Source: Deltaproteobacteria bacterium
Lineage (GTDB): Bacteria; Myxococcota; JACPTQ01
Assembly: GCA_016192705.1 (NCBI GenBank)
Contig: JACPTQ010000030.1
Span: forward strand, 1-64,000
Length of the DNA: 64,000 bases
Reading direction: 5' to 3'
Part shown: positions 1-64,000 of the stretch, one piece after another
How the letters are laid out: the number at the start of each line of letters is the position of its first letter
Position numbering within the stretch: the first letter of the stretch is position 1
Notes under the pieces: model-generated
Database searches by the model: none
What the model saw: the letters and a program-made list of their open reading frames with translations, nothing else
Told to the model about the DNA's origin: nothing
Position numbers and translations under genes: made by a program

Positions 1-188
1 ATGCGGAGGAGGGAGGCTGTTTAGATCCCATGCCCGGTTAACGAGGGTGAATATGTGCCCCCAGCGAACGCTCTGCCGGTATACGGTCGCGAGACGTCAC
101 AGCCACGACGTTGCTCGCACTAATCTCGCCAGGCGGTTCGCCGGGGACCCTTTGCAGTATGACTTCCTCCCGCTGCAAAGGCGAAAAG

Positions 189-231
189 TGTCACCCGATC
201 ACCCGGGCTGAAATGTCACCCGATCTCCCGG
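189..231. repeat. Two direct copies of an 18-bp element, possible IS21-type end remnant
   Basis: TGTCACCCGATCNCCCGG occurs at 189-206 and again at 214-231, 25 bp apart, differing at one base. Multiple short direct repeats of this look (TGTCA, then GATC, then CCGG) are typical of IS21-family ends, but no transposase is visible. The last 20 bases (219-238) recur at 10336-10355. Apart from this I see no gene in 1-306. Confidence 0.35.
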
Positions 232-306
232 TTGCACATTCTCACCGCCTCACGCGACCCATTTCCTTGCGGGGGCCGCGTTCGGCGGTTTCGAAAGGAG
301 TTCTTC

Positions 307-648
307 ATGTCTCATCGGTTCATCGCCTTCGACGTTGCGTTCGAGTTCGCGCATCAGCTTGCTCCGGTGCTCCTGCATCTGCGTCGCAAGGATCGCTCTC
401 TCGAAGATCAGCTTCGGCGGGCGGTGGCGAGCGTCGTTCTCAACATCAGCGAGGGCGACGGCAAATCATCCCTTCGCGATCAAGGGCGCTACTTCGAAAT
501 CGCTCGCGGTTCGTGTCGCGAGGCGAGGGCTGCACTCCGACTCGCGGCGGTTTGGGGTTACGTCGACAAGGAGATGGTCGCCGAACTCGATGCGATTGCC
601 AATCGAGTGTGCGCATTGTTGTCAAAGCTCATCTCACGAGCACGGTGA
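307..648 (+). CDS. Four-helix bundle protein (23S rRNA intervening-sequence-like family)
   Basis: A 113-aa all-helical protein. The start is the ATG at 307, preceded by a strong ribosome site (AAAGGAG at 294-300). Family features are visible: an aromatic N-terminal segment (FDVAFEFAHQ), the conserved turn LNISEGDGK near residue 45, then an acidic/aromatic helix (GRYFEIARGSCREARAAL). This matches the four-helix bundle proteins first met in 23S rRNA intervening sequences; their function is unknown and many copies are free-standing, as here. It converges on a paralogue at 629-955, and the two 3' ends overlap by 20 bp. Both genes sit between repeat debris on the left and a hexanucleotide tract on the right, which suggests a mobile or recently shuffled neighbourhood. 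Confidence 0.8.
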   Translation: MSHRFIAFDVAFEFAHQLAPVLLHLRRKDRSLEDQLRRAVASVVLNISEGDGKSSLRDQGRYFEIARGSCREARAALRLAAVWGYVDKEMVAELDAIANRVCALLSKLISRAR

Positions 649-955
649 GCATTGCGATCACGCGCGAGAGCAATGCGCCGATTTCGAGCGGTGCATCGTC
701 GATCAGATCCAGTAGTGCCGCACACTCGCACGCTTCGCCTCGCGCGATTGCGTAACAGCGCCGCTTGTCAGCCTTGGCGACTCGCCCCGCGCCCTCGGCT
801 GTGTTCGTCAGCACGCTCAACGATGCGCGACGAAATTGATCGCGCAAGACTTGGTTCGCGATCGGGAGCCGTTGAGCGAGACGCGCGAAATCGCGAGCGA
901 CGCGATAGCAATCGATGCGTTCGAGAGAGTGTGAAGCGGGAAGCAACTGATTCAT
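629..955 (-). CDS. Four-helix bundle protein, convergent paralogue
   Basis: A 108-aa protein starting at ATG 955, with a very good Shine-Dalgarno (AAAGGAGG complement at 962-969). It carries the same family pattern as its neighbour: RVARDFARLAQRLP, then a LTNTAEGAGR turn, then RRCYAIARGEACECAALLDL. The two proteins are clearly diverged, so this is not a fresh duplication. The gene faces its paralogue and overlaps its last 20 bases, so the two transcripts would be complementary at their ends. Function unknown. Confidence 0.78.
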   Translation of the reverse strand: MNQLLPASHSLERIDCYRVARDFARLAQRLPIANQVLRDQFRRASLSVLTNTAEGAGRVAKADKRRCYAIARGEACECAALLDLIDDAPLEIGALLSRVIAMLTVLVR

Positions 956-1060
956 GAGAAACCTCCTTTGGAGCCCGGAGTTGAGTGGGCTCCCGCCCAA
1001 AAGGCGCGGAGCGCCGGGGCGAGCCCACGAAACGACGGGGACAAAGGAGGTCGCGAAGGA

Positions 1061-1193
1061 GCGCTCCCGCTACCGCTACCGCACCCGCGCCCGCAACCGC
1101 GCCCGCTCTTCCGTCATCGTCGTCGTAGTCGTGATCGTGCTCGTACTCGTGAACGATCTTTTCTCTCCGCTCCCGCTCCCGCGCCGTCCCGTC
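1061..1193. repeat. Degenerate hexanucleotide tract
   Basis: Runs of CCGCTA/CCGCAC/CCGCGC units pass into runs of TCGTCG/CTCGTA units and back to CCGCTC. The same order of two unit types recurs at 42733-42912. No gene is supported here; the open frames on both strands are low-complexity artefacts. Confidence 0.75.
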
Positions 1194-1240
1194 ATCAGCG
1201 GCCCGTGCGGCGCAGTTCATCACTCGCCCAGCACATCGTG

Positions 1241-1270
1241 TATGATCCCGATATGAGGAACTCACCTTGA
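1241..1270 (+). promoter_or_regulatory. -10 element with a 5-codon leader overlapping the next start
   Basis: TATGAT at 1241-1246 is followed after six bases by ATG 1253. That ATG opens a five-codon frame whose TGA (1268-1270) overlaps the TTG start (1267) of the downstream gene. Either transcription starts near 1253 and GAGGA (1255-1259) serves the TTG, or the mini-frame is a leaderless, translationally coupled leader. No convincing -35 is seen. Confidence 0.45.
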
Positions 1271-2130
1271 GGCGTTCACCAGAAACGCAAATGAAGGGTA
1301 ACGGCTCGCCCGTCGAACATCCGGCAGGCCCCCAAAAGATGCTGCGGTACGCGCGCGGCCTCGAGAATCGGCTCGACTACACACCGCCCGCGGCCGCCAT
1401 CCAGCCCGTGCTCAACATCACGTCCGCGCTCGAAAAGGTTTTCCGTTACGAGGTCCACAATTTCGACTGCCTCCTCAAGACGGGCCCCGCAATCGTCGTC
1501 GCGAACCATGGAATCTTGCCGGTCGAAATGTTCATGCTGGGGGCCCGTTATTTTCAAAAGACGGGGCGAATCTTTCGGGGCATCACCGATCCGCGCACGT
1601 TTCAAACGCCCTTGCTCCGCGACCTCTGGACGACCCTCGGCGTTGTTGACGGCACACCGGATAACGCCGTGGCGCTTCTTCTGCGCGGCGAGAAGATCAT
1701 GATCATGCCGGGCGGCGCGCGCGAAGCGTTCAAGTCGACGCGCCAGCGTTACAAGATTCGTTGGGAAGGTCGCGCGGGCGTTGCGCGCATCGCGATTCGC
1801 GCGAAAGTTCCCGTTATCCCGGTAACCTGCGTCGGCGTCGACCACATGTATTACGTCGCCAACGACGCATATCGATTCGAAAAGTTGTTTCGCGAGCGGC
1901 TCGGCACCAAGCTCATTCCAATTTCGTTTTTCTTCGGCATCGGGCCCTTCCCGTTCCCGGCGAAACTCACGCAAACGGTCGGCGAGCCGATCTACTTCGA
2001 TGAGCCCGCGTCGACGCTCGACGATCCCGCGCGCCTTGAGTCGCTTCAATCTCGGGTCGCACAGACGATGCAGTCGATGCTCGACAACGCCCTTGCGACG
2101 TACGATCCTTTCGCGGGTTCGGTCGTTTGA
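1267..2130 (+). CDS. Lysophospholipid acyltransferase-like protein (MGAT/PlsC superfamily)
   Basis: 287 aa. The acyltransferase signature starts with NHGILP (residues 80-85), followed by the glycine/arginine block MPGGAREAF (147-155) and the VIPVTCVGVDHMYY strand near 183. The PGGxRE form is that of the monoacylglycerol/diacylglycerol acyltransferase-like branch, which transfers acyl groups to membrane glycerolipids. The Asp that normally follows the catalytic His is not at its usual place; a Glu (87) may substitute, so activity is uncertain. I use TTG 1267, which has GAGGA seven bases upstream; ATG 1291 is an alternative with no ribosome site. Confidence 0.75.
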   Translation: MRRSPETQMKGNGSPVEHPAGPQKMLRYARGLENRLDYTPPAAAIQPVLNITSALEKVFRYEVHNFDCLLKTGPAIVVANHGILPVEMFMLGARYFQKTGRIFRGITDPRTFQTPLLRDLWTTLGVVDGTPDNAVALLLRGEKIMIMPGGAREAFKSTRQRYKIRWEGRAGVARIAIRAKVPVIPVTCVGVDHMYYVANDAYRFEKLFRERLGTKLIPISFFFGIGPFPFPAKLTQTVGEPIYFDEPASTLDDPARLESLQSRVAQTMQSMLDNALATYDPFAGSVV

Positions 2131-2179
2131 ATGAAAAACGACGTTTGCCCGTCTAACGTGCCTGGGGAAAGGGGTTGCG

Positions 2180-2926
2180 ATGATGCATGAAGGACTGTCA
2201 TTCACACCAGTGGCGCTAACTGTTGGCACATGGCTCGCGATCACGGTTGCGGCCTCTCCGGTTGAGGCAAAGTCCCAATTCGAGGTGGAGGGGTGTGTGC
2301 CGTTCATGAACGACGCGATGCCAGCCGCAGCCGACGCCGCGGTTAGCCGCGCCGCAAGCTGTCTTGGCGGTGCGCGCGGGCTCAACGCGAAACTCGCCAC
2401 CGCGATAAAGAAAATCGCAAGAAGCGGCAAGGTGACTCTTCGGTGCAGCGATCAGAATCTAAAAGGACACGGACGCACGGAACGCCTTCCCGGCGGGAAA
2501 GTCAGGATAAGCGTTGACACGCCGAACTTCAGCAGCGACGAGTACCAAGTCACGGCTGGCGACAGAACCAACGTTAAGGCCCAAAAGTCTGAGGCGCTGC
2601 GCGCGCGGCTTGCCGAGCTTCTCTTTCACGAACTCATTCACGCAGTCGACGTCAAGCACCGTTACGTAAACTCATCGGAGATTCACAACAGCGCAACTGG
2701 GGCACCGGACGTCGTATACAGTTGCCATCTTGCTTGTTACCCAGGTCGCGCAGAAAAGCCGGGCGCCAACATGATGAACGCACGCAAGACGCTCAACATC
2801 CCCATCGACCTCCCGGAACGGAAGACATTCCCCTGTCCATTCGAAGGTGAAGGGCCGTGTCGCGCACTCCGACGTTACGCTTACGTTTGCCACGCTGGGA
2901 AGCCAGTCAAGGTGACCCCGAAGTAG
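2180..2926 (+). CDS. Exported putative zinc metallopeptidase-like protein
   Basis: 248 aa, starting at ATG 2180 or 2183 after GGGGAAAGGGG. Residues 1-30 form a signal peptide (hydrophobic stretch then SPVEA). An HELIH motif at 150-154 (HExxH) with a further His at 160 in the same helix suggests a zinc site, and there are paired cysteines in the C-terminal third. I do not recognise the family. The HExxH motif supports a peptidase-like fold but the third ligand is not clear. It is a single-gene unit between an acyltransferase and the copper operon; a -10-like TAACGT lies at 2153-2158. Confidence 0.55.
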   Translation: MMHEGLSFTPVALTVGTWLAITVAASPVEAKSQFEVEGCVPFMNDAMPAAADAAVSRAASCLGGARGLNAKLATAIKKIARSGKVTLRCSDQNLKGHGRTERLPGGKVRISVDTPNFSSDEYQVTAGDRTNVKAQKSEALRARLAELLFHELIHAVDVKHRYVNSSEIHNSATGAPDVVYSCHLACYPGRAEKPGANMMNARKTLNIPIDLPERKTFPCPFEGEGPCRALRRYAYVCHAGKPVKVTPK

Positions 2927-2932
2927 CGCGGG

Positions 2933-2966
2933 TTGTGCGTCTCAAGCGTTTCCAGTACCATAGTGA
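2933..2966 (+). promoter_or_regulatory. Promoter of the copper operon, probably leaderless
   Basis: TTGTGC (2933-2938), 17-bp spacer, TACCAT (2956-2961), then five bases to GTG 2967 and eight to ATG 2970. There is no room for a ribosome binding site, so a leaderless transcript is expected. No metal-regulator operator could be recognised. Confidence 0.55.
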
Positions 2967-3341
2967 GTGATGTCGCGTTTTCGCAAAGTGGTCGCCGCGG
3001 TCCTCGCGGTTTTCGTCGCGGGGCTCGCGGTCGAGAACGCCGTCTCGATGGCGTGCCCGATGGAGAAGAGCGAGCGGTGCGGGTGCTGTGACGATAAAGT
3101 CGCGCGCATCTCCGATGACGCGAATGAATGCTGTTCGGTTCTGTCCGTCGCGCGGCGAGCTTCACTTCCAGCTGAGCTGACACCCGTTTCGCCATTATTC
3201 GATCATGGGGCGCTGCTGGGATTTGTCGTGGTTGCAGCCACAGGCTCCATTGACGCTGCATCAACGATCGCAGCTTCTTGCCAGAGGTTTGCACCGCCGG
3301 GTGCTCCGCTCTTTCTCGTTTTTCAATCGATTCGCTGCTGA
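2967..3341 (+). CDS. Small exported Cys-rich protein heading the copper efflux operon
   Basis: 124 aa (GTG 2967 or ATG 2970). It has an N-terminal hydrophobic segment (residues 7-25), a Cys cluster (CPM..., CGCCDD, ECCS) and a C-terminal PPGAPLFLVFQSIRC. Short proteins with a CC motif and a PPxFLxxxSxxC end commonly precede RND metal-efflux genes and are thought to be periplasmic metal-binding accessories. Position, 91 bp before cusC and in the same direction, supports that role here. No enzymatic function is implied. The final Cys codon is followed by TGA; I read that as a normal stop. Confidence 0.6.
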   Translation: MMSRFRKVVAAVLAVFVAGLAVENAVSMACPMEKSERCGCCDDKVARISDDANECCSVLSVARRASLPAELTPVSPLFDHGALLGFVVVAATGSIDAASTIAASCQRFAPPGAPLFLVFQSIRC

Positions 3342-3432
3342 GCCACAACACACCCTTCGCGTGACCGCTCCGATTTAGCCGGAAGGCTTCATTGTGCGCG
3401 GGTTCGCTTTGGCCCTTTTGTCCGAGGTGTGA

Positions 3433-4716
3433 ATGGGACCGCACAAAAACTGGATTGCGCTCGTTGTTTTTTTGGCACCGCGGTTTGCGCCCGCGCTTTC
3501 TCTCGACGAAGCGATCGAGCGTGCAGAAAAAGAATACCCCGATGTCGCAGCGGCAACCGCGGCGATCGACGCCGCACGTGCACGCGTGCCGCAAGCGAAG
3601 GCGTGGCAAGACCCGATGTTCGCTCTGCGGCTTTACCAGGTGCCGACGAATTTCGAATCGTTCCCGGTGATGTGGGAGATCGCGCAGACGATCCCCTTCC
3701 CCGGAAAGCTTGGTGCGCGCGGGCGCGTGGCCGAAGCGTCCGTCGATGTCGCGACGCGCGAGCGCGAAGCACGGGCTCTGGCGGTGCGACAACGCGTTGC
3801 GCGCGCCTACTTTCGTGTGAAGGCGGCCGAGCGCCTCGCGAAGGTTTATCGTGAGATCGATTCGCTTTACGCACAGACACTGCGCCTCGTCTCATCGCGG
3901 CTCTCGGTTGGTCCATCGAATCTCGCTGACATCCCACGAATCGAAGCCGACCGGGCCGCGCTCAAAATCGATCTCCTCGAGTTCAACGCGAGCCGACGCC
4001 TGGCCCTCATTGAGATGGCCGCGCTCCTCGGTTTACGCGATGCGGATGCTGTGCCTCGGCTCACCACCGAACCCGCGCTGCGAGCGGTCCCGACGGCCAC
4101 GCGCCTCGTCGACTCCACGCTTTCTCGCCCCGACATCGCGACGTTGTCCGCGTCGATCAATGAATCACGCGCCGAAGTTGCCGCGCGGAAGAAGGAACAC
4201 CTTCCCGACTTCATGGTGAGCGCGTCGTACATGGCGAACTTTGGCGGCATGACCGACATGTGGTCCGTCGGCGTCGCAGTCAACGTGCCCTTGTTCTATC
4301 GCTCAAAACAAAAAAGGGCCGTCGAGGAAGCGGAGGCGATTGTTCGGTCGCGCGCAAAGCGTCTCGACACGCGCATGCTCGAAGCGCGTCTTCAGCTCGA
4401 CCAGGCGCTCGAACGTCTTCGCATCGCCGCGGCGCATGTGCGACTTCACACGGGAACGCTTGTCCCGCTTGCGGAGCGCGCGCTTCACGCATCGCGCACG
4501 GCTTTCGCGGCTGGGCAGGGCGACCTGTTCGCCATTCTCGATGGCGTGAAGCAGCTCGTCGGACACCACCGCGATCGCGAGCGGTATCTCGCGGAGTTTG
4601 AGGCGCGGTGGGCGGATTTGGAGGAGGCAATTGGGCAAAGACTGAGAGGGAAGAAGATTCACCACGGAGACACGGAGTCACGGAGTATGGAAAAGGAAAA
4701 GCGAGGAGGAAAATAA
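3433..4716 (+). CDS. cusC: TolC-family outer-membrane component of copper/silver efflux (CusC-like)
   Basis: 427 aa with a signal peptide (1-22) and the two long helical repeats of outer-membrane efflux proteins (LDEAIERAEKEYPDV; then QDPMFALRLYQVP and IAQTIPFPGKLGAR, typical of CusC/CzcC). It forms the outer-membrane tunnel for the RND pump encoded next. The last ~20 residues (from GKKIHHGDTES) are not family sequence: they are encoded by a CACGGAG-type repeat at 4658-4687. The stop TAA overlaps the cusB start (TAATG), and the cusB ribosome site lies inside this added tail. Confidence 0.88.
   Translation: MGPHKNWIALVVFLAPRFAPALSLDEAIERAEKEYPDVAAATAAIDAARARVPQAKAWQDPMFALRLYQVPTNFESFPVMWEIAQTIPFPGKLGARGRVAEASVDVATREREARALAVRQRVARAYFRVKAAERLAKVYREIDSLYAQTLRLVSSRLSVGPSNLADIPRIEADRAALKIDLLEFNASRRLALIEMAALLGLRDADAVPRLTTEPALRAVPTATRLVDSTLSRPDIATLSASINESRAEVAARKKEHLPDFMVSASYMANFGGMTDMWSVGVAVNVPLFYRSKQKRAVEEAEAIVRSRAKRLDTRMLEARLQLDQALERLRIAAAHVRLHTGTLVPLAERALHASRTAFAAGQGDLFAILDGVKQLVGHHRDRERYLAEFEARWADLEEAIGQRLRGKKIHHGDTESRSMEKEKRGGK
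4658..4687. repeat. CACGGAG-type short repeat inside the cusC 3' end
   Basis: TTCACCACGGAGACACGGAG followed by TCACGGAGT, a period of 8-9 bases. It supplies the C-terminal tail of CusC in frame. The same sequence type recurs at 5588, 5690, 10251, 12832 and 50995. Confidence 0.7.
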
Positions 4717-6398
4717 TGGCGACGACAACAAACGATGCAGTCCATGGACATGGCGAGACGATGCCCGAGGGCGAAGAGACCGCGCCGCCGGGCTGGCAAG
4801 TGATGGCGTTTATGCGGTGGATCCTCGTCGCCGCGATGTTTAACTTGGCTGTTCTCTCAATCCTCTACTACGCGAACGTCTTCAAGCCGAGCGGAGCGAG
4901 TGCCGCTGGAGCCGTCTATTACTGCCCGATGCACCCCGCGGTGGTGCAGGACCATCCGGGCGAGTGCCCGATTTGCGGTATGAATCTTGTGCTGAGAGAC
5001 AAGGCGGGAGCGGGAGCGGGAGCGGGAGCGGGTGCGGGTGCGGGTGCGGGTGCGGGTGCGCTACGCGCCGGCCACGAAGGGCATCGCCACAACCCTTCCG
5101 ACCCTTATTACTGCCCGATGGATCCTGACGAGACAGCGCTCCACGCAACCGACCGATGCCCCGTCTGTGGAATGAAACTTGTGGCGCGGAGCAAGGCGGG
5201 AGCGGGAGCGGGAGCGGGAGCGGGTGCGGGAGCGGGTGCGGGTGCGGGTGCGGGTGCGGGTGCGGGCGACACCCCCGGCCTTCGGCCTGTCGAGATCGCC
5301 GCCGACCGCGTGCAACTCATGGGAATCCGCACAGCGCGCGCGACGCGTGAGACGCTGACGCCTGAGCTCAAAGTGGCCGCGACGCTCGTCGCGAGTGAGC
5401 GTGGCGTTGCGCGTGTCCATACGCGTGTCTCGGGGTGGATTGAACGCGTTGACGCGCTCGAAACGGGTCGCACCATCGCGCGCGGTCAAGTGCTCGCGGC
5501 GATATACAGCCCCGAGGTGTATGCCGCAATGGTCGATCATCTGAATGCCGTGAAGTGGGGGAAGGAGGAAGAAAAGGAAAAGAAGGGACTCACCACGGAA
5601 TTTCGCGAGCGATCTGCCGAGAGCCCAGCGGCCTCTCGCCGCGAGCGAAATGGGGAGCCCGACGGAATCGGAGGGCGAACCCAACCACATCCACTGAGGC
5701 ACGGAGGATTAAACAGGGGAACCGATCTCGCGCGCGCGACGCGTAAGAGGCTCGCGCTGCTTGGTGTCTCAGAAAGCGAAATCGCGGCGAGCGAGAAAAG
5801 CGGCGAGCCCACGCGACTCACGGCGCTTCGCGCGCCCGCAGGTGGCACCATCACGCGGAAGGCCGCCGTGCTTGGGCTCTTCGTCCAGCCTGGCACCGAG
5901 CTCTTTGAAATCACCGACCTCACGACCGTGTGGGCGATCGCCGATATCCTCGAAGGCGACGCGGCGCGCATTCGCAAAGGCCAGACCGCGCGGATCCAAT
6001 TTGCGACTTACCCGGACGACGTCTTCAACGGCAAGCTCGACTTCATCTACCCCGCGCTCGACACGGATGCGCGGGCCGTTCGCGTCCGCATCGTCCTCGC
6101 CAACAAGGCGGGCAAGCTCCGCCCGGGGATGTACGGCCAGGTCACACTCGACTTGGCCACCGAGCGCGGAATCTTCGTGCCCATCGAGGCGATCGTGAAC
6201 TCCGGCGACACGCAGGTGGTCTTTCTTGCGCGCCCAGCCGGCCGCTTCGAGCCGCGCCGCATCACCCTCGGCCCCCGCATCGGCGATCGCGTTCTCGCCA
6301 AGACTGGCCTTGTCGACGGAGACATCGTCGTGACGACCGGCAACTTCCTCCTCGACTCCGAGAGCCGCCTCCGCACCGCGCTTGAGGGGATGAAGTGA
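4716..6398 (+). CDS. cusB: CusB-type periplasmic adaptor with two heavy-metal-binding domains
   Basis: Start ATG 4716 after AGGAGGA (4704-4710); 560 aa. One membrane anchor (about 33-52) precedes two heavy-metal-binding domains: YYCPMH...CPICGM (68-89, Cys 70/84/87) and YYCPMD...CPVCGM (131-153, Cys 133/148/151). Each is followed by an Ala-Gly repeat (about 97-115 and 161-183) encoded by a hexanucleotide tract. The membrane-fusion barrel-sandwich and beta-barrel domains follow. Residues about 280-337, in the helical hairpin, are a charged low-complexity insertion flanked by CACGGAG-like sequence (5588-5715), absent from usual relatives. The protein bridges CusA and CusC and delivers Cu(I)/Ag(I). 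Confidence 0.9.
   Translation: MATTTNDAVHGHGETMPEGEETAPPGWQVMAFMRWILVAAMFNLAVLSILYYANVFKPSGASAAGAVYYCPMHPAVVQDHPGECPICGMNLVLRDKAGAGAGAGAGAGAGAGAGALRAGHEGHRHNPSDPYYCPMDPDETALHATDRCPVCGMKLVARSKAGAGAGAGAGAGAGAGAGAGAGAGDTPGLRPVEIAADRVQLMGIRTARATRETLTPELKVAATLVASERGVARVHTRVSGWIERVDALETGRTIARGQVLAAIYSPEVYAAMVDHLNAVKWGKEEEKEKKGLTTEFRERSAESPAASRRERNGEPDGIGGRTQPHPLRHGGLNRGTDLARATRKRLALLGVSESEIAASEKSGEPTRLTALRAPAGGTITRKAAVLGLFVQPGTELFEITDLTTVWAIADILEGDAARIRKGQTARIQFATYPDDVFNGKLDFIYPALDTDARAVRVRIVLANKAGKLRPGMYGQVTLDLATERGIFVPIEAIVNSGDTQVVFLARPAGRFEPRRITLGPRIGDRVLAKTGLVDGDIVVTTGNFLLDSESRLRTALEGMK
5004..5060. repeat. GGGAGC/GGGTGC hexamer tract encoding (Ala-Gly)n, first copy in cusB
   Basis: About nine GCGGGA/GCGGGT units in frame, forming the linker after the first metal-binding domain. 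Both cusB tracts begin AAGGCGGGAGCGGG. Confidence 0.9.
5195..5268. repeat. GGGAGC/GGGTGC hexamer tract encoding (Ala-Gly)n, second copy in cusB
   Basis: About twelve units in frame, forming the linker after the second metal-binding domain; likely length-variable by replication slippage. Confidence 0.9.
5588..5715. repeat. In-frame insertion bounded by CACGGA-type repeats in cusB
   Basis: ACTCACCACGGAA at 5588-5600 and CACTGAGGCACGGAGG at 5692-5707 bound about 90 bp of other sequence. The open frame is kept, adding roughly 40 charged, Arg/Glu/Pro-rich residues to the adaptor. Confidence 0.55.
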
Positions 6399-6408
6399 GG
6401 TCGCGCCA

Positions 6409-9400
6409 ATGGTAACCCGCATCATCGAGTTTTGTGCGAAGAACCGCGCCATCGTGTTCCTCGGCGTCGCCTTCGCGCTCGCCGGCGCCGTCCTTTCGAT
6501 CCACCGCGTCAAGCTCGACGCCATCCCCGACCTCTCCGACCCACAAGTCATCATCTTCACCGAATGGATGGGCCGCAGCCCCACGCTCATCGAGGACCAA
6601 GTCACCTACCCGATCGTCTCGTCGCTCGTCGCCGCGCCGCACATCCGCGATGTGCGCGGGTTCTCGATGTTCGGCATGTCATTCATCTACGTCATCTTCG
6701 AAGAAGGGACCGACATCTATTGGGCACGAAGCCGCGTCCTCGAATACCTGTCGAGCATCCGCGGCCGACTGCCCGAAGGCGTGAACCCCGTCATCGGCCC
6801 AGACGCGACGGGCATCGGTTGGGTCTTCCAATACACGCTCGTCGACAAGAGCGGGCAGCGGGGGCTCGATGCGCTTCGCACCTACCAAGACTTCACGCTT
6901 CGTTATCTCCTCGCGAGCCTCCCCGGTGTCGCGGAAGTCGCAAGCGTCGGCGGCTACCAAAAGCAGTATCAGGTGACCGTCAACCCGGATCGTTTACGCG
7001 CCTATGACGTGACGCTCGACGAGGTGCTCCGCGCAATTCGCGATTCAAACAACGACGTCGGCGGCCGCATCATCGAAATGGCCGGGCGCGAGGTTTACGT
7101 GCGCGGACGCGGCTACATCCAGGACTTGGGTGCCATCGAGCGAATCGCCGTGCGCACAACCGGACCCGCGGGGACGCCGATTCTCGTCCGCCACGTCGCC
7201 GACGTGCGGCTCGGACCCGACATTCGCCGCGGGCTGCTCGAGTGGAACGGAGAAGGTGAAGCCGTCGGCGCGATCGTCGTCATGCGTTACGGCGAAAACG
7301 CACTCGACGTCATCGATCGCGTGAAGCGAAAAATCGCAGAGCTGAAAGCCGCGAAGGCGTTCCCTGACGGCGTCGAGATTGAGATCGCCTACGACCGCTC
7401 AGACCTCATCCACCGCTCGATCACAACGCTCAAACACGCGCTCCTCGAAGAAGCGATCGTCGTCGCGCTCGTCATCCTCATCTTCCTCCTGCACGTTCGC
7501 AGCTCACTCCTCCCGATCCTGTCGCTTCCCCTGGCTGTCGCACTCGCTTTCATCCCGATGGTCGCGCTCGATATCCCGTCGACGATCATGAGTTTGGGCG
7601 GCATCGCCATCGCCATCGGAGCCACGGTCGACGCGGAAATTGTCATGATCGAGGCGTCCCACAAAAAACTCGAGCACGCACCGCCTGGAGCCGATCGCGA
7701 CGCGCTTCTCGCCGAAGCCGCGCGCGAAGTGACACCCGCCATCTTCTTCTCACTCGTCATCATCGCCGTTGCGTTTTTGCCGGTCTTCGCGCTCGAGGGG
7801 CAAGCCGGGCGCCTCTTCAAGCCGCTCGCCTACACAAAAACATTCGTCATGCTCACCGCCGCAATCCTCTCGATCACGTTCGCCCCCGCGCTTCGCAACC
7901 TGCTCCTCCGCGGAAAAATCCGCCCCGAGAGTCGCCACCCCATTTCGCGTTTCATCATTCGCCACTACAAACCGTTCGTCTTTGTTGCGCTGCGACGCCC
8001 CATTTCGACGATTGCGATCGGCGTCTTTGCTCTCGCGTCGGCCGTACCGCTCGCGCTAAAGCTCGGCAGCGAATTCATGCCACCCTTGAACGAAGGCGAT
8101 GTTCTCTACATGCCGATCACCTTCCCGAACATCTCGATCGAGGAAGCCAAGCGACAGCTCCAAGTGCAGGACCGTGTCTTAAAAAGTTTCCCCGAGGTTC
8201 ACTCGGTCTTCGGAAAGATCGGGCGCGTCGATTCGCCGACCGATCCCGCGCCGCTGACGATGGTCGAAACCACGGTGCGCCTAAAACCCGAGAAGGAGTG
8301 GCGCAAACTGAAGCGCGCACGCTGGTACTCGTCGTGGTCGCCTGAGTGGCTCAAGGCGGCGCTGCGAAAACTCTGGCCGGAGGAATCGCCGATCGCCTGG
8401 GAGGAGCTCACGACCGAAATGAATAAGGCGATGCACTTCCCGGGTTGGACGAACGCCATCACGATGCCGATCAAAACGCGCGTCGACATGCTCACAACCG
8501 GCGTCCGCACGCCCATCGGCATCAAGATCCCCGGGAAGAGCCTCGAGGAGATCGAAAAAATCGGGATTGCGCTCGAGGGACTCATCTCGCCCATTCGTGG
8601 AACACGGAGCGTCATCTACGAACGTAACCTCGGCGGGCTTTACCTCGACATCATCCCGAAAGACGCGGAGCTCGCGCGGTATGGGCTCCGCATCGGAGAC
8701 TTGCAGCGCACGATCGAAGCCGCGATCGGTGGGACGCCGATCACTGTCACCATCGAAGGACGGAATCGCTTTACGGTGAACGTGCGATACCCTCAAGACT
8801 TGCGGAGCGATCGCGACCGCCTTGAGCAAATCCTCATTCCACTTCAAGCGGGTGGCGGCTCCGGAAACGGCATGACGCCGGGCATGCGCGGTGCTCTTGA
8901 GATCGGTGACGCGTGGCCACGCGCCGTTCTCGCGCAAAACATGTCTGGAATGTCAGGGAGCAGCGGGCGCACAAACGAAGGTGCGGGCGGCGCTACCGGG
9001 GCGTCCAGTGGCTCGATGTCCGACGTGTCGGGGAGCGGCGGTTCGATGCCAATGCCGGGCAGCGGCACAGCAGCGAAAATGTCAGGCGGCCTCTTCGGCG
9101 GCGGCGGCGCGATGCCGCTCGTGCCCACCGCGCGACCAAGCGCCCTCCCCGCGCTTTCAACGAAGCGCTACATCCCGCTCGGCCGCGTCGCCGACGTTAA
9201 AATCGTCGGTGGCCCGCCGATGATCCGCGACGAACAAGGCCTCCTCGTCGGCTACGTCTACATCGACATCGACGCAAAGGCACGCGACATCGGCGGCTAC
9301 GTGAACGACGCCAAGAAAGTCGTCAACGACGCGATCGCACGCGGCGCGCTGAAATTCTCGGAAGGCCACTCGCCCATCTGGACGGGCCAATACGAGCTGC

Positions 9401-10179
9401 TCGAAAAAATGTCGGTCCGAATGAAAATCGTGATTCCGATCACTCTCGCCATCGTCATCATCTTGCTCTTCTTGCACTTCAAGAACTTCATCGAAGTTCT
9501 CATCGTGCTTCTCTCGATTCCATTTGCGCTTATCGGTTCCGTGTGGCTCCTCTGGGCGCTCGACTACCGCCTCTCGACCGCTGTCTACGTCGGCATTATC
9601 GCGCTCGTCGGACTCGCGACGCAGACGGGCATCGTGATGATCGTTTATATCGACAACGCCTACGCGCGACGCAAAGCCGCCGGCAAGATTCGAGACCTCT
9701 CCGACATCATCTGGGCGCACATGGAGGGGACCGTCTTACGCGTGAGGCCGAAGCTCATGACCGTCGCGACAATGCTCATCGGGCTCATCCCGCTCCTTTG
9801 GGCGACCGGCTCGGGCGCCGACGTCATGAAGCGAATCGCCGCGCCCATGGTCGGCGGGCTAATCACGTCGGCATTTCTCACGCTCGAAATCATCCCGGTC
9901 ATCTACACGTACTGGCGCCAGGAGCAGGTCCTTTGGGAGCGCCTCGCCGTGCTCGACCCGCGCCGCCTCTTCCGCCTCAAGATCCCCGCGACGATTCTCG
10001 GCGCAACGCTCGCCCTCAACGTCGCCGCGGCGATCACGCACATTTACGTCGACTGGCCCGACGACGTCACGCTCTGGACGCACGCCGCGCTCGGCTTTTT
10101 CTCACTCGCCTCCGCCGTCGACTACCTCGACAAGCGCCCCGCCGCGAAGCACCTCGTTTGGCCAGCACGCGCCGCGTGA
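6409..10179 (+). CDS. cusA: CusA-type heavy-metal RND efflux pump, Cu(I)/Ag(I) class
   Basis: 1256 aa, against about 1040-1050 for usual CusA. It has the RND plan: N-terminal helix, two periplasmic halves, twelve membrane helices. The three methionines that bind Cu(I)/Ag(I) in E. coli CusA (573, 623, 672) align with M568 (VLYMPIT), M618 (PLTMVETT) and M694 (RVDMLTTG), so the substrate is probably Cu(I)/Ag(I) rather than Zn/Co. Two oddities: a Met/Gly/Ser-rich insertion at about 815-917 in the second periplasmic half, and a C-terminal extension beyond about 1175 with two further hydrophobic segments. The last 36 coding-strand bases (10135-10170) are repeated at 10661-10696. Confidence 0.93.
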   Translation: MVTRIIEFCAKNRAIVFLGVAFALAGAVLSIHRVKLDAIPDLSDPQVIIFTEWMGRSPTLIEDQVTYPIVSSLVAAPHIRDVRGFSMFGMSFIYVIFEEGTDIYWARSRVLEYLSSIRGRLPEGVNPVIGPDATGIGWVFQYTLVDKSGQRGLDALRTYQDFTLRYLLASLPGVAEVASVGGYQKQYQVTVNPDRLRAYDVTLDEVLRAIRDSNNDVGGRIIEMAGREVYVRGRGYIQDLGAIERIAVRTTGPAGTPILVRHVADVRLGPDIRRGLLEWNGEGEAVGAIVVMRYGENALDVIDRVKRKIAELKAAKAFPDGVEIEIAYDRSDLIHRSITTLKHALLEEAIVVALVILIFLLHVRSSLLPILSLPLAVALAFIPMVALDIPSTIMSLGGIAIAIGATVDAEIVMIEASHKKLEHAPPGADRDALLAEAAREVTPAIFFSLVIIAVAFLPVFALEGQAGRLFKPLAYTKTFVMLTAAILSITFAPALRNLLLRGKIRPESRHPISRFIIRHYKPFVFVALRRPISTIAIGVFALASAVPLALKLGSEFMPPLNEGDVLYMPITFPNISIEEAKRQLQVQDRVLKSFPEVHSVFGKIGRVDSPTDPAPLTMVETTVRLKPEKEWRKLKRARWYSSWSPEWLKAALRKLWPEESPIAWEELTTEMNKAMHFPGWTNAITMPIKTRVDMLTTGVRTPIGIKIPGKSLEEIEKIGIALEGLISPIRGTRSVIYERNLGGLYLDIIPKDAELARYGLRIGDLQRTIEAAIGGTPITVTIEGRNRFTVNVRYPQDLRSDRDRLEQILIPLQAGGGSGNGMTPGMRGALEIGDAWPRAVLAQNMSGMSGSSGRTNEGAGGATGASSGSMSDVSGSGGSMPMPGSGTAAKMSGGLFGGGGAMPLVPTARPSALPALSTKRYIPLGRVADVKIVGGPPMIRDEQGLLVGYVYIDIDAKARDIGGYVNDAKKVVNDAIARGALKFSEGHSPIWTGQYELLEKMSVRMKIVIPITLAIVIILLFLHFKNFIEVLIVLLSIPFALIGSVWLLWALDYRLSTAVYVGIIALVGLATQTGIVMIVYIDNAYARRKAAGKIRDLSDIIWAHMEGTVLRVRPKLMTVATMLIGLIPLLWATGSGADVMKRIAAPMVGGLITSAFLTLEIIPVIYTYWRQEQVLWERLAVLDPRRLFRLKIPATILGATLALNVAAAITHIYVDWPDDVTLWTHAALGFFSLASAVDYLDKRPAAKHLVWPARAA
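10135..10170. repeat. 36-bp direct repeat, copy 1 (cusA 3' end)
   Basis: Matches 10661-10696 at 33 of 36 positions; all three differences are A to G. The pair encloses the repeat-filled non-coding stretch. Confidence 0.8.
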
Positions 10180-10189
10180 CGCGACAAAT

Positions 10190-10345
10190 TCGCCCCCGCT
10201 ACCGCTCCCGCCACCGCCTCCGCTACCGCTTCCGCTCCGTTCTCCTCCCCCATGTCCCTCTGTGTTTCCGCGCTCCCTCTTCTCTGTGTCTCTGTGGTGC
10301 ATGTTCTCTTTTCCGCACCCGCCTCCGCATCCGCCCCCGATCTCC
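10190..10345. repeat. Composite of hexamer tract, CTCTGTG-type element and hexamer tract
   Basis: CCGCTA/CCGCTC hexamers (10193-10240) are followed by CTCTGTG-type sequence (10251-10308, reverse orientation of the CACGGAG type) and again by CCGCAT/CCGCCC hexamers (10311-10340). The region 10180-10746 holds no supported gene. Confidence 0.75.
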
Positions 10346-10430
10346 CGGTTGCACACCGCAGGCTCGGCGCCCGCTTCAAACTGCACGCCCCGCTGAATAA
10401 ACCCTTAATTCTTTCAAGGTCTTGCGCGCC

Positions 10431-10572
10431 CGTTCCGAGACGGAAACCCCTTTTCGTTCGAAAACACCCTTCCGTTCCGAGACGGAGACCAGTTTTGCCC
10501 CCGAAACGGCTTCCCGTTCCGAGACGGAAGCCTGATGTCGGTCCGAACAGCTTCTCCGTTTCGAGACGGAGG
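10431..10572. repeat. Array of four dyad elements at exact 42-bp spacing
   Basis: CGTTCCGAGACGGA or CGTTTCGAGACGGA begins at 10431, 10473, 10515 and 10557. Each lies in an imperfect palindrome of the form TCCGTYYCGAGACGGA. The sequence between copies is only loosely conserved. A fifth, related palindrome (CCGTTCCGCAACGG) lies at 10618-10631. Confidence 0.8.
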
Positions 10573-10660
10573 GCTTCGCCCGCAGAACGGACGGCGCTCC
10601 CCTCCATGAAAAACATCCCGTTCCGCAACGGACTATCCCTGGGCCTGACGTCTTGGGACG

Positions 10661-10696
10661 CGCCCCGCCGCGAAGCGCCTCGTTTGGCCGGCGCGC
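10661..10696. repeat. 36-bp direct repeat, copy 2
   Basis: Second copy of the cusA 3' end (see 10135-10170), here non-coding, followed by another CCGCAT/CCGCCC hexamer tract (about 10717-10760) that runs into the end of the creatininase gene. Confidence 0.8.
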
Positions 10697-10746
10697 ACTT
10701 TGGCATAGCGATTCCGCATCCGCCCCCGCACCCGCTTCCGCCCCCG

Positions 10747-11742
10747 CTATCGCGTCCGAACGCGCGACTTGAAGAGCCGGCCTCCGAACGACATCGTGCG
10801 CAACCACGGCAAAATGGAACGAGGCCCACTGCGATCCCCCGCGAACGCCGCCCGAACGTTCTCGACAAAGAGCGGCAGGATCTCGCCAGCGAAGAACGCC
10901 GCCGCCTCGACCGACGCCAGTGCCGGGCGCCCCGTGTAACCGGGAAACGGATCGAGCGCGTGCCAGCCATTTCCATACGCCGCGTACGAAAGCTCGCTCG
11001 CCAGCGTGTCGCGACCGCACCACTTCGCCAAACGTGCAGCGCGCTCAAGGCCCGGAAGCGACGTCACAACTCCGCAAGGCGGGAGCTCCCGATAAACGGG
11101 GTCAACGCGTTTCGGTTCGTAACGCAGCATCATCGACGTCTCGAAAAACCCCGCATGAAAATCGCGCGGCAATTCGCCGAGCACCACATCGCGCTCCGCG
11201 TGGTCGCTCAAGATATCGCGTAACTGGGTGAAGCGTTTCACGCACGCGGCCGGATCGCGAGAGAGCGCAAGCATTTCACGCAAAAGAACATTGAGCGGCG
11301 CAGCCGCGGCGATACCCTCCGCCCGGCACCAGCGGACACCGGCCCAAAGCGCATCGTTGTGGAGCGGATGGCCGTGAAACGTCATGAGCACGATTCGCCG
11401 AGCACCTTTGGAGGCGGCCGAGCGGCAAGCGGCGATGACCGCCCTCGTGACATCGCGGTGCGGACACGCGACCGTTCCCTTGCCCGGCGTCGGTTCAACA
11501 CCCATTCCGATTTCGTCTCCCCAAATGAGAGGTGCTCCGCCGTGCGCGTCACCGAGGCTTGCGTGCAACTCCCGCGCGAGTCCGAGCGCGATCGCTGCGT
11601 CGGTGTCGATCGGCAAATGAGGGCCGTGGTATTCGAGCGGGTTGACCAGGATGTAGACCGGCGCCCCACGCGCGAAGTGGGCTCGCGCCTCCTCGTTCGC
11701 AAGAGAGTCGAGCTTCATCTCGATCGACTCACGGTCCTTCAT
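10747..11742 (-). CDS. Creatininase-family protein (metal-dependent amidohydrolase)
   Basis: 331 aa. The family metal site is present: LEYHGPHLPIDTD near residue 37 (E-x-H-G-x-H-L-P-x-x-T-D), MTFHGHPLHND and HAGFFETSMML. Creatininase relatives hydrolyse cyclic or linear amides (creatinine, FAPy-type intermediates, mycofactocin precursors); the substrate here cannot be told. Start ATG 11742 follows AAGGTGG; ATG 11718 is possible. The last ~70 residues are Arg-rich and end beside a hexamer tract. The lipoprotein gene lies 23 bp upstream on the same strand. Confidence 0.8.
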   Translation of the reverse strand: MKDRESIEMKLDSLANEEARAHFARGAPVYILVNPLEYHGPHLPIDTDAAIALGLARELHASLGDAHGGAPLIWGDEIGMGVEPTPGKGTVACPHRDVTRAVIAACRSAASKGARRIVLMTFHGHPLHNDALWAGVRWCRAEGIAAAAPLNVLLREMLALSRDPAACVKRFTQLRDILSDHAERDVVLGELPRDFHAGFFETSMMLRYEPKRVDPVYRELPPCGVVTSLPGLERAARLAKWCGRDTLASELSYAAYGNGWHALDPFPGYTGRPALASVEAAAFFAGEILPLFVENVRAAFAGDRSGPRSILPWLRTMSFGGRLFKSRVRTR

Positions 11743-11765
11743 GATGATGCCACCTTCCAGAACGG

Positions 11766-12257
11766 TTACCGGGGCGACGGCGGCTTCGCGGTCGACGGTG
11801 TCGGCACAGCGGGAGCGGGCTGACTGGGCTCTGGCGGCGGCACAACCGTTGGTTTCGCGGGCTTCTGCGCTGGAACGAGCCTCCCCTCAAACGTCACTTT
11901 CACCGGCGCCTTGTCGCGCTGGTTCCAAATGTAGAAGCCGTCGATGCGATCGCCCTCGACTTTTCCCGTCCACGTTTTTTCCTCGTAGCCGAGCGCAGTT
12001 TTCGTGTGCGCCGAGAATGTATAATTTCCGTGCTTGCCAACGACGTCGAGTGAGCCCTTCATAAAACCCTTCGACCGCCCCTCGACCGACTCGAACCCCG
12101 AGTCGATCACAAGTCGGTCGCGCCCGATTTTCTTGTGCCCCTCGAGGAACAGGTCAACCTCAAAAACGAGTGCCTCCCTCACGACCTTCGAAGTCCCGCC
12201 ACTCCCCGCACACGCCGCGACGAGCAGCAGAACGACCAGAAATCGATTCCCTATCAT
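11766..12257 (-). CDS. Lipoprotein of unknown function
   Basis: 163 aa from ATG 12257, chosen because GGAGGC lies just upstream and it puts the lipoprotein signal (MIGNRFLVVLLLVAAC) at the N terminus. The mature part looks like a compact beta domain (FEVDLFLEGHKKIGRDRLVID..., WTGKVEGDRIDGFYIW) and ends in a Pro/Ala-rich tail from about residue 135. No family is recognised. It is probably anchored to the outer membrane by the lipidated Cys near residue 16. Confidence 0.65.
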   Translation of the reverse strand: MIGNRFLVVLLLVAACAGSGGTSKVVREALVFEVDLFLEGHKKIGRDRLVIDSGFESVEGRSKGFMKGSLDVVGKHGNYTFSAHTKTALGYEEKTWTGKVEGDRIDGFYIWNQRDKAPVKVTFEGRLVPAQKPAKPTVVPPPEPSQPAPAVPTPSTAKPPSPR

Positions 12258-12301
12258 CGCTCTTGCCTCCTTCCGTTTTTCCGCGTCCGCAACAACAAAG
12301 G

Positions 12302-12390
12302 ATTTCAACGCAAAGCCGCAAAGTCAAAGATCCCTCCCCTTCGCGCCTCTGCGTCTTTGCGTCAAATCCGCTCCCGCTCGTCAGCTCCCC
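12302..12390. repeat. GCAAAG/CTTTGCG inverted element with adjoining hexamers
   Basis: Forward AACGCAAAGCCGCAAAG (from 12307) is answered by GCGTCTTTGCGTCAAA (12351-12366), giving a potential hairpin of about 65 bp, and CCGCTCCCGCTC follows. The same arrangement occurs at 37769-37868. Confidence 0.7.
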
Positions 12391-12893
12391 GCATCCCCAA
12401 CCGCAACGCAAAGAGGCCCGCCCCCATCCGAACCACAAAGCTGTGTGGCTGCACATTCGGCCGTCGCGACGCACGTGCGCGAACACGTCCGCCCTGCGCC
12501 CAATAGATCGCGCGCACAAAGAAGCGATAGACACCCGAGGTCGTACGGACACACCGCGCCTTCGCCGAGGGCCGGTGGCGGTTGATCGAACAAGCAGCGC
12601 GGCGCGCCCGCGATGGGCTGGCATCGCATTCCGCCCGGGCAGTTCGCATCGCTTCCGCACGTCGCAGCGCAGTACGACGTCATTCCGAGCGACGACCCGT
12701 CAACGCATCCCGCTCCCGCGTCGCAATCGTTCGCGGTGAAGCATCGATCGCCGGACGCGCCAACGCCGCTCGTCGTTGAGCCGGTTGAATCGATGAGCTT
12801 CGGGGTGCAGAAGGGCGAAGAAAAGAAAAATGCAACCACAGCGACGCAGAGGCACAGAGCGCGGAAACGCATGGCAAGGAACGCTGAATTCAC
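12381..12893 (-). CDS. Exported Cys-rich protein with a repeat-derived signal peptide
   Basis: 170 aa. GTG 12893 has GAGGTG upstream and overlaps the xdhC stop (GTGA); ATG 12872 is an alternative. After the signal peptide the protein is a series of Cys-rich modules (RCFTANDCDAGAGC, YCAATCGSDANCPGGMRC, TCSRTCVATAECAATQLCG), a style common in myxobacterial surface proteins. The signal peptide (RFRALCLCVAVVAFFF) is encoded by a CTCTGTG-type repeat (12832-12870) that matches non-coding copies elsewhere in the window. No function is assigned. Confidence 0.6.
   Translation of the reverse strand: MNSAFLAMRFRALCLCVAVVAFFFSSPFCTPKLIDSTGSTTSGVGASGDRCFTANDCDAGAGCVDGSSLGMTSYCAATCGSDANCPGGMRCQPIAGAPRCLFDQPPPALGEGAVCPYDLGCLSLLCARDLLGAGRTCSRTCVATAECAATQLCGSDGGGPLCVAVGDAGS
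12832..12870. repeat. CAGAGGCACAGAG-type element encoding a signal peptide
   Basis: CCACAGCGACGCAGAGGCAC then AGAGCGCGGAAACGC. It resembles the element at 10251-10308 (GTTTCCGCGCT...CTCTGTG). In the minus frame it supplies the hydrophobic core of the exported protein at 12381-12893. Confidence 0.65.
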
Positions 12894-13762
12894 TTAGCAC
12901 CTCGGCGCACTTTCACAAGCTCAGCGGCGATCGAAACGGCAATCTCCGCGGGCGTCACTGCACCGAGCGAAAGCCCAATGGGAGCGTGGATTCGCGCGAG
13001 AGCGTCGGCGTCGAGTCCAGCCGACCGGGCTCTCATTTTCGCGCGCTCCACCTTGCGCTGACTGCCGATCATTCCCACATAGACGCATCGCTCCGGCGCG
13101 ACACGCTCAAGAATCTCTTGGTCGAGCGCATGCGACCGCGTCACGATGACAATCCAATCGGTCGAGCGAATGGCATCGCCGAAAAAAAAGTCCTGCGCCG
13201 TTTGAAGCCGACACTCACAATTCGGGAAACGTGCCGCCGACGCCCATTCGGGGCGATCGTCGATCACAACCACGCTAAAGCCCAGCTCTGTCGCGAACGG
13301 CGCAAGCGCATGGGCAACATGCCCCGCACCAAAAACGAGCAGCCGCGGCGCCGGGACCGCATCCTCTCTATAGACGCGATCGCCAACGAGCGGCCCCCAA
13401 CCCAAACGCCCGCGCCCATCGCCCTCAAGAACGCAGCTCCATGTGCGTGGCAGAGCGACGCCCGACCTCAACTCCGCAAAAAACGGATTCGACTCATCAA
13501 CCGCCGCAATCGCGAACTCCATCGATCCGCCGCAGCACATCGCAAGCTCCGCTGTGAGATGCAGCTTGAGCAGCCGAAAACCACCGTCTCGCGCGACCGC
13601 ACGCGCCTCCTCAATCACACGCGCCTCGACGGCGCCACCGCCCACCGTGCCTTCGATCGCGCCATCCTCATCGACCCAAATCTTCGCGCCAATCCGCTGG
13701 GGTGACGACCCACGCACATCGACCACCCAAGCCAGCGCACGCTTCGTTGAGGTTGAGACCAC
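12890..13762 (-). CDS. xdhC: XdhC-family molybdenum cofactor insertion protein
   Basis: 290 aa. The N-terminal XdhC domain (VVDVRGSSPQRIGAK, TVGGGAVEARV, MCCGGSMEF with the Cys-Cys-Gly-Gly motif) is followed by a Rossmann domain (LLVFGAGHVAHALAPFA, VVVIDDR). XdhC proteins bind molybdenum cofactor and deliver it, sulfurated, to xanthine-dehydrogenase-like enzymes; no such enzyme is in this window. The GTG start at 13762 has no ribosome site, but a -35/-10 pair ends six bases before it, so it is probably leaderless. It is divergent from hemC. Confidence 0.85.
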   Translation of the reverse strand: MVSTSTKRALAWVVDVRGSSPQRIGAKIWVDEDGAIEGTVGGGAVEARVIEEARAVARDGGFRLLKLHLTAELAMCCGGSMEFAIAAVDESNPFFAELRSGVALPRTWSCVLEGDGRGRLGWGPLVGDRVYREDAVPAPRLLVFGAGHVAHALAPFATELGFSVVVIDDRPEWASAARFPNCECRLQTAQDFFFGDAIRSTDWIVIVTRSHALDQEILERVAPERCVYVGMIGSQRKVERAKMRARSAGLDADALARIHAPIGLSLGAVTPAEIAVSIAAELVKVRRGAK

Positions 13763-13797
13763 GACAGGATCATAGCGGCGATTGACCGCGGCTCCAA
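13763..13797 (-). promoter_or_regulatory. Leaderless promoter of xdhC
   Basis: On the minus strand: TTGGAG (13792-13797), 17 bp, TATGAT (13769-13774), 6 bp, GTG 13762. No Shine-Dalgarno fits between. Confidence 0.65.
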
Positions 13798-13817
13798 CCC
13801 CTCGCCTCGTCGATTTC

Positions 13818-13832
13818 TGCTATAACGGCCGC
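13818..13832 (+). promoter_or_regulatory. Leaderless extended -10 promoter of hemC
   Basis: TGCTATAAC (13818-13826), an extended -10, followed by six bases and GTG 13833. There is no recognisable -35, as often with extended -10 promoters. It fixes the hemC start at GTG 13833 rather than TTG 13782. Confidence 0.6.
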
Positions 13833-14741
13833 GTGGCTCACCCCAACAGATTCTGCATCGGCACGCGGGGCAGCGAGCTCGCGCTCTGGCAAGCGCGACA
13901 CATCGCGGGATTGCTCGGCGGCGATTCCGAAATCGTTATCATTAAAACAGAGGGCGACGAAATCCAGGGGCCGCTTAACGACAAGGGCGGGAAGGGGCTC
14001 TTCGTTAAGGCGATTGAAGACGCGCTGCTCGCGGGGCGCATCGACGTCGCGGTTCACAGTTTGAAGGATATGCCCGCCGTGCTTCCCGCGGGCCTCACGT
14101 TGGGCGCGGTCCCGGAGCGCGTCGATGCCTGGGATGTCGTCGTCACGCGTGCCCCTTGTGGCGGCGCGCGCGGCGGTCTCGACTCACTCGCAGCCGGCAC
14201 GCGCGTTGGAACGGGTTCACTGCGACGAATCTGCCAGCTTCGTGCGCTTCGCCCCGACCTCGCACTCGTCCCGATGCGTGGCAATGTCCCCACGCGCCTT
14301 CGCCGCGTCGCAGAGGGCGCCTGCGAAGCTGTCGTCGTCGCCTACGCCGGACTCGCGCGCTTGGGGCGCCTCGAGGTCCCTTGGGCGCGCCTCCCGATCA
14401 TCCCGGCCGTTGGCCAAGGAGCCATCGCTGTTGAGTGCCGCATCGGCGAAGAACGACGCGTCGCGCACATTCAGCACACCGCATCGCGCGTCGCCATCGA
14501 CGCCGAGCGCGCGTTTCTCGCGAAGCTCGAAGGCGGCTGCCAGGTTCCGATCGCTGGGCACGCAACGCTCACGGGAGAGACCGTCCAACTCGAAGGTCTC
14601 GTTGGATCGGTCGACGGAAAACAGATCCTGCGCGAAACGGCAAGCGGGCCATCGAGGGATGCAGAGCGCATTGGTCGCACCGCGGCAGAACGACTTCTTG
14701 AGCGAGGTGCGGCGGTCCTTCTCAAAGAAGGTTCCCGATGA
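13833..14741 (+). CDS. hemC: Porphobilinogen deaminase (hydroxymethylbilane synthase)
   Basis: 302 aa; polymerises four porphobilinogens to hydroxymethylbilane in haem synthesis. Signatures: IGTRGSELALWQARHIA at the N terminus, VHSLKDMPA, and the Cys that carries the dipyrromethane cofactor in LEGGCQVPIAGHA (C236). Length is normal. GTG 13833 is chosen from the N-terminal alignment and the promoter six bases upstream. It overlaps the next gene by ATGA, so translation is coupled. First gene of hemC / cobA-hemD / hemB. Confidence 0.93.
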   Translation: MAHPNRFCIGTRGSELALWQARHIAGLLGGDSEIVIIKTEGDEIQGPLNDKGGKGLFVKAIEDALLAGRIDVAVHSLKDMPAVLPAGLTLGAVPERVDAWDVVVTRAPCGGARGGLDSLAAGTRVGTGSLRRICQLRALRPDLALVPMRGNVPTRLRRVAEGACEAVVVAYAGLARLGRLEVPWARLPIIPAVGQGAIAVECRIGEERRVAHIQHTASRVAIDAERAFLAKLEGGCQVPIAGHATLTGETVQLEGLVGSVDGKQILRETASGPSRDAERIGRTAAERLLERGAAVLLKEGSR

Positions 14742-16264
14742 CCGCCAAGGGCATGGTCTTCCTCGTCGGAGCGGGACCGGGCGATCCTGGGCTCCTCACG
14801 CTCAGGGCCGCTGATCTCCTCCGAGCGGCGGATGTCGTCGTCTACGATTCGCTCGTTTCAGACGGTGTGATGCGCCACGCGCGACCCGACGCGGAGCGCG
14901 TGTTCATGGGAAAACGCGGCGGGCAACCGTCCGCATCGCAAGACGAGATCAACGCGAAGCTCATCGCGCTCGCGCGCGCCGGGAAACGGGTCGTTCGCCT
15001 GAAGGGCGGCGACCCCTACCTCTTCGGACGCGGCGCCGAAGAGGCGCTCGTCCTTCACGCGGCGGATGTCGCCTTCGAAGTTGTACCTGGCGTCACGAGC
15101 GCCATCGCCGCGCCTGCGTACGCCGGCGTTCCGATCACACACCGCGATGCGGCATCGAGCGTTACGTTCGTTACGGGCCACGAAGACCCGACGCAGCCGA
15201 CTTCCGACCTCGATTTTGGCGCGCTCGCCCGTTCCGGGACGGTCGTCTTTTTAATGGGCGTTCGGGGTGCTCGACACAACCTCGCGGAGCTCGCCAAGGC
15301 GGGTCGCGCACCCTCGACTCCCGCATGCGCCGTGCAATGGGGAACAACGGAGCGCCAGCGCTCGGTTGTCGGCACGATTGCGACTCTCGCCGATGACATC
15401 GAGCGCGAAAAACTAGGTTCGCCGGCGATCCTTGTCGTTGGCGATGTCGTCAAATTTCGCGACACCCTCAACTGGTTCGAGCGGCGGCCTCTCTTTGGAC
15501 GCCGAATCGTCGTGACGCGCGCGCGCGAACAAGCGTCCGAATTCGCTGAGCAGCTTCGCATCCGGGGCGCCGAGGTCCTTGAGTTCCCAACGATCGGTGT
15601 CGCGCCCCCCACGGACTTTGGCCCGCTCGACGCGGCCATCGCGCATCTCGCGGATTACGACTGGATTGCGTTCACGAGCGTCAACGGTGTGAAATTCTTT
15701 TTTGAGCGGCTCTGGGAGCGTGGAAGCGATGTACGGGCGCTCGGGCGCGCGCGTCTCGCGGCGATCGGCCCCAAGACCGCGGAGGCCCTTGTGGGGCGTG
15801 GCTTGCGCGTCGACGTGACGCCGAGCGAGTTTCGGGGCGAGGCGCTCGCAGTGGCATTTGGCGACGTCGCGGGGCAACGCATCCTCATTCCGCGGGCGCT
15901 CGAAGCGCGCGAGGCGCTGCCCGACGAGCTGTCGAAAAAGGGCGCGCGCGTGGAGGTCGTTCCCGCGTACCGCACCGATCCGGGGGCGTTTGACACGGCG
16001 ACGCTTCGCGACCGGATGGCGAATCGATCCGTCGATGCGGTCACGTTCACCGCATCATCAACCGTTCGAAACTTCGTGAACGCGTTTGGTCCGGGCGAGG
16101 CGGCCGCCCTCACAAAAAGTTGCGTCGTCGCGTGCATCGGCCCTGTGACCGCAGAGTCCGCGCGCGATCTGGGTCTCGCGCCAACCTTTGTTTGCGACAC
16201 TTACACCATCGATGCGCTCACGAACCGACTGGTTGAACATTTTACGAAGGGGCCACACTCATGA
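14738..16264 (+). CDS. cobA-hemD: Uroporphyrinogen-III C-methyltransferase / uroporphyrinogen-III synthase fusion
   Basis: 508 aa, two enzymes in one chain. Residues 1 to about 245 are the SAM-dependent methyltransferase (VGAGPGDPGLLTLRA, VVRLKGGDPYLFGRGAEE, VTGHEDPT) that makes precorrin-2 for sirohaem and B12. From about 250 (RRPLFGRRIVVTRAREQASE) the uroporphyrinogen-III synthase domain cyclises hydroxymethylbilane. The fusion occurs in many anaerobes and deltaproteobacteria. It is coupled by ATGA overlaps to hemC upstream and hemB downstream, so the operon takes porphobilinogen to uroporphyrinogen III and the branch point to precorrin-2. Confidence 0.93.
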   Translation: MTAKGMVFLVGAGPGDPGLLTLRAADLLRAADVVVYDSLVSDGVMRHARPDAERVFMGKRGGQPSASQDEINAKLIALARAGKRVVRLKGGDPYLFGRGAEEALVLHAADVAFEVVPGVTSAIAAPAYAGVPITHRDAASSVTFVTGHEDPTQPTSDLDFGALARSGTVVFLMGVRGARHNLAELAKAGRAPSTPACAVQWGTTERQRSVVGTIATLADDIEREKLGSPAILVVGDVVKFRDTLNWFERRPLFGRRIVVTRAREQASEFAEQLRIRGAEVLEFPTIGVAPPTDFGPLDAAIAHLADYDWIAFTSVNGVKFFFERLWERGSDVRALGRARLAAIGPKTAEALVGRGLRVDVTPSEFRGEALAVAFGDVAGQRILIPRALEAREALPDELSKKGARVEVVPAYRTDPGAFDTATLRDRMANRSVDAVTFTASSTVRNFVNAFGPGEAAALTKSCVVACIGPVTAESARDLGLAPTFVCDTYTIDALTNRLVEHFTKGPHS

Positions 16265-17223
16265 ACCCGAGCCTTCGCCGACTCCGCAGAACGCCCGCGC
16301 TTCGCCGCCTCTTCACGGAGACTCGCCTCTCTCGCGACAACTTGATCGAGCCGTTCTTTGTCGTTCCGGGGAAGTCGGTCCGCGCGGCGATCCCGTCGAT
16401 GCCAGCGGTCTATCGCTTTTCCGTCGACACGCTCCTCACCGAAGTCGAAGAGACGGCAAAGCTCGGCATCCCCGCGGTTCTCCTCTTTGGTGTCCCCGAC
16501 AAAAAAGACCCGCGCGCCACGCTCACCGCACAAAAAACCGGCGTCGTCCCGACCGCCATCAAGGCGCTCAAGAAGGCGTTCCCCGACCTCGTTGTCATGA
16601 CCGACGTGTGTGTGTGCTCCTACACAAACCACGGACACTGCGGCATCGTCGTGGGCGGCGAGGTCGACAACGATGCGACACTGCCGATTCTCGCGAAGAT
16701 GGCGGTCTCGCATGCGGACGCGGGGGCCGACGTGGTGGCCCCGAGCGCGATGATGGACAACCAAGTCGCGGCGATCCGTGCGGGGCTTGATGCTGCGGGG
16801 CACACGAAGACGCTCCTCTTGTCGTACGCGGCAAAATTCGCGTCGGCGTTTTACGGACCGTTTCGCGACGCGGCCACATCGACGCCGCAGTTTGGCGATC
16901 GGCGTGGGTACCAGATGGCGCCACCGAACGTGCGCGAGGCGCTCCGCGAAATCGAAGTCGACATCGCGCAAGGCGCCGACGCCGTCATGGTGAAGCCGGC
17001 TCTCGCCTACCTCGACGTCATTCGCGCAGCGCGTGAACGTTTCCCGCTCCCGCTCGCGGCGTACAACGTGAGCGGCGAATACGCGATGCTCAAAGCGGCG
17101 AGTGCAAACGGCTGGATCGAAGAGGAACGCGCGATGCTCGAGATGCTGACCGCGATTCGTCGAGCCGGTGCCGACACGATCATCACGTACTTCGCGCGGG
17201 CCGCGGCGAGGATGATTGGGTAG
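16261..17223 (+). CDS. hemB: Delta-aminolevulinic acid dehydratase (porphobilinogen synthase)
   Basis: 320 aa; condenses two 5-aminolevulinates to porphobilinogen. The catalytic lysines are K192 (YAAKFASAFYGP) and K245 (VMVKPALAY). The metal site DVCVCSYTNHGHC (C117, C119, C127) is the zinc-binding Cys triad rather than the Asp-rich Mg form. The ATG overlaps the previous stop (ATGA). It completes a three-gene early tetrapyrrole operon; hemA and hemL are not in the window. Confidence 0.95.
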   Translation: MNPSLRRLRRTPALRRLFTETRLSRDNLIEPFFVVPGKSVRAAIPSMPAVYRFSVDTLLTEVEETAKLGIPAVLLFGVPDKKDPRATLTAQKTGVVPTAIKALKKAFPDLVVMTDVCVCSYTNHGHCGIVVGGEVDNDATLPILAKMAVSHADAGADVVAPSAMMDNQVAAIRAGLDAAGHTKTLLLSYAAKFASAFYGPFRDAATSTPQFGDRRGYQMAPPNVREALREIEVDIAQGADAVMVKPALAYLDVIRAARERFPLPLAAYNVSGEYAMLKAASANGWIEEERAMLEMLTAIRRAGADTIITYFARAAARMIG

Positions 17224-17254
17224 GGAAAAGAAAAGAGGAAACGTAACCCCAGAG

Positions 17255-17992
17255 ATGCGTGCCAACGGAAAACCCAGAATTCTGACTGCTGAGGACGTCA
17301 AAAGGTTTTGCTGCAATCGACAAGTTCTAAATGACGAAGAGCTGGCCTATCTCGACTTTCACGCTCAACGGTTGGCGTACACGACCAACCTTGTTCAGAA
17401 GTATTCCAAAGAATTCTCGGCGAAAACTCTTTTGGACGTGGGCCCGCATTTCTTGATCAGTTGCATGAAGCAGTTCATTCGTCCTGACGTCTCTGTTTCA
17501 ACGTTGGGATGGGCTAATGAGCGACTCGCTCCATCGCGCCTCGTCGACGATCATATTCAGTTTGACCTGAATCTCTGCTCAGAACAAAACGTCAACCGTA
17601 TCGGCCGCCGCTTCGATCTGATTGTTTTTGCCGAAACTGTGAAGCATCTGCATACCTCACCCGTTCTTGTTTTGAAGATGCTAAAAAATGCCCTAAGAGA
17701 AAATGCCGGCGTCCTGATCATCCAAACACCGAATGCCGTATCGCTGTCAAAGAGGCTCGCCATGGTTCGGGGCATCAATCCGTTTGAGCGGATACGAGAG
17801 AGTCGCGACAATCCGGGTCACTTTCGTGAATACACGATGAACGAGTTGGTGGCACTTGGCAATGAGGTCGGACTTAGCCTGCATCACAAAGAGTTTTGCG
17901 ACTATTGGGATTCGCACATAGAGTTACTCAGGCCGCTCGAAAAGGTATATCCGCCTTTCCGAAAGGCCATTACCGTCGCCTTTGTTTCCTAA
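17255..17992 (+). CDS. Class I SAM-dependent methyltransferase, unknown substrate
   Basis: 245 aa. Motif I is weak ([12 protein letters not shown]); the later [34 protein letters not shown] and [18 protein letters not shown] fit the type-11/23 methyltransferases that act on small molecules or glycans. ATG 17255 is used; an upstream TTG would overlap hemB. Codon use is less GC-rich than in its neighbours (more A/T third positions), suggesting later acquisition. Substrate unknown. Confidence 0.65.
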
Positions 17993-18021
17993 CCAGCTTA
18001 TGAAGCGCGCGGTAAACGCCC

Positions 18022-18056
18022 TTGTCACGGGCACCGCGCGGCGTTACACGGTCCCC
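18022..18056 (+). promoter_or_regulatory. Leaderless promoter of yjbQ
   Basis: TTGTCA (18022-18027), 17 bp, TACACG (18045-18050), 6 bp, ATG 18057. It decides the start over two upstream in-frame starts and gives the usual family length. Confidence 0.6.
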
Positions 18057-18470
18057 ATGAAGTTCCACACGAAATACCTAACCTTCAGCACGAAAAAGCA
18101 CCGCGACTACATCAACATCACGCGCGACGTTGAATCCGCCGTGAAAGAGAGCGGCATCTCGGACGGCATGGTTCTCGTTTCGGCGATGCACATCACGGCC
18201 GGCGTTTACGTGAACGACGCGGAAGACGGGCTTATCGCCGACATCGATGATTGGCTCGAGCGACTCGCACCTTTCAAAGCGGACTATCGCCATCACCGCA
18301 CGGGCGAAGACAACGGCGACGCGCACTTGAAAAGTTTGCTCGTCCACCACGAGGTGATCGTGCCCGTCACGAAAGCGCGACTCGATTTTGGGCCGTGGCA
18401 ACAAATCTATTACGCCGAATTCGACGGGCAGCGGCCGAAGCGCGTCGTTCTCAAGGTGATGGGAGAGTAA
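18057..18470 (+). CDS. yjbQ: YjbQ family protein (UPF0047)
   Basis: 137 aa, the normal size. Conserved features: an INITRDVE strand, [27 protein letters not shown], the [17 protein letters not shown] core and the C-terminal ...[13 protein letters not shown]. Relatives have a weak thiamine-phosphate synthase activity in vitro; their true role is unclear. The conserved His and Asp residues of the [10 protein letters not shown] core could bind a metal. Followed three bases later by a phosphofructokinase gene with SD GGGAGAG in the yjbQ end. Confidence 0.85.
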
Positions 18471-18472
18471 CG

Positions 18473-19573
18473 GTGGGCGTCAAGCGAATTGCGATTCTCA
18501 CGGGCGGTGGCGACTGCCCAGGGTTGAACGGCGTCCTTCGGGCGGTTGTGCGTTCGGCGACCCGCGAACATGGAATCGAGGTGATCGGCGTTCAAGACGG
18601 CTTCGAGGGGCTCGCGGTAACGCCGGCGCGCGTGCGGCGACTCGATGTCGGAGACGTGCGTGGACTCTTGCCCCGCGGCGGGACGATTCTCGGGACATCG
18701 AACCGCGCGAATCCGTTTGCGTTCCCCGTCAAGTCGCGTGGCCGCGTGCTCCTCAAGGACGTTTCGCGAACAATCATTCGACGCTTACGCACGCTTGGTG
18801 TTGACGCGCTGGTGGTCGTGGGCGGCGACGGGTCGCTCTCGATTGCACACGAAATGGGAAAACTCGGCGTTCGCGTCGTCGGCGTGCCGAAAACAATCGA
18901 CAACGATCTCTCCGCAACCGACGTCACGTTCGGATTCGACACCGCCGTCGCGACGGCGGTCGACGCACTCGACAAACTCCACACCACCGCCGAAAGCCAC
19001 CACCGCGTCATGATTCTCGAGGTGATGGGACGCAACGCCGGCTGGATTGCACTCCACGCGGGCGTCGCGGGCGGCGCCGACGTCATCCTGCTGCCCGAAT
19101 TCCCGTACGACATTCGCCGCGTCGTCGCAAAAATCGCCGAACGCGCGCGCCACAACTGCCACTTCAGCATCATCGTCGTCGCCGAGGGGGCTTTCCCCGC
19201 GGGCGGTCGCGTCAAGACACGAAAGAGCGCGGTGGGTGCGCTCGCGCGACTTGTCGGAGCCGGGGAGCGTGTCGCGACGGAGCTGCGGGGACTTCACGGT
19301 GGTGAATCGCGCGTCACGGTTCTCGGGCATGTGCAGCGTGGGGGCTCGCCGTCGTCGTTTGATCGCGTGCTCTCAACGCGGTTTGGCGCCGCAGCGGTCG
19401 ATGCCGTTGTGCGCGAGCGGTTTGGAACGATGGTCGCGCTCTGCGGCGCGGCGATTGAGACCGTGCCTCTCGCGGATGCCGTCGGCGTACAAAAGCGCGT
19501 CGACACAAGCACCGAGCTTCTGCGCGTCGCACAGGCAATTGGAATTGAGGTTGGGGCAATTACGCGTCGCTGA
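18473..19573 (+). CDS. pfkA: 6-phosphofructokinase (PfkA family)
   Basis: 366 aa from GTG 18473, which follows GGGAGAG. Motifs: LTGGGDCPGLN, VVGGDGSLS, VVGVPKTIDNDLS, GFDTAVATAVDAL, LEVMGRNAGWIALHAG, LGHVQRGGSPSSFDR. It phosphorylates fructose-6-phosphate. The phosphoryl-donor positions are mixed: Gly in GGDGS as in ATP enzymes, but Lys in PKTIDND as in pyrophosphate enzymes, so the donor cannot be fixed from sequence. The 3' end overlaps the convergent di-iron gene by 14 bp. Confidence 0.9.
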   Translation: MGVKRIAILTGGGDCPGLNGVLRAVVRSATREHGIEVIGVQDGFEGLAVTPARVRRLDVGDVRGLLPRGGTILGTSNRANPFAFPVKSRGRVLLKDVSRTIIRRLRTLGVDALVVVGGDGSLSIAHEMGKLGVRVVGVPKTIDNDLSATDVTFGFDTAVATAVDALDKLHTTAESHHRVMILEVMGRNAGWIALHAGVAGGADVILLPEFPYDIRRVVAKIAERARHNCHFSIIVVAEGAFPAGGRVKTRKSAVGALARLVGAGERVATELRGLHGGESRVTVLGHVQRGGSPSSFDRVLSTRFGAAAVDAVVRERFGTMVALCGAAIETVPLADAVGVQKRVDTSTELLRVAQAIGIEVGAITRR

Positions 19574-20711
19574 GAAGATCGCTTGCGGTGAGTTCGGGCG
19601 CGGATTTCCCAACTTCGAACCGCAAGAGCCCCATTTTCTCGTAATGCGGCCGAACGCGATCGCTGAGAAGCCCGATGCGTTTCAAGTTCGGGATGATCCG
19701 CTTGAACATCGTCACGCGAAACACATCCATGATCTTCGATTCGTTCGCGATGCGATCCCATTCGGCGCGCGACATCGCGTGCGCCCAGTACTCTTCATAG
19801 AATTCGTGCGCCAAAAACCGATTCCGCATGAGCGCCACAATCTCGCACGTCCAATCTTCGCGCTCCCGACGTTCGTGCTCCGAAAGTTGGTTCAAATAAA
19901 AATCGCGAAGCGCGAGAACGCCGTAATGAACGTGCCGCGCCTCGTCCGTGATGACGTACTTCAAAATCTCCTTTATCAGCGGCTCCTTGGTCCCCGTACG
20001 AATCGTCCCAAACGCCCCGAGCGCAAGCCCCTCAACAAGGATCTGCATCCCGAGAAACTTGATGTCCCATCGTGAATCAGACATGAGCGCGTCGAGAATG
20101 ACGTACAGGTTGTCGTTTACCGGGTACCACTTCTGAAGCTTCTCTGTGAGATAACGGTGAAACACCTCGACGTGCCGCCCCTCGTCGACGACCTGCGTGC
20201 TCCCGAACAGTTTGCCATCGAGCCCGTCAATGCACTCGGTCACTTGCGCCGCCGCAAAGAGCGCCCCCTGCTCACCGTGCAAAAACTGGCTCAGCATCCA
20301 CGCCATCAGCCCGTGAAGTTGCGTCGCCCTCTCGCGCTCCGACAGCGCCGTGAAGCCCGGCATATCGAAGAGCGGAAAATAATCGAACGGCATGAGCGCC
20401 TTGTCGGTGTCCATCGGATCGACGTCAATCGACCAATCGACATCCTTCGATGCGTTCCATTGACCGCTCTTCGCGGCCTCGTACAGCTTCGCCATTTCTG
20501 GAAAATTCCGCCGGTAGTGCCAGTCAAATCGCGACGTGTACCCAACTTCAATCGGCGTTGATTCCTCCCGCTTCGCGCGCTGCAAAATGAAACCGCGATA
20601 CGCGGGGCCGAGCATCGTCGCGAGCGTCTTCAAGTTGCCGCGCATGACCGCCTCGGCGAGCACCGACCCGCCCTGCCGAAGGTTTGCGACCGCCGTCTTG
20701 AGTTGAGTCAT
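19560..20711 (-). CDS. Ferritin-like di-iron protein, putative oxygenase
   Basis: 383 aa. Two carboxylate-bridged iron motifs are spaced as in R2/AurF-like enzymes: HGEQGAL then DEGRHVEVFHRYL, and LVEGLAL then TDEARHVHYGVLAL (each E plus ExxH). Length and layout suggest an N-oxygenase or hydroxylase-type ferritin-like enzyme; substrate unknown. ATG 20711 has a GGGTG ribosome site. It lies downstream of aconitase on the same strand with a 97-bp gap, so it probably has its own promoter. Confidence 0.75.
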   Translation of the reverse strand: MTQLKTAVANLRQGGSVLAEAVMRGNLKTLATMLGPAYRGFILQRAKREESTPIEVGYTSRFDWHYRRNFPEMAKLYEAAKSGQWNASKDVDWSIDVDPMDTDKALMPFDYFPLFDMPGFTALSERERATQLHGLMAWMLSQFLHGEQGALFAAAQVTECIDGLDGKLFGSTQVVDEGRHVEVFHRYLTEKLQKWYPVNDNLYVILDALMSDSRWDIKFLGMQILVEGLALGAFGTIRTGTKEPLIKEILKYVITDEARHVHYGVLALRDFYLNQLSEHERREREDWTCEIVALMRNRFLAHEFYEEYWAHAMSRAEWDRIANESKIMDVFRVTMFKRIIPNLKRIGLLSDRVRPHYEKMGLLRFEVGKSAPELTASDLLSDA

Positions 20712-20808
20712 GATTTTTCACCCCGTGTTGTTCGCGCCAGAACCGACGAAGTTACCATCACTCAATACTTTCACACAGGACGGCGGGCCATTCAATGTCC
20801 GCGCGTGG

Positions 20809-23097
20809 TCAGTTCCCCTGGGCGCGCAGCACGTTGAGCGCCGAACCCGCGCGGAACCAAGCGATCTGCTCGACGTTTAGAGTGTGGCGAAGCTCGATCG
20901 CGTCAACCGACCCGTCCGCATGGTGCAACCGCGCCTCCACGCTGCGCCCCGGCGAAAGAGTCGCGAGACCCAAAAGGCTCATCCGGTCTCGCTCGCGCAC
21001 CTTGTCGTAGTCACCCGCATTCGCAAACGTGAGCGGCAAGAGCCCCTGCTTCTTCAAGTTCGACTCGTGAATCCGCGCGAAACTCCGGACGACGATCGCC
21101 GCGCCTCCCAAGAACCGGGGCGACATCGCCGCGTGCTCCCGGCTCGACCCCTCGCCATAATTCTCGTCGCCAACCACGACCCACCGTTTTCCCGCGGCGT
21201 TCAGGTCCCGCGCGATTCGCGGAATCGCGACGCCCTTCTCGCTCGTCAACACATGCGTGCCCTTACCCGCTTCGCCCGTGAACGCGTTCACGGCGCCCAG
21301 GAACATGTTGTCGCTGATGTTGTCGAGGTGTCCGCGGAATTTCAACCACGGCCCGGCCGGCGAGATGTGGTCCGTCGTGCATTTTCCCTTCGCCTTGAAA
21401 AGAATTGGCAACTCGATGAAATCGTTCCCATCCGCCCGGGCAAACGGCACGATCCGTTGCAGCCGCTGACTGCCCTCTCGAACCGCGATCGTCGCCTGCC
21501 CCGGGTCGATGGGTGGCGCAATATAACCCAAGTCACACCGCTCAAATCCGCTGTTCGGCACGTCGGGCGCCGCCCTCGGTGCGCGCAACTTCACGCGCGA
21601 CCCATCCTTTGACACGAGCGCGTCGGTTACCGGGTTAAACGAGAGTCGCCCCGACAGCGCAAACGCCATCACGATCTCAGGGCTCGCAATGAACGCCAGC
21701 GTCGATGGGTTCGAATCGTTTCGCGCCGGAAAATTCCGATTGAACGACGTCACGATCGTGTTCTTCTCGCCCTTCGCGACCTCGTCGCGCTTCCACTGCC
21801 CGATGCACGGCCCACACGCATTCGAAAGCACAACGCCGCCCGCTGATTCGAGCGCCGCGAGCTGCCCGTCGCGCAGAATGGTCACGCGGATCTGCTCCGA
21901 ACCTGGCGACACGTACAGCTTGGTCGCGCACTTCACACCCAGCACTCGCGCCTCTTCCGCGACCTCCGCGACGCGCGATAAATCTTCGTACGACGAATTC
22001 GTGCAACTCCCGATGAGCGCCGCCTTCACCTCATCCGGGTAACCTTCACGCTTGACGTCGTCTGCCAGTTTCGAAATTGGCCGCGCCAAGTCCGGTGTGT
22101 GCGGTCCGACCACCTGCGGCTCGAGCTTCGATAAGTCGATTTCGACGACGCGCTCGAAGTAGTAGTTGGGCCGCGCCTCGACGTCGGGGTCAGCCACGAG
22201 CATCGCGCGATTCTTCGCCGCGAGGTCTGCGAGCACCGCGCGCCCCGTCCCACGAAGGTATTTATCCATTCGCTCATCAAACGGAAAAACCGACCCCGTC
22301 GCGCCCAGCTCCGCGCCCATGTTGCAAATCGTCGCCTTACCGGTGCACGAGATCGCGCGCACGCCCGGCCCAAAATACTCAATGACGCGATTCGTCCCGC
22401 CTTTGACGGTGAGCAATCCACAAAGATAAAGGATGACGTCCTTGGGCGACGTCCAGCCGTTCATCTCGCCGACGAGCCGCACGCCGATCGGCTTCGGGTA
22501 CTTCACCTCCCACGGAAAACCCGCCATTACGTCGACCGCATCGGCGCCACCCACGCCCGACGCGATCATGCCGAGTCCGCCCGCGTTCGGCGTGTGCGAG
22601 TCGGTGCCGATCATGAGGCCGCCTGGAAACGCGTAATTCTCAAGGACGATCTGATGAATAATCCCCGACCCCGGTTTCCAAAAACCGATGCCATACTTCG
22701 CGGACGCCGTTCGCAAAAATTCGTACACCTCGTCGTTGTCGACAACCGCGAGCTTTAAGTCGTTCGCCGCGCCCGCGTGCGCCTGGATCAAATGGTCGCA
22801 ATGCACCGTTGTTGGCACGGCGACGCTCGCGCGCCCCGCGTGCTCGAACTGGAGGAGCGCCATTTGCGCCGTCGCGTCCTGCATCGCCACGCGATCCGGT
22901 CGAAGCATCAAATAGCTCTCGCCAGGTTTCAGTTCCTGCGTCGTGGGCTCGGCCAAATGCCCGAGTAGAATCTTCTCCGCGAGCGTCATCGGGCGCCCCA
23001 CGCGCTTCTTGATCACTTCGAGATTCTTTACCATCCGCTCGTACGCTCGGGTCACAAACTCAGGTGTGCTATCGATTCGTGCGTCGTGTGTCGTCAT
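20809..23097 (-). CDS. Aconitate hydratase, mitochondrial type
   Basis: 762 aa; isomerises citrate to isocitrate in the TCA cycle. The 4Fe-4S cysteines are in IGSCTNSSYEDL and SNACGPCIGQW. Substrate motifs GTDSHTPNAGGLG, FNRNFPARNDSNPST and GEGSSREHAA are present. The overall sequence (starting ...RVGRPMTLAEKILLGHL) fits the mitochondrial ACO2-type enzymes rather than bacterial AcnA or AcnB. ATG 23097 follows CGGAGG. A -10-like TAACAT lies about 40 bp upstream. Confidence 0.95.
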   Translation of the reverse strand: MTTHDARIDSTPEFVTRAYERMVKNLEVIKKRVGRPMTLAEKILLGHLAEPTTQELKPGESYLMLRPDRVAMQDATAQMALLQFEHAGRASVAVPTTVHCDHLIQAHAGAANDLKLAVVDNDEVYEFLRTASAKYGIGFWKPGSGIIHQIVLENYAFPGGLMIGTDSHTPNAGGLGMIASGVGGADAVDVMAGFPWEVKYPKPIGVRLVGEMNGWTSPKDVILYLCGLLTVKGGTNRVIEYFGPGVRAISCTGKATICNMGAELGATGSVFPFDERMDKYLRGTGRAVLADLAAKNRAMLVADPDVEARPNYYFERVVEIDLSKLEPQVVGPHTPDLARPISKLADDVKREGYPDEVKAALIGSCTNSSYEDLSRVAEVAEEARVLGVKCATKLYVSPGSEQIRVTILRDGQLAALESAGGVVLSNACGPCIGQWKRDEVAKGEKNTIVTSFNRNFPARNDSNPSTLAFIASPEIVMAFALSGRLSFNPVTDALVSKDGSRVKLRAPRAAPDVPNSGFERCDLGYIAPPIDPGQATIAVREGSQRLQRIVPFARADGNDFIELPILFKAKGKCTTDHISPAGPWLKFRGHLDNISDNMFLGAVNAFTGEAGKGTHVLTSEKGVAIPRIARDLNAAGKRWVVVGDENYGEGSSREHAAMSPRFLGGAAIVVRSFARIHESNLKKQGLLPLTFANAGDYDKVRERDRMSLLGLATLSPGRSVEARLHHADGSVDAIELRHTLNVEQIAWFRAGSALNVLRAQGN

Positions 23098-23160
23098 GCG
23101 TCCTCCGGTCCGGAACGGAATGTTACCGCAGTTTGCGAAGGTTCTCGAAAATGTTCTTTT

Positions 23161-26100
23161 TCAGAACTTTGGCGCCATCGACTGCTTAAGCGAAGCGACG
23201 TGGGCGTGGATCGACCGCTCCAGCCGGGGGGCAAGGCGCGCCGCGAGCGCACGCTTCGCCGCATCTGCCGCCGGCGCCGTCGCCGCCATCCACGAGTCGT
23301 ATGTGTGCCCCACACGCGCGAGGAAGTGGTTCGCGAACCGTTTCGCGAAAACCGGCGCCTCTCGCGCGAGACCCGCCGCGTACGCCTCCATATTTCGCTC
23401 CGCCGCATACGCCCGCTCCCAGTCGGCGGGCCCGATCTTCGGCGCCCAGTTGCATGCGATCGCCCGCTCGAGCCACTTGTCCTCCCTCGGAACCCCCGAA
23501 ATCTTGATGGGACAAAGATCATACGGCAAATCTCGCAAACAGACGGTAAGCAGCTTGTCGAGGATCGTCCCCTTGACGCTCGACACCAGTGGGCTCATGA
23601 CGGCATTTAACCCCTTCGCGAGCAAGCTCCGCACGAGATTCGTGAGCTTGTCCGCAAGGTAGTTCTCAAGCGTGGTGACGACGTAGTCAAAGACGAACGT
23701 GACAGCGACAACGAGCGCCCCACCCGCAAACGGGATCGCTGCGACCGCACTCGCCGCCGCATCGCGCACCGGGTTTACGAGTGACCGCAGCTTCCTGAAG
23801 CCTTCCGCGAGAAGCGACCTCGCCTTTGGCAAAATGAACCGCTCAAGCCGCTCCGCGAGAAGCGCCTGCACGTTCTGAACGATGACGTTGAGCATGCTGT
23901 CCTCGCCCGGGTTCTTCGCAATCCCCTTGAACTCGAGGAGCATGTTCTTCAGGTCTTGCTGCGCTTTCTTAAATTCGTCCTTCGCGGCCTCAAGCAGCTT
24001 TTCGTCTGCATCGGTTTTCACCGACTTGCCTGCGATCTTCACCTTGAGGTCCGAAAGAGCGTCTCTCGCCTTCACGATCTCCTGTTGTGCGGCATCGATC
24101 TTTTTCTTCCACTCCGTCCAGTTGGGCGTGAACTTCTCGAGGTACCGCTTCACCCACGCTTCGATGAGCTCCCCCTTCACGTTCGCGAGGTCGTTCATGA
24201 TCTGCCTCACATCCCCGAGCTTCGGAAGCAAGAAATCGAGAACGAACCCGACGAGCCCGCCGACCTTACTCTGGACACCGCCCGGATCCCCTCCTGCTTG
24301 AGTCACGTCTTGCTTCGCATCCGCGGCCGGCTTTGCGCGCGCCCAAACCTCGTCCGAGTACTGAAACCGCTCGCACTTCATCCAGCCCGGCTCTTGCGCG
24401 TAGGCCGACGCGTCGTACGACGGCGCCTCGACATACCAAGGCGATTTCGCCTTCTTTGAGAACGCCTTCGATGCGCTCAAGGTTTTCGAGCTTTCGCCTG
24501 GGATCGCCCCGTAGCACCAGAGTCGCCCTTTGCTCTCAAACCCGCTCGTCGACATAATCCCACCCAAAACGACGGGGGTTTGTGTGCAAGCGAACGCTCC
24601 CGGTCGGTTCGTGGCTTCGATGCAAAAGACCGGGCCCCTCGCGTTCTCGGGAACCTTCGTGCGCGCGTGCTCAAGGAGCTCGAGCCGCGTCATGAAAGGA
24701 CCCGGACTGCTCGCGACCTTTGTGACACTCCCCCACGCCCCGTTCTTAATTCTCTCCGACACCTCCTGCAGAAGCATGGTGAACGAGTAGAGAAGGTACG
24801 CCGGAGCCCGGTACGGCCTCACCAAGGGCTCCTCGGTCTCATCCCGCACGTCCTTGTACCAGCCTCCATCCGGCGCCCGCTCGCCCGTGAGCGCTTCCTT
24901 CACGAGTGCACGGAGCCCCTCGCTCTTCTTGTCGTTAAGATTCATCGCGCCCGCGAGCTTTAAGAGCGTGATGTTCCTCAAGCCGTCCGGCAACTCCTTA
25001 GAGTCGACGAGCATGAGGTGCCGCATCGCCCCGCGGTGCCCAAGGAACGCCGCGTAGTCAGCCGGGGTCGCGAGATAGACCATCGTCAAAAAGTGTGACC
25101 ACTGGTCCTTCGTCACCGCGCTGTTCGGTCCACCGGGAAGCTCCTTTATCGAAAGCTCGACTTCGAGGAGCCGCTTTTTCTCCCGAGCGATGTCGTCCGG
25201 GGCCGCCGAGCACTGTCCCCCACTATAAACAAGCGAGCCCGAACCACACTTTTCCTCGTAGAACTTCTCACGTGCGTTGATACTCTTCTCAACGGACGTC
25301 TTCTTGTCGTCCAGATTTTTTTTCAGCTTGCTCACCTGATTGTCATCCGCCCACTTCTTAACCCAGTAGCCGAAGTTCGGAATGTTCCCCTCCGCGATCG
25401 TCGTCCACGAGAAGAGCCGCTTCGAGCAGTGAAGCGACGGCCGGTCGCCTGTCGGTCCCTGGTAATCGCGCACCCAGCGCCCCCCCTCACAGATCCAGGT
25501 TGCCTTCTCGATCCTCTTTCGCCCCGCATCACTTCGATCAAACCCGCAGAGCCATACCGGCTTGCCATCCTTGACTTGGGGCGACGTGTGGATCGCGCAG
25601 GTGTAGCCGCGACGGTACTGACCCCGCACGCAAGCGCCGCTCGAACAGTTCTCGGCAACCTCGTTTGCCCTCATCTCAAACCACTGCGCCATGCTCTTCT
25701 GGTCGTAGCCGCAAACGACATTCACCATAGAACCGCCGTCGAAGCGGCAGAAATCCTTGACGCCGCCATCGCCGCTGTCGTTCGACGTGTCCGAAAACCT
25801 GAGCTTCTCCTCGAACGACGGCTCCTTCGCGATCTCTTTCAGACTCTCCGTGCCGATGAGCGATGCGTTTCGCGTGCGACGCAGCTCCCCAAGGATGTCG
25901 TACGCATCGAAGATGTCCGTCATCCGCGGATTCTTGTCGACCGTGCCGTCCGCGAAGTCTTTGCACTCGGGGCGGTTGAACTTCCAGCAGTGGAGCCTCC
26001 CCCGCGCTGGCTGCGACACGACGTTCGCAATCTCGGGAAAAGCCCGGTCGACGTACGGCGTCGTCGCGCAGAGTTGCACCCCTTCCTCGAACGGCCCAGA

Positions 26101-27609
26101 TTCGACAAGGCCACGGGGCACGCCACAGACGAATGACTTTGTCCAGTCGGTGTTCTGGCCCCTGTGTGTGAGCGGTCGGTTCGCCTTGCAGTAGAGACGC
26201 TTGTGGCCAAAGAAGTAGAGGAGCTCTTCGCGCGTGAGAGAGTACATCTTCGGCTCGTCCGGGATCGGGAACGGTTTCTCGTCCTGCGCCTTCGCCTTGT
26301 TCTTGTATTTGTTGTCCGCCACATCCTTCCCCCACGTCTGGATCCGCATCATGTGGCACATCGAATCGATGTCGGCTTTCTCCGAAGCGGCACCACCTCC
26401 GGGCGCCGGGATTTGCACGCGGAAGATCCGCTGCCTGCAGCGAAAGCCGCTGCCCGCCTCGCCTCCAGGGGGCAGACGAAATGTTTCCTCGACATAGCCA
26501 CCCCCGACGCACCCCCACGGTGGAACCTTATACTCCCCCTTTTCCTTGTCGACCGACGTCGCGACAAAGGCGAAGGTGGTGTTCATCCAGTTCGAAGAAC
26601 AGACGGCCGTCTCCGAGGACCACTCCGTCGTCGTTCCGCGCTCCCCTTGCGCGAGCGGACGGCAGAAGATGAGCGGCTGGTCGTCGTGGCCCAAGGCGCC
26701 GCGCACCGCCAATCCGAGCTTTAACCCGCCAGTCCAGGCCGCGCCACTCTTGACCGGGCGACCAAAGATCGCTTGCGCGATGCCCGCATAGTTGTCGAAA
26801 CAGGGCAAGGCGGGAGCAATCCCCGTGCAAAACTTCTTCGGCGGGATCCTCTTCTCCGCGGGGATCTCGAGGAGACTTTCGGTGAGCCACTTCTGCCGGT
26901 CTTTCTTCGCGCCACTCATGTCTATAAAAAGGAGGCCCCCGAGACCTCCCGGCCCCGCCTTTCCGGCCGATTCATCCGGATCGACCTGGAGCTTCATGAA
27001 GGCGGATATCGACCGCTCAGGGGTTTGCGTCGGTGGCGCACCGCCCCCGGCTGGCGGCGGCGTTGACGGCGGCGGCACCCAAGCGATGATGTCCGGCGGC
27101 CCCTTCTTGCGAGTTCCGGTCGGCGGCGGTGGTGGTGGTGGCGGTGGCGGCGGTTTCACCAAATACTTCGTGAACGTCCCGCCGGTCGTATCGGCTCGAG
27201 TCGCCTCCGGCTTCTGCGTCACGCTCATCGGGTACTTGAACTCGCCCGGCGGTGGCCGGTTTGGCGCGCCGCTGTGCGAGAAGCTCCCCGACATCGTGTT
27301 CCCCGTGATCGTGACGCGGTACCACTGCCACCAACCGCCGCCAATTCGGCGAAACTCGAGAACCCGACTCGCCGCATTGAAGCCCACTGAGTCGACCGTT
27401 CCTCCCCCTTGCACGATGATCACCTGAAAACCACCACCCTGCGCGATGATCCGGAGCGCAAACGGGTAGTTGTTCGAGTGCCCCGTCCACTCGCCCACAG
27501 GGGTCGTCGTCGTCGGCGGCGGCACGGCCCGCATCATCCGCCCCTGAGCGAACGCAATCCCTTCTAGAGCGACCCAGAGCAACGCTGCGTAGCTTGCGAT
27601 CCTTTTCAT
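23161..27609 (-). CDS. Very large exported Cys-rich protein with an N-terminal Trp/Gly domain
   Basis: 1482 aa, ATG 27609 after GAGGAGAGC. Signal peptide 1-22. A domain of about 90 residues follows (about 38-125; GEWTGHSNNYPFAL, GGGTVDSVGFNA, RRIGGGWWQWYRVTITGN, then SGSFSH), which occurs twice in the next gene. A polyproline linker (about 150-185) leads to a long Cys-rich region (pairs such as FCTGIAPALPCF, WGCVGGGY, RLYCKAN). Near 1110-1235 is a coiled coil, and near 1283-1316 a strongly hydrophobic stretch (AIPFAGGALVVAVTFVFDYV), then amphipathic helices to the end. No known family is recognised. It is presumably exported; a membrane-inserting C terminus is inference. Confidence 0.7.
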   Translation of the reverse strand: MKRIASYAALLWVALEGIAFAQGRMMRAVPPPTTTTPVGEWTGHSNNYPFALRIIAQGGGFQVIIVQGGGTVDSVGFNAASRVLEFRRIGGGWWQWYRVTITGNTMSGSFSHSGAPNRPPPGEFKYPMSVTQKPEATRADTTGGTFTKYLVKPPPPPPPPPPPTGTRKKGPPDIIAWVPPPSTPPPAGGGAPPTQTPERSISAFMKLQVDPDESAGKAGPGGLGGLLFIDMSGAKKDRQKWLTESLLEIPAEKRIPPKKFCTGIAPALPCFDNYAGIAQAIFGRPVKSGAAWTGGLKLGLAVRGALGHDDQPLIFCRPLAQGERGTTTEWSSETAVCSSNWMNTTFAFVATSVDKEKGEYKVPPWGCVGGGYVEETFRLPPGGEAGSGFRCRQRIFRVQIPAPGGGAASEKADIDSMCHMMRIQTWGKDVADNKYKNKAKAQDEKPFPIPDEPKMYSLTREELLYFFGHKRLYCKANRPLTHRGQNTDWTKSFVCGVPRGLVESGPFEEGVQLCATTPYVDRAFPEIANVVSQPARGRLHCWKFNRPECKDFADGTVDKNPRMTDIFDAYDILGELRRTRNASLIGTESLKEIAKEPSFEEKLRFSDTSNDSGDGGVKDFCRFDGGSMVNVVCGYDQKSMAQWFEMRANEVAENCSSGACVRGQYRRGYTCAIHTSPQVKDGKPVWLCGFDRSDAGRKRIEKATWICEGGRWVRDYQGPTGDRPSLHCSKRLFSWTTIAEGNIPNFGYWVKKWADDNQVSKLKKNLDDKKTSVEKSINAREKFYEEKCGSGSLVYSGGQCSAAPDDIAREKKRLLEVELSIKELPGGPNSAVTKDQWSHFLTMVYLATPADYAAFLGHRGAMRHLMLVDSKELPDGLRNITLLKLAGAMNLNDKKSEGLRALVKEALTGERAPDGGWYKDVRDETEEPLVRPYRAPAYLLYSFTMLLQEVSERIKNGAWGSVTKVASSPGPFMTRLELLEHARTKVPENARGPVFCIEATNRPGAFACTQTPVVLGGIMSTSGFESKGRLWCYGAIPGESSKTLSASKAFSKKAKSPWYVEAPSYDASAYAQEPGWMKCERFQYSDEVWARAKPAADAKQDVTQAGGDPGGVQSKVGGLVGFVLDFLLPKLGDVRQIMNDLANVKGELIEAWVKRYLEKFTPNWTEWKKKIDAAQQEIVKARDALSDLKVKIAGKSVKTDADEKLLEAAKDEFKKAQQDLKNMLLEFKGIAKNPGEDSMLNVIVQNVQALLAERLERFILPKARSLLAEGFRKLRSLVNPVRDAAASAVAAIPFAGGALVVAVTFVFDYVVTTLENYLADKLTNLVRSLLAKGLNAVMSPLVSSVKGTILDKLLTVCLRDLPYDLCPIKISGVPREDKWLERAIACNWAPKIGPADWERAYAAERNMEAYAAGLAREAPVFAKRFANHFLARVGHTYDSWMAATAPAADAAKRALAARLAPRLERSIHAHVASLKQSMAPKF
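27217..27500 (-). other. Trp/Gly domain copy 1 (start of the 1482-aa protein)
   Basis: Coding region for the GEWTG...SNNYPF...GGGWWQWYRVTITGNTMSG domain. It is closely similar at DNA level to the two copies at 27700-27985 and 28010-28300. Confidence 0.8.
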
Positions 27610-27651
27610 CTTGCTCTCCTCAACTGCGGTTTGCGTTTTATCACGTGTTTA

Positions 27652-29754
27652 TTACCGCCCGGGAAGCCTGAGCCTACCTCTGACCACCGGCTTCTTCGTC
27701 AGGCTCGTCGTCCACTTGAACTCGCTCCGCAGTGGTCGGTCTGGAGTATCGGTGTGCGAGAAGGTCCCCGACATCGTGTTCCCCGTGATCGTGACGCGAT
27801 ACCACTGCCACCAGCCGCCGCCAATCCGGCGAAACTCGAGAACCCAGCTTTCCGCATTGAAGCTCACCGAGTCGACCGTCCCGCCACCCGTGGTGATCGT
27901 CGCCGAAAACCCCGATGCCGTCTTGGCGATCGAAACCGCGAATGGGTAGTTGTTCGACTGCCCGGTCCACTCGCCCACAGGGGTCGTTGGCGGCGGCGGC
28001 GCCTTTCGCGTCATGTTCGTCGTCCACTTGAACTCGCTCCGCGACGGCCGGTCTGGCGTGTCGGTGTGCGAGAAGGTCCCCGACATCGTGTTCCCCGTGA
28101 TCGTGACGCGATACCACTGCCACCAGCCGCCGCCAATCCGGCGAAACACGAGGACCCGGCTTTCCGCGTTGAAGCTCACCGAGTCGACCGTCCCGCCACC
28201 CGTGGTGATCGTCACCGAATAGCCGGATTGCGTTTTCGCGATCGACACCGCGAATGGGTAGTTGTTCGACTGCCCCGTCCACTCGCCGATGGGGGTCGTC
28301 GTCGGCGGCGCCGAAGGCTCTTTCTCCCCGTGGGGGATTGGATCCCCCGGGACCACTGGAACCACCGGTGGCGTGACGATCGGATCCGTCGTCCCTGGTG
28401 TTTTAACGTGCGAGACGCCACACGCCTCGGCAATCTCCTTGTAGATCGCTTTGCCCGGCGTGACCCCCGTCTTCATGAGGAAACTAAGAACCTTCTCCAC
28501 GAGGTGCCCGACCTTTGCCACCGCCGAAGCCCCGTGGGTCAACGCGGCGATGGCAACCTCGAGAACAAGCGCCCCCGCGATCTCGCACGCCGTGCCCGAG
28601 ATAATGTGCCACCACTCTTTCGCTTTCAGCTTCTGGACACACGCCCAAAGCGCCGACACACCGGTCTTGATTTTCGGGATCTGCGCCGAGACGTAGTAGC
28701 CGAGCCCGCACTGGAGCAGCACCGGAATCGCTATTGGCGCAAGCCCGATCGCAAGCCCGCCGCAGACCCATTTGTGCTCCCACGCCTGCTCAAGCGCCCC
28801 CTTGAGGAGCCCGAGGATCGACCCCACAAGGTCCGGGATCTCGCAGATGAAGCCCTTCTTGAACTGGAGGTGGCACGTCGCGGCGAACTCCCCTCCCACC
28901 GCCTTGAGCAGTTGATTCGTCAGGTCGACCTTGTTGAAGAGCTCGACGATCTTCGAGCACGAACCAAGATTCTCCTTCGCCCAGGCGACAACCTTGTCCC
29001 ACATCTCGGAGAATTTTCCCGGCTTGTCCAGAGGCCCGGGTGGCGTCTTATCCTTGTCATCCTTGTCCTTCGGCTTCGGCGGCTCGACGCACATCTTCTT
29101 CGCGAACGCGAGACGCCCCTCGGCGAGACAGAGTTGCTCCTTTGACGCGGCACCAAGTCCCTGGCCCGCGTACTTCTTCGCCTTGGCAAGATAGTTCTTC
29201 GCCTTCGCGAGCTCACTCTGGACGGCGCTCTCTTGCGCTGGGGTCATCGGGACCTGGCACTGAAACGCATTCACCGTCCCCTCGACCACGGGGATCCGCG
29301 CTTTGACCTGCGAGAGCCACGTCGATGGCGTTCCTTTCGGCTGCCAGCACGCCTCGGTCTTGACGGGGGGAGTCACCTTCGGGTCGCACCCCGGATACCC
29401 CGCGTTCTTTACGTTGTTGAAAAGCGGCCACGCCTTGTCGTACGCGGGAATGTATTTCGCGGGCCACGAATCGGTCTTCGAGTTGCTCACGCAGTTCTGC
29501 GCTGCGCCGACCGCCTTCAACCCGTCACCCGTCGCCGAACACCCCTTCGATGCGAGGATCGAGAGAAACTGGTTGCACTGGTTTTGCACCTTCTCGCGTC
29601 CGCAGATCACTTTCTCAAAGTCGCTCTTCCCCGCGCACCCGTGATTGTCGAGCCAGGTATCCCAGGGCTCTGAGATCTTTGCCTCGCCCCGGTTCCCCAG
29701 CATCGCCACAAGCGCCGCCGCCGAAAGACCAACATTCACGACGCGCATCATCAT
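27652..29754 (-). CDS. Large exported Cys-rich protein ending in two Trp/Gly domains
   Basis: 700 aa, ATG 29754 (SD GGGGG); signal peptide 1-24. The first half is Cys-rich with helical Lys/Ala stretches and a Lys/Asp/Pro linker near 225-245. Two hydrophobic helical stretches (about 328-365, CGGLAIGLAPIAIPVLLQCG; and about 385-425, ACEIAGALVLEVAIAALTHG) could span or insert in a membrane. From about 485 two tandem copies of the GEWTGQSNNYPFAVSIA...WWQWYRVTITG domain follow (about 485-570 and 588-678), separated by a Pro-rich linker. It lies 42 bp upstream of the 1482-aa gene, same strand, likely co-transcribed. Function unknown. Confidence 0.7.
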   Translation of the reverse strand: MMMRVVNVGLSAAALVAMLGNRGEAKISEPWDTWLDNHGCAGKSDFEKVICGREKVQNQCNQFLSILASKGCSATGDGLKAVGAAQNCVSNSKTDSWPAKYIPAYDKAWPLFNNVKNAGYPGCDPKVTPPVKTEACWQPKGTPSTWLSQVKARIPVVEGTVNAFQCQVPMTPAQESAVQSELAKAKNYLAKAKKYAGQGLGAASKEQLCLAEGRLAFAKKMCVEPPKPKDKDDKDKTPPGPLDKPGKFSEMWDKVVAWAKENLGSCSKIVELFNKVDLTNQLLKAVGGEFAATCHLQFKKGFICEIPDLVGSILGLLKGALEQAWEHKWVCGGLAIGLAPIAIPVLLQCGLGYYVSAQIPKIKTGVSALWACVQKLKAKEWWHIISGTACEIAGALVLEVAIAALTHGASAVAKVGHLVEKVLSFLMKTGVTPGKAIYKEIAEACGVSHVKTPGTTDPIVTPPVVPVVPGDPIPHGEKEPSAPPTTTPIGEWTGQSNNYPFAVSIAKTQSGYSVTITTGGGTVDSVSFNAESRVLVFRRIGGGWWQWYRVTITGNTMSGTFSHTDTPDRPSRSEFKWTTNMTRKAPPPPTTPVGEWTGQSNNYPFAVSIAKTASGFSATITTGGGTVDSVSFNAESWVLEFRRIGGGWWQWYRVTITGNTMSGTFSHTDTPDRPLRSEFKWTTSLTKKPVVRGRLRLPGR
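27700..28300 (-). repeat. Tandem pair of Trp/Gly domain coding repeats
   Basis: Two copies of about 285 bp, nearly identical over long stretches (for example 27760-27840 and 28070-28150), consistent with recent duplication or gene conversion within the gene and with the related copy at 27217-27500. Confidence 0.8.
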
Positions 29755-29885
29755 GGAACCCCCTTTTGTTCCCCGCCTCTTCTTTAGACGCCGACACAGA
29801 TGAATTCATTCAATAAGAAACCCATGGGGGATCGGGGTCAAGGGCGCCATCTTCGCTTTCGCAATCTGCTATTCTTGGCCCTGTT

Positions 29886-30521
29886 TTGCCGCGCTTGACA
29901 CCAAAGATTCCCACGATCGCGATTGCGGGCGGCACCGCGTCCGGCAAATCGACGGTCGCGCGAAAGATCGTCGAAGCCTTCGACCCGCACCGCGTCGTTC
30001 TCCTTGAGCAAGACGCGTACTACAAGAATCTCTCGCACCTGCCGCTTCGCGAACGCCGCCGCGTCAACTTCGATCACCCCGACGCCTTCGACGACGCGCT
30101 CCTCCTTCGCCACCTTCGCGCGCTCAAAGCCGGCCGTGCGATCGACGCACCGGTTTACTCGTTCACACGTTACACGCGCGAGCGGTTCACGCGCCGCATC
30201 GCGCCCGGCGACGCCATCGTCGTCGAAGGGATCCTCCTCCTCGCGAGCCCCGAGCTTCGCGACGCCTTCGACATCAAGATTTACGTCGACGCCGAAGACG
30301 ACATCCGCCTCATTCGCCGGATCGTCCGCGACGTTAAAGAGCGCGGGCGGTCGCTGGAAAGCGTTATTGACCAATACCAGATGACCGTGCGCCCCATGCA
30401 CTTGACGTTCATCTACCCCCAGCGCCGCGTCGCCGACATCATCATCCCGTCGGCCGGCCGAAACGACATCGCCATCGACTGGGTCATTGGCGCCGTGCGC
30501 GAACGCCTCGCCAATCGTTAA
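29886..30521 (+). CDS. udk: Uridine kinase
   Basis: 211 aa; phosphorylates uridine/cytidine in pyrimidine salvage. Walker A is GGTASGKST; the uridine-binding segment is EQDAYYKNLSHLP followed by NFDHPDAFD; later ILLLASPELRD, DAEDDIRLIRRIVRD and RSLESVIDQY are family hallmarks. The start is a TTG (29886); an extended -10 (TGCTATTCT, 29867-29875) ends ten bases before it, so the leader is only a few bases. The 3' end overlaps plsB by 4 bp, tail to tail. Confidence 0.93.
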   Translation: MPRLTPKIPTIAIAGGTASGKSTVARKIVEAFDPHRVVLLEQDAYYKNLSHLPLRERRRVNFDHPDAFDDALLLRHLRALKAGRAIDAPVYSFTRYTRERFTRRIAPGDAIVVEGILLLASPELRDAFDIKIYVDAEDDIRLIRRIVRDVKERGRSLESVIDQYQMTVRPMHLTFIYPQRRVADIIIPSAGRNDIAIDWVIGAVRERLANR

Positions 30522-32890
30522 GGGAGCGGCGACAGCAACTCGGTCGGCGTCTGTTTCCCAGCCGAACGAAGGAGCCCGCCCCCCGCGACCTCCAAGTGGC
30601 CAAGCTCGCATGCCATCGCGACGGCGTTGTCGATGAGCGCGCGCGAGGCGGACTCTGCATGCTTTGTCGCCCCTGTGACGAGATCGCGTCGAATCCGCGC
30701 AAGCACACGCTTCGCCCAATCCCGCGCAGCAAGTGAATTGCCCGCCCCGTCGCAGAGCTCGGCGAACGTCTCCCGATACGCCTCAACCGCGGGCGCAAGC
30801 AGGGCAGCGACATCCGTCTCACCGACAACACCCGTGAGCGCCGAAAGCCGCGCGCAGGCCTCATCGAAATTCGCGTCGAACGTGCGACCCGTTCGAAACG
30901 AGAACTCGAGCCGAAAGAGCCGTGACAGTGCCAACGCGCGCGCTCGGTCTCGCCCAGCCGCCGCGACAATCGCCTCGGCCGCAAAGAGGTGCAGGATTGT
31001 GTTTTTGTAAAAGTCGAGGGCAAGTCGACTGGCGTCGTCCACCGTAACGAACGAAGTTCCGTCGACCGTCTCGCGCCTTACCGTTTTCGCGCGCACAAAC
31101 AGTTCAACCGCCTCGAGATCCCAATCGCGCCCCTCCGCAATCGCGCGCGACGGCGACCCTCCTCGCACAAGCGCCTCCGCAATCCACGCTTGAACGCGCT
31201 CACGAATTGTTGTTTCCGCAAGACCACGGCCGCCCGCCGTAAGGAGCGCCGCCGCCACAACCGCCGCGGGCGTGACGGGCGTCACCCGGTTAATTTCACC
31301 AACGACCGTGTGCCCAAGCGCCGCCGTTGCCTCGCGCCACGGCTCTCCATCCGCCTCGCCGCGCGAAAGCCCACGCGCTTCCACGAATCCACCGAGATCG
31401 ATGGGCCGCGCAAACCGCACCTCGACGCGCCCATACCGCGACCACAGCACACGCCCCGCGCGCACCACCGCCCACGCATCTTCGCGCTTCTTCTCGCCGC
31501 CCGAGAGCTCGCGCAAATACGACTCCGATTCGACGAGCCGTTCATACGAAATAGAAATCGGCACGACCGCGATCGATTCACGCGCCGCGCTCGTTCGCCA
31601 CGCGTCGACGACCATCGACAGCATGCCGAACTTCGGTGCGAGCAGTTTCCCAGTTCGGCTTCGGCCGCCTTCGATAAAAAACTCGACCGGATACCCCGCG
31701 CGAAAAAGCGCCTTCACGTAGTTTCGAAAGATCGCCGCGTAGAGGCGGTCGCCGCGAAACGAGCGCCGTAAGAAAAAGGCGCCCGCGCGCCGAAAAATCG
31801 CGCCGAGCGGCCAGAACGAAAGATTCTCGCCCGCGGCGATGTGTGGCGGAAAAAGTCCCTCCTCAAAAAAGAGGTACGACAAAACGAGATAATCGACGTG
31901 GCTTTTGTGCGACGGCACGAGGCAAAGTCGCGACCGTCGCGCGACGTCGCGAAGCGCGGCGAGACCATCGCGGTCAACGTCAATACCGCGGTAAATGCGC
32001 CGAAAAATAAACCGCATGACGCGCGCGAGAAATCGAATCATCCAGAGCCGAAAATTTGCCGCGACCTCGCCGATCATCTTCGCCGCGCGCCCGTGAATCT
32101 CAGGCGCCGGGCGCCCCTCGTCTCGCGACGCCCCGTGAATCGCTTCGCGCACCGCCTGGGACCTAAGCACGAGCTCCTTGAGCCGCCACGCCGGTGTGAG
32201 CGGTGGACCCGTTACGACGCGGCGCTCGCGCTGGATGCGATACCGAAGGTCAGCGAGCAGCGCGTGCGTGTCGGCGCCTCGGACAGCGGAAAACCTCGCC
32301 AAATCGACGACGGGCGCGACTTTCGCGATGAGCCGGTTGCGGTACCAGATGTAGAGCCAGAGTTTTCGCAACATCCCCGGCGACCCCACGTCACCAAACA
32401 GAATGTCCGCGAAGCGCCGTCGCCCACCTTGCGGCTCGCGCGACCACAAGAGCGCAACCGGAACAAACGTCGCCGGCAACCCCATGGTGACGAGCGGCAA
32501 GAGCGCCGCACGCGTTGGCGGTTCGCTGTGGCGTATCAGCGTTTGTGGTGCGCCCAGAAAAAGGATCGCCGCGCCGTTCGCTTTCGCGACCCGCGAGAGC
32601 CGTTCGGCATCGGATTCTCGGCGCCGCGCAAAAAGCGCGACCAGAAACCGCCACGGCCGAATGAAGAGGTTTGAAATCCCGACGGCCAGCTCCGGCACGC
32701 GAAGCCCCGCGCGACGAAGCGCCGACGACAACACCCACGCATCAAGCAAACTCTTCCCGAGGAGAACATAAAAGACGGGTCCCGCAAAACCATCGGCCGC
32801 CGAGAGCCGTTCGCGATCTTGCCCGTCCATCGCCGCGCGCCCGACAATCCACGACGCGACCTTCGCCCAAAACCCGGCGTGAGCCTTCAC
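30518..32890 (-). CDS. plsB: Glycerol-3-phosphate 1-O-acyltransferase (PlsB)
   Basis: 790 aa; first acylation of glycerol-3-phosphate at the inner membrane. The acyltransferase blocks are PSHKSHVDYL (HxxxxD), PLGAIFRRAGAFFLRR, FFIEGGRSRTGK and VPISISYERL, in the right order. Both the N-terminal and the long C-terminal helical domains of PlsB are present, so it is full length. GTG 32890 overlaps the stop of the CheY-like gene (GTGA), implying coupling. plsB is less common outside gamma- and deltaproteobacteria and chlamydiae. Confidence 0.93.
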   Translation of the reverse strand: MKAHAGFWAKVASWIVGRAAMDGQDRERLSAADGFAGPVFYVLLGKSLLDAWVLSSALRRAGLRVPELAVGISNLFIRPWRFLVALFARRRESDAERLSRVAKANGAAILFLGAPQTLIRHSEPPTRAALLPLVTMGLPATFVPVALLWSREPQGGRRRFADILFGDVGSPGMLRKLWLYIWYRNRLIAKVAPVVDLARFSAVRGADTHALLADLRYRIQRERRVVTGPPLTPAWRLKELVLRSQAVREAIHGASRDEGRPAPEIHGRAAKMIGEVAANFRLWMIRFLARVMRFIFRRIYRGIDVDRDGLAALRDVARRSRLCLVPSHKSHVDYLVLSYLFFEEGLFPPHIAAGENLSFWPLGAIFRRAGAFFLRRSFRGDRLYAAIFRNYVKALFRAGYPVEFFIEGGRSRTGKLLAPKFGMLSMVVDAWRTSAARESIAVVPISISYERLVESESYLRELSGGEKKREDAWAVVRAGRVLWSRYGRVEVRFARPIDLGGFVEARGLSRGEADGEPWREATAALGHTVVGEINRVTPVTPAAVVAAALLTAGGRGLAETTIRERVQAWIAEALVRGGSPSRAIAEGRDWDLEAVELFVRAKTVRRETVDGTSFVTVDDASRLALDFYKNTILHLFAAEAIVAAAGRDRARALALSRLFRLEFSFRTGRTFDANFDEACARLSALTGVVGETDVAALLAPAVEAYRETFAELCDGAGNSLAARDWAKRVLARIRRDLVTGATKHAESASRALIDNAVAMACELGHLEVAGGGLLRSAGKQTPTELLSPLP

Positions 32891-33261
32891 AGCCCCAGCA
32901 GCGTTCGCACATGGCCGAGCAGCCCCGCCGCCTGAACGGGCTTAGGAATAAACACGTTCGCGCCAAGACTCATCGCGCGCCGTCGATCCTCGTCGCCCCC
33001 CTCCGTCGTGATGACGATGATGGGGATCTCCCGATGCACCGCGTCCCGCCGCACGAGCGAAATCAACTTGAGCCCATCCATCACCGGCATGTTGATGTCG
33101 GTCAGCAAAATGTCGTACCGGCGCGTCGCGAGCTTCTTGAGCGCGTCGACGCCATCCGTCGCTTCATCCACCACGAGCGCATCGATTCGCTTCAGCGCCT
33201 GCACGATGAGCGCCCGCATCGGCGCCGAGTCCTCGCTGACGAGCGCCCGTCGTTCAGTCAT
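32887..33261 (-). CDS. Single-domain response regulator (CheY-like)
   Basis: 124 aa, one receiver domain with no output domain. Acidic pocket SED near residue 10, phospho-acceptor Asp in DILLTDINMPVMDG, Thr in ITTEGGDED and Lys in IPKPVQ. It is probably a phosphorylation partner of the receiver-histidine kinase just upstream, acting by protein contact. It starts at ATG 33261 directly downstream of a leaderless promoter and is coupled to plsB, an unusual pairing. Confidence 0.88.
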   Translation of the reverse strand: MTERRALVSEDSAPMRALIVQALKRIDALVVDEATDGVDALKKLATRRYDILLTDINMPVMDGLKLISLVRRDAVHREIPIIVITTEGGDEDRRRAMSLGANVFIPKPVQAAGLLGHVRTLLGL

Positions 33262-33297
33262 GGGCGCAGTATACGGCTTTCATCCCCATCGCCTCAA
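33262..33297 (-). promoter_or_regulatory. Leaderless promoter of the CheY-like gene
   Basis: Minus strand: TTGAGG (33292-33297), 18 bp, TATACT (33268-33273), 6 bp, ATG 33261. The -35 lies inside the end of the upstream kinase gene. Confidence 0.6.
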
Positions 33298-34499
33298 CCC
33301 GGCGGCCGCGGTTCCCGATGAATCGGCAACGCCACCGCGAACGTCGTCCCGCGCCCCTCTTCGCTTTCGATGCTGATGGCCCCGCCGTGACGCTCGATAA
33401 TGCCCTTCACGAGGTACAGTCCAAGCCCGGTCCCACGCCCAATCTCCTTCGTCGTGAAGAACGGCTCAAAAATCCTCTCATAATTTTCTCGCGCAATCCC
33501 GGCCCCGTTGTCCGTCACGCGCACGATAACGTTATCGTCCGACACCTGCGATTCGACGCGAATCAACCCGTACGTTCCCATCGCGTGAGCGGCGTTCGTC
33601 AACAAGTTAATGAAGACCTGCGTGACCTTCCCCGGGTGGCAACAAACAGTCGGCAGCGGCGAGAGCGTCGTCTCAAGTTTCGCGCGACTCTTAAGCTCAG
33701 CCTGGCAAAGCACAACCGCCTGCTCGACACATTTATTGACATCGGTCTCAACCATCTCGGGTGAGTCGGTGTGCGCGAAATCTTGCAACTCGCGACAAAT
33801 GCGCGTGATTCGCTCCATCCCGGAAAGACACTCCGCGACAACTTGACGCCCCTCACCTCGCCAAAACTCGTCCGATCCGCCGCCGTTGTCGAGCGCTGTC
33901 GCCACCTCACGCAAATTCGACGTCACGTAACCGGCGGGATTATTGATTTCGTGCGCAATCCCCGCGGCAAGCTGCCCAAGCGCCGCGAGCTTCTCGATGT
34001 GCCCCGTTTTTTTTTCAGCCGCGCGCAGCGCCTTCGTCCGACGCTTCACCTCGCGCTCAAGCTCAAGCGACGACCGCTCGAGCTTCGCCCTCTGCGTGCG
34101 GTTTTCAATCTCGAGTCGCCGCTTCTCAGCAATCATCTTGTGCGTCGTGACCGCGCGCGCCACGGTGACGAGCAACAAGTCGCGCCCAACCGGCTTCGTG
34201 ATGTAATCAAACGCCCCGGCTCGGAGCGCTGAAATCGCGTTTGTAACGTCGGGAACCCCCGTCACCATCACGACGGGTAAGTCTCGATCTTTGTCGTGAC
34301 AAATCCCAAGAAACGAAAGACCATCTTCACCGGGCATTTCGATGTCCGACAAAACGGTGTCGTAACGATCCGGAGCGAGCAGTTGGGACGCCTCATCAGC
34401 CGACGACGCCGCATCGACTTCGTACCCCTCGAGCGCGAGGAATTGACGGAACGTTTTTTGAACCATCGGATCGTCATCGACGATCAAGATGCGCGGCAC
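33294..34499 (-). CDS. Receiver domain-histidine kinase protein
   Basis: 401 aa, cytoplasmic, no membrane segment. Residues 1-120: receiver (ILIVDDDP, TVLSDIEMPGEDG, VVMVTGVPD, YITKPVG). About 120-170: coiled coil. Then H-box (LGQLAAGIAHEINNP), N-box (LLTNAAHAMG), G1 (VTDNGAGI), F (FEPFFTTKE) and G2 (GTGLGLYLV) with a normal ATPase domain. This is the usual form of a kinase that is itself controlled by phosphorylation. GTG 34499 has GGAGGAGAGC upstream. The CheY-like protein downstream is a likely partner. Confidence 0.9.
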   Translation of the reverse strand: MPRILIVDDDPMVQKTFRQFLALEGYEVDAASSADEASQLLAPDRYDTVLSDIEMPGEDGLSFLGICHDKDRDLPVVMVTGVPDVTNAISALRAGAFDYITKPVGRDLLLVTVARAVTTHKMIAEKRRLEIENRTQRAKLERSSLELEREVKRRTKALRAAEKKTGHIEKLAALGQLAAGIAHEINNPAGYVTSNLREVATALDNGGGSDEFWRGEGRQVVAECLSGMERITRICRELQDFAHTDSPEMVETDVNKCVEQAVVLCQAELKSRAKLETTLSPLPTVCCHPGKVTQVFINLLTNAAHAMGTYGLIRVESQVSDDNVIVRVTDNGAGIARENYERIFEPFFTTKEIGRGTGLGLYLVKGIIERHGGAISIESEEGRGTTFAVALPIHREPRPPG

Positions 34500-34600
34500 G
34501 CTCTCCTCCTCGCGGCGTTTAACGCCAGCTACCCTTGTTTGTACGTGGGACTCCGCATCGTGTCAAACCGCGGGAAGCGCTGTAGACTCTTTCCCTCCGC

Positions 34601-35449
34601 ATGCTCAGCTACCTCCACGCGTTTCATGCCGGCGGTTGGGCCGACGTCTTTAAGCACGCCGGACTCGCGCTCCTCGCGCGCGGCCTACAAAAAAAGCCAA
34701 CGCCGTTCGCGTACCTTGAAACGCACGCCGGGCGCGGCCTCTACGACCTCGACGCCCCGGCGGCACAAAAAACAGCCGAACACCAAGACGGCATTGTTCG
34801 CCTCGGGCTCGACAGAGCGGACGCGCCACGCGACCTTGAACCGTATCTCGATGCCGTGCGCGCCGAGAACCAAACCCAGGGCCTTCGCTTCTACCCCGGT
34901 TCACCGCGCGTCGTGCGACACCTCCTTCGCCCCGGAGACCGAATGGTTCTTGCCGAGCTTCACCCGCGCGAGGTTCCCGAGCTGAAGCGCCTTTTCGCGC
35001 GCGACCCGCAAGTCGGTGTGCACGCCATCGACGGGTACACGATGCTGAAGTCGTTCTTGCCGCCTCGTGAAAAGCGTGGCCTCGTCTTCATCGACCCGTC
35101 GTACGAAATAAAAACAGAATACGACGACGCCGCGCTCGCCGTCATTGCCGCGCGTCGCAGATTTCCTGAGGGCGTTTTCGCGCTTTGGTACCCAGTGCTC
35201 CCGGCGAGTGGTTGGTCGCGACTCCTCGATGCCGTGTGCGCAAGCGGCGTTCGCAAGGTGTTTCGCGCGGAGCTTCTCCTTCGTCCGCCAAGCACACCCG
35301 ACGGCTTAAACGGCTCCGGGCTGCTCGTCGTCAATCCACCGTGGAAATGGAACGAGCAGATCGCGCGGCTCCTGCCGTGGCTTCGCGTGCGCCTGGCGCT
35401 CGCATCCCACAAAGCCGACGCGATTGCCGAGTGGCTTGTTCCCGAGTGA
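34601..35449 (+). CDS. rlmJ: 23S rRNA (adenine(2030)-N6)-methyltransferase
   Basis: 282 aa. The RlmJ N terminus MLSYLHAFHAGGWADVFKH is almost canonical. Further features: YLETHAGRGLYDL (SAM motif I), MVLAELHPRE and the catalytic FIDPSYE (DPPY-like; here D-P-S-Y), then WYPVL. Length is typical. RlmJ methylates A2030 of 23S rRNA. It is divergent from the kinase gene; a possible -10 (TAGACT, 34583-34588) gives a leader of only about 6 bases. Confidence 0.9.
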   Translation: MLSYLHAFHAGGWADVFKHAGLALLARGLQKKPTPFAYLETHAGRGLYDLDAPAAQKTAEHQDGIVRLGLDRADAPRDLEPYLDAVRAENQTQGLRFYPGSPRVVRHLLRPGDRMVLAELHPREVPELKRLFARDPQVGVHAIDGYTMLKSFLPPREKRGLVFIDPSYEIKTEYDDAALAVIAARRRFPEGVFALWYPVLPASGWSRLLDAVCASGVRKVFRAELLLRPPSTPDGLNGSGLLVVNPPWKWNEQIARLLPWLRVRLALASHKADAIAEWLVPE

Positions 35450-35473
35450 CGGGCAATATGTTAATGGGACTTC

Positions 35474-36364
35474 ATGCTGAGAAAGCCGGCGGTCGCGGGC
35501 CTTTTTTACCCGGCCGATTCGCGAGCCGCGCGCGAGTCGGTCACCGCGTGCTTTCTGCACGGCCGGCAAACGCTGCAAGGGATCGAACGCGCCGTCCCGG
35601 CTCGCTTCGGTCTCGTGCCTCATGCTGGTTGGGTTTATTCCGGCGCGACCGCGGCCGTGACGTTTCAAGCGCTTTCGTCGGCCCAAACGGCGGTGCGTTC
35701 CGTGATCGTTTTGGGCGCGGTCCATCGCGGCAGCGTTCGCGGGCCGGCCCTATTCGGGCCGGGCGCTTGGGAAACTCCGCTCGGCGCGCTCACGGTTGAC
35801 GATGAGCTTGCGAGCGCCGTCACGGGGATCGACGTTATCGCAACCGCTCACAACGGCGAGCACGCGATCGAGGTGCAACTTCCTTTCATTCAACTTGCAT
35901 TCCCCGACGCACGGTTCGTCCCCATCGCCGTGACGCCCGATGCGCGCGCCATCGCTGTCGGTGAACGCATCGCCGATGCGATTCGCGAACGGCCCGACGT
36001 CGTCGTCATCGCCTCGTCGGACCTGACCCATTACGGGCCATCGTACGATTTTGCGCCGCGCGGGCTTGGGGCCGTTGCGCACGCCTGGGCAAAACAAAAC
36101 GACGACGAAATCCTCGATGCGGCACGAAACCTCGATGCGATCGGGGTTTTGCGACACGCGGCGATGAATCAAAGTGCGTGCGGGCCCGGCGCGCTCGCCG
36201 CACTTGTCGTTATCGCCCAACGCTGTGGGACGACGAACGTCAGCCTCCTCGCTCACACCACAAGTCACGAAGTTGCGAGCGGTGCCGCCGCGGATCCTCG
36301 CATCCGACGTGACGCCGGCGAGCCATCCGATTTTGTCGGGTACGCCTCGATGGTGTTCGGTTGA
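35474..36364 (+). CDS. amrB: AmmeMemoRadiSam system protein B (MEMO1 family)
   Basis: 296 aa. MEMO hallmarks: RKPAVAGLFYPAD at the start, LVPHAGWVYSGATAA, VIVLGAVHRG, NGEHAIEVQLPFIQ, VVIASSDLTHYGPSYDFAP, and CGPGALAAL. The conserved His/Asp/Cys residues form a metal or heme/copper-type site seen in Memo proteins; the biochemical role is not settled. The partner AmmeMemo radical SAM protein is not in the window. It overlaps the next gene by TTGA. Confidence 0.9.
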   Translation: MLRKPAVAGLFYPADSRAARESVTACFLHGRQTLQGIERAVPARFGLVPHAGWVYSGATAAVTFQALSSAQTAVRSVIVLGAVHRGSVRGPALFGPGAWETPLGALTVDDELASAVTGIDVIATAHNGEHAIEVQLPFIQLAFPDARFVPIAVTPDARAIAVGERIADAIRERPDVVVIASSDLTHYGPSYDFAPRGLGAVAHAWAKQNDDEILDAARNLDAIGVLRHAAMNQSACGPGALAALVVIAQRCGTTNVSLLAHTTSHEVASGAAADPRIRRDAGEPSDFVGYASMVFG

Positions 36365-37137
36365 GACGCGTTCGCGTCGGCGACGCCGAGATCGCGTATC
36401 GCGTTTCGGGTGACGAACCGACGAAACGGCCGCCCGTCGTATTCGTCCACGGCGCGGCCGGCTCGTCGCTCGCGTGGCTCAGCCAACTCCGTGCGGTGAG
36501 CGGCGTTGCGCGGGCTCTCGCGCTCGATTTACCCGGACACGGCCATTCCCCGGGTGGCCCCCTCGCATCGATTGGCGACGCGCGCACACACCTCCTCGGA
36601 TTCCTCAACGCCCTCAAAATCTCGCGCGCCACCATCGTCGGGCACTCGATGGGCGGCGCCGTTGCGCTCGATTTCGCGCTCATTCATCCCGATCGGGTTG
36701 TCGGGCTCGCGCTCGTCTCAACCAGCGCGAAGCTCGGCGTGTCGCCCGCCATTCTCCACGTCATTGAACACGAGTGGCACGCGCTCCCTCGTCATTTCGC
36801 GACCGTTGGATTTGCGCCCGGCACCGACGCCGACACGATAAAACGCGTCGCCGACCTCCTTCACGCAACGCGCCCCGAAATCGCGCTCGCCGACTTTCGC
36901 ATCTGCAACGACTTCGACCTTCGCTCGCGGCTCGGCGAAATCGCGAGCCCAGCGGTGGTCGTTTGCGGCGACGCCGATCTCATGACGCCCTTACGCCACG
37001 CGGAATTCCTCGCCACGCACCTCAAGAACGCGACGCTCGTTCCGGTGCCCGGCATCGGCCACATGCTGCCGTTCGAGGCGCCGCAGGTGTTGAACCACGC
37101 CTTGCGCACGTTTGTGAATTCGGTTGCGAACCGATGA
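36361..37137 (+). CDS. Alpha/beta-fold hydrolase
   Basis: 258 aa. Oxyanion motif FVHGAAGSS, nucleophile elbow VGHSMGGAVALDFAL, acid in CGDADLMTP, catalytic His in VPGIGHMLP, all in order. A lid domain lies at about 125-185. Substrate unknown. The TTG start overlaps the amrB stop (TTGA) and the stop overlaps the MFS start (ATGA), so amrB, hydrolase and MFS are one coupled unit. Confidence 0.85.
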   Translation: MRRVRVGDAEIAYRVSGDEPTKRPPVVFVHGAAGSSLAWLSQLRAVSGVARALALDLPGHGHSPGGPLASIGDARTHLLGFLNALKISRATIVGHSMGGAVALDFALIHPDRVVGLALVSTSAKLGVSPAILHVIEHEWHALPRHFATVGFAPGTDADTIKRVADLLHATRPEIALADFRICNDFDLRSRLGEIASPAVVVCGDADLMTPLRHAEFLATHLKNATLVPVPGIGHMLPFEAPQVLNHALRTFVNSVANR

Positions 37138-38495
37138 GTTTATATCGTCGCCTGTGCCTCTTCGGCCTCCTCGCCGGTACGGCCTACAACATGATTCGCT
37201 TTCCGGTCATGAACCTCTACGCGGCGTCGATCGGCGTTGCCCCCGAATTCATCGGCTTCGTCCTCGCGGCATCAACCGTGACGGGGATTCCCGGCAAGCT
37301 CGTCTTCGGCGTCCTCGGCGATCGCGCCGGCCACCGCATCGTTCTCATTATCTGCGGCCTCGCGCTGACCTTGCCGCCCCTCCTTTACATCGTCGCCCAG
37401 TCGACGCCCCTCCTCGTCGCCGTGCGCTTCATGAACGGCGCCGCCACCGCCGCGCTCGGCCCGACCGCGAACGCCCTCATCTCCGAGCTCGCCCCGCGCG
37501 ACGCCCGCGGCGTTCAACTTGGCACGTACTCATCCGTGCAACTCGTCGGACGTACGGTCGGCCCATGGCTCGGCGCGGTCCTCCTTGGTGTTGGCGCGAT
37601 GGCCGTCGTTGCCCCGAAGGCCGCCGCGGAGCTGGCTGGCGTACCTGCAGAAATTCCGCCGCCCGACGCGTTCCTCTCGGCGTTCGTCGTGTCGGCGCTT
37701 ATCGGCGCCGCGGTTCTCGTTATTGGGCTCACGTGGCCACGCGACCGTAAATCCGCTCCCGCAGGGGCTTTCAACGCCAAGGCGCCAAGCCGCAACAACG
37801 CAACGAAAGACACCTCTCCCCTTTGCGTCTCCGCGCCTTTGCGTCAAATCCCCGCACCCGCGCATCCCCCCATTTGGCGGCAAATCCGCGACGCGCTCCG
37901 TCACCGAAACGTGCGCTTCGTCGGCTGGATCGAAGCGGTCGAGCACACCGCGACCGGCGCAATCCAAGCCTTTCTCCCACTCTACGCCGTCTTCGTCGTC
38001 GGCCTCACACCCATCGAAACCGGCGTCGTCTACGGCAGCCAGCTCCTCTCCATCGTCATTTCGAAACCATTTTGGGGACGATTCTCCGATCGTCACGGGC
38101 GCACGCGACAAGTCATCCTGGGTCACATCGTCTGCGCGGCTGCAATCGCCGCCCTCGCGTTTACGCATTCGTTCGTCGCGCTCGTCGCCCTCTCGATCGT
38201 CTATGGAACCGGCGAAGCGATCTCAAACGCAGCAACCGCCGCTCTCGTCACCGACCTTTCAAAAGACGATAAATTCGGCGCGGCGCACGGCCTCTTCAAC
38301 ACGATCGTCGACATCGGCCACACTTTTGGCCAACTGTTCCCCGGCCTCATCATCCTTGTCGTCGCCGGAAGCGGCGCTGCGGCGCTCAAATCACAAAGCG
38401 GCTACCAAGCGGCCTACGTCGCCGCCGCGTGCGCCCTCGTCGTGTCCGCGCTCGCGATGGCGAAAAACCGTCGTCGGCTCGAATCACGACCTTGA
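37134..38495 (+). CDS. Major facilitator superfamily transporter with a repeat-derived central loop
   Basis: 453 aa, twelve hydrophobic segments in two halves. The MFS signature is seen as GVLGDRAGHR in the first half and GRFSDRHGRTR in the second. The central cytoplasmic loop (about 211-246) is encoded by a GCAAAG-type repeat plus CCGCAC hexamers (37769-37868), in frame. Substrate unknown; sugar or drug export is possible. Start ATG 37134 by ATGA overlap. Confidence 0.85.
   Translation: MSLYRRLCLFGLLAGTAYNMIRFPVMNLYAASIGVAPEFIGFVLAASTVTGIPGKLVFGVLGDRAGHRIVLIICGLALTLPPLLYIVAQSTPLLVAVRFMNGAATAALGPTANALISELAPRDARGVQLGTYSSVQLVGRTVGPWLGAVLLGVGAMAVVAPKAAAELAGVPAEIPPPDAFLSAFVVSALIGAAVLVIGLTWPRDRKSAPAGAFNAKAPSRNNATKDTSPLCVSAPLRQIPAPAHPPIWRQIRDALRHRNVRFVGWIEAVEHTATGAIQAFLPLYAVFVVGLTPIETGVVYGSQLLSIVISKPFWGRFSDRHGRTRQVILGHIVCAAAIAALAFTHSFVALVALSIVYGTGEAISNAATAALVTDLSKDDKFGAAHGLFNTIVDIGHTFGQLFPGLIILVVAGSGAAALKSQSGYQAAYVAAACALVVSALAMAKNRRRLESRP
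37769..37868. repeat. GCAAAG/CTTTGCG element plus hexamers inside the MFS gene
   Basis: TTCAACGCCAAGGCGCCAAG (from 37769) and CTTTGCGTCTCCGCGCCTTT (from 37821) with GCGTCAAATC, followed by CCGCACCCGCGC. It is closely related to the element at 12302-12390 and is placed without breaking the reading frame. Confidence 0.75.
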
Positions 38496-38506
38496 GAGCA
38501 TCCCCA

Positions 38507-38689
38507 CTATTCATCGAGCCGACCAACGCGGACGCTGGGCTCGCCGTTTTCGTCGAAAGAAACCTGAACCGACCACGGCCGACAGCAAACGGAACAGTCT
38601 TCGATGTACGTTTGATCGCCAGAAGAGCCCGGGTCGATCCAGAGCGACACCAATTCGCCGCAGTATGGACAATTCGCAAAGAGTTCCAC
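38507..38689 (-). CDS. CPXCG motif-containing cysteine-rich protein
   Basis: 60 aa. The small zinc-ribbon family is recognised by NCPYCGELV at the N terminus and [13 protein letters not shown], with CPYCG and CSVCC as probable metal ligands. Function unknown, widely conserved in proteobacteria. GTG 38689; no ribosome site, but GATATT lies six bases and TATGAT nine bases upstream, so it may be leaderless. Tail to tail with the MFS gene (11-bp gap). Confidence 0.85.
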
Positions 38690-38713
38690 GGGGCCAATAT
38701 CATAGGGCTAAGA

Positions 38714-38834
38714 GGAGCATGGCGGTACAGGGACTTGCACGCGCTTCCATGGCGCACGAGCGAGAGCGAGTGCATCCTTACGCGATCAAGTCCGATCAGA
38801 GGACGACAATGGAGCATGGCGGTACAGGGACTTG
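38714..38834. repeat. 24-bp duplication of the tRNA 3' end
   Basis: The sequence at 38811-38834 (3' end of the tRNA, from acceptor into the T arm, plus flank) is repeated exactly at 38714-38737. Duplication of a tRNA 3' end is the usual scar or attachment-site pair of site-specific integration. Nothing but 73 bp lies between; no integrase is near. Confidence 0.65.
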
Positions 38835-38890
38835 AACCCCGGACACAGCGGATATGAGCCGCTTGCTCTAACCACCTGAGCTATACCGCC
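38817..38890 (-). tRNA. tRNA-Met (or Ile2), anticodon CAT
   Basis: Complete cloverleaf on the minus strand: acceptor GGCGGTA/TACCGCC, D stem GCTC/GAGC, anticodon stem AGCGG/CCGCT with loop CTCATAT (anticodon at 38854-38856), T arm CGGGG-TTCAAGT-CCCTG. CCA is not encoded. CAT may be elongator Met or lysidine-modified Ile2; the first acceptor pair G-C excludes the usual initiator mismatch. Confidence 0.93.
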
Positions 38891-38902
38891 AAAGCGTCGC
38901 AT

Positions 38903-38931
38903 CATTTACTGGCGGAGGTGGCCAGTGTCAA
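38903..38931 (-). promoter_or_regulatory. Promoter of the tRNA gene
   Basis: Perfect -35 TTGACA (minus strand, 38926-38931), 17-bp spacer, TAAATG (38903-38908), twelve bases before the mature tRNA 5' end. Confidence 0.6.
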
Positions 38932-38942
38932 GAATGGAACGG

Positions 38943-39581
38943 TCATACCCCGCGCGCGTCGGCGCCCCAGAGAAGTTTGTGGAGCTGGAGCTGGAGTCGC
39001 GCCGGCGCTTGGTCGCGGAGCATCCAACCGGCGAGCACCGTTGGGGAGAGCCCACCGTGGACCGGCGAAAAGAGAACGGCGTTTCGTGACGCAATCGCGC
39101 GCGCGCGTTCGAGGGCAAAACGGTAGTCGCGCTCATCGGCAATCACGAACTTCACCTCGTCGTGCGGCGCGAGCTGCAACAAGACACCGGGGTGGTTTTG
39201 TTCGGCCATCCCACTTCCGGGACATTTGACGTCGACGATCTTCACGACCTCGCGCGGAACGCGGTCGAGATTGCGGCTGCCACTCGTCTCGAGGAGCACG
39301 CGATATCCTTTCGCGAGAAGCTGCTCCATGAGCGGGACGCAATCGTCCTGCAGGAGTGGCTCGCCGCCCGTCACCTCGACAAGTTTCAAGCCGCCGCCAA
39401 ACTCCGTGACGCGTGCGACAACGGCGTCGACCGACATCTCGGTGCCACCTTCGAAGGCGTACGCGGTGTCGCACCAGACGCAGCGCAGATTGCAGCCCGT
39501 CAACCGCACAAAGGCACACGGCAATCCCGCGTACGACGACTCGCCCTGAATCGAGAAAAATATTTCGGTCACGCAGAGCAC
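38943..39581 (-). CDS. queE: 7-carboxy-7-deazaguanine synthase
   Basis: 212 aa; radical SAM enzyme of queuosine precursor synthesis. N terminus MLCVTEIFFSIQGESSYAG, cluster-binding GCNLRCVWCD (with an upstream Cys in LPC), SAM motif VTGGEPLLQDD, and LETSGSRNLD. Other queuosine genes are absent from the window. GTG 39581 has no ribosome site; a promoter ends seven bases upstream, so it is probably leaderless. Divergent from the tyrS unit. Confidence 0.92.
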   Translation of the reverse strand: MLCVTEIFFSIQGESSYAGLPCAFVRLTGCNLRCVWCDTAYAFEGGTEMSVDAVVARVTEFGGGLKLVEVTGGEPLLQDDCVPLMEQLLAKGYRVLLETSGSRNLDRVPREVVKIVDVKCPGSGMAEQNHPGVLLQLAPHDEVKFVIADERDYRFALERARAIASRNAVLFSPVHGGLSPTVLAGWMLRDQAPARLQLQLHKLLWGADARGV

Positions 39582-39617
39582 GCTCTCGGGTTTACTCTTT
39601 CATTGACCCAAAGCCAA
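39582..39617 (-). promoter_or_regulatory. Leaderless promoter of queE
   Basis: Minus strand: TTGGCT (39612-39617), 17 bp, TAAACC (39589-39594), 7 bp, GTG 39581. Its -35 region interleaves with that of the divergent promoter. Confidence 0.55.
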
Positions 39618-39637
39618 GTCGCAGATAGTTTCACGGC
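39603..39637 (+). promoter_or_regulatory. Leaderless promoter of the small-protein/tyrS unit
   Basis: TTGACC (39603-39608), 17 bp, TAGTTT (39626-39631), 6 bp, GTG 39638. Confidence 0.65.
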
Positions 39638-39787
39638 GTGAATCTCTTGCAGTCCCTAGCCGCGACCGCGATCGACAATTGCGGCGCGCCGCCCGAGGGG
39701 CGCTTGCTCTGGATGTGCGTCGGGGCCGGTCTTTTCGCGGTGATTTACGGAACCGTGGTTTTTATTCGTCGCTCGAGGAAACGCTGA
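39638..39787 (+). CDS. 49-residue single-span membrane protein upstream of tyrS
   Basis: GTG 39638 directly after a leaderless promoter. The product has a short N-terminal part ([20 protein letters not shown]), one hydrophobic helix ([20 protein letters not shown]) and a basic end (IRRSRKR), a plausible N-out/C-in membrane protein. Its stop TGA is one base before the tyrS ATG, and the tyrS ribosome site (GAGGAAACG) lies within it. No family is recognised; it could equally be a leader frame that couples translation of tyrS. Confidence 0.6.
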
Positions 39788-39788
39788 C

Positions 39789-41024
39789 ATGTCCACGTCG
39801 ATCGAAGAACAGTGGGCGGAGCTGATGCGCGGGGTCGTCGATTTGCACGTCGCCGACGAGCTCAAAAAGAAACTCGCGCGCGGAAAACCGCTCGTTGTTA
39901 AGGCGGGCTTTGACCCGAGCGCGCCCGATTTGCACCTCGGACACACCGTCGTTTTTCGAAAGATGCGCCAGTTCCAGGACTTTGGGCACACGGTCGTCTT
40001 TTTGATCGGCGACTTCACGGGGATGATCGGCGACCCGACCGGGAAATCCGCGACGCGAAAGGCGCTCACGCGCGAGGACGTCGCCACAAACGCCGAAACT
40101 TACAAGCGGCAAGTTTTCAAAATCCTCGACCCCGAGCGGACGGTTGTGCGCTTCAACAGCGAATGGCTCGGCGCGCTGACGTCGATCGACGTGATCTCGC
40201 TCGCCGCGAAATACAACGTCGCGCGAATGCTCGAGCGGGACGACTTTAAGAACCGCTATCGCACGGGACAATCGATCAGCGTACACGAATTCCTTTACCC
40301 TCTCATGCAAGCGTACGACTCGGTTGCGCTCAAGGCCGATGTCGAACTGGGCGGAACCGACCAGCTTTTTAATTTGCTTGTTGGGCGCACGATCATGCAG
40401 GCGTACGGGCTCGAGCCGCAGTGCGTGATGACAACGCCGATCCTGGAAGGGCTCGACGCGAAGGTCGAGGACGGAAAACTCGTCGGCGACAAAATGTCAA
40501 AATCGCTCGGCAACACCGTCGGCATTACTGAGCCCGCAAAGGAAATCTTCGGCAAAGTGATGAGCGTGTCGGACGACTTGATGTGGCGCTATTATGAACT
40601 GTTGTCGACACGACCGCTCGCCGAGATTGCAAAGTTGCGTGCCGATGTCGCCGCTGGCGCGGCGCACCCAAAGGCCGCGAAAGTCGCACTCGCCGTCGAG
40701 ATCGCAGAGCGGTACGCGGGTCGCGCGGAGGCGGAGGCCGCGGCCGCTGAATTTGAGCGCATCTTTGCGAAGGGGGCGCTGCCGGACGAGGTCGAGGGCG
40801 CGGAGGTTTCGGTTGAAGGCGCCGATCGTCCCGTGATTCCACTTGCGAAGGCGATAGCATCGGCAGGCTTAGCGGCGTCGATCTCTGAGGCGCGGCGTCT
40901 CATCGCGCAAGGCGGTGTCGAAGTCGATGGTGCACGCGTCACGGATGTCAAGCACGAGCTCACCGTTGGTGAATTCCTTATTCGCGCTGGCAAACGTCGC
41001 TTCAAGCGGGTTCGCGTGCGTTGA
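39789..41024 (+). CDS. tyrS: Tyrosyl-tRNA synthetase
   Basis: 411 aa. Class I signatures: HLGH (residues 49-52) and KMSKS (235-239), with the tyrosine pocket and [10 protein letters not shown] between. A C-terminal S4 RNA-binding domain ([23 protein letters not shown]...) is present. Length and motif spacing match the TyrS type with KMSKS rather than KFGKS. ATG 39789 follows GAGGAAACG. The TGA overlaps a TTG start for the substrate-binding lipoprotein (TTGA). Confidence 0.95.
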
Positions 41025-42724
41025 AGCGTTCGCGTGCCTTTCGCTCGCATGTTCTCCTGCCCGCTGCTTCGATCCTCTTTTCGACCTGCGCCTCCTCCGA
41101 CGGCCGGGCGCCTACCGCCCGCGCTTTCACAATCCTTCTCGAATCCGCGCCCTACGAAATCGACCCGCGCGTTGCGATCACATCGCACGGTCTCAAAATC
41201 TCGCAACTCATTTTTTGCGGGCTCACGCGCATCGACGAAAAGTTGAACGTCATCCCCGACCTCGCGGAGCGCTGGGAGATCGCCGACGATGGCCGCACCG
41301 TCACGTTCTTTTTGCGGTCCGGCATCAAGTTTCACGACGGCCAGCCCGTCACCGCGCGCGACGTGAAATTCACGTACGATACGCTTCTCGACGAGCGCTT
41401 CGGCTCGCGCTACCACGGCGTCTACCGCGACAAGATTCGCAGCGTCGACGCACTCGACGACCACACCGTCCGCTTTCGCCTCCACCACGCGCAGGCGCCG
41501 TTTCTCGCCGACGTCACGACCGGTATCGTTCCCGCGCATCTCGGCGGTGCGACACGCGACGCGCGCGTGAAATTCGAGTCCATCCTCATTGGAAGCGGCC
41601 CCTTCAAATTCGTCTCGCGCGCGGGCGACGATCTCGTCACGCTCGCCGCAAACCCTCATCACCACACGGGTCCACCCAACCTTTCCCACCTCTCTTTCCG
41701 CGTCGTGCGAAATGAAGTCACGCGCTACCTCGAACTCGTAAAGGGCGACGCCGACCTCGTGCAAAACGCGCTTTCGCCGCTCTACCTCCCCCTCATCACG
41801 TCGAACCCTGCGCTTCACGTCGAATCCGCGCCGAGCATCATTCTGACCTACATGGTCTTCAACACTCGCTCGGGCCCGCTCGCCGACGTGCGCGTTCGTC
41901 GGGCCATCGCACACGCCATCGACCGCCGCGCCATCATCGCCGCGAAGATGCGCGGCAACGCCACCGTCGCCCGCGCCTTTCTCTCGGACGCACACCCCTT
42001 CACCTCACCCGATATCACAGAGATCCCGTTCGACCGCGACCGCGCGCGCACCCTGCTTGACGAAGCGGGTTACACGCTTCGAGGTGCCACGCGGTTTCGC
42101 CTGACGTACAAAACTTCGACCGACCGCTTTCGCCTCTCGATCGCGCGCGTCATCGCGATGCAGCTTCGCGAAGTCGGCGTCGAGATCGACGTTCGCCCCT
42201 ACGAATTCGGAACGTTCTTCGCCGATATTCGCAAGGGCGCCTTCGAAATCGCGTCGATGCAGTGGCCCGAGTTCGACGAGCCCGACGCGCTGCATATGCT
42301 CTTTCATTCATCGCGCATTCCAACGCCCGACAATCCGCACGTCGCGCGCTTTGCCGCCGCTTGGACCGTGGCGCACGCCCTACCGATCGTCGCAAACGCC
42401 CACGGTTCACCGGCCGCGCCGATCGCGTTGCCGCTCGCCCTCGGCGTTCCGCCGCCCGCCGACGGATCCAACCGCGCTGGGTACTTATCGGCCGAGGTCG
42501 ACGCGCTTCTCGCAACGGCGCAGCGTACGTTCGATTCGGCAACGCGCCGCGCGCTGTACACCGCCGCCGAACGAGCGCTCATGCGCGATTTGCCGATGCT
42601 GCCCCTATGGCACGAGCACAACATCGCGATCACGCGCCGCAAAGTCGTGGGCCTCAAGCCGCAACCCAACGGCAAACTCTACATGCTGCGCAACGTCGCC
42701 CTTGCGCCCGACGCGCATCCATGA
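41021..42724 (+). CDS. Peptide/nickel-type ABC transporter substrate-binding lipoprotein (family 5)
   Basis: 567 aa. The signal ends in SILFSTC, suitable for lipidation. Family 5 features: [64 protein letters not shown], and later [17 protein letters not shown]. These proteins bind di-/oligopeptides or related solutes and hand them to the two permeases encoded next. The TTG 41021 start overlaps the tyrS stop. A stretch at about 470-490 is Pro/Gly-rich. No ATPase genes follow, so a shared ATPase must come from elsewhere. Confidence 0.87.
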
Positions 42725-42958
42725 CGCTCGTCCGCGCCCGCTTCCGCTCCTCGCTTTCCGCACCCGCATCCGCTTCTGCGCCCGCCATCCTGTCGTGCTC
42801 TTCCTCGTCGTCGTTGTCGTGCGCGTGCTCGTCCTCGTGCTCGTATTCGATTCACGAGGATGAGAAACGATGACGAGGACGTGTACGGTTTACGAGCACG
42901 ACGACGACTACGAAACCCGTCCCCACGCCCCCGAGGTCCCCCGATGACGCTCGTCCGC
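42721..42958. repeat. Hexamer-tract insertion with 15-bp direct repeats at the permease start
   Basis: ATGACGCTCGTCCGC occurs at 42721-42735 (overlapping the previous stop as ATGA) and again at 42944-42958, where it is the real permease start. Between lie CCGCNN hexamers, TCGTCG/CTCGTC hexamers, and then their reverse complements (ACGAGG, ACGACG), giving a long imperfect hairpin (about 42797-42912). The first copy leads only into a 50-codon low-complexity frame. Confidence 0.75.
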
Positions 42959-43885
42959 TTCATCGCTCGCCGCCTCGTCGCCGCGCTCGGCGTCGCTCTC
43001 GGTGCCGCAACGCTCGTCTTCCTCGTCGCGCGTCTCGCGCCAGGCGACCCTGTCGACATCTACCTCGGCGAACAAGGCCTCCAAGTCGATCGCGACCGCA
43101 TCCGCGCTGAGCGTCACCTCGACGCGCCACTCCCGGTGCAGTACGCCTACTACTTGAAATCGCTGGCCGACGGCTCACTCGGCCGCCCCATTCGCCAACC
43201 CGACCGCACCGTCCTCTCGCTCATCCTCGATCGCTTCCCCGCAACACTCCGCCTCGCCCTCGCCGCCATGGCGATCGCCCTCCTCATCGCGCTCCCGCTC
43301 GGCGTCTTCGCCGCGATTCGCCGCGGCACGCTCTTCGACAACTTCGCGATGCTCCTGTCGCTTGTGGGCGTTTCAACGCCCGCGTTCTTTCTCGGCCCGC
43401 TCCTCCTCCTCGTCTTCTCGGTCGGCCTCGGTCTCTTCCCCGTGTCCGGCGACCGCGGGCTCACGTCGCTCGTCCTCCCCGCGATAACGCTCGGCCTTGC
43501 CCTCGCCGCGATGCTCTCGCGCATGACGCGCTCGTCGATGCTCGAAGTCCTCTCCGACGACTACATCACAACCGCGCGCGCAAAGGGCCTCAGCGAGCGC
43601 CGCGTCGTTTGGGTCCACGCACTTCGAAACGCGCTTCTCCCCATCATCACCGTCGCGGGGCTCCAATTCGGCGGCCTTCTCGCGGGCGCCGTCATCACCG
43701 AAAACGTTTTTTCATGGCCGGGCCTCGGCACGCTCCTCATCGAGGCGATCCGCGCGCGCGAATACGACGTCGTGCAGGGCTGCGTCCTTTTCTTCTCGCT
43801 CTCGTACGTCCTCGTGAACCTCGCAACCGACATCGCCTACGCCGTCGTGGACCCGCGCATTCGCGTGGTGGGGCGGGGGAAATGA
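42944..43885 (+). CDS. ABC transporter permease (DppB/OppB type)
   Basis: 313 aa from ATG 42944 (SD GAGGT), the copy of the duplicated start that keeps the family N terminus (MTLVRFIARRLVAALGVAL). Six membrane helices; signature FLVARLAPGDPVDIYLGEQG in the first periplasmic loop and the ATPase-contact EAA motif TTARAKGLSERRVVWVHALRNALLPII. Inner-membrane half of a peptide importer. Confidence 0.9.
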   Translation: MTLVRFIARRLVAALGVALGAATLVFLVARLAPGDPVDIYLGEQGLQVDRDRIRAERHLDAPLPVQYAYYLKSLADGSLGRPIRQPDRTVLSLILDRFPATLRLALAAMAIALLIALPLGVFAAIRRGTLFDNFAMLLSLVGVSTPAFFLGPLLLLVFSVGLGLFPVSGDRGLTSLVLPAITLGLALAAMLSRMTRSSMLEVLSDDYITTARAKGLSERRVVWVHALRNALLPIITVAGLQFGGLLAGAVITENVFSWPGLGTLLIEAIRAREYDVVQGCVLFFSLSYVLVNLATDIAYAVVDPRIRVVGRGK

Positions 43886-43895
43886 GGGAGGAGCA

Positions 43896-44059
43896 AAACA
43901 TCAATGTCGATCTTTCCTGGACTTGGACCTCGACCTCGACCTGGACTTGGACCTGGACCTGGACTCCTGATGGACCAGGACCAGGTCCAGGTTTAGGTCC
44001 AGGACCAGGTGAAGAGCGGAAAGCGGATGCAGTAGCGGGGATCGGGAGATGAAACATCA
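43896..44059. repeat. GGACCT/AGGTCC inverted hexamer repeat between permease genes
   Basis: Units of CCTGGA and CCTCGA (43915-43972) are followed by their complements TCCAGG/ACCAGG (43973-44012), giving arms of about 40-50 bases. AAACATCA flanks the tract on both sides (43896-43903 and 44052-44059). Confidence 0.7.
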
Positions 44060-44867
44060 TCGTGCACTCTGGGTCGGCGGCGCCATGGTCGCGATGGTGC
44101 TCGTCGTCGCGCTCTTCGCGCCACTCCTCGCGCCGTACGATCCCGACGATCCGCGCCGCGCCGTCGTGCTAGCGTCACAGCTCGCGCCCCCCTCGTCCGC
44201 GCACCCGTTCGGCAACGACGAAAACGGCGGCGACGTCCTCTCGCGCGTCGTCTACGGCGCCCGCGTTGCCGTGCGTGTCGGCGTCGCAACGGTCGCTATC
44301 TCACTCCTCATCGGCCTCGCACTCGGCTGTCTCGCAGGTTACGCAGGCGGCGCCGTCGATGGAGCCCTTATGCGCGTAACCGAAGTCGTCATGGCCTTCC
44401 CGGGGATCCTCCTCGCCATCGCCATCGTCGCCGCCACGCGCCGCCCGAGCGAAGCCGCCGTCATCCTCGCGCTCGTCTCAACCGGCTGGGCCTCTTACGC
44501 ACGCCTCGCCCGCGGCCAGGTGCTCTCCCTCAAAGAGCGCGACTACGTCACCGCCGCAAAAGCCCTCGGCGCCTCGCCCTTTTTCATCGTGCGCCGCCAC
44601 ATCATCCCAAACCTCATCCAGCCGCTCGTCATCCAAGCGTCGTTCAGCGTCGCGGGCTCGATCCTCGCCGAAGCCTCGCTCTCATTTCTCGGCCTCGGCC
44701 CCGAAGGCTCGCACTCGTGGGGCGTCCTCCTCGACCAAGGCACGCAGTGGTTCGTCCTCGCACCGCACCTCGCCATCTTCCCCGGCCTCGCCATCGCCTT
44801 CGTCGTCCTCGCGTTCAACCTTCTCGGCGATGGCCTTCGCGATTATCTCGACCCGCGGCTCAAGTAG
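44049..44867 (+). CDS. ABC transporter permease (DppC/OppC type)
   Basis: 272 aa, ATG 44049 with GGGAG upstream. N-terminal helix (GGAMVAMVLVVALFAPLLAPY), then HPFGNDENGGDVLSRVVYGAR typical of DppC, five more helices, and the EAA motif TAAKALGASPFFIVRRHIIPNLI. Partner of the DppB-type permease. Its 3' end has a diverged copy (about 92% identical by eye) at 48458-48595, pointing to a paralogous transporter elsewhere. The last 8 bp overlap the minus-strand gene. Confidence 0.9.
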   Translation: MKHHRALWVGGAMVAMVLVVALFAPLLAPYDPDDPRRAVVLASQLAPPSSAHPFGNDENGGDVLSRVVYGARVAVRVGVATVAISLLIGLALGCLAGYAGGAVDGALMRVTEVVMAFPGILLAIAIVAATRRPSEAAVILALVSTGWASYARLARGQVLSLKERDYVTAAKALGASPFFIVRRHIIPNLIQPLVIQASFSVAGSILAEASLSFLGLGPEGSHSWGVLLDQGTQWFVLAPHLAIFPGLAIAFVVLAFNLLGDGLRDYLDPRLK

Positions 44868-45159
44868 CCGCAACTGCACCCGCTACCGCCTCCGCACCCG
44901 CACCCGTCGCCATTTTCAAGACGCAGCGCGGAAAGTCTTCGTCGAACATGCCGGACGAGACCGCACCCGACGCATCGAAACGGAACTGGTCGAACTTGTC
45001 CCTGGCGCGCCGAACATCGTAGAGCCGGATAAGCGTCTCGACGGCTTCGCGCTGCGCGAAGTAGTCGCGAAAGGGCGACAGCGAACCGTCTGCGTTTTCG
45101 ACGAGATGTGTAGAAAGCTCCCGGAGCGCCGACGTGAATCCCTCGGCATCGACGGCCAT
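44860..45159 (-). CDS. Hypothetical protein with a hexamer-encoded C terminus
   Basis: 99 aa from ATG 45159, preceded by AGAGAG. Sequence MAVDAEGFTSALRELSTHLV, then FRDYFAQREAVETLIRLYDV and FDEDFPRCVLKMATG, a plausible soluble helical protein with no recognised family. The last dozen residues (AGAEAVAGAVAAT) come from a CCGCNN hexamer tract at 44870-44912. The gene is convergent with the permease. It may be real or chance; composition is normal upstream of the tract. Confidence 0.5.
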   Translation of the reverse strand: MAVDAEGFTSALRELSTHLVENADGSLSPFRDYFAQREAVETLIRLYDVRRARDKFDQFRFDASGAVSSGMFDEDFPRCVLKMATGAGAEAVAGAVAAT

Positions 45160-45255
45160 CTCTCTGAGCAATGGCCAAGGCCCGGTTTGTTTGCAACTGG
45201 ACGTCTTTTCAAACAGCTAGGAATGTGAGATAAGTAATCGATCAGGGAGGTTCGG

Positions 45256-45537
45256 ATGGCGCGGATGGTGCAGTGTAAGAAGTTAAGTCGTGAGCTGCCG
45301 GGGCTAAATTTTAAGCCTTTTCAGAACGACCTCGGGCAGAAGATTTTCGATAACGTCTCAGAAGAAGCGTGGCGAATGTGGCTTGAGCACGCGAAGATGA
45401 TCATCAATGAATATCGGATGAACCTCGCCGATCCGGCGTCGCAGCAGAAGCTTCTCGACGAATGCGATCGATACTTTTTCGGTGAGGGTTCAGCGCTGCC
45501 GCCCGATTTCGTTCCGCAGACGCAAGCCGCGAAATAA
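45256..45537 (+). CDS. yggX: Probable Fe(2+)-trafficking protein YggX
   Basis: 93 aa. Recognised by MVQCKKLSRELPGL (Cys in QCKKL), KIFDNVSEEAWRMWLEHAKMIINEYRMNL and the C-terminal QKLLDECDRYFFGEG. YggX protects iron-sulfur clusters and is linked to iron supply and oxidative stress. SD GGGAGG. It lies 15 bp before the radical SAM selenoprotein gene, which may reflect a shared need for iron-sulfur cluster maintenance; the pairing is inference. Confidence 0.92.
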   Translation: MARMVQCKKLSRELPGLNFKPFQNDLGQKIFDNVSEEAWRMWLEHAKMIINEYRMNLADPASQQKLLDECDRYFFGEGSALPPDFVPQTQAAK

Positions 45538-45552
45538 CGTCCGAGCGATTCG

Positions 45553-47019
45553 GTGCGCGAAGAGGTGTCCGTGCATAGCGAGAGCGACGTTGTCGGATGG
45601 CGCGATCGGGGAGGGGTCGTCCTCGTGTCGTGCTATGAGCTCGGACATCAGCCGCTTGCGATCGCCTCGGTCGTGCCCCATTTCATCGAAGCCGGGTTTC
45701 AACCGGTTTGCGTTGACGTTTCGACCGAGCGATTCGATCCGGCGGCTGTTTCGCGCGCGCGCTTCGTGGCGATCTCGGTGCCGATGCATACGGCGCTTCG
45801 AATCGGCGTGCGGGTGGCTGAAGAGGTGCGGCGGGTCAACGGGAGCGCACAGATCGCGTTTTTTGGTCTGTACGCCGCGCTCAACCACGAATTTCTTCTG
45901 GGGCGTTACGGTGATGCGTGTCTCGGCGGTGAGACCGACGGCCCGTTGGTTGCGCTCGCCAAGAGACTCGAAGCGGGTGAGTCGCACGAGCAACTGGGCG
46001 CGATGTCAAAGGTCCACCTCGAACGGCCGCGCTTTTTTCTTCCCGTGCGGGACGGCTTGCCACCGCTCAGGCGTTATGCGCGGCTTGAGAAGGGCGGGCA
46101 GCAGATTTTGGCGGGCGCTGTCGAGGCGAGTCGCGGGTGTTTGCATCGGTGTCGCCACTGCCCGATCACGCCGATTTACAACGGGCGGTTCTTTGTGGTT
46201 CCCGAGGAGATCGTTCTATCGGACATCGCGGCGCTCGTCGCGCGTGGCGCGGGTCACATCACGTTCGCGGACCCGGACTTCCTCAATGGACCGACGCACG
46301 CCGTTCGGATCGCGCGGGTGCTGCACGCACGCTGGCCCGCGCTGTCGTTCGATTTCACGGCGAAGGTTGAACATCTTCTTCGTCACGCGGTGCTCGCCAC
46401 GGAGTTTGCGGCGCTCGGGTGCGCGTTCGTCGTGACTGCCGTTGAGTCGTTTAGCGACGTTGTGCTCGAGAACTTGAAGAAGGGGCATACACGCGATGGG
46501 GCGATTGCGGCACTTCGAATGGTGCGACAGGCCGGGATTTCGGTGCACCCGTCGTTTGTGCCGTTCACGCCGTGGACGACCCGCGGCGACTACGTGACGA
46601 TGCTCGACCTCTTGGAGGCTGAAGATTTGGTGGATAGCGTCGACCCGATTCAGCTCGCGATCCGGCTTTTGGTGCCGCCGAGATCCGCGCTCTTGTCCGA
46701 GCCGGTGATGACTTCGTATCTCGGTCCGGTTGACCGCGAGAACTTTGTGGTGCCGTGGCGACATCCCGACCCGTCGATGGACACGCTGCAGAGCGAAGTC
46801 GTCGCGATGGTGGCGGATGCCGTGGCGCGTGGGGAAGCGCCGGCGACGACGTTTCGCGCGGTGAAGCGGCTTGCGAGCGCGGGAAGCGATAGGACACTGG
46901 ATTTCGTCCCTCATCGCGAGCCGCCGCCGCGCCTCACCGAGCCGTGGTTTTGCTGAGCGGAGCCAACCGAGGGCCAGTTGGGCCTTCTGACGCCACTTCG
47001 CGAAGCTCGAGCGGTATGA
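45553..47019 (+). CDS. CUAEP-tail radical SAM selenoprotein (in-frame TGA as selenocysteine)
   Basis: 488 aa when TGA 46954-46956 is read as selenocysteine (U468). N-terminal cobalamin-binding-like fold (VVLVSCYELGHQPLAIASV), then the radical SAM cluster motif C196-x3-C200-x2-C203 (SRGCLHRCRHCPI). Without recoding the frame stops after TEPWFC; through the TGA it continues A-E-P-TEGQLGLLTPLREARAV to a stop at 47017-47019. The C-U-A-E-P tail matches a radical SAM family named for CUAEP or CCAEP endings. A stem-loop (CCAAC 46963-46967 / GTTGG 46977-46981, 9-base loop) sits where a bacterial SECIS would be. Start GTG 45553; GTG 45571 with GAGG upstream is possible. Reaction unknown. Confidence 0.85.
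46957..46985 (+). promoter_or_regulatory. Candidate bacterial SECIS element
   Basis: Directly 3' of TGA 46954-46956: stem CCAAC/GTTGG closing CGAGGGCCA, apical loop starting 11 bases after the TGA, near the position of the fdhF SECIS upper stem-loop. An alternative GGCC/GGCC stem overlaps it, so the exact fold is uncertain. Confidence 0.5.
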
Positions 47020-47026
47020 TTATGAA
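47015..47026 (+). promoter_or_regulatory. -10 element of the ATP-grasp gene, leaderless
   Basis: TATGAT (47015-47020), six bases, ATG 47027. It overlaps the stop of the selenoprotein (47017-47019). No good -35. Confidence 0.5.
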
Positions 47027-48277
47027 ATGAAGCGCATCTTGCTGCTCGCACCTGCGACGACGTATCGCGCGGGGGCGTTCTTGAAAGCGGCGCATGCGCT
47101 TCGGGTCGACGTCGTTCATGGGTCCGACGGCCCGAACCTTCTTTCCGCGATGCTTCCTTCGCGAATCGTCGAGCTCGATTTTCGCAACGCCGATCTTTCG
47201 GCGGACCGAGCCGCGGCCTTCGCCAAGTTGAACCCGATCGACGCGATCGTCGCCGTCGACGACACGACGACCGTTCTCGGCGCGCGTGTCGCCGCGGAGC
47301 TTGGCCTAACAGCGAATCCGGTTTCGGCCGTTCGAGCGACACGCGACAAAGCCCTCATGCGCAGACTGCTCGCTGGGTACGAAGCCGGTGACGTGGCGGG
47401 GGGTGAAACGCCTTGGTTTCAAACGGTATCGATCGACGACAACCCGCGCGAACGGTTTGAACGCGTTTCGTATCCGATCGTCATGAAGCCGACGCTTTTG
47501 TCAGCGAGCCGTGGCGTCATCCGCGCCAATTCGCTCGACGAATCGATAAGCGCGTTTCATCGCATCCGGCGAATTCTCGCGGCGCCTAATGTTGCAGGGT
47601 GCGGTGGAGCGAGTGATCAAATTCTCGTCGAGGAGTTTGTTCCGGGCATCGAGGTCGCCGTCGAAGCGCTGCTTTGGGGCGGAAAGCTAGAACTGCTCGC
47701 GCTTTTCGACAAGCCAGACCCGCTCGACGGGCCGTTCTTCGAAGAGACGATCTACGTGACGCCGTCGTCGCTGCCGGGCCCTGTTCAATCCGCCATCGCC
47801 CTTCAAACGGAGCGAGAGGCGCGCCGGCTCGGGCTTCGCGAGGGGCCCGTCCATGCGGAACTTCGGCTCAGTCCGCGGGGCCCCGTGATCATCGAAATCG
47901 CATCGCGATCGATCGGCGGCCTTTGCTCGCAGATGCTTCGCTTCGGCGCCGGAATGTCGCTTGAGGAGGTCATCTTGCGTCAAGCCCTTCATCTTTCGCT
48001 CCCGACGCTCGATCGCGAACGTGGAGCAGAGGGCGTGATGATGATCCCCATCCCACGCGAAGGGACGCTCGTGGCGGTTCGTGGTCGCGAGCAGGCTCTC
48101 GCGGTTCCTGGCATCAGTGACGTCATCATCTCCATTCGCGTTGGCGAACGCGTGGTTCCGCTCCCCGAGGGGAGTCGGTATCTCGGTTTTATTTTCGCGC
48201 GCGCGGAGACGCCCGATCGCGCGGTCGCTCTCCTTCGTGAGGCGCATGGACGGCTGGCGTTCGATATCGTCCCCTGA
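47027..48277 (+). CDS. ATP-grasp ligase next to the radical SAM selenoprotein
   Basis: 416 aa. N-terminal nucleotide-binding-like part (MKRILLLAPATTYRAGAFLKAA, VAVDDTTTVLGARVAAELGL), then the ATP-grasp core: YPIVMKPTLLSASRGV (ATP lysine), ILVEEFVPGIEVAVEALL, HAELRLSPRGPVIIEIASRSIGG (metal-binding E/E/N-like region). This resembles carboxylate-amine ligases such as L-amino-acid or dipeptide ligases. Seven bases separate it from the selenoprotein stop, so the two probably act in one pathway that forms and modifies a small molecule or peptide; substrate unknown. Confidence 0.85.
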   Translation: MKRILLLAPATTYRAGAFLKAAHALRVDVVHGSDGPNLLSAMLPSRIVELDFRNADLSADRAAAFAKLNPIDAIVAVDDTTTVLGARVAAELGLTANPVSAVRATRDKALMRRLLAGYEAGDVAGGETPWFQTVSIDDNPRERFERVSYPIVMKPTLLSASRGVIRANSLDESISAFHRIRRILAAPNVAGCGGASDQILVEEFVPGIEVAVEALLWGGKLELLALFDKPDPLDGPFFEETIYVTPSSLPGPVQSAIALQTEREARRLGLREGPVHAELRLSPRGPVIIEIASRSIGGLCSQMLRFGAGMSLEEVILRQALHLSLPTLDRERGAEGVMMIPIPREGTLVAVRGREQALAVPGISDVIISIRVGERVVPLPEGSRYLGFIFARAETPDRAVALLREAHGRLAFDIVP

Positions 48278-48317
48278 TCCCGCGACAACGGCCCATCTGC
48301 CGCGCCGCCGCAAGAAC

Positions 48318-48455
48318 CCGCTTACCCCGGCGGCCATCCCATCACGCGGCCGGCCAACAAATGCGCATGAACATGAAACACCGTTTGCCCCGCGTCGGCA
48401 TTACAGTTCAAAACGACGCGATACCCAGCTTCGGCGTGGCCCAGGTCTTTCGCGA
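48318..48455 (-). pseudogene. Truncated copy of the HIT gene 3' end
   Basis: 138 bp that I find identical to 49659-49796, the last 45 codons and stop of the HIT gene. It lacks a start and fuses abruptly to the permease fragment. Identity implies a recent copy. Confidence 0.85.
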
Positions 48456-48457
48456 GG

Positions 48458-48595
48458 CTCCTCGATCAGGGCACGCAGTGGTTCGTCCTCGCGCCGCACC
48501 TCGCGATCTTCCCGGGCCTCGCCATCGCCTTCGTCGTCCTTGCGTTCAACTTGCTCGGCGACGGCCTTCGCGATTATCTCGATCCGCGCTTATAA
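48458..48595 (+). pseudogene. Truncated copy of a DppC-type permease 3' end
   Basis: 45 codons plus TAA matching the end of the permease at 44049-44867 ([20 protein letters not shown]...) with about a dozen silent or near-silent changes, so it derives from a paralogue rather than the local gene. A CCGCAC hexamer remnant follows (about 48603-48618), as it does at the local permease. The rest of 48596-48682 holds nothing I recognise. Confidence 0.85.
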
Positions 48596-48682
48596 TGCGG
48601 CGACCGCACCCGCTCCCCGCATCGCGGCCGCGATATTCCATTCTGTTTCCCATCGCCCCACGAACACCGACGGATCACGCTG

Positions 48683-49213
48683 TTATGACTCGGCGATCCA
48701 GTAGTAGCGCTTCAGAGGCCGGTTCGCATCGAGCGCCTTCGCCTCCCACAACGAGCCTCCGTTTCTTTCGATGACGCGAATGGAGGCCGCGTTTGTGTCG
48801 TCACACGTAACGAGCACCGCACCGAGGCCGAGCGCGCGAGCCACCGGCAAAGCCTGACGCAGCATCTCCGTAGCGACTCCGCGGCCTCGGAACGACGGCA
48901 CGGTGTCGTAGCCGATGTGGCCGCCTTCAATGCGAAGTGCGTCGTTCAATTCGTGGTGAATGGAGATACGCCCCACGAACTCGTCTTCCATCAATGCCCA
49001 AAGATGCGTCGTGGGAACGAACGTATCAGTTCTCCGATTCGAGTCGGCCAGCCTGCTCGCCACGAACGCGGCGAAATCGTGCTCGGCGATCTCGATGTCG
49101 CCTCCCATCCACCAGGGAAGGCCTTCGCTTCTGAATTCACGAAGCCCACGCAAGAAGCTCTCTCGACATCGCTCAGTGGGCGGAACCAGTTGGATCGTCA
49201 TTCGAGGCTTCAC
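48683..49213 (-). CDS. GNAT-family N-acetyltransferase
   Basis: 176 aa. Acetyl-CoA motif A is GGHIGYDTVPSFRGRGVATEML (R-G-x-G-x-A), followed by LVTCDDTNAASIRVIERNGG typical of RimJ/RimL-like and small-molecule acetyltransferases. GTG 49213 with AAGGTGA upstream; ATG 49201 is possible. Last gene of the thrC operon by spacing (6 bp after the lipoprotein stop). Confidence 0.88.
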   Translation of the reverse strand: MKPRMTIQLVPPTERCRESFLRGLREFRSEGLPWWMGGDIEIAEHDFAAFVASRLADSNRRTDTFVPTTHLWALMEDEFVGRISIHHELNDALRIEGGHIGYDTVPSFRGRGVATEMLRQALPVARALGLGAVLVTCDDTNAASIRVIERNGGSLWEAKALDANRPLKRYYWIAES

Positions 49214-49219
49214 GTGCGT

Positions 49220-49612
49220 TCACCTTCGCGCCGCCTCACACTTCGCGTCGACGCACGCGACGCGCTCGTCACATTTCATTTTGCACATGATCCCCCGATA
49301 CTCCTTGCACATCTGGCCCTGCGCCGCCTGATACTTGTCCCGGTGAACTTTGTTAACAGGCAAGCCACAGTCGCAAGAACATCGAACCATCGTCAAAACG
49401 CAGTCCCCATCCGCCCGGCAGTCCTGATCGGCGGCATCGACTTCGAGCAAGGGACCCTGCTTGTCTCGCAATTGGCGAACCGCTCCAGCCTTTCCCGATT
49501 GAGGATTCTCGACGCCGCTCTGCTCGCCGCCACGACGCGCCGCGCAGCCCCAACTTGCGAGCACGCCAACGATAATCGATCCAGCGACCATCACACGCAC
49601 CTTCATCTTCAT
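49220..49612 (-). CDS. Small Cys-rich lipoprotein
   Basis: 130 aa from ATG 49612 after AAGGAG. Lipobox VLASWGC. The mature part has a DCRADGDCVLTMVRCSCDCG module and a C-terminal CKMKCDERVACVDAKC, four or more likely disulfides. This C-x-D-x-D-C-V style is frequent in myxobacterial lipoproteins of unknown role. It lies in the thrC / PLP enzyme / HIT / lipoprotein / GNAT series. Confidence 0.75.
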   Translation of the reverse strand: MKMKVRVMVAGSIIVGVLASWGCAARRGGEQSGVENPQSGKAGAVRQLRDKQGPLLEVDAADQDCRADGDCVLTMVRCSCDCGLPVNKVHRDKYQAAQGQMCKEYRGIMCKMKCDERVACVDAKCEAARR

Positions 49613-49662
49613 CTCACAACTCCTTGCACGACTGGACGTTCCATCTGACGGTATTCTTCCGC

Positions 49663-49953
49663 TTACCCCGGCGGCCATCCCATCACGCGGCCGGCCAACA
49701 AATGCGCATGAACATGAAACACCGTTTGCCCCGCGTCGGCATTACAGTTCAAAACGACGCGATACCCAGCTTCGGCGTGGCCCAGGTCTTTCGCGAGGCC
49801 GATGTGCTCCGTCGGTATGATGAGCGTGTGCATCGGCGCACGCGGCGCGATGTCCTTAAACGCGACGCACCGCTCGTCGCGAAAAACGATCGTCCCTGGA
49901 ATTTCGCCGTCGCGAATCTTACAAAAAAGACAGTTCGCGGCTTCGTTCGACAT
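49663..49953 (-). CDS. HIT-family protein with an internal deletion
   Basis: 96 aa from ATG 49953 (SD CGGAGGTGA). HIT features: [53 protein letters not shown] with the HVHAH active site. Normal HIT proteins are about 110-120 aa; here the helix between PTEHI and GYRVVLN is shortened by roughly 20-25 residues. The catalytic His triad remains, so the fold may be retained as a nucleotide hydrolase. The 3' part is duplicated at 48318-48455, with the breakpoint near the shortened region. Confidence 0.82.
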   Translation of the reverse strand: MSNEAANCLFCKIRDGEIPGTIVFRDERCVAFKDIAPRAPMHTLIIPTEHIGLAKDLGHAEAGYRVVLNCNADAGQTVFHVHAHLLAGRVMGWPPG

Positions 49954-49955
49954 GG

Positions 49956-51260
49956 TCACCTCCGTTCGAGAGCTTGGTTGAGGTCGGCGATAAGCGTGTC
50001 GGTCGATTCGACACCGACCGAAAGACGAATGAGGTTGTCGGGAATGCCGAGCGCAGCGCGCTCTTCGGGCGTGCGGTCGTGGTACGACATGAACGCCGGC
50101 TGCTCAATGAGCGTGTCGACGCCACCAAGCGACGGCGCGATGCGTGCGAGTTTCACCGAATCAACGACACGGCGTGCGTCGCCGCGAACGATGAACGACA
50201 CGACACCGCCAAACCCAGTCATGATGCGCTTTGCGACAAGATGATCGGGATGCGACACTAGCCCTGGATAAAACACGCGGGAGACGCCGTCGTGCTCTTC
50301 GAGGGAGCGCGCGATCGCGAGCGCGGTGTGATTCTGCGCGGCAACGCGAAGACCTAGGGTCTTAACGCCGCGCAGGAGTCGTTCGCACGTCTCGGGCGAA
50401 GGGATTCCGCCGAGAACCGCTTCAGCGTCGCGAATGGCATTAACGAGCGGCTCCCGACCAATCACAACGCCGGCCAAGAGGTCGTTGTGGCCGCCGAGGT
50501 ATTTCGTCGCGCTGTGAATGACGAGATCGGCGCCCTGTTCGAGCGGGCGCTGGTTAATCGGGGTCGCGAGCGTCGCGTCGATAACGAGCTTCAACCCGCT
50601 TCGGCGCGCGCGCGCGATCGCCGCAAGCGCTGGCACGTCAACAACGCGCAAGTACGGGTTCGTGGGCGACTCCGTGAAGAGGACGCGCGTTTCTGGTCGA
50701 ATCGCCGCTTCGATCGCCGCAAGATCGGCCGGCGGCACGATCGTCGACTCAACGCCAAACCGCGCGAGAAACTCGGTAACAAACTGCCGCGTCCGCCGAT
50801 ATCCGTCGCTCGTGAGGATGATGTGCTTTCCGCGCGCAAGCATCGCCCAAAGCGTTGTCGTAATCGCCGCCATGCCCGACGCGAAAAGGCACGCCGCAAC
50901 GTCTCGCGCCGCCCCCGCTCCCGCTCCCGCCTCCGCATCCGCTACCGCACCGGTATCCACACCCGCCTCTGCTCCGGATCCTTCTTTCATATCGCTGCGT
51001 TTCTTCTCCTCCGATCTCCGTGTCTTAGTGCCTCCGTGGTTTCTCTTTTCTTCTCTTCCTCCCCCTCCCCCCTCAAGCGCCGCCAACTCGCGCTCTGCCG
51101 CGGCGCGCGTTGGATTGCCGTAACGCCCATACTCCGCGTGCGCGATCTCGCCGCGATGGTATGCGTCGAGCGCCGCACTGTTCGCGAAGGTGTACGTCGC
51201 CGTCGCAAACGTCGGCATCGTCAGCGCGTGTTCTGCGTTCTCGCGCCGTTCGTCACCCAT
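49956..51260 (-). CDS. Cys/Met-metabolism PLP enzyme (cystathionine gamma-synthase/lyase family) with a repeat insertion
   Basis: 434 aa from ATG 51260 (SD GAGGG), overlapping the thrC stop by 8 bp. Family features: [35 protein letters not shown], the PLP lysine K253 in [12 protein letters not shown]. Gamma-synthase, gamma-lyase or beta-lyase activity cannot be separated from sequence. About residues 64-118 ([14 protein letters not shown]... to [10 protein letters not shown]) are an in-frame insertion encoded by a CACGGAG-type repeat and a hexamer tract. Position after thrC suggests homoserine/threonine/methionine metabolism. Confidence 0.87.
50911..51060. repeat. Hexamer tract plus CACGGAG-type element inside the PLP-enzyme gene
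   Basis: CCGCTCCCGCTCCCGCCTCC onward (50911-50981) adjoins CTCCGTGTCTTAGTGCCTCC (from 51016) within 50995-51060. The frame of the minus-strand gene is kept through both. Confidence 0.8.
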
Positions 51261-52581
51261 CGAGCCCTCGCAAAACCGCATCCCGAACATCGGCGTATTT
51301 TGCGGCGACATCGATCGGCCGATTTGCATGCGTCGCCGCAACCCCCGGCAACTTCGCCTCGTGGTAACCGACCTTGAACTCCGAGAATTTGAGCCCATGA
51401 GCCGTCGACACAACGACGACCCGATCCGATTTTTTCACGAGTCCCCGCGCGACGAGTTTCAAAAGCGCCGCGAGCGCGACCCCTGTGTGCGGACAGTTGA
51501 ACATTCCACCGCGATCGGCCGACGCCGCCGCGTTCGCGAGTTCATCTTCCGTCGCCTGCTCGACAACACCATCAAACACGCGAAGCGTCCGAATCGCGCG
51601 CCCCACGCTCACGGGGTTCCCAATCCGAATCGCCGACGCCACCGTCTCGCCGGCCGTCATCGGCGTAAAATCCGCAAACCCCTTCAAATAGCTTTCATAG
51701 AGCGGGTTTGCGCGCTCCGCCTGCGCGACACAGATGCGCGGCCGCTTGGCGACAAGCCCGAGCGCGATCATCATTTCAAAGCCACGCCCGAGCGCACTCA
51801 CGTTGCCGAGATTCCCACCCGGAATGACGACCCAGTCGGGCAACTGCCAATCGAACTGCTGTGCAATTTCGATCGCCACCGTCTTTTGCCCTTCGATCCG
51901 CAGCGGGTTCATCGAGTTCGCGAGGTAAAGCCCATTCTTCTCACACGTCTCCTGTACAAGCGCCATGCACGCATCGAAATCGCCATCAATCGCCAGCACG
52001 CGCGCCCCGTTTGCAAGCGGCTGAACGAGCTGCGCCGTCGAAATCTTTCCGCGCGGCAAAAACACAACCGCCGGGATTCCCGCCGCCGCCGCGTACGCCG
52101 ACAGCGCCGCGCTCGTATCGCCCGTCGATGCGCAGGCGACCGCGCGCACGGTTCGTCCCCGCGCGATCATCTCTTTCACCGCCGACACGAGCACCGTCAT
52201 CCCAAGATCCTTGAACGACCCCGTGTGCGAAACGCCGCACTGCTTCACCCACAAATCCGCGAGACCCACCGATCGCCCCCAGCGGTCGGCCCAAAAAAGA
52301 TTCGTACCGCCCTCAAAAAGCGAGACGACGTTTTCATTCGCGAGCTGCGGGAAAACCCACTCCTTCTTCCCCCAGACGCCGCTTCCGTACGGCCACGCGC
52401 TCCGCATGTACCGCTCGTCGAAAAGCCGCATCCACGCGGCCGCAGATCGATCGCGAAGCGCGTCGATATCGTGCGTCACATCGAGAAGCCCACGGCACGC
52501 GGGGCATCGGTAAACGATTTCGTCGAGTGGAATCCGAACTGGCGAGCACCCTTCGCTGCACGTAAACGCCGAACTGTACAT
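51253..52581 (-). CDS. thrC: Threonine synthase
   Basis: 442 aa; makes threonine from O-phosphohomoserine. PLP lysine in [10 protein letters not shown], phosphate site [25 protein letters not shown], and an N-terminal zinc-ribbon-like CSEGC...RCPACRG. I use ATG 52581 rather than GTG 52602 because a complete promoter ends six bases before it and no ribosome site serves either. First gene of a five-gene minus-strand series. Confidence 0.93.
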
Positions 52582-52616
52582 GCGCGAAGAATCGGCGAGC
52601 ACGCTTTGCGCGTCAA
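52582..52616 (-). promoter_or_regulatory. Leaderless promoter of thrC
   Basis: Minus strand: TTGACG (52611-52616), 17 bp, GATTCT (52588-52593), 6 bp, ATG 52581. The best-formed member of the leaderless set. Confidence 0.7.
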
Positions 52617-52655
52617 GCCGTTGTACCGCCGGTCCCCACGAAGATCTTCGGCCAG

Positions 52656-53255
52656 CTAAAGCGGTCGCAGGAAGAGAAGGTCCTTAAAGGTACAGCGATA
52701 AGAGGCGGACCGCTGGTAGATCGACTGGACGCACTTAACGCGGCCCCCTGCCGACGCTCGCTCGACATTCGTGATCGTGCCGTCGACCGTGCGTGTCTCA
52801 CGCGCCCGCGTCATCGCGTTGAAGAGCGCCTGCGCTGAGCGATGCGCACCGCGCGGATTCCCGTTGGCCCAGCCCGAGCTCTGCAAAACGCCCAAAACGG
52901 CGCCGCCCGGCGTCGTGCTCCAGATGCGCTCCAGTTCGACACCGGCGGCCTGCACCGTCGAAAGCATGTCGCCGCCGTAACTCACGAACGCTTCGAGCGC
53001 CCCGGGGACACGAAGGCGATAGTCGGCCTGAAACTGAGGGCCGAGCGCCGCCGCGAGGTCTTGGACCAGGCCGCGTTGCACAAACAGATTCGAACGCGCG
53101 GCTTGGGGCGCCGTGTCGGCCTTCACGCCGTCCGCGAGGCTCTCCTCGTCCGTCGTCGCGCTTTCATCTGAGCCGGGCGCACCATTCCCTACACCGCACG
53201 CGCCGACCGCATTTACCGCAAGAACCAAAGCCAAATTGTTTACGCGCCAATACAT
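52656..53255 (-). CDS. Lipoprotein of unknown function
   Basis: 199 aa, ATG 53255 after AAGGAG. Lipobox near residue 20 (NAVGACG). An acidic linker ([16 protein letters not shown]) precedes a domain with [20 protein letters not shown] and a C-terminal [17 protein letters not shown]. No family recognised. The 113 bp upstream (53256-53368) are AT-rich and hold its likely promoter. Confidence 0.6.
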
Positions 53256-53368
53256 ATCTCCGTCTCCTTTTCTTTTGGTTGTGGACGAGGTGATTATGGC
53301 GGTGAACCGACAATATCAACAATCGATATTACTTTTACTTAACAATAAAGTAATTTTTTACAATCGAC

Positions 53369-54337
53369 TCAGGGGTCAAGCGCGGCGTCGATCCAGTCGC
53401 GCAGCGTTTCGATCGATTTCATATGCTTCACGAGAACGCCGTTGACGAAAAAAGACGGCGTCGCGTTGAGACCGGCTTCTCGGCCTTCGCGCCGCGACGC
53501 CTCAACAACCGGCGCGAACTTCTTCGCATCGAGATCACCCGTGAATCGCGCGACGTCGAGCTTCAGTTCGCCCGCCATACGCAGGGTTTCGTCGCGCGAG
53601 AGCCGCTCCTGGTTCGCAAAAAGCAGGTCTTTCATCTCCCAAAACTTCCCCTGCGCGCCCGCCGCCTCGGCCGCCTCTGCCGCCAACTCCGCAAATTGAT
53701 GGTGCGGCAACGGATAGTGGCGCGAATAAAACGCGATCTTGCCACCATACGACGCGAGCAGTTGCTTCACGAGTGGCTGCACCTGTTTACACATCGGGCA
53801 TTGAAAATCAGAAAACTCAACGACCGTCACTCGCGCGCCCCCGGGTCCCTTGCGTGCCAAGCCTTTCAGATTAAACGCGTGTCGCCTCGGCTTTTCGCCA
53901 AAAATGTCGTTCACCGCGTGCGCCGTCTCCTTTTCCGTCGCGCCGCGCCGCAGTTTTCGCACCACAAATCGCCCAATGCGCGTCGCCTCGGTGCAATGGT
54001 CCTTGTCGGCGAGGCAGATTGCGGCCGTGTGCGGGTGGCTGCACGCGCAAAGGTCGTCGTTCATGATGCGCAGGAACGCCTGCTTCGCGGTTGGCGCAAG
54101 GTCGGTCGTATCGACGCCCGGGATGTCGTCAACAAACCGCGCGCGCCGCGCAGCCCCCACGCTATCGCGCGCCGACGCGGACGTCGTGTCGCCGCCCGTT
54201 CGCACCGGATTATCGCCGAGCAGCGCTGGACTCTCGACCGGACGCGAAGATGAAGTTGGCCCGCTGGTTGGCGCCTCTTTGCACGACGTGCCGAAGGCAC
54301 ACATCGCGGCAACAAATCTCACGGCTCTCGAATTCAC
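53369..54337 (-). CDS. DsbA-family thioredoxin-fold lipoprotein
   Basis: 322 aa from GTG 54337 (GTG 54322 also possible). Putative lipoprotein signal (VRFVAAMCAFGTSC). A helical domain with a Cys pair (DDLCACSHPHTAAIC, resembling the peptide seen in some periplasmic disulfide proteins) precedes a DsbA fold: VVEFSDFQCPMCKQVQP active site (CPMC), RHYPLPHHQFAELAAEAAEAA, and cis-Pro region NATPSFFVNG. Probably a periplasmic thiol oxidase or isomerase. Its placement among Cys-rich exported proteins makes a role in their folding plausible. Confidence 0.82.
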   Translation of the reverse strand: MNSRAVRFVAAMCAFGTSCKEAPTSGPTSSSRPVESPALLGDNPVRTGGDTTSASARDSVGAARRARFVDDIPGVDTTDLAPTAKQAFLRIMNDDLCACSHPHTAAICLADKDHCTEATRIGRFVVRKLRRGATEKETAHAVNDIFGEKPRRHAFNLKGLARKGPGGARVTVVEFSDFQCPMCKQVQPLVKQLLASYGGKIAFYSRHYPLPHHQFAELAAEAAEAAGAQGKFWEMKDLLFANQERLSRDETLRMAGELKLDVARFTGDLDAKKFAPVVEASRREGREAGLNATPSFFVNGVLVKHMKSIETLRDWIDAALDP

Positions 54338-54419
54338 TCCATCAATTAGAAGGTTGGGGTCACAGGCTGTCAAGCAATTCGCGGTCGGGTGAATCTTGCC
54401 CCCTTCCTCCGTCTCTCAT

Positions 54420-54857
54420 CTACACGCGGGCCAGCAGCTCCCGATAACCGTTGAATTCGTTCTTCCAATCTCCGTAGACAGCGGTAAGCCCGCACTTCGG
54501 ACATCGGCAGCCGATATAAAACCACCGCACGTCCTCGCTGCCCTCATAGAGCGATACACCCCCCGTAACCTCCAGCTCCTCGCCACCACACGTGCAAGCG
54601 CACTCCTCGAGCTCAGCATCGGCGAGGTCGTCAGCGCAGTCGCCAATCGGCCGCTCGGTCCGACACCCAACGCAAGTGCGCACCGCCACGCCCGCGGCTT
54701 CGTCAAGCGCGAGACCGAATACTTTGCAACCGCAATCACATACCGCGTCAGCGAAATGATCGACGATGTAGGCATTGGCCTTGCTGTACCGGTGCAGCTC
54801 GTCGCGAATGTCAGCCTGACTCTCGCCATAACTGAATCCCCCACGCCTCCTCAACAC
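54420..54857 (-). CDS. Hypothetical Cys-rich (zinc-ribbon-like) protein
   Basis: 145 aa; GTG 54857 with AGGAG upstream. Four Cys clusters: CDCGCKVFG, TCVGCRTERPIGDC, ECACTCGGEE and GCRCPKCGLTAVYGDW, arranged like metal ribbons. No signal peptide, so cytoplasmic. No family recognised. Confidence 0.6.
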   Translation of the reverse strand: MLRRRGGFSYGESQADIRDELHRYSKANAYIVDHFADAVCDCGCKVFGLALDEAAGVAVRTCVGCRTERPIGDCADDLADAELEECACTCGGEELEVTGGVSLYEGSEDVRWFYIGCRCPKCGLTAVYGDWKNEFNGYRELLARV

Positions 54858-54909
54858 AGAAGCAACTCCTGTCTGCCCAACATGTCAGCGATATACCGCC
54901 AGCGCCGCA

Positions 54910-56400
54910 TCAACGACTCCGCGACACCGCCGGTTTGCTGTTCTCGAGCGCTTCAATCTTCTTGACCGTCTTCTCCATCTTTTGCTTCATCCGGTTTACC
55001 GCCCGCAAATACGCATCCGAGTTGCGGTTCAGCTGGTTGATGCGCCGCCACGCGACGATCTCGGTCGTGATGTCGAGCGACGACTCGACAATCGACTGCG
55101 CGTACCCAGCCCCCGCTGCGTAGCCGCCGCCCACCTTGAGCGCCTTCTGGACCTTTGCGTCACCGAGAGTCGTCGTCACGATCGAGAAAACCCCCTTGAG
55201 CGACTTCTCGAGATCGCCGGGGTTGCTCGTCCCGTAGTCGACCGCGTCCGCGACCTTTTTCGCGTCCGCGAGGCGATCAACAACCAGTCGCTGCGCCCGC
55301 TTCACCTCATCGCGCTGTTGCCCAAGCAGCCGAACGGCCGCGTGGAGCCGTTCCCGTCGAGCCGGGTCTTTCTCACCTGAAAGCACCGTGACCGCGCGCT
55401 GAATTTCCTGGTTCGCGCTCGCGAGCTGCGTTTCGAGCCGCCGCCCCAAAAACCCAAGCCCCTCGTCGACAACCATTCCCTTCCCGCGATCCCACGCGTT
55501 CTTCATCGCCTCGTCGGTCGCCTTCTCCCACTCGGCCCGCTGCACCGCATCCGAGAGCATCGAGCGATTCAAGCGACGCAAAGCCGCCTGAAGGCCCGCG
55601 ACCTGTCCCTTCAGCTTTTTAATCGCCGCCCGTCGCTCATCAACCGAGGGTGCCCGTCGCGCAGCCTCCGCCAAAAGGCCGTTTGTCGTCCAAAGGAGCT
55701 GCCGCATCTGGCTCTCCCACGCTGTGCGGTCCGTCCGATAGCCACCGACGAGCGTCCGGTATTTCGACTGGCGCGCGCGCAACGCGTCATACGCCCGACG
55801 ATACTCATCCCCCAGCGTGCGAATTCGGTTGTCGATTCCAGACCACTCACTTCGGATGCGCGCAGTTTCCGCCTTGTGCGCGTCGATCCGGCCCTGAAGA
55901 TTCACGCGCCACGCTTCGCACCGATGGTAAGCCGCCGCTTCGGTTCGCATGTTGAACGTCCGTCCACAACCAGCGCCCCTGTAGCGCGAAACCTCTGCGT
56001 CGAAACCTCGTTTGCGCGGCAAAATCGTCGAATCCCAAATCTGCCGCAATCGCGCAATCCGATCGCGGAGCGGCCGCCGGTCGAGCTCGAGTTTTTCGTA
56101 AGCCGCCTTGACGCGCGCAATCTCGGCGACGAGGCTCTGGCATTCGACTTCGATCGGCAGCGCGCGCGTGTTGAACGCGTCGCCCTTTTGCGCGAGCGTT
56201 TGAAGCTCCGCGCGCCACCCACGAATCTCCGTCGCCTTCGCGGGATGCGTCTTTTCGAGCGTCGCGAGATTCCGCTCGACGTGTGGGACCGCCTCCGCGC
56301 CCTTTGACAGCGTGCATGTGCTGGACGCCGAAACGCTCGAACTCGCACCCATCATCAGGGTAAAAACGAAACCAGATGTCAGCAAGACGATGCCTTTCAT
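54910..56400 (-). CDS. Exported coiled-coil protein
   Basis: 496 aa from ATG 56400 (SD AAGGAGGGG). Signal peptide 1-26 (MKGIVLLTSGFVFTLMMGAS...). The mature protein is almost wholly helical and charged, with several long coiled coils (EKTHPAKATEIRGWRAELQTL, AEIARVKAAYEKLELDRR, and a C-terminal NRMKQKMEKTVKKIEALE). A glycine-rich hydrophobic stretch (VGGGYAAGAGYAQSIVESSL) interrupts the last third. It resembles periplasmic structural or spacer proteins; function unknown. Confidence 0.7.
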   Translation of the reverse strand: MKGIVLLTSGFVFTLMMGASSSVSASSTCTLSKGAEAVPHVERNLATLEKTHPAKATEIRGWRAELQTLAQKGDAFNTRALPIEVECQSLVAEIARVKAAYEKLELDRRPLRDRIARLRQIWDSTILPRKRGFDAEVSRYRGAGCGRTFNMRTEAAAYHRCEAWRVNLQGRIDAHKAETARIRSEWSGIDNRIRTLGDEYRRAYDALRARQSKYRTLVGGYRTDRTAWESQMRQLLWTTNGLLAEAARRAPSVDERRAAIKKLKGQVAGLQAALRRLNRSMLSDAVQRAEWEKATDEAMKNAWDRGKGMVVDEGLGFLGRRLETQLASANQEIQRAVTVLSGEKDPARRERLHAAVRLLGQQRDEVKRAQRLVVDRLADAKKVADAVDYGTSNPGDLEKSLKGVFSIVTTTLGDAKVQKALKVGGGYAAGAGYAQSIVESSLDITTEIVAWRRINQLNRNSDAYLRAVNRMKQKMEKTVKKIEALENSKPAVSRSR

Positions 56401-56513
56401 TCCCCCCTCCTTCTCACGCCCAGTGGCGCGTAAATGGACTCTTAACATCATTTTACTCTGATGTGACGAATGAGGCGCCACGACGATCCATCGTTTTTAA
56501 ATAAAGATCGATA

Positions 56514-57242
56514 TCAGATCGGCAAACCGGCCGTGCGAAGCGCGGTTTCAAACGCCACGGCCCATCCGCGGTTCGCCGCGGGCGACGCGGGGCTCGGGTG
56601 CGGGGCGCGGGCAACGACGATTCCCGGCGATTTTGCGAGCGCCGCCCGAGCGCGCGCCTCAGCAAAGTTACCAATGCCCACAACGCAGCGCGGTCGCATC
56701 GCCTCGACCAACGCGACGAGCGCCTTGTCGCATTCGGCAAAGAGCGGTTCGCGCTCGCGTGCCGGGAGTTTGTCGGGCGTCAAGTTTCCGCCCGACGCCT
56801 CAAGAAAGGCAAGCGGGCAGTAATTCGCCACAAAAAACCTTGCGAAAAACGTCTGCGGCGTTTGAAATCGATCGCGTGCGAAACCCCAAAGCCGCGCGCC
56901 GCTCACTTCGCTTCGCTTGCACAGGAGGCCGTCGACAGGCCGCTTCGGATGCTCGCGCGCCGGCCGCCCAATCGGCGCATCGAGGCCGAGCCAGTCGCGC
57001 ACAATCGACACCTCGCCAAACGGCACGCCCGTCTGCGCCATCCCCCACGGCCCCGGATTCATCCCAAGAAAAAGCACTTCGCGCTTGCCACGCCCGTATC
57101 GCGCGAAATACGCGTCGACCATCGCCCGCGCGTAAACGAGTGGGTTGTAAACGTACGCAACCGGCGCCGCGAAAGTGAGGCGCTCGACGGCCCGCACGAG
57201 CTCATCGAGCCAATCGTTACTCGGAGAATCCGATGACGCCAT
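56514..57242 (-). CDS. SMUG1-type uracil-DNA glycosylase
   Basis: 242 aa from ATG 57242, which overlaps the end of the RCC1 gene by 26 bp. Active-site motif NPGPWGMAQTGVPFGEV (SMUG1 G-M-N-P-G-P-W) and the DNA-intercalation motif APHPSPASPAANRGW are clear. SMUG1 removes uracil and oxidised pyrimidines from DNA; bacterial members are scattered. FVANYCPLAFL and VVGIGNFAEARARA are typical of the fold. Confidence 0.9.
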   Translation of the reverse strand: MASSDSPSNDWLDELVRAVERLTFAAPVAYVYNPLVYARAMVDAYFARYGRGKREVLFLGMNPGPWGMAQTGVPFGEVSIVRDWLGLDAPIGRPAREHPKRPVDGLLCKRSEVSGARLWGFARDRFQTPQTFFARFFVANYCPLAFLEASGGNLTPDKLPAREREPLFAECDKALVALVEAMRPRCVVGIGNFAEARARAALAKSPGIVVARAPHPSPASPAANRGWAVAFETALRTAGLPI

Positions 57243-60200
57243 GCGGGTACCCCGAAAACCGCGCGTTGACCGGGCCGTATTCGTCGTACCCCCAGCACGT
57301 GACGCCGCCATCCCCGTACGCCGCACAGGTGTGATACTGGCCCATCGCAATGGCCGTGATGCCGGTTGTCGTTCCAATCGGCACCGAAGCATCGGGCGTG
57401 TCCGCCGTCGTTCCGTTGCCGACTTGCCCAACACTGTTCTCGCCCCAACAAAGAAGCTCGCCGCCCGTGCGAAGCGCGCAGTTCACGCTGATGAACGCGA
57501 CCGCCAACTGAACGCCGGAGCCGAGCCCGCCGACATCAACGGGTGACGAAACCGGCGTCATCGAGATAACACCGTCCCCCACCTGCCCCTCCAGCCGCCG
57601 CCCCCAACATCGCAGCCCGCCACTACTCATCAACCCGCAAGCATGTTGGTATCCGACCGTGATCATCGTAACGCCGCCATCCATCGTCGCGACGCCAACC
57701 GGCATGTTTTGCGGCGTCGTCGTTGTCGCGTTTCCCACTTGGCCGTAATCGTTTGAACCCCAACAAACAAGGGAACCATCGCCCTTGAGCGCGCAGGTGT
57801 TACTGACGGCCGCACCGATCGCCTTGGCTCCGCTTGAGAGTCCTGTCACCGGCACCGGCGTTAACCGCGTCGTCGTCGTACCGTCACCGAGCTGCCCGAA
57901 CCCGTTCTGCCCCCAACACCAGACTGCGCCCGCGTCCGACAAGGCGCATCCGTGGCCGTTTCCAAAGACGACATCGATGATTCCGCCGTCAAGCCCCCAA
58001 ACATCGACGGGTGCCAACCGGTTGACGCCGCCGTCATCACCGAGTTCGCCGTTCGTGCCCAACCCCCAACACTTGAGTCCGCCGACGTCCGTGATCGCGC
58101 ACGCGCGCGCCCCATATGCGAAAACCCTCGCAACGCCCCCATCGAGCCCCGCGACATCGGTCGGAACAGCCCGATCCACACTCGTCCCATCACCAAGTTG
58201 ACCATACTGGTTGTCGCCCCAACATTTCACGCCGCCCCCGACCATCCGCGCGCACGTAAAGGAACTCCCATACGACGTGAGTTGGGTCACACCGCTCGCA
58301 AGACCAATCGGCTGGACGGGCGCACCCGCTGACGCTCGCCCCGTGCCATCGCCCAGCTCGCCGCTCCAGTTCGTTCCCCAGCAGTAGACTCCTCCGTCCG
58401 TCGTCAGCGCGCACGAATGCGCATCGCCGACCGCGAGCGTCGCAACCGGCGCTGCAAGGCCAGGAACAACAACTGGCGTCGCGCGCGCGTTGTTGACTGG
58501 TGTCCCGTCACCAAGTATTCCGGCCGACGAGTTGCCCCAGCAAACAACATAGCCGGACACCGAGAGCTTCGCGCACGTATAGTTGTAACCCGCGCTGACC
58601 GCCTCGACACCGCCGTCGAGCCCCCCAACAGACGTGGGCGCATTTCGGTTGCCAATCGTCCCATCGCCCAACTCGCCGGAGCTGTTGCTCCCCCAACACT
58701 CGAGCGCACCCGACGTTCGAACCGCGCACGCATGACTCGCGCCAACCGCGATGGCTTTAACACCGCCAGCAAGTCCGACGACGTCAACAGGCGTCTTCGT
58801 CGCGAATCCAGCGTCGTTGCCAAGCTGTCCGTAATCGTTGTTCCCCCAGCACTTGACGGCACCGGCATCACTGAGCGCACACGCAAACGCCGTCACACTC
58901 AACTGGCCCGCGCCGACCTGAACAATTCCGCCATCGAGACCCCAAACATCAACGGGGACCGCAGAACTTGCCCCCGCATCATTACCAAGCTCCCCGTTCG
59001 CGTTGTAACCCCAACATTTCGCCGCCCCGCCTGTCGTAACGGCACACGAAAAGTAGGCACCGGCCGAAATGCTCGCAACCCCGCCATCGAGACCGGCGAC
59101 GTCTGTCGCGGTCGCCCCAGCGTCCAACGTCCCATTTCCAAGTTGACCGAACTCGTTATCCCCCCAACACATGACTCCGCCCGCGTCGGTCAACGCGCAC
59201 GAATGAAGACGGCCAAGGGCGACCGCTCGAACGCCGCTCGGCACTCCCGTTGCGGCAACCGCCGTGTACCTATCACCGCCCGTGACACCGAGCTGTTCGT
59301 AAGAATTCCGCCCCCAACACCAGACGGCACCATCTGAACGGCGAATCGCACACGAGTGGTACGACCCCATGTTCTGCGCAAGCGTGAATGCGCCGGCATC
59401 CAGATTCTGCACCGACACAGGCGACGTTCGATACGTTGCCGAAGGAGCGTTGTCGCCAAGTTGGCCATAAACATTTTGGCCCCAACACTTGACGACACCG
59501 TTTGGCGCGACTCCGCAGGTATGGCCGGTACCACAAGCGACCGATGTCGGCGTAACACCCTCCGCTTGGTAGGTGAGACCGGCCGCCGAGCAGAGCGATC
59601 GATTCCCCGCAAAGTCGGCCACATCGGCGTAAACGGTCGTCGACGCGTCGGCCGTCACGAAAGCGACAACCCCGGCTCCAGAGAACAGGGTGGCGCTTCC
59701 CGTTCCAATCGTGCCGCCGTCGCAAAGCGAATCCGCGTACAAGCGTACGGTGGTGTTCGGATCCGCGTAGCCGATGATGCGCGGGGAAATCCAGCCCGAT
59801 GGCGACGCCGGATCGCTTGCCGTAATGACCGCGGCGTCGGGTACTAACGAGTCCTCGACGTATGTCGCGGCGAGCGCACAGGCAGAGGCGTTCCCGGCCG
59901 GGTCGGTCGCTGTCGCGTAATACGCCGTCGTTGAGTTGTCGCCGACCGACGCATCGAAGCCAAGCGTGAACAGAGCCGCCGTTTGTGTCGCGACGACGCC
60001 GCCATCGCACGCGGCGTTGTCAAAAACGCGAACCGTCGAGCCAACCTCCGCGTAACCGTAAAACGTCGGGGAATTATTGTTCGCGGGGCTTACCGGCGCC
60101 GTGAACATCGCCGGCGGCGCGGGCGCAGTGCTGTCCTCTAAATAGAGGGTGCCAACGGAACACCCCGACACGTTTCCAGCGAGGTCCGTCGCCGTCGCGT

Positions 60201-62112
60201 AGAAGTTAACCGACGCGTCGTCGGGCACCGCGATCGTGAATCCCCCATCCGCGAAATCAACGGCGCTCCCCGTCGCCGCGAGGCCGCCATCGCAAAGGCT
60301 GTCCGAAAAAATCCGCACCGTCGATTCCGCCTCAGCGCTTCCCGAGACTTTGGGCGCATTGTTGTTTGCTGGCGACGTCGGGTTCGTTGCCAATCCCGTT
60401 GGCGCCGCGGGCGGCTGGCTATCCTCGATATAGAGGAAACCGGCCAGGGAGCACCCCGACACGTTGCCGGCATCGTCGGTCGCCGATGCGTAGAGCGTGA
60501 CCGACGCGTCGTCGACAACGGCGAGTGCGATGCCACCGTCGACAAAGTCGCTTGCCGTTCCTGTCGCGAGAACGCCGCCATCGCACGTCCCGGACGAATA
60601 GATTCGAACCGTCGACAGCGGCTCCGCGCTCCCAAAAACGCGTGGCCCATTGTTATTCGCGGGCGGGATCGGGTTCGTCGCAAGTCCGCTCGGAGCCAGG
60701 GGCGCCGTCGAGTCCTCGACAAACGCTGCGAAAGTTGACGAGCAGGTCGACACATTACCCGCGTCATCGACGATCCGCGCGTAAAGCGAAAGTGCGGCGT
60801 TGCGCGTGACAGTCGCGACCACGCCCGCATCGGACATGAAATCGGTGGAACTCCCTCTGCCGAGAACCCCTCCGTCACACGAGGCGTTGTCAAAGACGTC
60901 GACGCCCGAGTTCGCCTCGGCGCTGCCAAAGACACGAACGGTCGCGGTGTTCGCGGGCGGCGTCGGAGAAATCCCCGTCACCGTGGGCGCCAGAGCGGTT
61001 GAGTCCTCGCGGAACGTCGCGCCCACGGATGAGCACGTCGATACGTTTCCAGCATCATCCATCGCCGTCGCAAAAAATGTCGTCGTCGAATCGTCGGCAA
61101 CCGAAACGGCGATCCCCGCGTCACCAAAATCCGCAGCGGTCCCCGTCGCCACGGCTCCCGCATCGCACCCCGCTTGCGCGTAAACACGAACCATCGCGTA
61201 TCGCTCGGCAAACCCGCGCACTTTCGGCGCGTTGTCGTTCGCGACCAGACTCGGCGACGTCGTGAGCGCCGTCGGTGCCGCGGGCGCCGCCGAGTCTTCA
61301 ACGAATTCGACCGACGTCGATGAACAAGCCGACGCGCGGTTCTGCGAATCGGTCGCGCGCGCGAAGATCGTGTTGATCGTGTTGTCGAGCACAAGTGCCG
61401 TGATGCCGGTCGTCGCAAGCTCCGCGCCCGATCCTTGGCCCAGCGACGCCGATGAGCAATCGCTCGTCCCGTACAGAGTAATCGTTTGGCTCGAATCGGT
61501 CGCGGTGCCACGAACCTTCGGCGCGTTGTTGTTCGCGGGCGACGCGGGGATAACCTCGGTCAATGTTGGCGCTGGAATCGTTCCCACGCACGACTCGCCC
61601 GTTGTGCAACCAACGTTGCAAACCACCGCGAGCGCTCGGCCCTGTACGAAGCGCGCCGTCGTGCCATCTTCGGCAAGCTCCGTTGAAGCGGTGTCCTTTT
61701 TCGAACCGTCGCCATAAGAGATTTGGCACTTAATGCGGACGCCGACGTTTTCGGGCCACGACCCATACAAGCTGAAATCGTACGCCGTGCCCGCGATCGG
61801 GTTCGTCGCGAACGTCACACAAAACTCAAACTTGCCGTCGCCATCGCAGTCGGCAACTTCATACGTAAACGCGACGAGACCGGCTTTGCCTTGGGTTGGC
61901 GCAAGGTTGGGAAGCGAAAGCGCCGCTTCGCCTGCGCCGTCGAGGATAATTCGCAGACCCGTAATGATCTCGGTGTTGTAGTTCGATGCGAGCCGCACTT
62001 TTACGATGAGCGTTCCGTCGGAGCGCCCGGACGTTGAGCAAGCTGAAGCCGCAAAGGCGAACGCCGCCAGCGCGCCGAACCCCGTCGCTTTTCTCAATTG
62101 AGAAGTTCCCAT
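57217..62112 (-). CDS. Giant lipoprotein with seven Ig-like and fifteen RCC1 repeats
   Basis: 1631 aa from ATG 62112; lipobox FAASAC (C25). A beta-rich N-terminal domain reaches about residue 180. Seven repeats of about 95 aa follow (pattern APTGLATNP..SPANNNAPKV.GSA, then CDGG..ATG, ATDDAGNVSGCS), Ig-like modules with a Cys pair each. The C-terminal half holds fifteen RCC1 repeats, each with a CA- strand and a CWGxN turn whose cysteines can pair, enough for two beta-propellers. It is probably displayed on the cell surface; ligand unknown. The start lies six bases after a -10 (TACGCT), so it may be leaderless. Confidence 0.88.
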   Translation of the reverse strand: MGTSQLRKATGFGALAAFAFAASACSTSGRSDGTLIVKVRLASNYNTEIITGLRIILDGAGEAALSLPNLAPTQGKAGLVAFTYEVADCDGDGKFEFCVTFATNPIAGTAYDFSLYGSWPENVGVRIKCQISYGDGSKKDTASTELAEDGTTARFVQGRALAVVCNVGCTTGESCVGTIPAPTLTEVIPASPANNNAPKVRGTATDSSQTITLYGTSDCSSASLGQGSGAELATTGITALVLDNTINTIFARATDSQNRASACSSTSVEFVEDSAAPAAPTALTTSPSLVANDNAPKVRGFAERYAMVRVYAQAGCDAGAVATGTAADFGDAGIAVSVADDSTTTFFATAMDDAGNVSTCSSVGATFREDSTALAPTVTGISPTPPANTATVRVFGSAEANSGVDVFDNASCDGGVLGRGSSTDFMSDAGVVATVTRNAALSLYARIVDDAGNVSTCSSTFAAFVEDSTAPLAPSGLATNPIPPANNNGPRVFGSAEPLSTVRIYSSGTCDGGVLATGTASDFVDGGIALAVVDDASVTLYASATDDAGNVSGCSLAGFLYIEDSQPPAAPTGLATNPTSPANNNAPKVSGSAEAESTVRIFSDSLCDGGLAATGSAVDFADGGFTIAVPDDASVNFYATATDLAGNVSGCSVGTLYLEDSTAPAPPAMFTAPVSPANNNSPTFYGYAEVGSTVRVFDNAACDGGVVATQTAALFTLGFDASVGDNSTTAYYATATDPAGNASACALAATYVEDSLVPDAAVITASDPASPSGWISPRIIGYADPNTTVRLYADSLCDGGTIGTGSATLFSGAGVVAFVTADASTTVYADVADFAGNRSLCSAAGLTYQAEGVTPTSVACGTGHTCGVAPNGVVKCWGQNVYGQLGDNAPSATYRTSPVSVQNLDAGAFTLAQNMGSYHSCAIRRSDGAVWCWGRNSYEQLGVTGGDRYTAVAATGVPSGVRAVALGRLHSCALTDAGGVMCWGDNEFGQLGNGTLDAGATATDVAGLDGGVASISAGAYFSCAVTTGGAAKCWGYNANGELGNDAGASSAVPVDVWGLDGGIVQVGAGQLSVTAFACALSDAGAVKCWGNNDYGQLGNDAGFATKTPVDVVGLAGGVKAIAVGASHACAVRTSGALECWGSNSSGELGDGTIGNRNAPTSVGGLDGGVEAVSAGYNYTCAKLSVSGYVVCWGNSSAGILGDGTPVNNARATPVVVPGLAAPVATLAVGDAHSCALTTDGGVYCWGTNWSGELGDGTGRASAGAPVQPIGLASGVTQLTSYGSSFTCARMVGGGVKCWGDNQYGQLGDGTSVDRAVPTDVAGLDGGVARVFAYGARACAITDVGGLKCWGLGTNGELGDDGGVNRLAPVDVWGLDGGIIDVVFGNGHGCALSDAGAVWCWGQNGFGQLGDGTTTTRLTPVPVTGLSSGAKAIGAAVSNTCALKGDGSLVCWGSNDYGQVGNATTTTPQNMPVGVATMDGGVTMITVGYQHACGLMSSGGLRCWGRRLEGQVGDGVISMTPVSSPVDVGGLGSGVQLAVAFISVNCALRTGGELLCWGENSVGQVGNGTTADTPDASVPIGTTTGITAIAMGQYHTCAAYGDGGVTCWGYDEYGPVNARFSGYPHGVIGFSE

Positions 62113-62136
62113 TGTCAAAGCGTACGCTCCACCATT
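62113..62136. promoter_or_regulatory. Palindromic shared -10 region between the RCC1 and SDR genes
   Basis: AGCGTACGCT (62119-62128) is a perfect palindrome that presents TACGCT on both strands: six bases before ATG 62112 (minus) and eight before ATG 62137 (plus). Neither side has a clear -35. Confidence 0.5.
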
Positions 62137-63000
62137 ATGAGTTTATGGGTCGACTTTCGAGATAACAAGTTTGGGGAGCGATATCGTTTGATCGATCTGC
62201 GCGGGAAGTCAGCGCTCGTGACGGGCGCATCGGCCGGGATTGGCGAAGCGATCGCGCGCGTATTGGCGCGTGAAGTCGGAACGCTGGTTCTTGTCGCGCG
62301 ACGACGCGAGCGGCTCGATGCGATCGCGGCCGACCTGAAAAAGGACCGCGCAAACCTCCGTGTGATCGTGCGTGCGTGCGACCTCGTCCATCGCGCGGCC
62401 ACCGCGGTCATGTTCGACGCGCTCGAAAAAGACGGCGTCGTCATCGACATCCTCATCAACAACGCGGGCTTCGGCGACCGCGGGCTCTTCGAGGGCGCCG
62501 ATTGGAAGAAGATTGAGTCCCTGCTCGAACTCAACGTCGTTTCGGCAACATTCGTCTTGCGTCGCTTGCTTCCCGGAATGGTTGCGCGTCGGTTTGGCGC
62601 TGTTTTAAACGTTGGCTCCACGGCCGGGATCGTGCCGTCGCCCGAGTCGGCGACCTACGCGGCATCGAAGGCGTACCTCAACCATCTGAACGAGGCGGTG
62701 CGCGCAGAGCTGTCGGGGACGGGCGTCTCGCTCACCGCTCTTCTCCCCGGCCCCGTCCCAACCGAGTTCCAGGCCGTTGCGGGCGGAATGCTGCGCCCCG
62801 CGATTCCGCGCCCCTTCTGGGTCGACGCTGCAACGTGCGCCGAAGAAGCGATCCGCGCACTTAAACGCGGCGATGCCCGTGTCGTGCCTGGACTCGCACC
62901 GCGCCTCGCCGCTCTCGCCGTCGAAGCGACGCCCAAAGCGTTTCTCCGTCCGCTCCTCGCTCGCGTGGGACGCGGCCTGCGCAATCGCAAAAAACAATGA
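62137..63000 (+). CDS. Short-chain dehydrogenase/reductase
   Basis: 287 aa. Cofactor motif TGASAGIGEAIA, NNAGFGDRGLF, catalytic Ser in NVGSTAGIV and YAASK (YxxxK). The arginine-rich ARRRERLDAIA after the glycine motif suggests NADPH. This subtype (DltE/YqjQ-like, with PGPVPTEF) acts on ketones or ketoacyl groups; substrate unknown. ATG 62137 is used; TTG 62188 is an alternative. Followed 22 bp later by a VOC-family gene. Confidence 0.9.
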   Translation: MSLWVDFRDNKFGERYRLIDLRGKSALVTGASAGIGEAIARVLAREVGTLVLVARRRERLDAIAADLKKDRANLRVIVRACDLVHRAATAVMFDALEKDGVVIDILINNAGFGDRGLFEGADWKKIESLLELNVVSATFVLRRLLPGMVARRFGAVLNVGSTAGIVPSPESATYAASKAYLNHLNEAVRAELSGTGVSLTALLPGPVPTEFQAVAGGMLRPAIPRPFWVDAATCAEEAIRALKRGDARVVPGLAPRLAALAVEATPKAFLRPLLARVGRGLRNRKKQ

Positions 63001-63021
63001 TCCGATTTTTAGGAGGTCACC

Positions 63022-63480
63022 ATGGCTGAATCGATCGAATTCTTCTCCGCGGTTCTCATCGTTTCAAAAGACCCGGCCCGCCTCGCGGCTTTTTATCGCG
63101 ACACGCTTGGTGTCCCGCTCAAAGAAGAAAAACACGGCGACACCGCGCCCCATTATGGTTGCGAACTCGGCGATCTTCATTTCGCGATCCATCCGCGCGA
63201 GAATTTTGAGGACGCTGGTGAACCGAGCGGAGGCGCCGTGCGACTCGCGTTCACGGTATTTGACATCGAATCGATCGCCACCTCGCTCCGCGAAAAGGGC
63301 GTCGCCCTCCTCTATCCTCCGCGCGACGTCGGCTTTTGCAAGATGACCGCACTTCGAGATCCCGACGGCAACACCGTCGAGCTCACCGAACTCGGCAACG
63401 GTTGGTTCAACCACCTCGAAGATCGCCGACGCCGTGGCCTCGACGTTCTCGCGCGGCACCGCGAACAGCATCCGCGTTAA
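63022..63480 (+). CDS. VOC (glyoxalase/bleomycin resistance) family protein
   Basis: 152 aa, ATG 63022 with AGGAGGTCACC. Paired beta-alpha-beta-beta-beta modules: AVLIVSKDPARLAAFYRDTLGVPL, GDLHFAIHP and LAFTVFDIESIATSLREKGV, then ALRDPDGNTVELTEL with the metal-binding Glu. Single VOC domain, probably a dimeric metal enzyme or binding protein. The 3' end overlaps the convergent partial gene by 4 bp. Confidence 0.88.
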   Translation: MAESIEFFSAVLIVSKDPARLAAFYRDTLGVPLKEEKHGDTAPHYGCELGDLHFAIHPRENFEDAGEPSGGAVRLAFTVFDIESIATSLREKGVALLYPPRDVGFCKMTALRDPDGNTVELTELGNGWFNHLEDRRRRGLDVLARHREQHPR

Positions 63481-64000
63481 CGCTCGTACGTCGTTCCCGC
63501 GTCGGTGAATGCCCAAAGCGGCACGCTGCTGCAGAGCCCCGCGTCCACCGCGACACGCTCGACGCGCAGAGTGCTGTCGCTCGGCATCGTCACGAGAAGT
63601 ACCGCGGCGCCCGACCACCCGACGTTTTGTCCGCCGTCGGTTTGGCCGCTCACGAACCGCTCGTAACAAAAAACGCCTCCATCCGGCCTGACGAGATTAA
63701 AGTCGCGATTCGTTTGCCCTGTCGCTTCAACGGGAAACGTCGCGAGCCCTTGCGACACGCCCGCGAGCGCGTTGCCGATCGAAAAAATCGGCTGCGTCGG
63801 GTCGACCATGTCGTGGACAAGCGCGATGGCGTTGTTGACCTCACCGTTTGTCGACACGTACGTCCCGGGGAAAAACCAGTTTCCTTGCGCCGTTCCCGCG
63901 ATGTCTTGCATGTGCGTCCCAACGACCGGTGGCGCCGTCCGAATTTTTGTGCCGTCAACGCTTCCGATCCGCGCGAGAAGCTGCGACTTCACCGGCTCCG
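63477..64000 (-). CDS. Partial gene of unknown function, continuing past the window
   Basis: The frame is open to the window edge, so only the last ~174 residues are seen. It has MQDIAGTAQGNWFFPGTYVS, ALVHDMVDPTQPIFSIGN and VTMPSDSTLRVERVAVDAGL, a beta-rich C terminus. No family recognised. GTG 63992 could be a start but the frame stays open upstream of it. Confidence 0.6.
   Translation of the reverse strand, partial: EPVKSQLLARIGSVDGTKIRTAPPVVGTHMQDIAGTAQGNWFFPGTYVSTNGEVNNAIALVHDMVDPTQPIFSIGNALAGVSQGLATFPVEATGQTNRDFNLVRPDGGVFCYERFVSGQTDGGQNVGWSGAAVLLVTMPSDSTLRVERVAVDAGLCSSVPLWAFTDAGTTYER

Follow-up and report, generated by a model that had tools for sequence, protein, structure and literature searches.

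A predicted CUAEP-tail radical SAM selenoprotein encoded between an iron-trafficking gene and an ATP-grasp ligase gene in a Myxococcota genome

The sister family of the radical SAM proteins with a CUAEP tail is ArsL (NF040542), responsible for synthesis of the arsenic antibiotic arsinothricin. ArsL acts on arsenite (PMC8552651), and later biochemical work on it is cited in PMC12159101. The CUAEP proteins themselves are catalogued as NCBIfam NF040546, the CUAEP/CCAEP-tail radical SAM (seleno)proteins, with a cut-off of 500 bits. Our literature search found no function for NF040546 and no paper naming the CUAEP or RCCLKC family, a description in the Haft selenoprotein papers being possible.

In the window, the whole 64,000-nt stretch of DNA that was analysed, a plus-strand reading frame opens at GTG 45553 or at GTG 45571, an equally plausible start preceded by GAAGAGG, and reaches an in-frame TGA after ...TEPWFC, with TGC 46951–46953 directly before it (Table 1). 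Past this TGA the frame stays open for 20 sense codons (AEPTEGQLGLLTPLREARAV) to TGA 47017–47019, which lies 7 nt upstream of the ATG (47027) of the next gene. A preliminary description made from the sequence alone had given 21 open codons; its end point at 47017 is correct, but the figure of 21 counts the Sec codon as well. The C-U-A-E-P tail given by an in-frame TGA and the N-terminal CYELGHQPL that it pointed out are both present in the window.

Membership of the CUAEP/CCAEP-tail family, which had also been proposed, is borne out by profile comparison. The readthrough protein scores 627.6 bits against NF040546 over profile positions 1–467 of 468, passing through the TGA, and the C-TGA-AEP motif at 46951–46965 corresponds to the C-[U/C]-A-E-P tail that defines the family. 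The Pfam search gave Radical_SAM (PF04055) at 49.1 bits (cut-off 29.5). ArsL came second among the families, at 291.1 bits, under its cut-off of 450, and the tail is not RCCLKC. Judged by its sequence, the gene belongs, in the Sec form, to an already named family from which nothing of substance sets it apart: it shares the full-length match over the equivalog cut-off, the tail motif and the alternation of Cys and Sec.

Table 1. Coordinates of the features described at the CUAEP locus
Feature	Position in window	Strand	Basis
yggX-type Fe(2+)-trafficking / oxidative damage protection gene	45256..45537	+	PF04362, 118.7 bits; NF003817, 120.8 bits (cut-off 74)
Predicted CUAEP-tail radical SAM selenoprotein, 488 residues with TGA 46954–46956 as Sec	45553..47019	+	NF040546, PF04055, AlphaFold2
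CxxxCxxC radical SAM cluster motif (CLHRCRHC)	46138..46161	+	Invariant Cys triad, common to ArsL
Cys-Sec-Ala-Glu-Pro-Thr tail motif; UGA 46954–46956	46951..46968	+	Invariant residues in relatives
Bacterial SECIS-like hairpin, stem GAGGGCC / loop AGUUG / GGCCUUC	46969..46987	+	Conserved position, loop and pair changes
ATP-grasp ligase with L-amino-acid-ligase C-terminal domain (LAL_C2)	47027..48277	+	PF13535, 100 bits; PF18603, 61 bits

Standard gene callers had been expected to cut such a gene short, and a copy on a Thermomicrobium roseum plasmid (L133, NC_011961.1, 7923–9359) provides an example. It is labelled CUAEP/CCAEP-tail, its CDS ends at the Sec TGA after ...PRLTESWFC, and an open tail containing EP lies beyond that TGA.

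All four selenocysteine genes named in the preliminary description (selA, selB, selC and selD) were found in the bacterium's own assembly (5.2 Mb, 88 contigs), with scores of 467 bits for SelA, 281 bits for SelB (307 with its second piece), 368 bits for SelD and 76 bits for tRNA-Sec (selC). The SelD gene (G000:C70:50295-51221, L128) has one in-frame TGA and is apparently itself a selenoprotein gene, as is known for many SelD.

Relatives were drawn from species genomes (80) and from the bacterium's own phylum (30), to be taken as Myxococcota from the Anaeromyxobacter members in it. A tail could be read in 106 loci; at the Sec site, 94 of these have TGA, 7 TGC and 5 TGT. The 30 Myxococcota matches over the cut-off comprise 29 with one TGA and a single Cys-type sequence. 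SelA over the cut-off is present in 30 of 35 TGA-form genomes vs none of 12 Cys-form genomes (Fisher p = 1.2e-7). The five TGA-form genomes without such a SelA are four metagenome assemblies of unstated completeness and G010, which is 92% complete. Rather than ending at the Cys with nothing conserved after the stop, homologues from at least 10 phyla keep the tail beyond the TGA, and E457, W459, F460, C461, [U/C]462, E464 and P465 are invariant in a 65-row alignment, as are the cluster cysteines C190, C194 and C197 (A2 numbering) among the 65 relatives.

The stem-loop that had been noted at SECIS distance is present as well. Its arms (46969–46975 and 46981–46987) form seven contiguous pairs around the loop at 46976–46980, which begins 20 nt after the UGA and has G as its second base, a SECIS being expected to carry a G in the first two. 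An Rfam scan of the window returned a tRNA as its sole match. Taken by itself, the hairpin is unremarkable (MFE z = -0.30; p = 0.055 in a synonymous-codon shuffle), and this speaks for reading the TGA as a true stop, with the tail a product of chance or a remnant. Across the family, the hairpin goes far beyond chance, and in TGA forms only: mean pairs number 6.2 in 93 TGA forms vs 3.2 in synonymous-codon shuffles, and 2.1 vs 2.1 in the 12 Cys forms, while at least five contiguous pairs at that register occur in 87% of the TGA forms vs none of the 12 Cys forms. The loop is usually AGUU or AGUUN, again starting 20 nt after the UGA. The bases on both sides of the stem vary with pairing preserved. 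Within the TGA forms that have at least five pairs, a restriction that selects the percentage of pairing and leaves the variety of pair types unselected, pair +18/+26 occurs as C-G, U-A, G-C and U-G, and pair +15/+29 as G-C, C-G, A-U and G-U.

This conservation of the SECIS, the correlation of SelA with the TGA form and the retention of the tail with Cys/Sec exchange in so many phyla together count against a true stop, which we regard as highly improbable. Recoding of the UGA is very likely because the conserved SECIS hairpin and the Sec machinery occur together, and it is close to certain, as far as sequence comparison can tell, that the TGA is a Sec codon and the gene encodes a genuine selenoprotein of the NF040546 family.

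Some Anaeromyxobacter-type loci (L143, L162 and L164) show a further feature of the tail. Residues after UAEP vary there, as in L143 and L164, where the amino acids following AEP differ, while the hairpin persists or appears shifted. This suggests that the final residues of these tails matter for the RNA and not for the protein.

As far as the papers found in our literature search show, none of which treats it, the gene context of CUAEP is the new information here. In the window, yggX lies directly upstream, the next ORF starting 15 nt further on, and the ATP-grasp ligase gene follows, giving the order yggX, CUAEP, ATP-grasp. The nearest solved structure to the ligase is that of the L-amino acid ligase BL00235 (3vot, E 2e-28); with BL00235 and BacD it shares the ATP-grasp core and LAL_C2, at low similarity. 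Homologues of the ligase occur within 3 kb of CUAEP in 44 of 107 loci.

In 71 of 107 loci, spread over at least eight phyla, CUAEP has an iron or iron-sulfur gene (YggX, Nfu, IscA or Suf) no more than 1 kb away. Loci of a single clade do not count as independent, but the pattern returns in those phyla with different iron-sulfur genes. The partner differs between lineages. Within 1 kb, a YggX homologue is found in 30 of 30 Myxococcota loci and in two Chloroflexota loci, Nfu/NifU in 17 of 18 Rokubacteria loci and also in Acidobacteria, IscA in all 10 Nitrospinota loci, and a Suf set in Ignavibacteria-type and Methylomirabilota loci. Matches to YggX, Nfu, IscA and SufU taken together number 79 in 204 kb of adjacent DNA vs 0 in 623 kb at a distance of 4–9 kb. 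We therefore consider it probable that the role of the family has to do with the handling of iron-sulfur clusters or iron. On balance we also favour the fuller reading of this locus, that of a genuine NF040546 selenoprotein in an apparent yggX-CUAEP-ATP-grasp operon with such a role.

Other neighbours are confined to particular lineages. Near CUAEP in Caldilineaceae (11 loci), neither an iron-sulfur gene nor an ATP-grasp gene was found; the neighbours there (NAPRTase and others) are lineage-specific and were set aside as partners. An oligopeptide/nickel-type ABC transporter at 41021–44867, upstream of yggX in the window, has homologues near some Rokubacteria loci only; it is no conserved partner, and its proximity is probably a coincidence. 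DUF169 (PF02596) accompanies CUAEP in most Planctomycetota loci and is also its neighbour in some Nitrospirae and Poribacteria (L013, L015, L027, L030, L031, L033, L037, L040, L045, L069, L070 and L088), and may share the CUAEP pathway.

The proximity of CUAEP to these iron and iron-sulfur genes would also suit an enzyme whose target for modification is a protein, YggX, Nfu or IscA for instance, instead of one taking part in small-molecule synthesis, and Dph2 offers a precedent for aminocarboxypropyl transfer onto a protein (PMC8552651). However, the iron-sulfur neighbour varies by phylum, while the ATP-grasp of L-amino-acid-ligase type recurs. L-amino-acid ligases act on free amino acids, which counts further against protein modification, and we judge this alternative rather improbable.

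Kinship to ArsL provides a second line of evidence on function. CUAEP and ArsL are about 27–34% identical over 83–86% of the query, and 45 positions conserved at ≥95% in CUAEP are identical in four ArsL/RCCLKC proteins (MAFFT). The same alignment places the Cys-Cys of the ArsL tail on the Cys-Sec of CUAEP, a result of alignment only, with a long gap preceding the tail. A vicinal Cys pair thus marks the C-terminal tail of both families, and ATP-grasp ligases are found in several ArsL-type clusters too. CUAEP differs in its WFC-U-AEP tail vs RCCLKC, in a longer linker and in having iron-sulfur instead of arsenic genes around it. Three RCCLKC/ArsL-type plasmid clusters, from Priestia, Pantoea and Alicyclobacillus (L135, L136 and L137), carry ATP-grasp ligases with 22–27% identity to that of the window; their presence suggests that the arsenical amino acid may be built into peptides.

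An arsenic operon around CUAEP was considered and rejected. When seeds taken from ArsL plasmids (ArsB, ArsC, ArsR, ArsQ, ArsM, ArsN1 and aquaporin) were searched against the ORFs of the 107 CUAEP loci, the only matches were four weak ArsM-like methyltransferases, and no ArsB-, ArsC-, ArsR-, ArsN1- or ArsQ-like gene was found near the 107 CUAEP genes. Because the neighbourhoods lack arsenic genes apart from these weak matches, the substrate is not obviously arsenite.

The AlphaFold2 model of the protein has a mean pLDDT of 93.8, with about 83–89 in the tail, whose placement is thus of fair confidence, and a weaker linker (74) before it. By Foldseek, the fold resembles B12-type radical SAM enzymes (E 3e-16 to 3e-13; TM about 0.55–0.67 by query). 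OxsB, TsrM, AprD4 and MgmA have the overall fold in common with CUAEP, but identity is only 16–18%, and the B12-binding domain (PF02310) scores 22.1 bits against a cut-off of 32.1 in the CUAEP protein, whose fold matches OxsB and TsrM. AprD4, structurally as close, does not use cobalamin.

The vicinal Cys-Sec of the tail is itself open to two interpretations. A Cys-Sec of this kind is a classic redox pair, as at the C-terminus of mammalian thioredoxin reductase, and the YggX neighbours carry names for protection from oxidative damage; the pair could accordingly form a selenenylsulfide that returns the active site to its reduced state with every turnover and hold no metalloid or other soft substrate. 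However, the sister enzyme ArsL, whose substrate is arsenite (PMC8552651), carries a Cys-Cys at the corresponding alignment position, and neighbour clustering gave no recurrent thioredoxin-like or reductase partner. A purely redox function of the pair appears unlikely, if less so than protein modification.

Chemistry of the ArsL type is the other interpretation. By its kinship, CUAEP may catalyse aminocarboxypropyl chemistry like that of ArsL, a possibility to which we give slightly less than even weight. In such a scheme, CUAEP would act as an ArsL-like radical SAM enzyme and cleave SAM to yield a 3-amino-3-carboxypropyl group. The C-terminal Cys-Sec pair, as the counterpart of the Cys-Cys in the RCCLKC tail of ArsL, would fold back and hold a soft (thiophilic/selenophilic) substrate. 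The adjacent ATP-grasp ligase would then couple the amino-acid-like product to another amino acid, and the resulting compound would serve iron-sulfur cluster assembly, delivery or repair. That the whole chain holds, from ArsL-like cleavage through Cys-Sec holding and ligation to the iron-sulfur role, is a tentative proposal and, taken as a whole, a rather unlikely one. More speculative, and doubtful as a general statement, is its extension across many phyla, in which CUAEP and the ATP-grasp ligase would make a new small amino-acid-derived compound for iron-sulfur assembly or repair, the Cys-Sec tail holding the substrate of an ArsL-type enzyme. That compound would possibly bear selenium, a metal or a metalloid.

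The gene described here, which gene callers can easily cut short, adds another member to a selenoprotein family already on record. For the family as a whole, the analysis offers three leads that the preliminary description did not contain, namely the strong link to iron-sulfur and iron-trafficking genes, the recurrent amino-acid-ligase partner and the kinship to ArsL with Cys-Sec in place of Cys-Cys. If the proposal is true, CUAEP would put selenocysteine to a new use within radical SAM chemistry, and iron-sulfur metabolism would gain a new component.

Follow-up and report, generated by a model that had tools for sequence, protein, structure and literature searches.

The closest described group for the locus studied here is NCBIfam family NF040546, an equivalog named "CUAEP/CCAEP-tail radical SAM (seleno)protein". 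No mention of CUAEP or CCAEP was found in the literature searched, and NF040546 was absent from the listing of a 2026 selenoproteome review. The nearest characterised relative is ArsL (NF040542), an enzyme of arsinothricin biosynthesis, for which transfer of the 3-amino-3-carboxypropyl group of SAM has been proposed as the chemistry (PMC8552651). The bacterial SECIS, for its part, has been described as a short hairpin that follows the UGA by a few nucleotides (PMC4607533).

In the window, that is, the whole stretch of 64,000 nucleotides analysed, the ORF at 45553-46956 closes with ...TEPWFC (the Cys467 codon being TGC, 46951-46953) and a TGA, beyond which the frame continues with AEPTEGQL... 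for 20 codons, or 21 with the TGA included, up to a closing TGA at 47017-47019 (Table 1). The first-pass annotation had proposed an in-frame TGA giving a C-U-A-E-P tail to a radical SAM selenoprotein, with 21 codons open to the TGA at 47017 and an N-terminal CYELGHQPL as a family trait; the frame and the match to NF040546 bore out this reading, the length of the open stretch agreed when the TGA was counted, and SCYELGHQPL was found near the N-terminus. The read-through protein scored 627.6 bits against NF040546 (cut-off 500), and the match, covering positions 1-467 of the 468 in the profile, extended to protein residue 477 beyond Sec468, so that the alignment with the family, which had been suggested as a check, runs through the tail. 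The gene is thus an additional member of a family already catalogued at NCBI, and since the model exists, the selenoprotein finding is correct but not new. GTG 45553 was the most upstream start choice; residues 1-17 showed no conservation, the first 10 residues were modelled at low confidence, and translation may actually begin further downstream. The structure predicted for the read-through protein had a pLDDT of 92.8, and C196, C200 and C203 were invariant among 59 aligned sequences. In such an enzyme the N-terminal domain would be of Rossmann type (B12-binding-like), the core would hold the [4Fe-4S] cluster and SAM, and a Cys-Sec pair would stand at the C-terminus.

Table 1. Positions of the selenoprotein gene, its elements and adjacent genes in the window
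Feature	Position	Strand	Remarks
Fe(2+)-trafficking / oxidative damage protection protein, YggX type	45256..45537	+	Directly upstream, same strand
Predicted CUAEP-tail radical SAM selenoprotein gene	45553..47019	+	488 aa with Sec468; family match, read-through translation
Radical SAM CxxxCxxC, C196-C200-C203 (CLHRCRHC)	46138..46161	+	Pfam Radical_SAM at residues 191-352
In-frame TGA, read as Sec residue 468	46954..46956	+	Frame reading and relatives
C-terminal tail AEPTEGQLGLLTPLREARAV	46957..47016	+	AEPT and the Q of EGQ conserved, remainder variable
SECIS-type hairpin GAGGGCC-AGUUG-GGCCUUC (predicted)	46969..46987	+	Begins 12 nt past the TGA; fold and comparison
ATP-grasp ligase with L-amino-acid-ligase C-terminal domain	47027..48277	+	Recurrent family neighbour

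Relatives were sought by tblastn in contigs of other genomes, and 80 of the 205 loci that passed were fetched. The tail WFC[U/C][A/S]EP was kept in 79 of these 80, with S for A in one (L083); in the exception (L102), the match stops at query residue 446, so that the tail lies outside it. Relatives of the TGA type came from Rokuibacteriota, Nitrospinota, Planctomycetota, Acidobacteriota, Chloroflexota and Myxococcota, and those of the Cys type (TGC or TGT) from Nitrospirota and Ignavibacteria/Bacteroidota. In the phylum of the window itself, 30 of 195 genomes passed the family cut-off, with one in-frame TGA in 29 of the 30. The fetched relatives and the phylum loci together gave 81 TGA genes and 27 Cys genes. 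When Sec and Cys were placed as labels on a tree, four changes were the simplest account, at least two of them forced by well-supported branches. At the seventh position after the TGA, all 66 TGA genes having a Gln there used CAG, and both CAA and CAG occurred in the Cys genes. Homologues ending at the Cys with nothing conserved afterwards had been named as the contrary case; what was found was an exchange of Sec and Cys, and the conservation points to a functional tail. The expected truncation by gene callers was seen in the homologue of Thermomicrobium roseum (L136:7923-9386), the annotation of which ends at ...TESWFC, yet TGA-AEP continues in frame.

In the predicted structure of lowest energy, the 7-bp hairpin (arms 46969-46975 and 46981-46987) is the central element. 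Its z-score against shuffled sequences, taken on the single sequence, was only -1.23, which is unremarkable and not significant, so that support for the hairpin comes from the comparison of Sec and Cys genes. Most of the 81 TGA genes had a stem of about 7 bp located 12 or 13 nt past the TGA with an AGUU-type loop. This comparison revealed that 1) the longest stem was 6.85 bp in TGA genes versus 4.48 bp in Cys genes, 2) the fold z-scores of the two groups differed (Mann-Whitney p = 6e-9), 3) 6.5 of the 7 pairs were formed in TGA genes versus 5.32 when the 3′ arms were swapped between genes, with GC, CG, AU and UA exchanged in a compensatory manner, and 4) the 27 Cys genes showed no such pairing by the same arm-swap test (4.07 versus 4.01 swapped). 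A predicted hairpin kept by compensation in TGA genes and absent in Cys genes is the signature expected of a bacterial SECIS; the stem-loop that the first-pass annotation had placed at SECIS distance thus held up in position, in covariation and in its absence from the Cys homologues.

The same genome was found to contain selA (557.8 bits), selB (score over the cut-off), selD (368 bits) and a tRNA-Sec gene, selC (76.4 bits, anticodon TCA); all four had been listed for checking, their absence being the other case that would speak against Sec. It was also noticed that this selD (L018, G000:C70:50295-51221) has an in-frame TGA within ...SHGAGUACK, so that SelD is a selenoprotein too and its gene the second of this kind in the genome.

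The ATP-grasp gene begins 7 nt past the true stop of the selenoprotein gene. Its counterpart in a Rokuibacteriota locus was 55% identical, and members of this ATP-grasp cluster were present at 25 loci, the window included. Among 114 neighbour proteins, counting the ATP-grasp of the window, the commonest Pfam domains were DUF169 (13), ATP-grasp (12), Fe-S_biosyn (11) and NifU (8); the genes recurring beside members of the family coded for the ATP-grasp ligase, for DUF169 proteins and for two kinds of Fe-S carrier, ErpA (ErpA/IscA-type) and Nfu. No ars genes appeared in the Pfam and NCBIfam tallies of family neighbours. Elsewhere around the gene, a short ORF on the minus strand (44860-45171), with 38 bits to the BPTD_3080 restriction endonuclease family over profile positions 86-174 of 970, looks like a remnant. 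The translated ORFs at 48361-48640 and 49624-49960 had long identical stretches in common, and 48361-48774 was also similar to part of the 44717-45022 ORF; these likenesses suggest duplicated fragments of transporter permease and HIT-type genes.

Could the TGA at 46954-46956 be an ordinary stop, with the protein ending at Cys467 and the downstream open frame being chance or leftover? As 66% of the 325 ORFs of more than 100 codons in the window likewise had at least 20 open codons past their stop, such extensions are common in this GC-rich window, an open frame says little by itself, and its length was dropped as evidence for Sec. However, the conserved tail peptide, the covarying hairpin and the family match raise the observation above chance: many phyla retain AEPT and the Q behind the TGA, relatives carry Cys codons where the TGA stands, the hairpin covaries in the TGA genes only, and the full Sec machinery is present in the genome. 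An ordinary stop is therefore highly improbable, and the TGA is almost certainly read as selenocysteine in a CUAEP-tail radical SAM selenoprotein. We infer Sec insertion from the family assignment together with the recoding signature, both shown here; the hairpin would direct the SelB-dependent machinery to place Sec at UGA 46954.

For the function of the selenoprotein, kinship with ArsL raises the possibility of an ArsL-type enzyme of arsenic chemistry making an organoarsenical, since the two are 33% identical over 403 residues, NF040542 was the second-best family (291 bits) and a vicinal CC or CU tail occurs in both. The ArsL cut-off of 450 was not reached, however, and the neighbour tallies lack ars genes, unlike the ArsL cluster; an arsenic function drawn from the kinship thus found no support in the neighbours and appears quite unlikely. 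The Cys-Sec tail might instead be non-catalytic, binding or receiving an Fe-S cluster or metal in an enzyme of Fe-S maturation, a role that would suit the recurrent ErpA/IscA-type carriers and Nfu as well as the YggX-type Fe(2+) protein upstream; but the carriers could be there just to supply the cluster of the enzyme itself, and neither the ATP-grasp nor the DUF169 neighbour is a protein of Fe-S assembly, which leaves this role improbable. From the invariance of the Cys-Sec pair and the vicinal Cys-Cys tail of ArsL (RCCLKC), the pair may have an active-site role, whether as a redox couple, as a radical or thiolate relay, or as a ligand of a soft metal, a metalloid or the substrate. The chemistry is likely a biosynthetic step. 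Plausibly, the 3-amino-3-carboxypropyl group of SAM would be transferred to an acceptor in the manner of ArsL, and the ATP-grasp enzyme next door would ligate the resulting amino acid, a sequence of steps that we put forward as a tentative hypothesis, with the chances well against it. The ArsL-like step is weakly supported, given that ArsL has a different tail and a shorter C-terminal part and that ars genes are missing from the neighbour tallies. It is conceivable, if unlikely, that the Cys-Sec pair holds a non-arsenic acceptor of this group and that the paired ATP-grasp ligates the product into an undescribed small molecule. Some genes with an RCCLKC tail also lie near an ATP-grasp gene; at an identity of only 22-23% to the ATP-grasp of the window, these enzymes offer a weak parallel, and their orthology was rejected on the same figure.

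The CUAEP case bears out that taking the TGA as a stop always costs the protein a conserved tail. Homologues of both the Sec and the Cys type are now at hand, together with a SECIS that covaries and gene neighbours that recur, as means to test the function of this widespread family, and the Cys forms of Nitrospirota could be expressed without selenium machinery.

Compared with known systems, the window protein shares with ArsL about 400 homologous residues, the domain order and a vicinal pair at the C-terminus (Cys-Cys in ArsL), whereas ArsL has RCCLKC as its own tail in place of CUAEP, lacks the stretch of about 50 residues preceding the CUAEP tail, and sits in ars clusters. The solved folds nearest to the predicted structure were those of OxsB, TsrM and AprD4, radical SAM enzymes that have a B12-binding-like domain, at 15-18% identity only; likeness to cobalamin-dependent radical SAM enzymes consists of this fold match and a sub-threshold match to Pfam B12-binding at residues 22-135 (22.1 bits versus a cut-off of 32.1). 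With the NF040546 family, the protein has in common a full-length match over the cut-off, the CUAEP tail, the CxxxCxxC core and the SCYELGHQP N-terminus; it was 45-57% identical to the fetched members, and no notable difference from them was observed.
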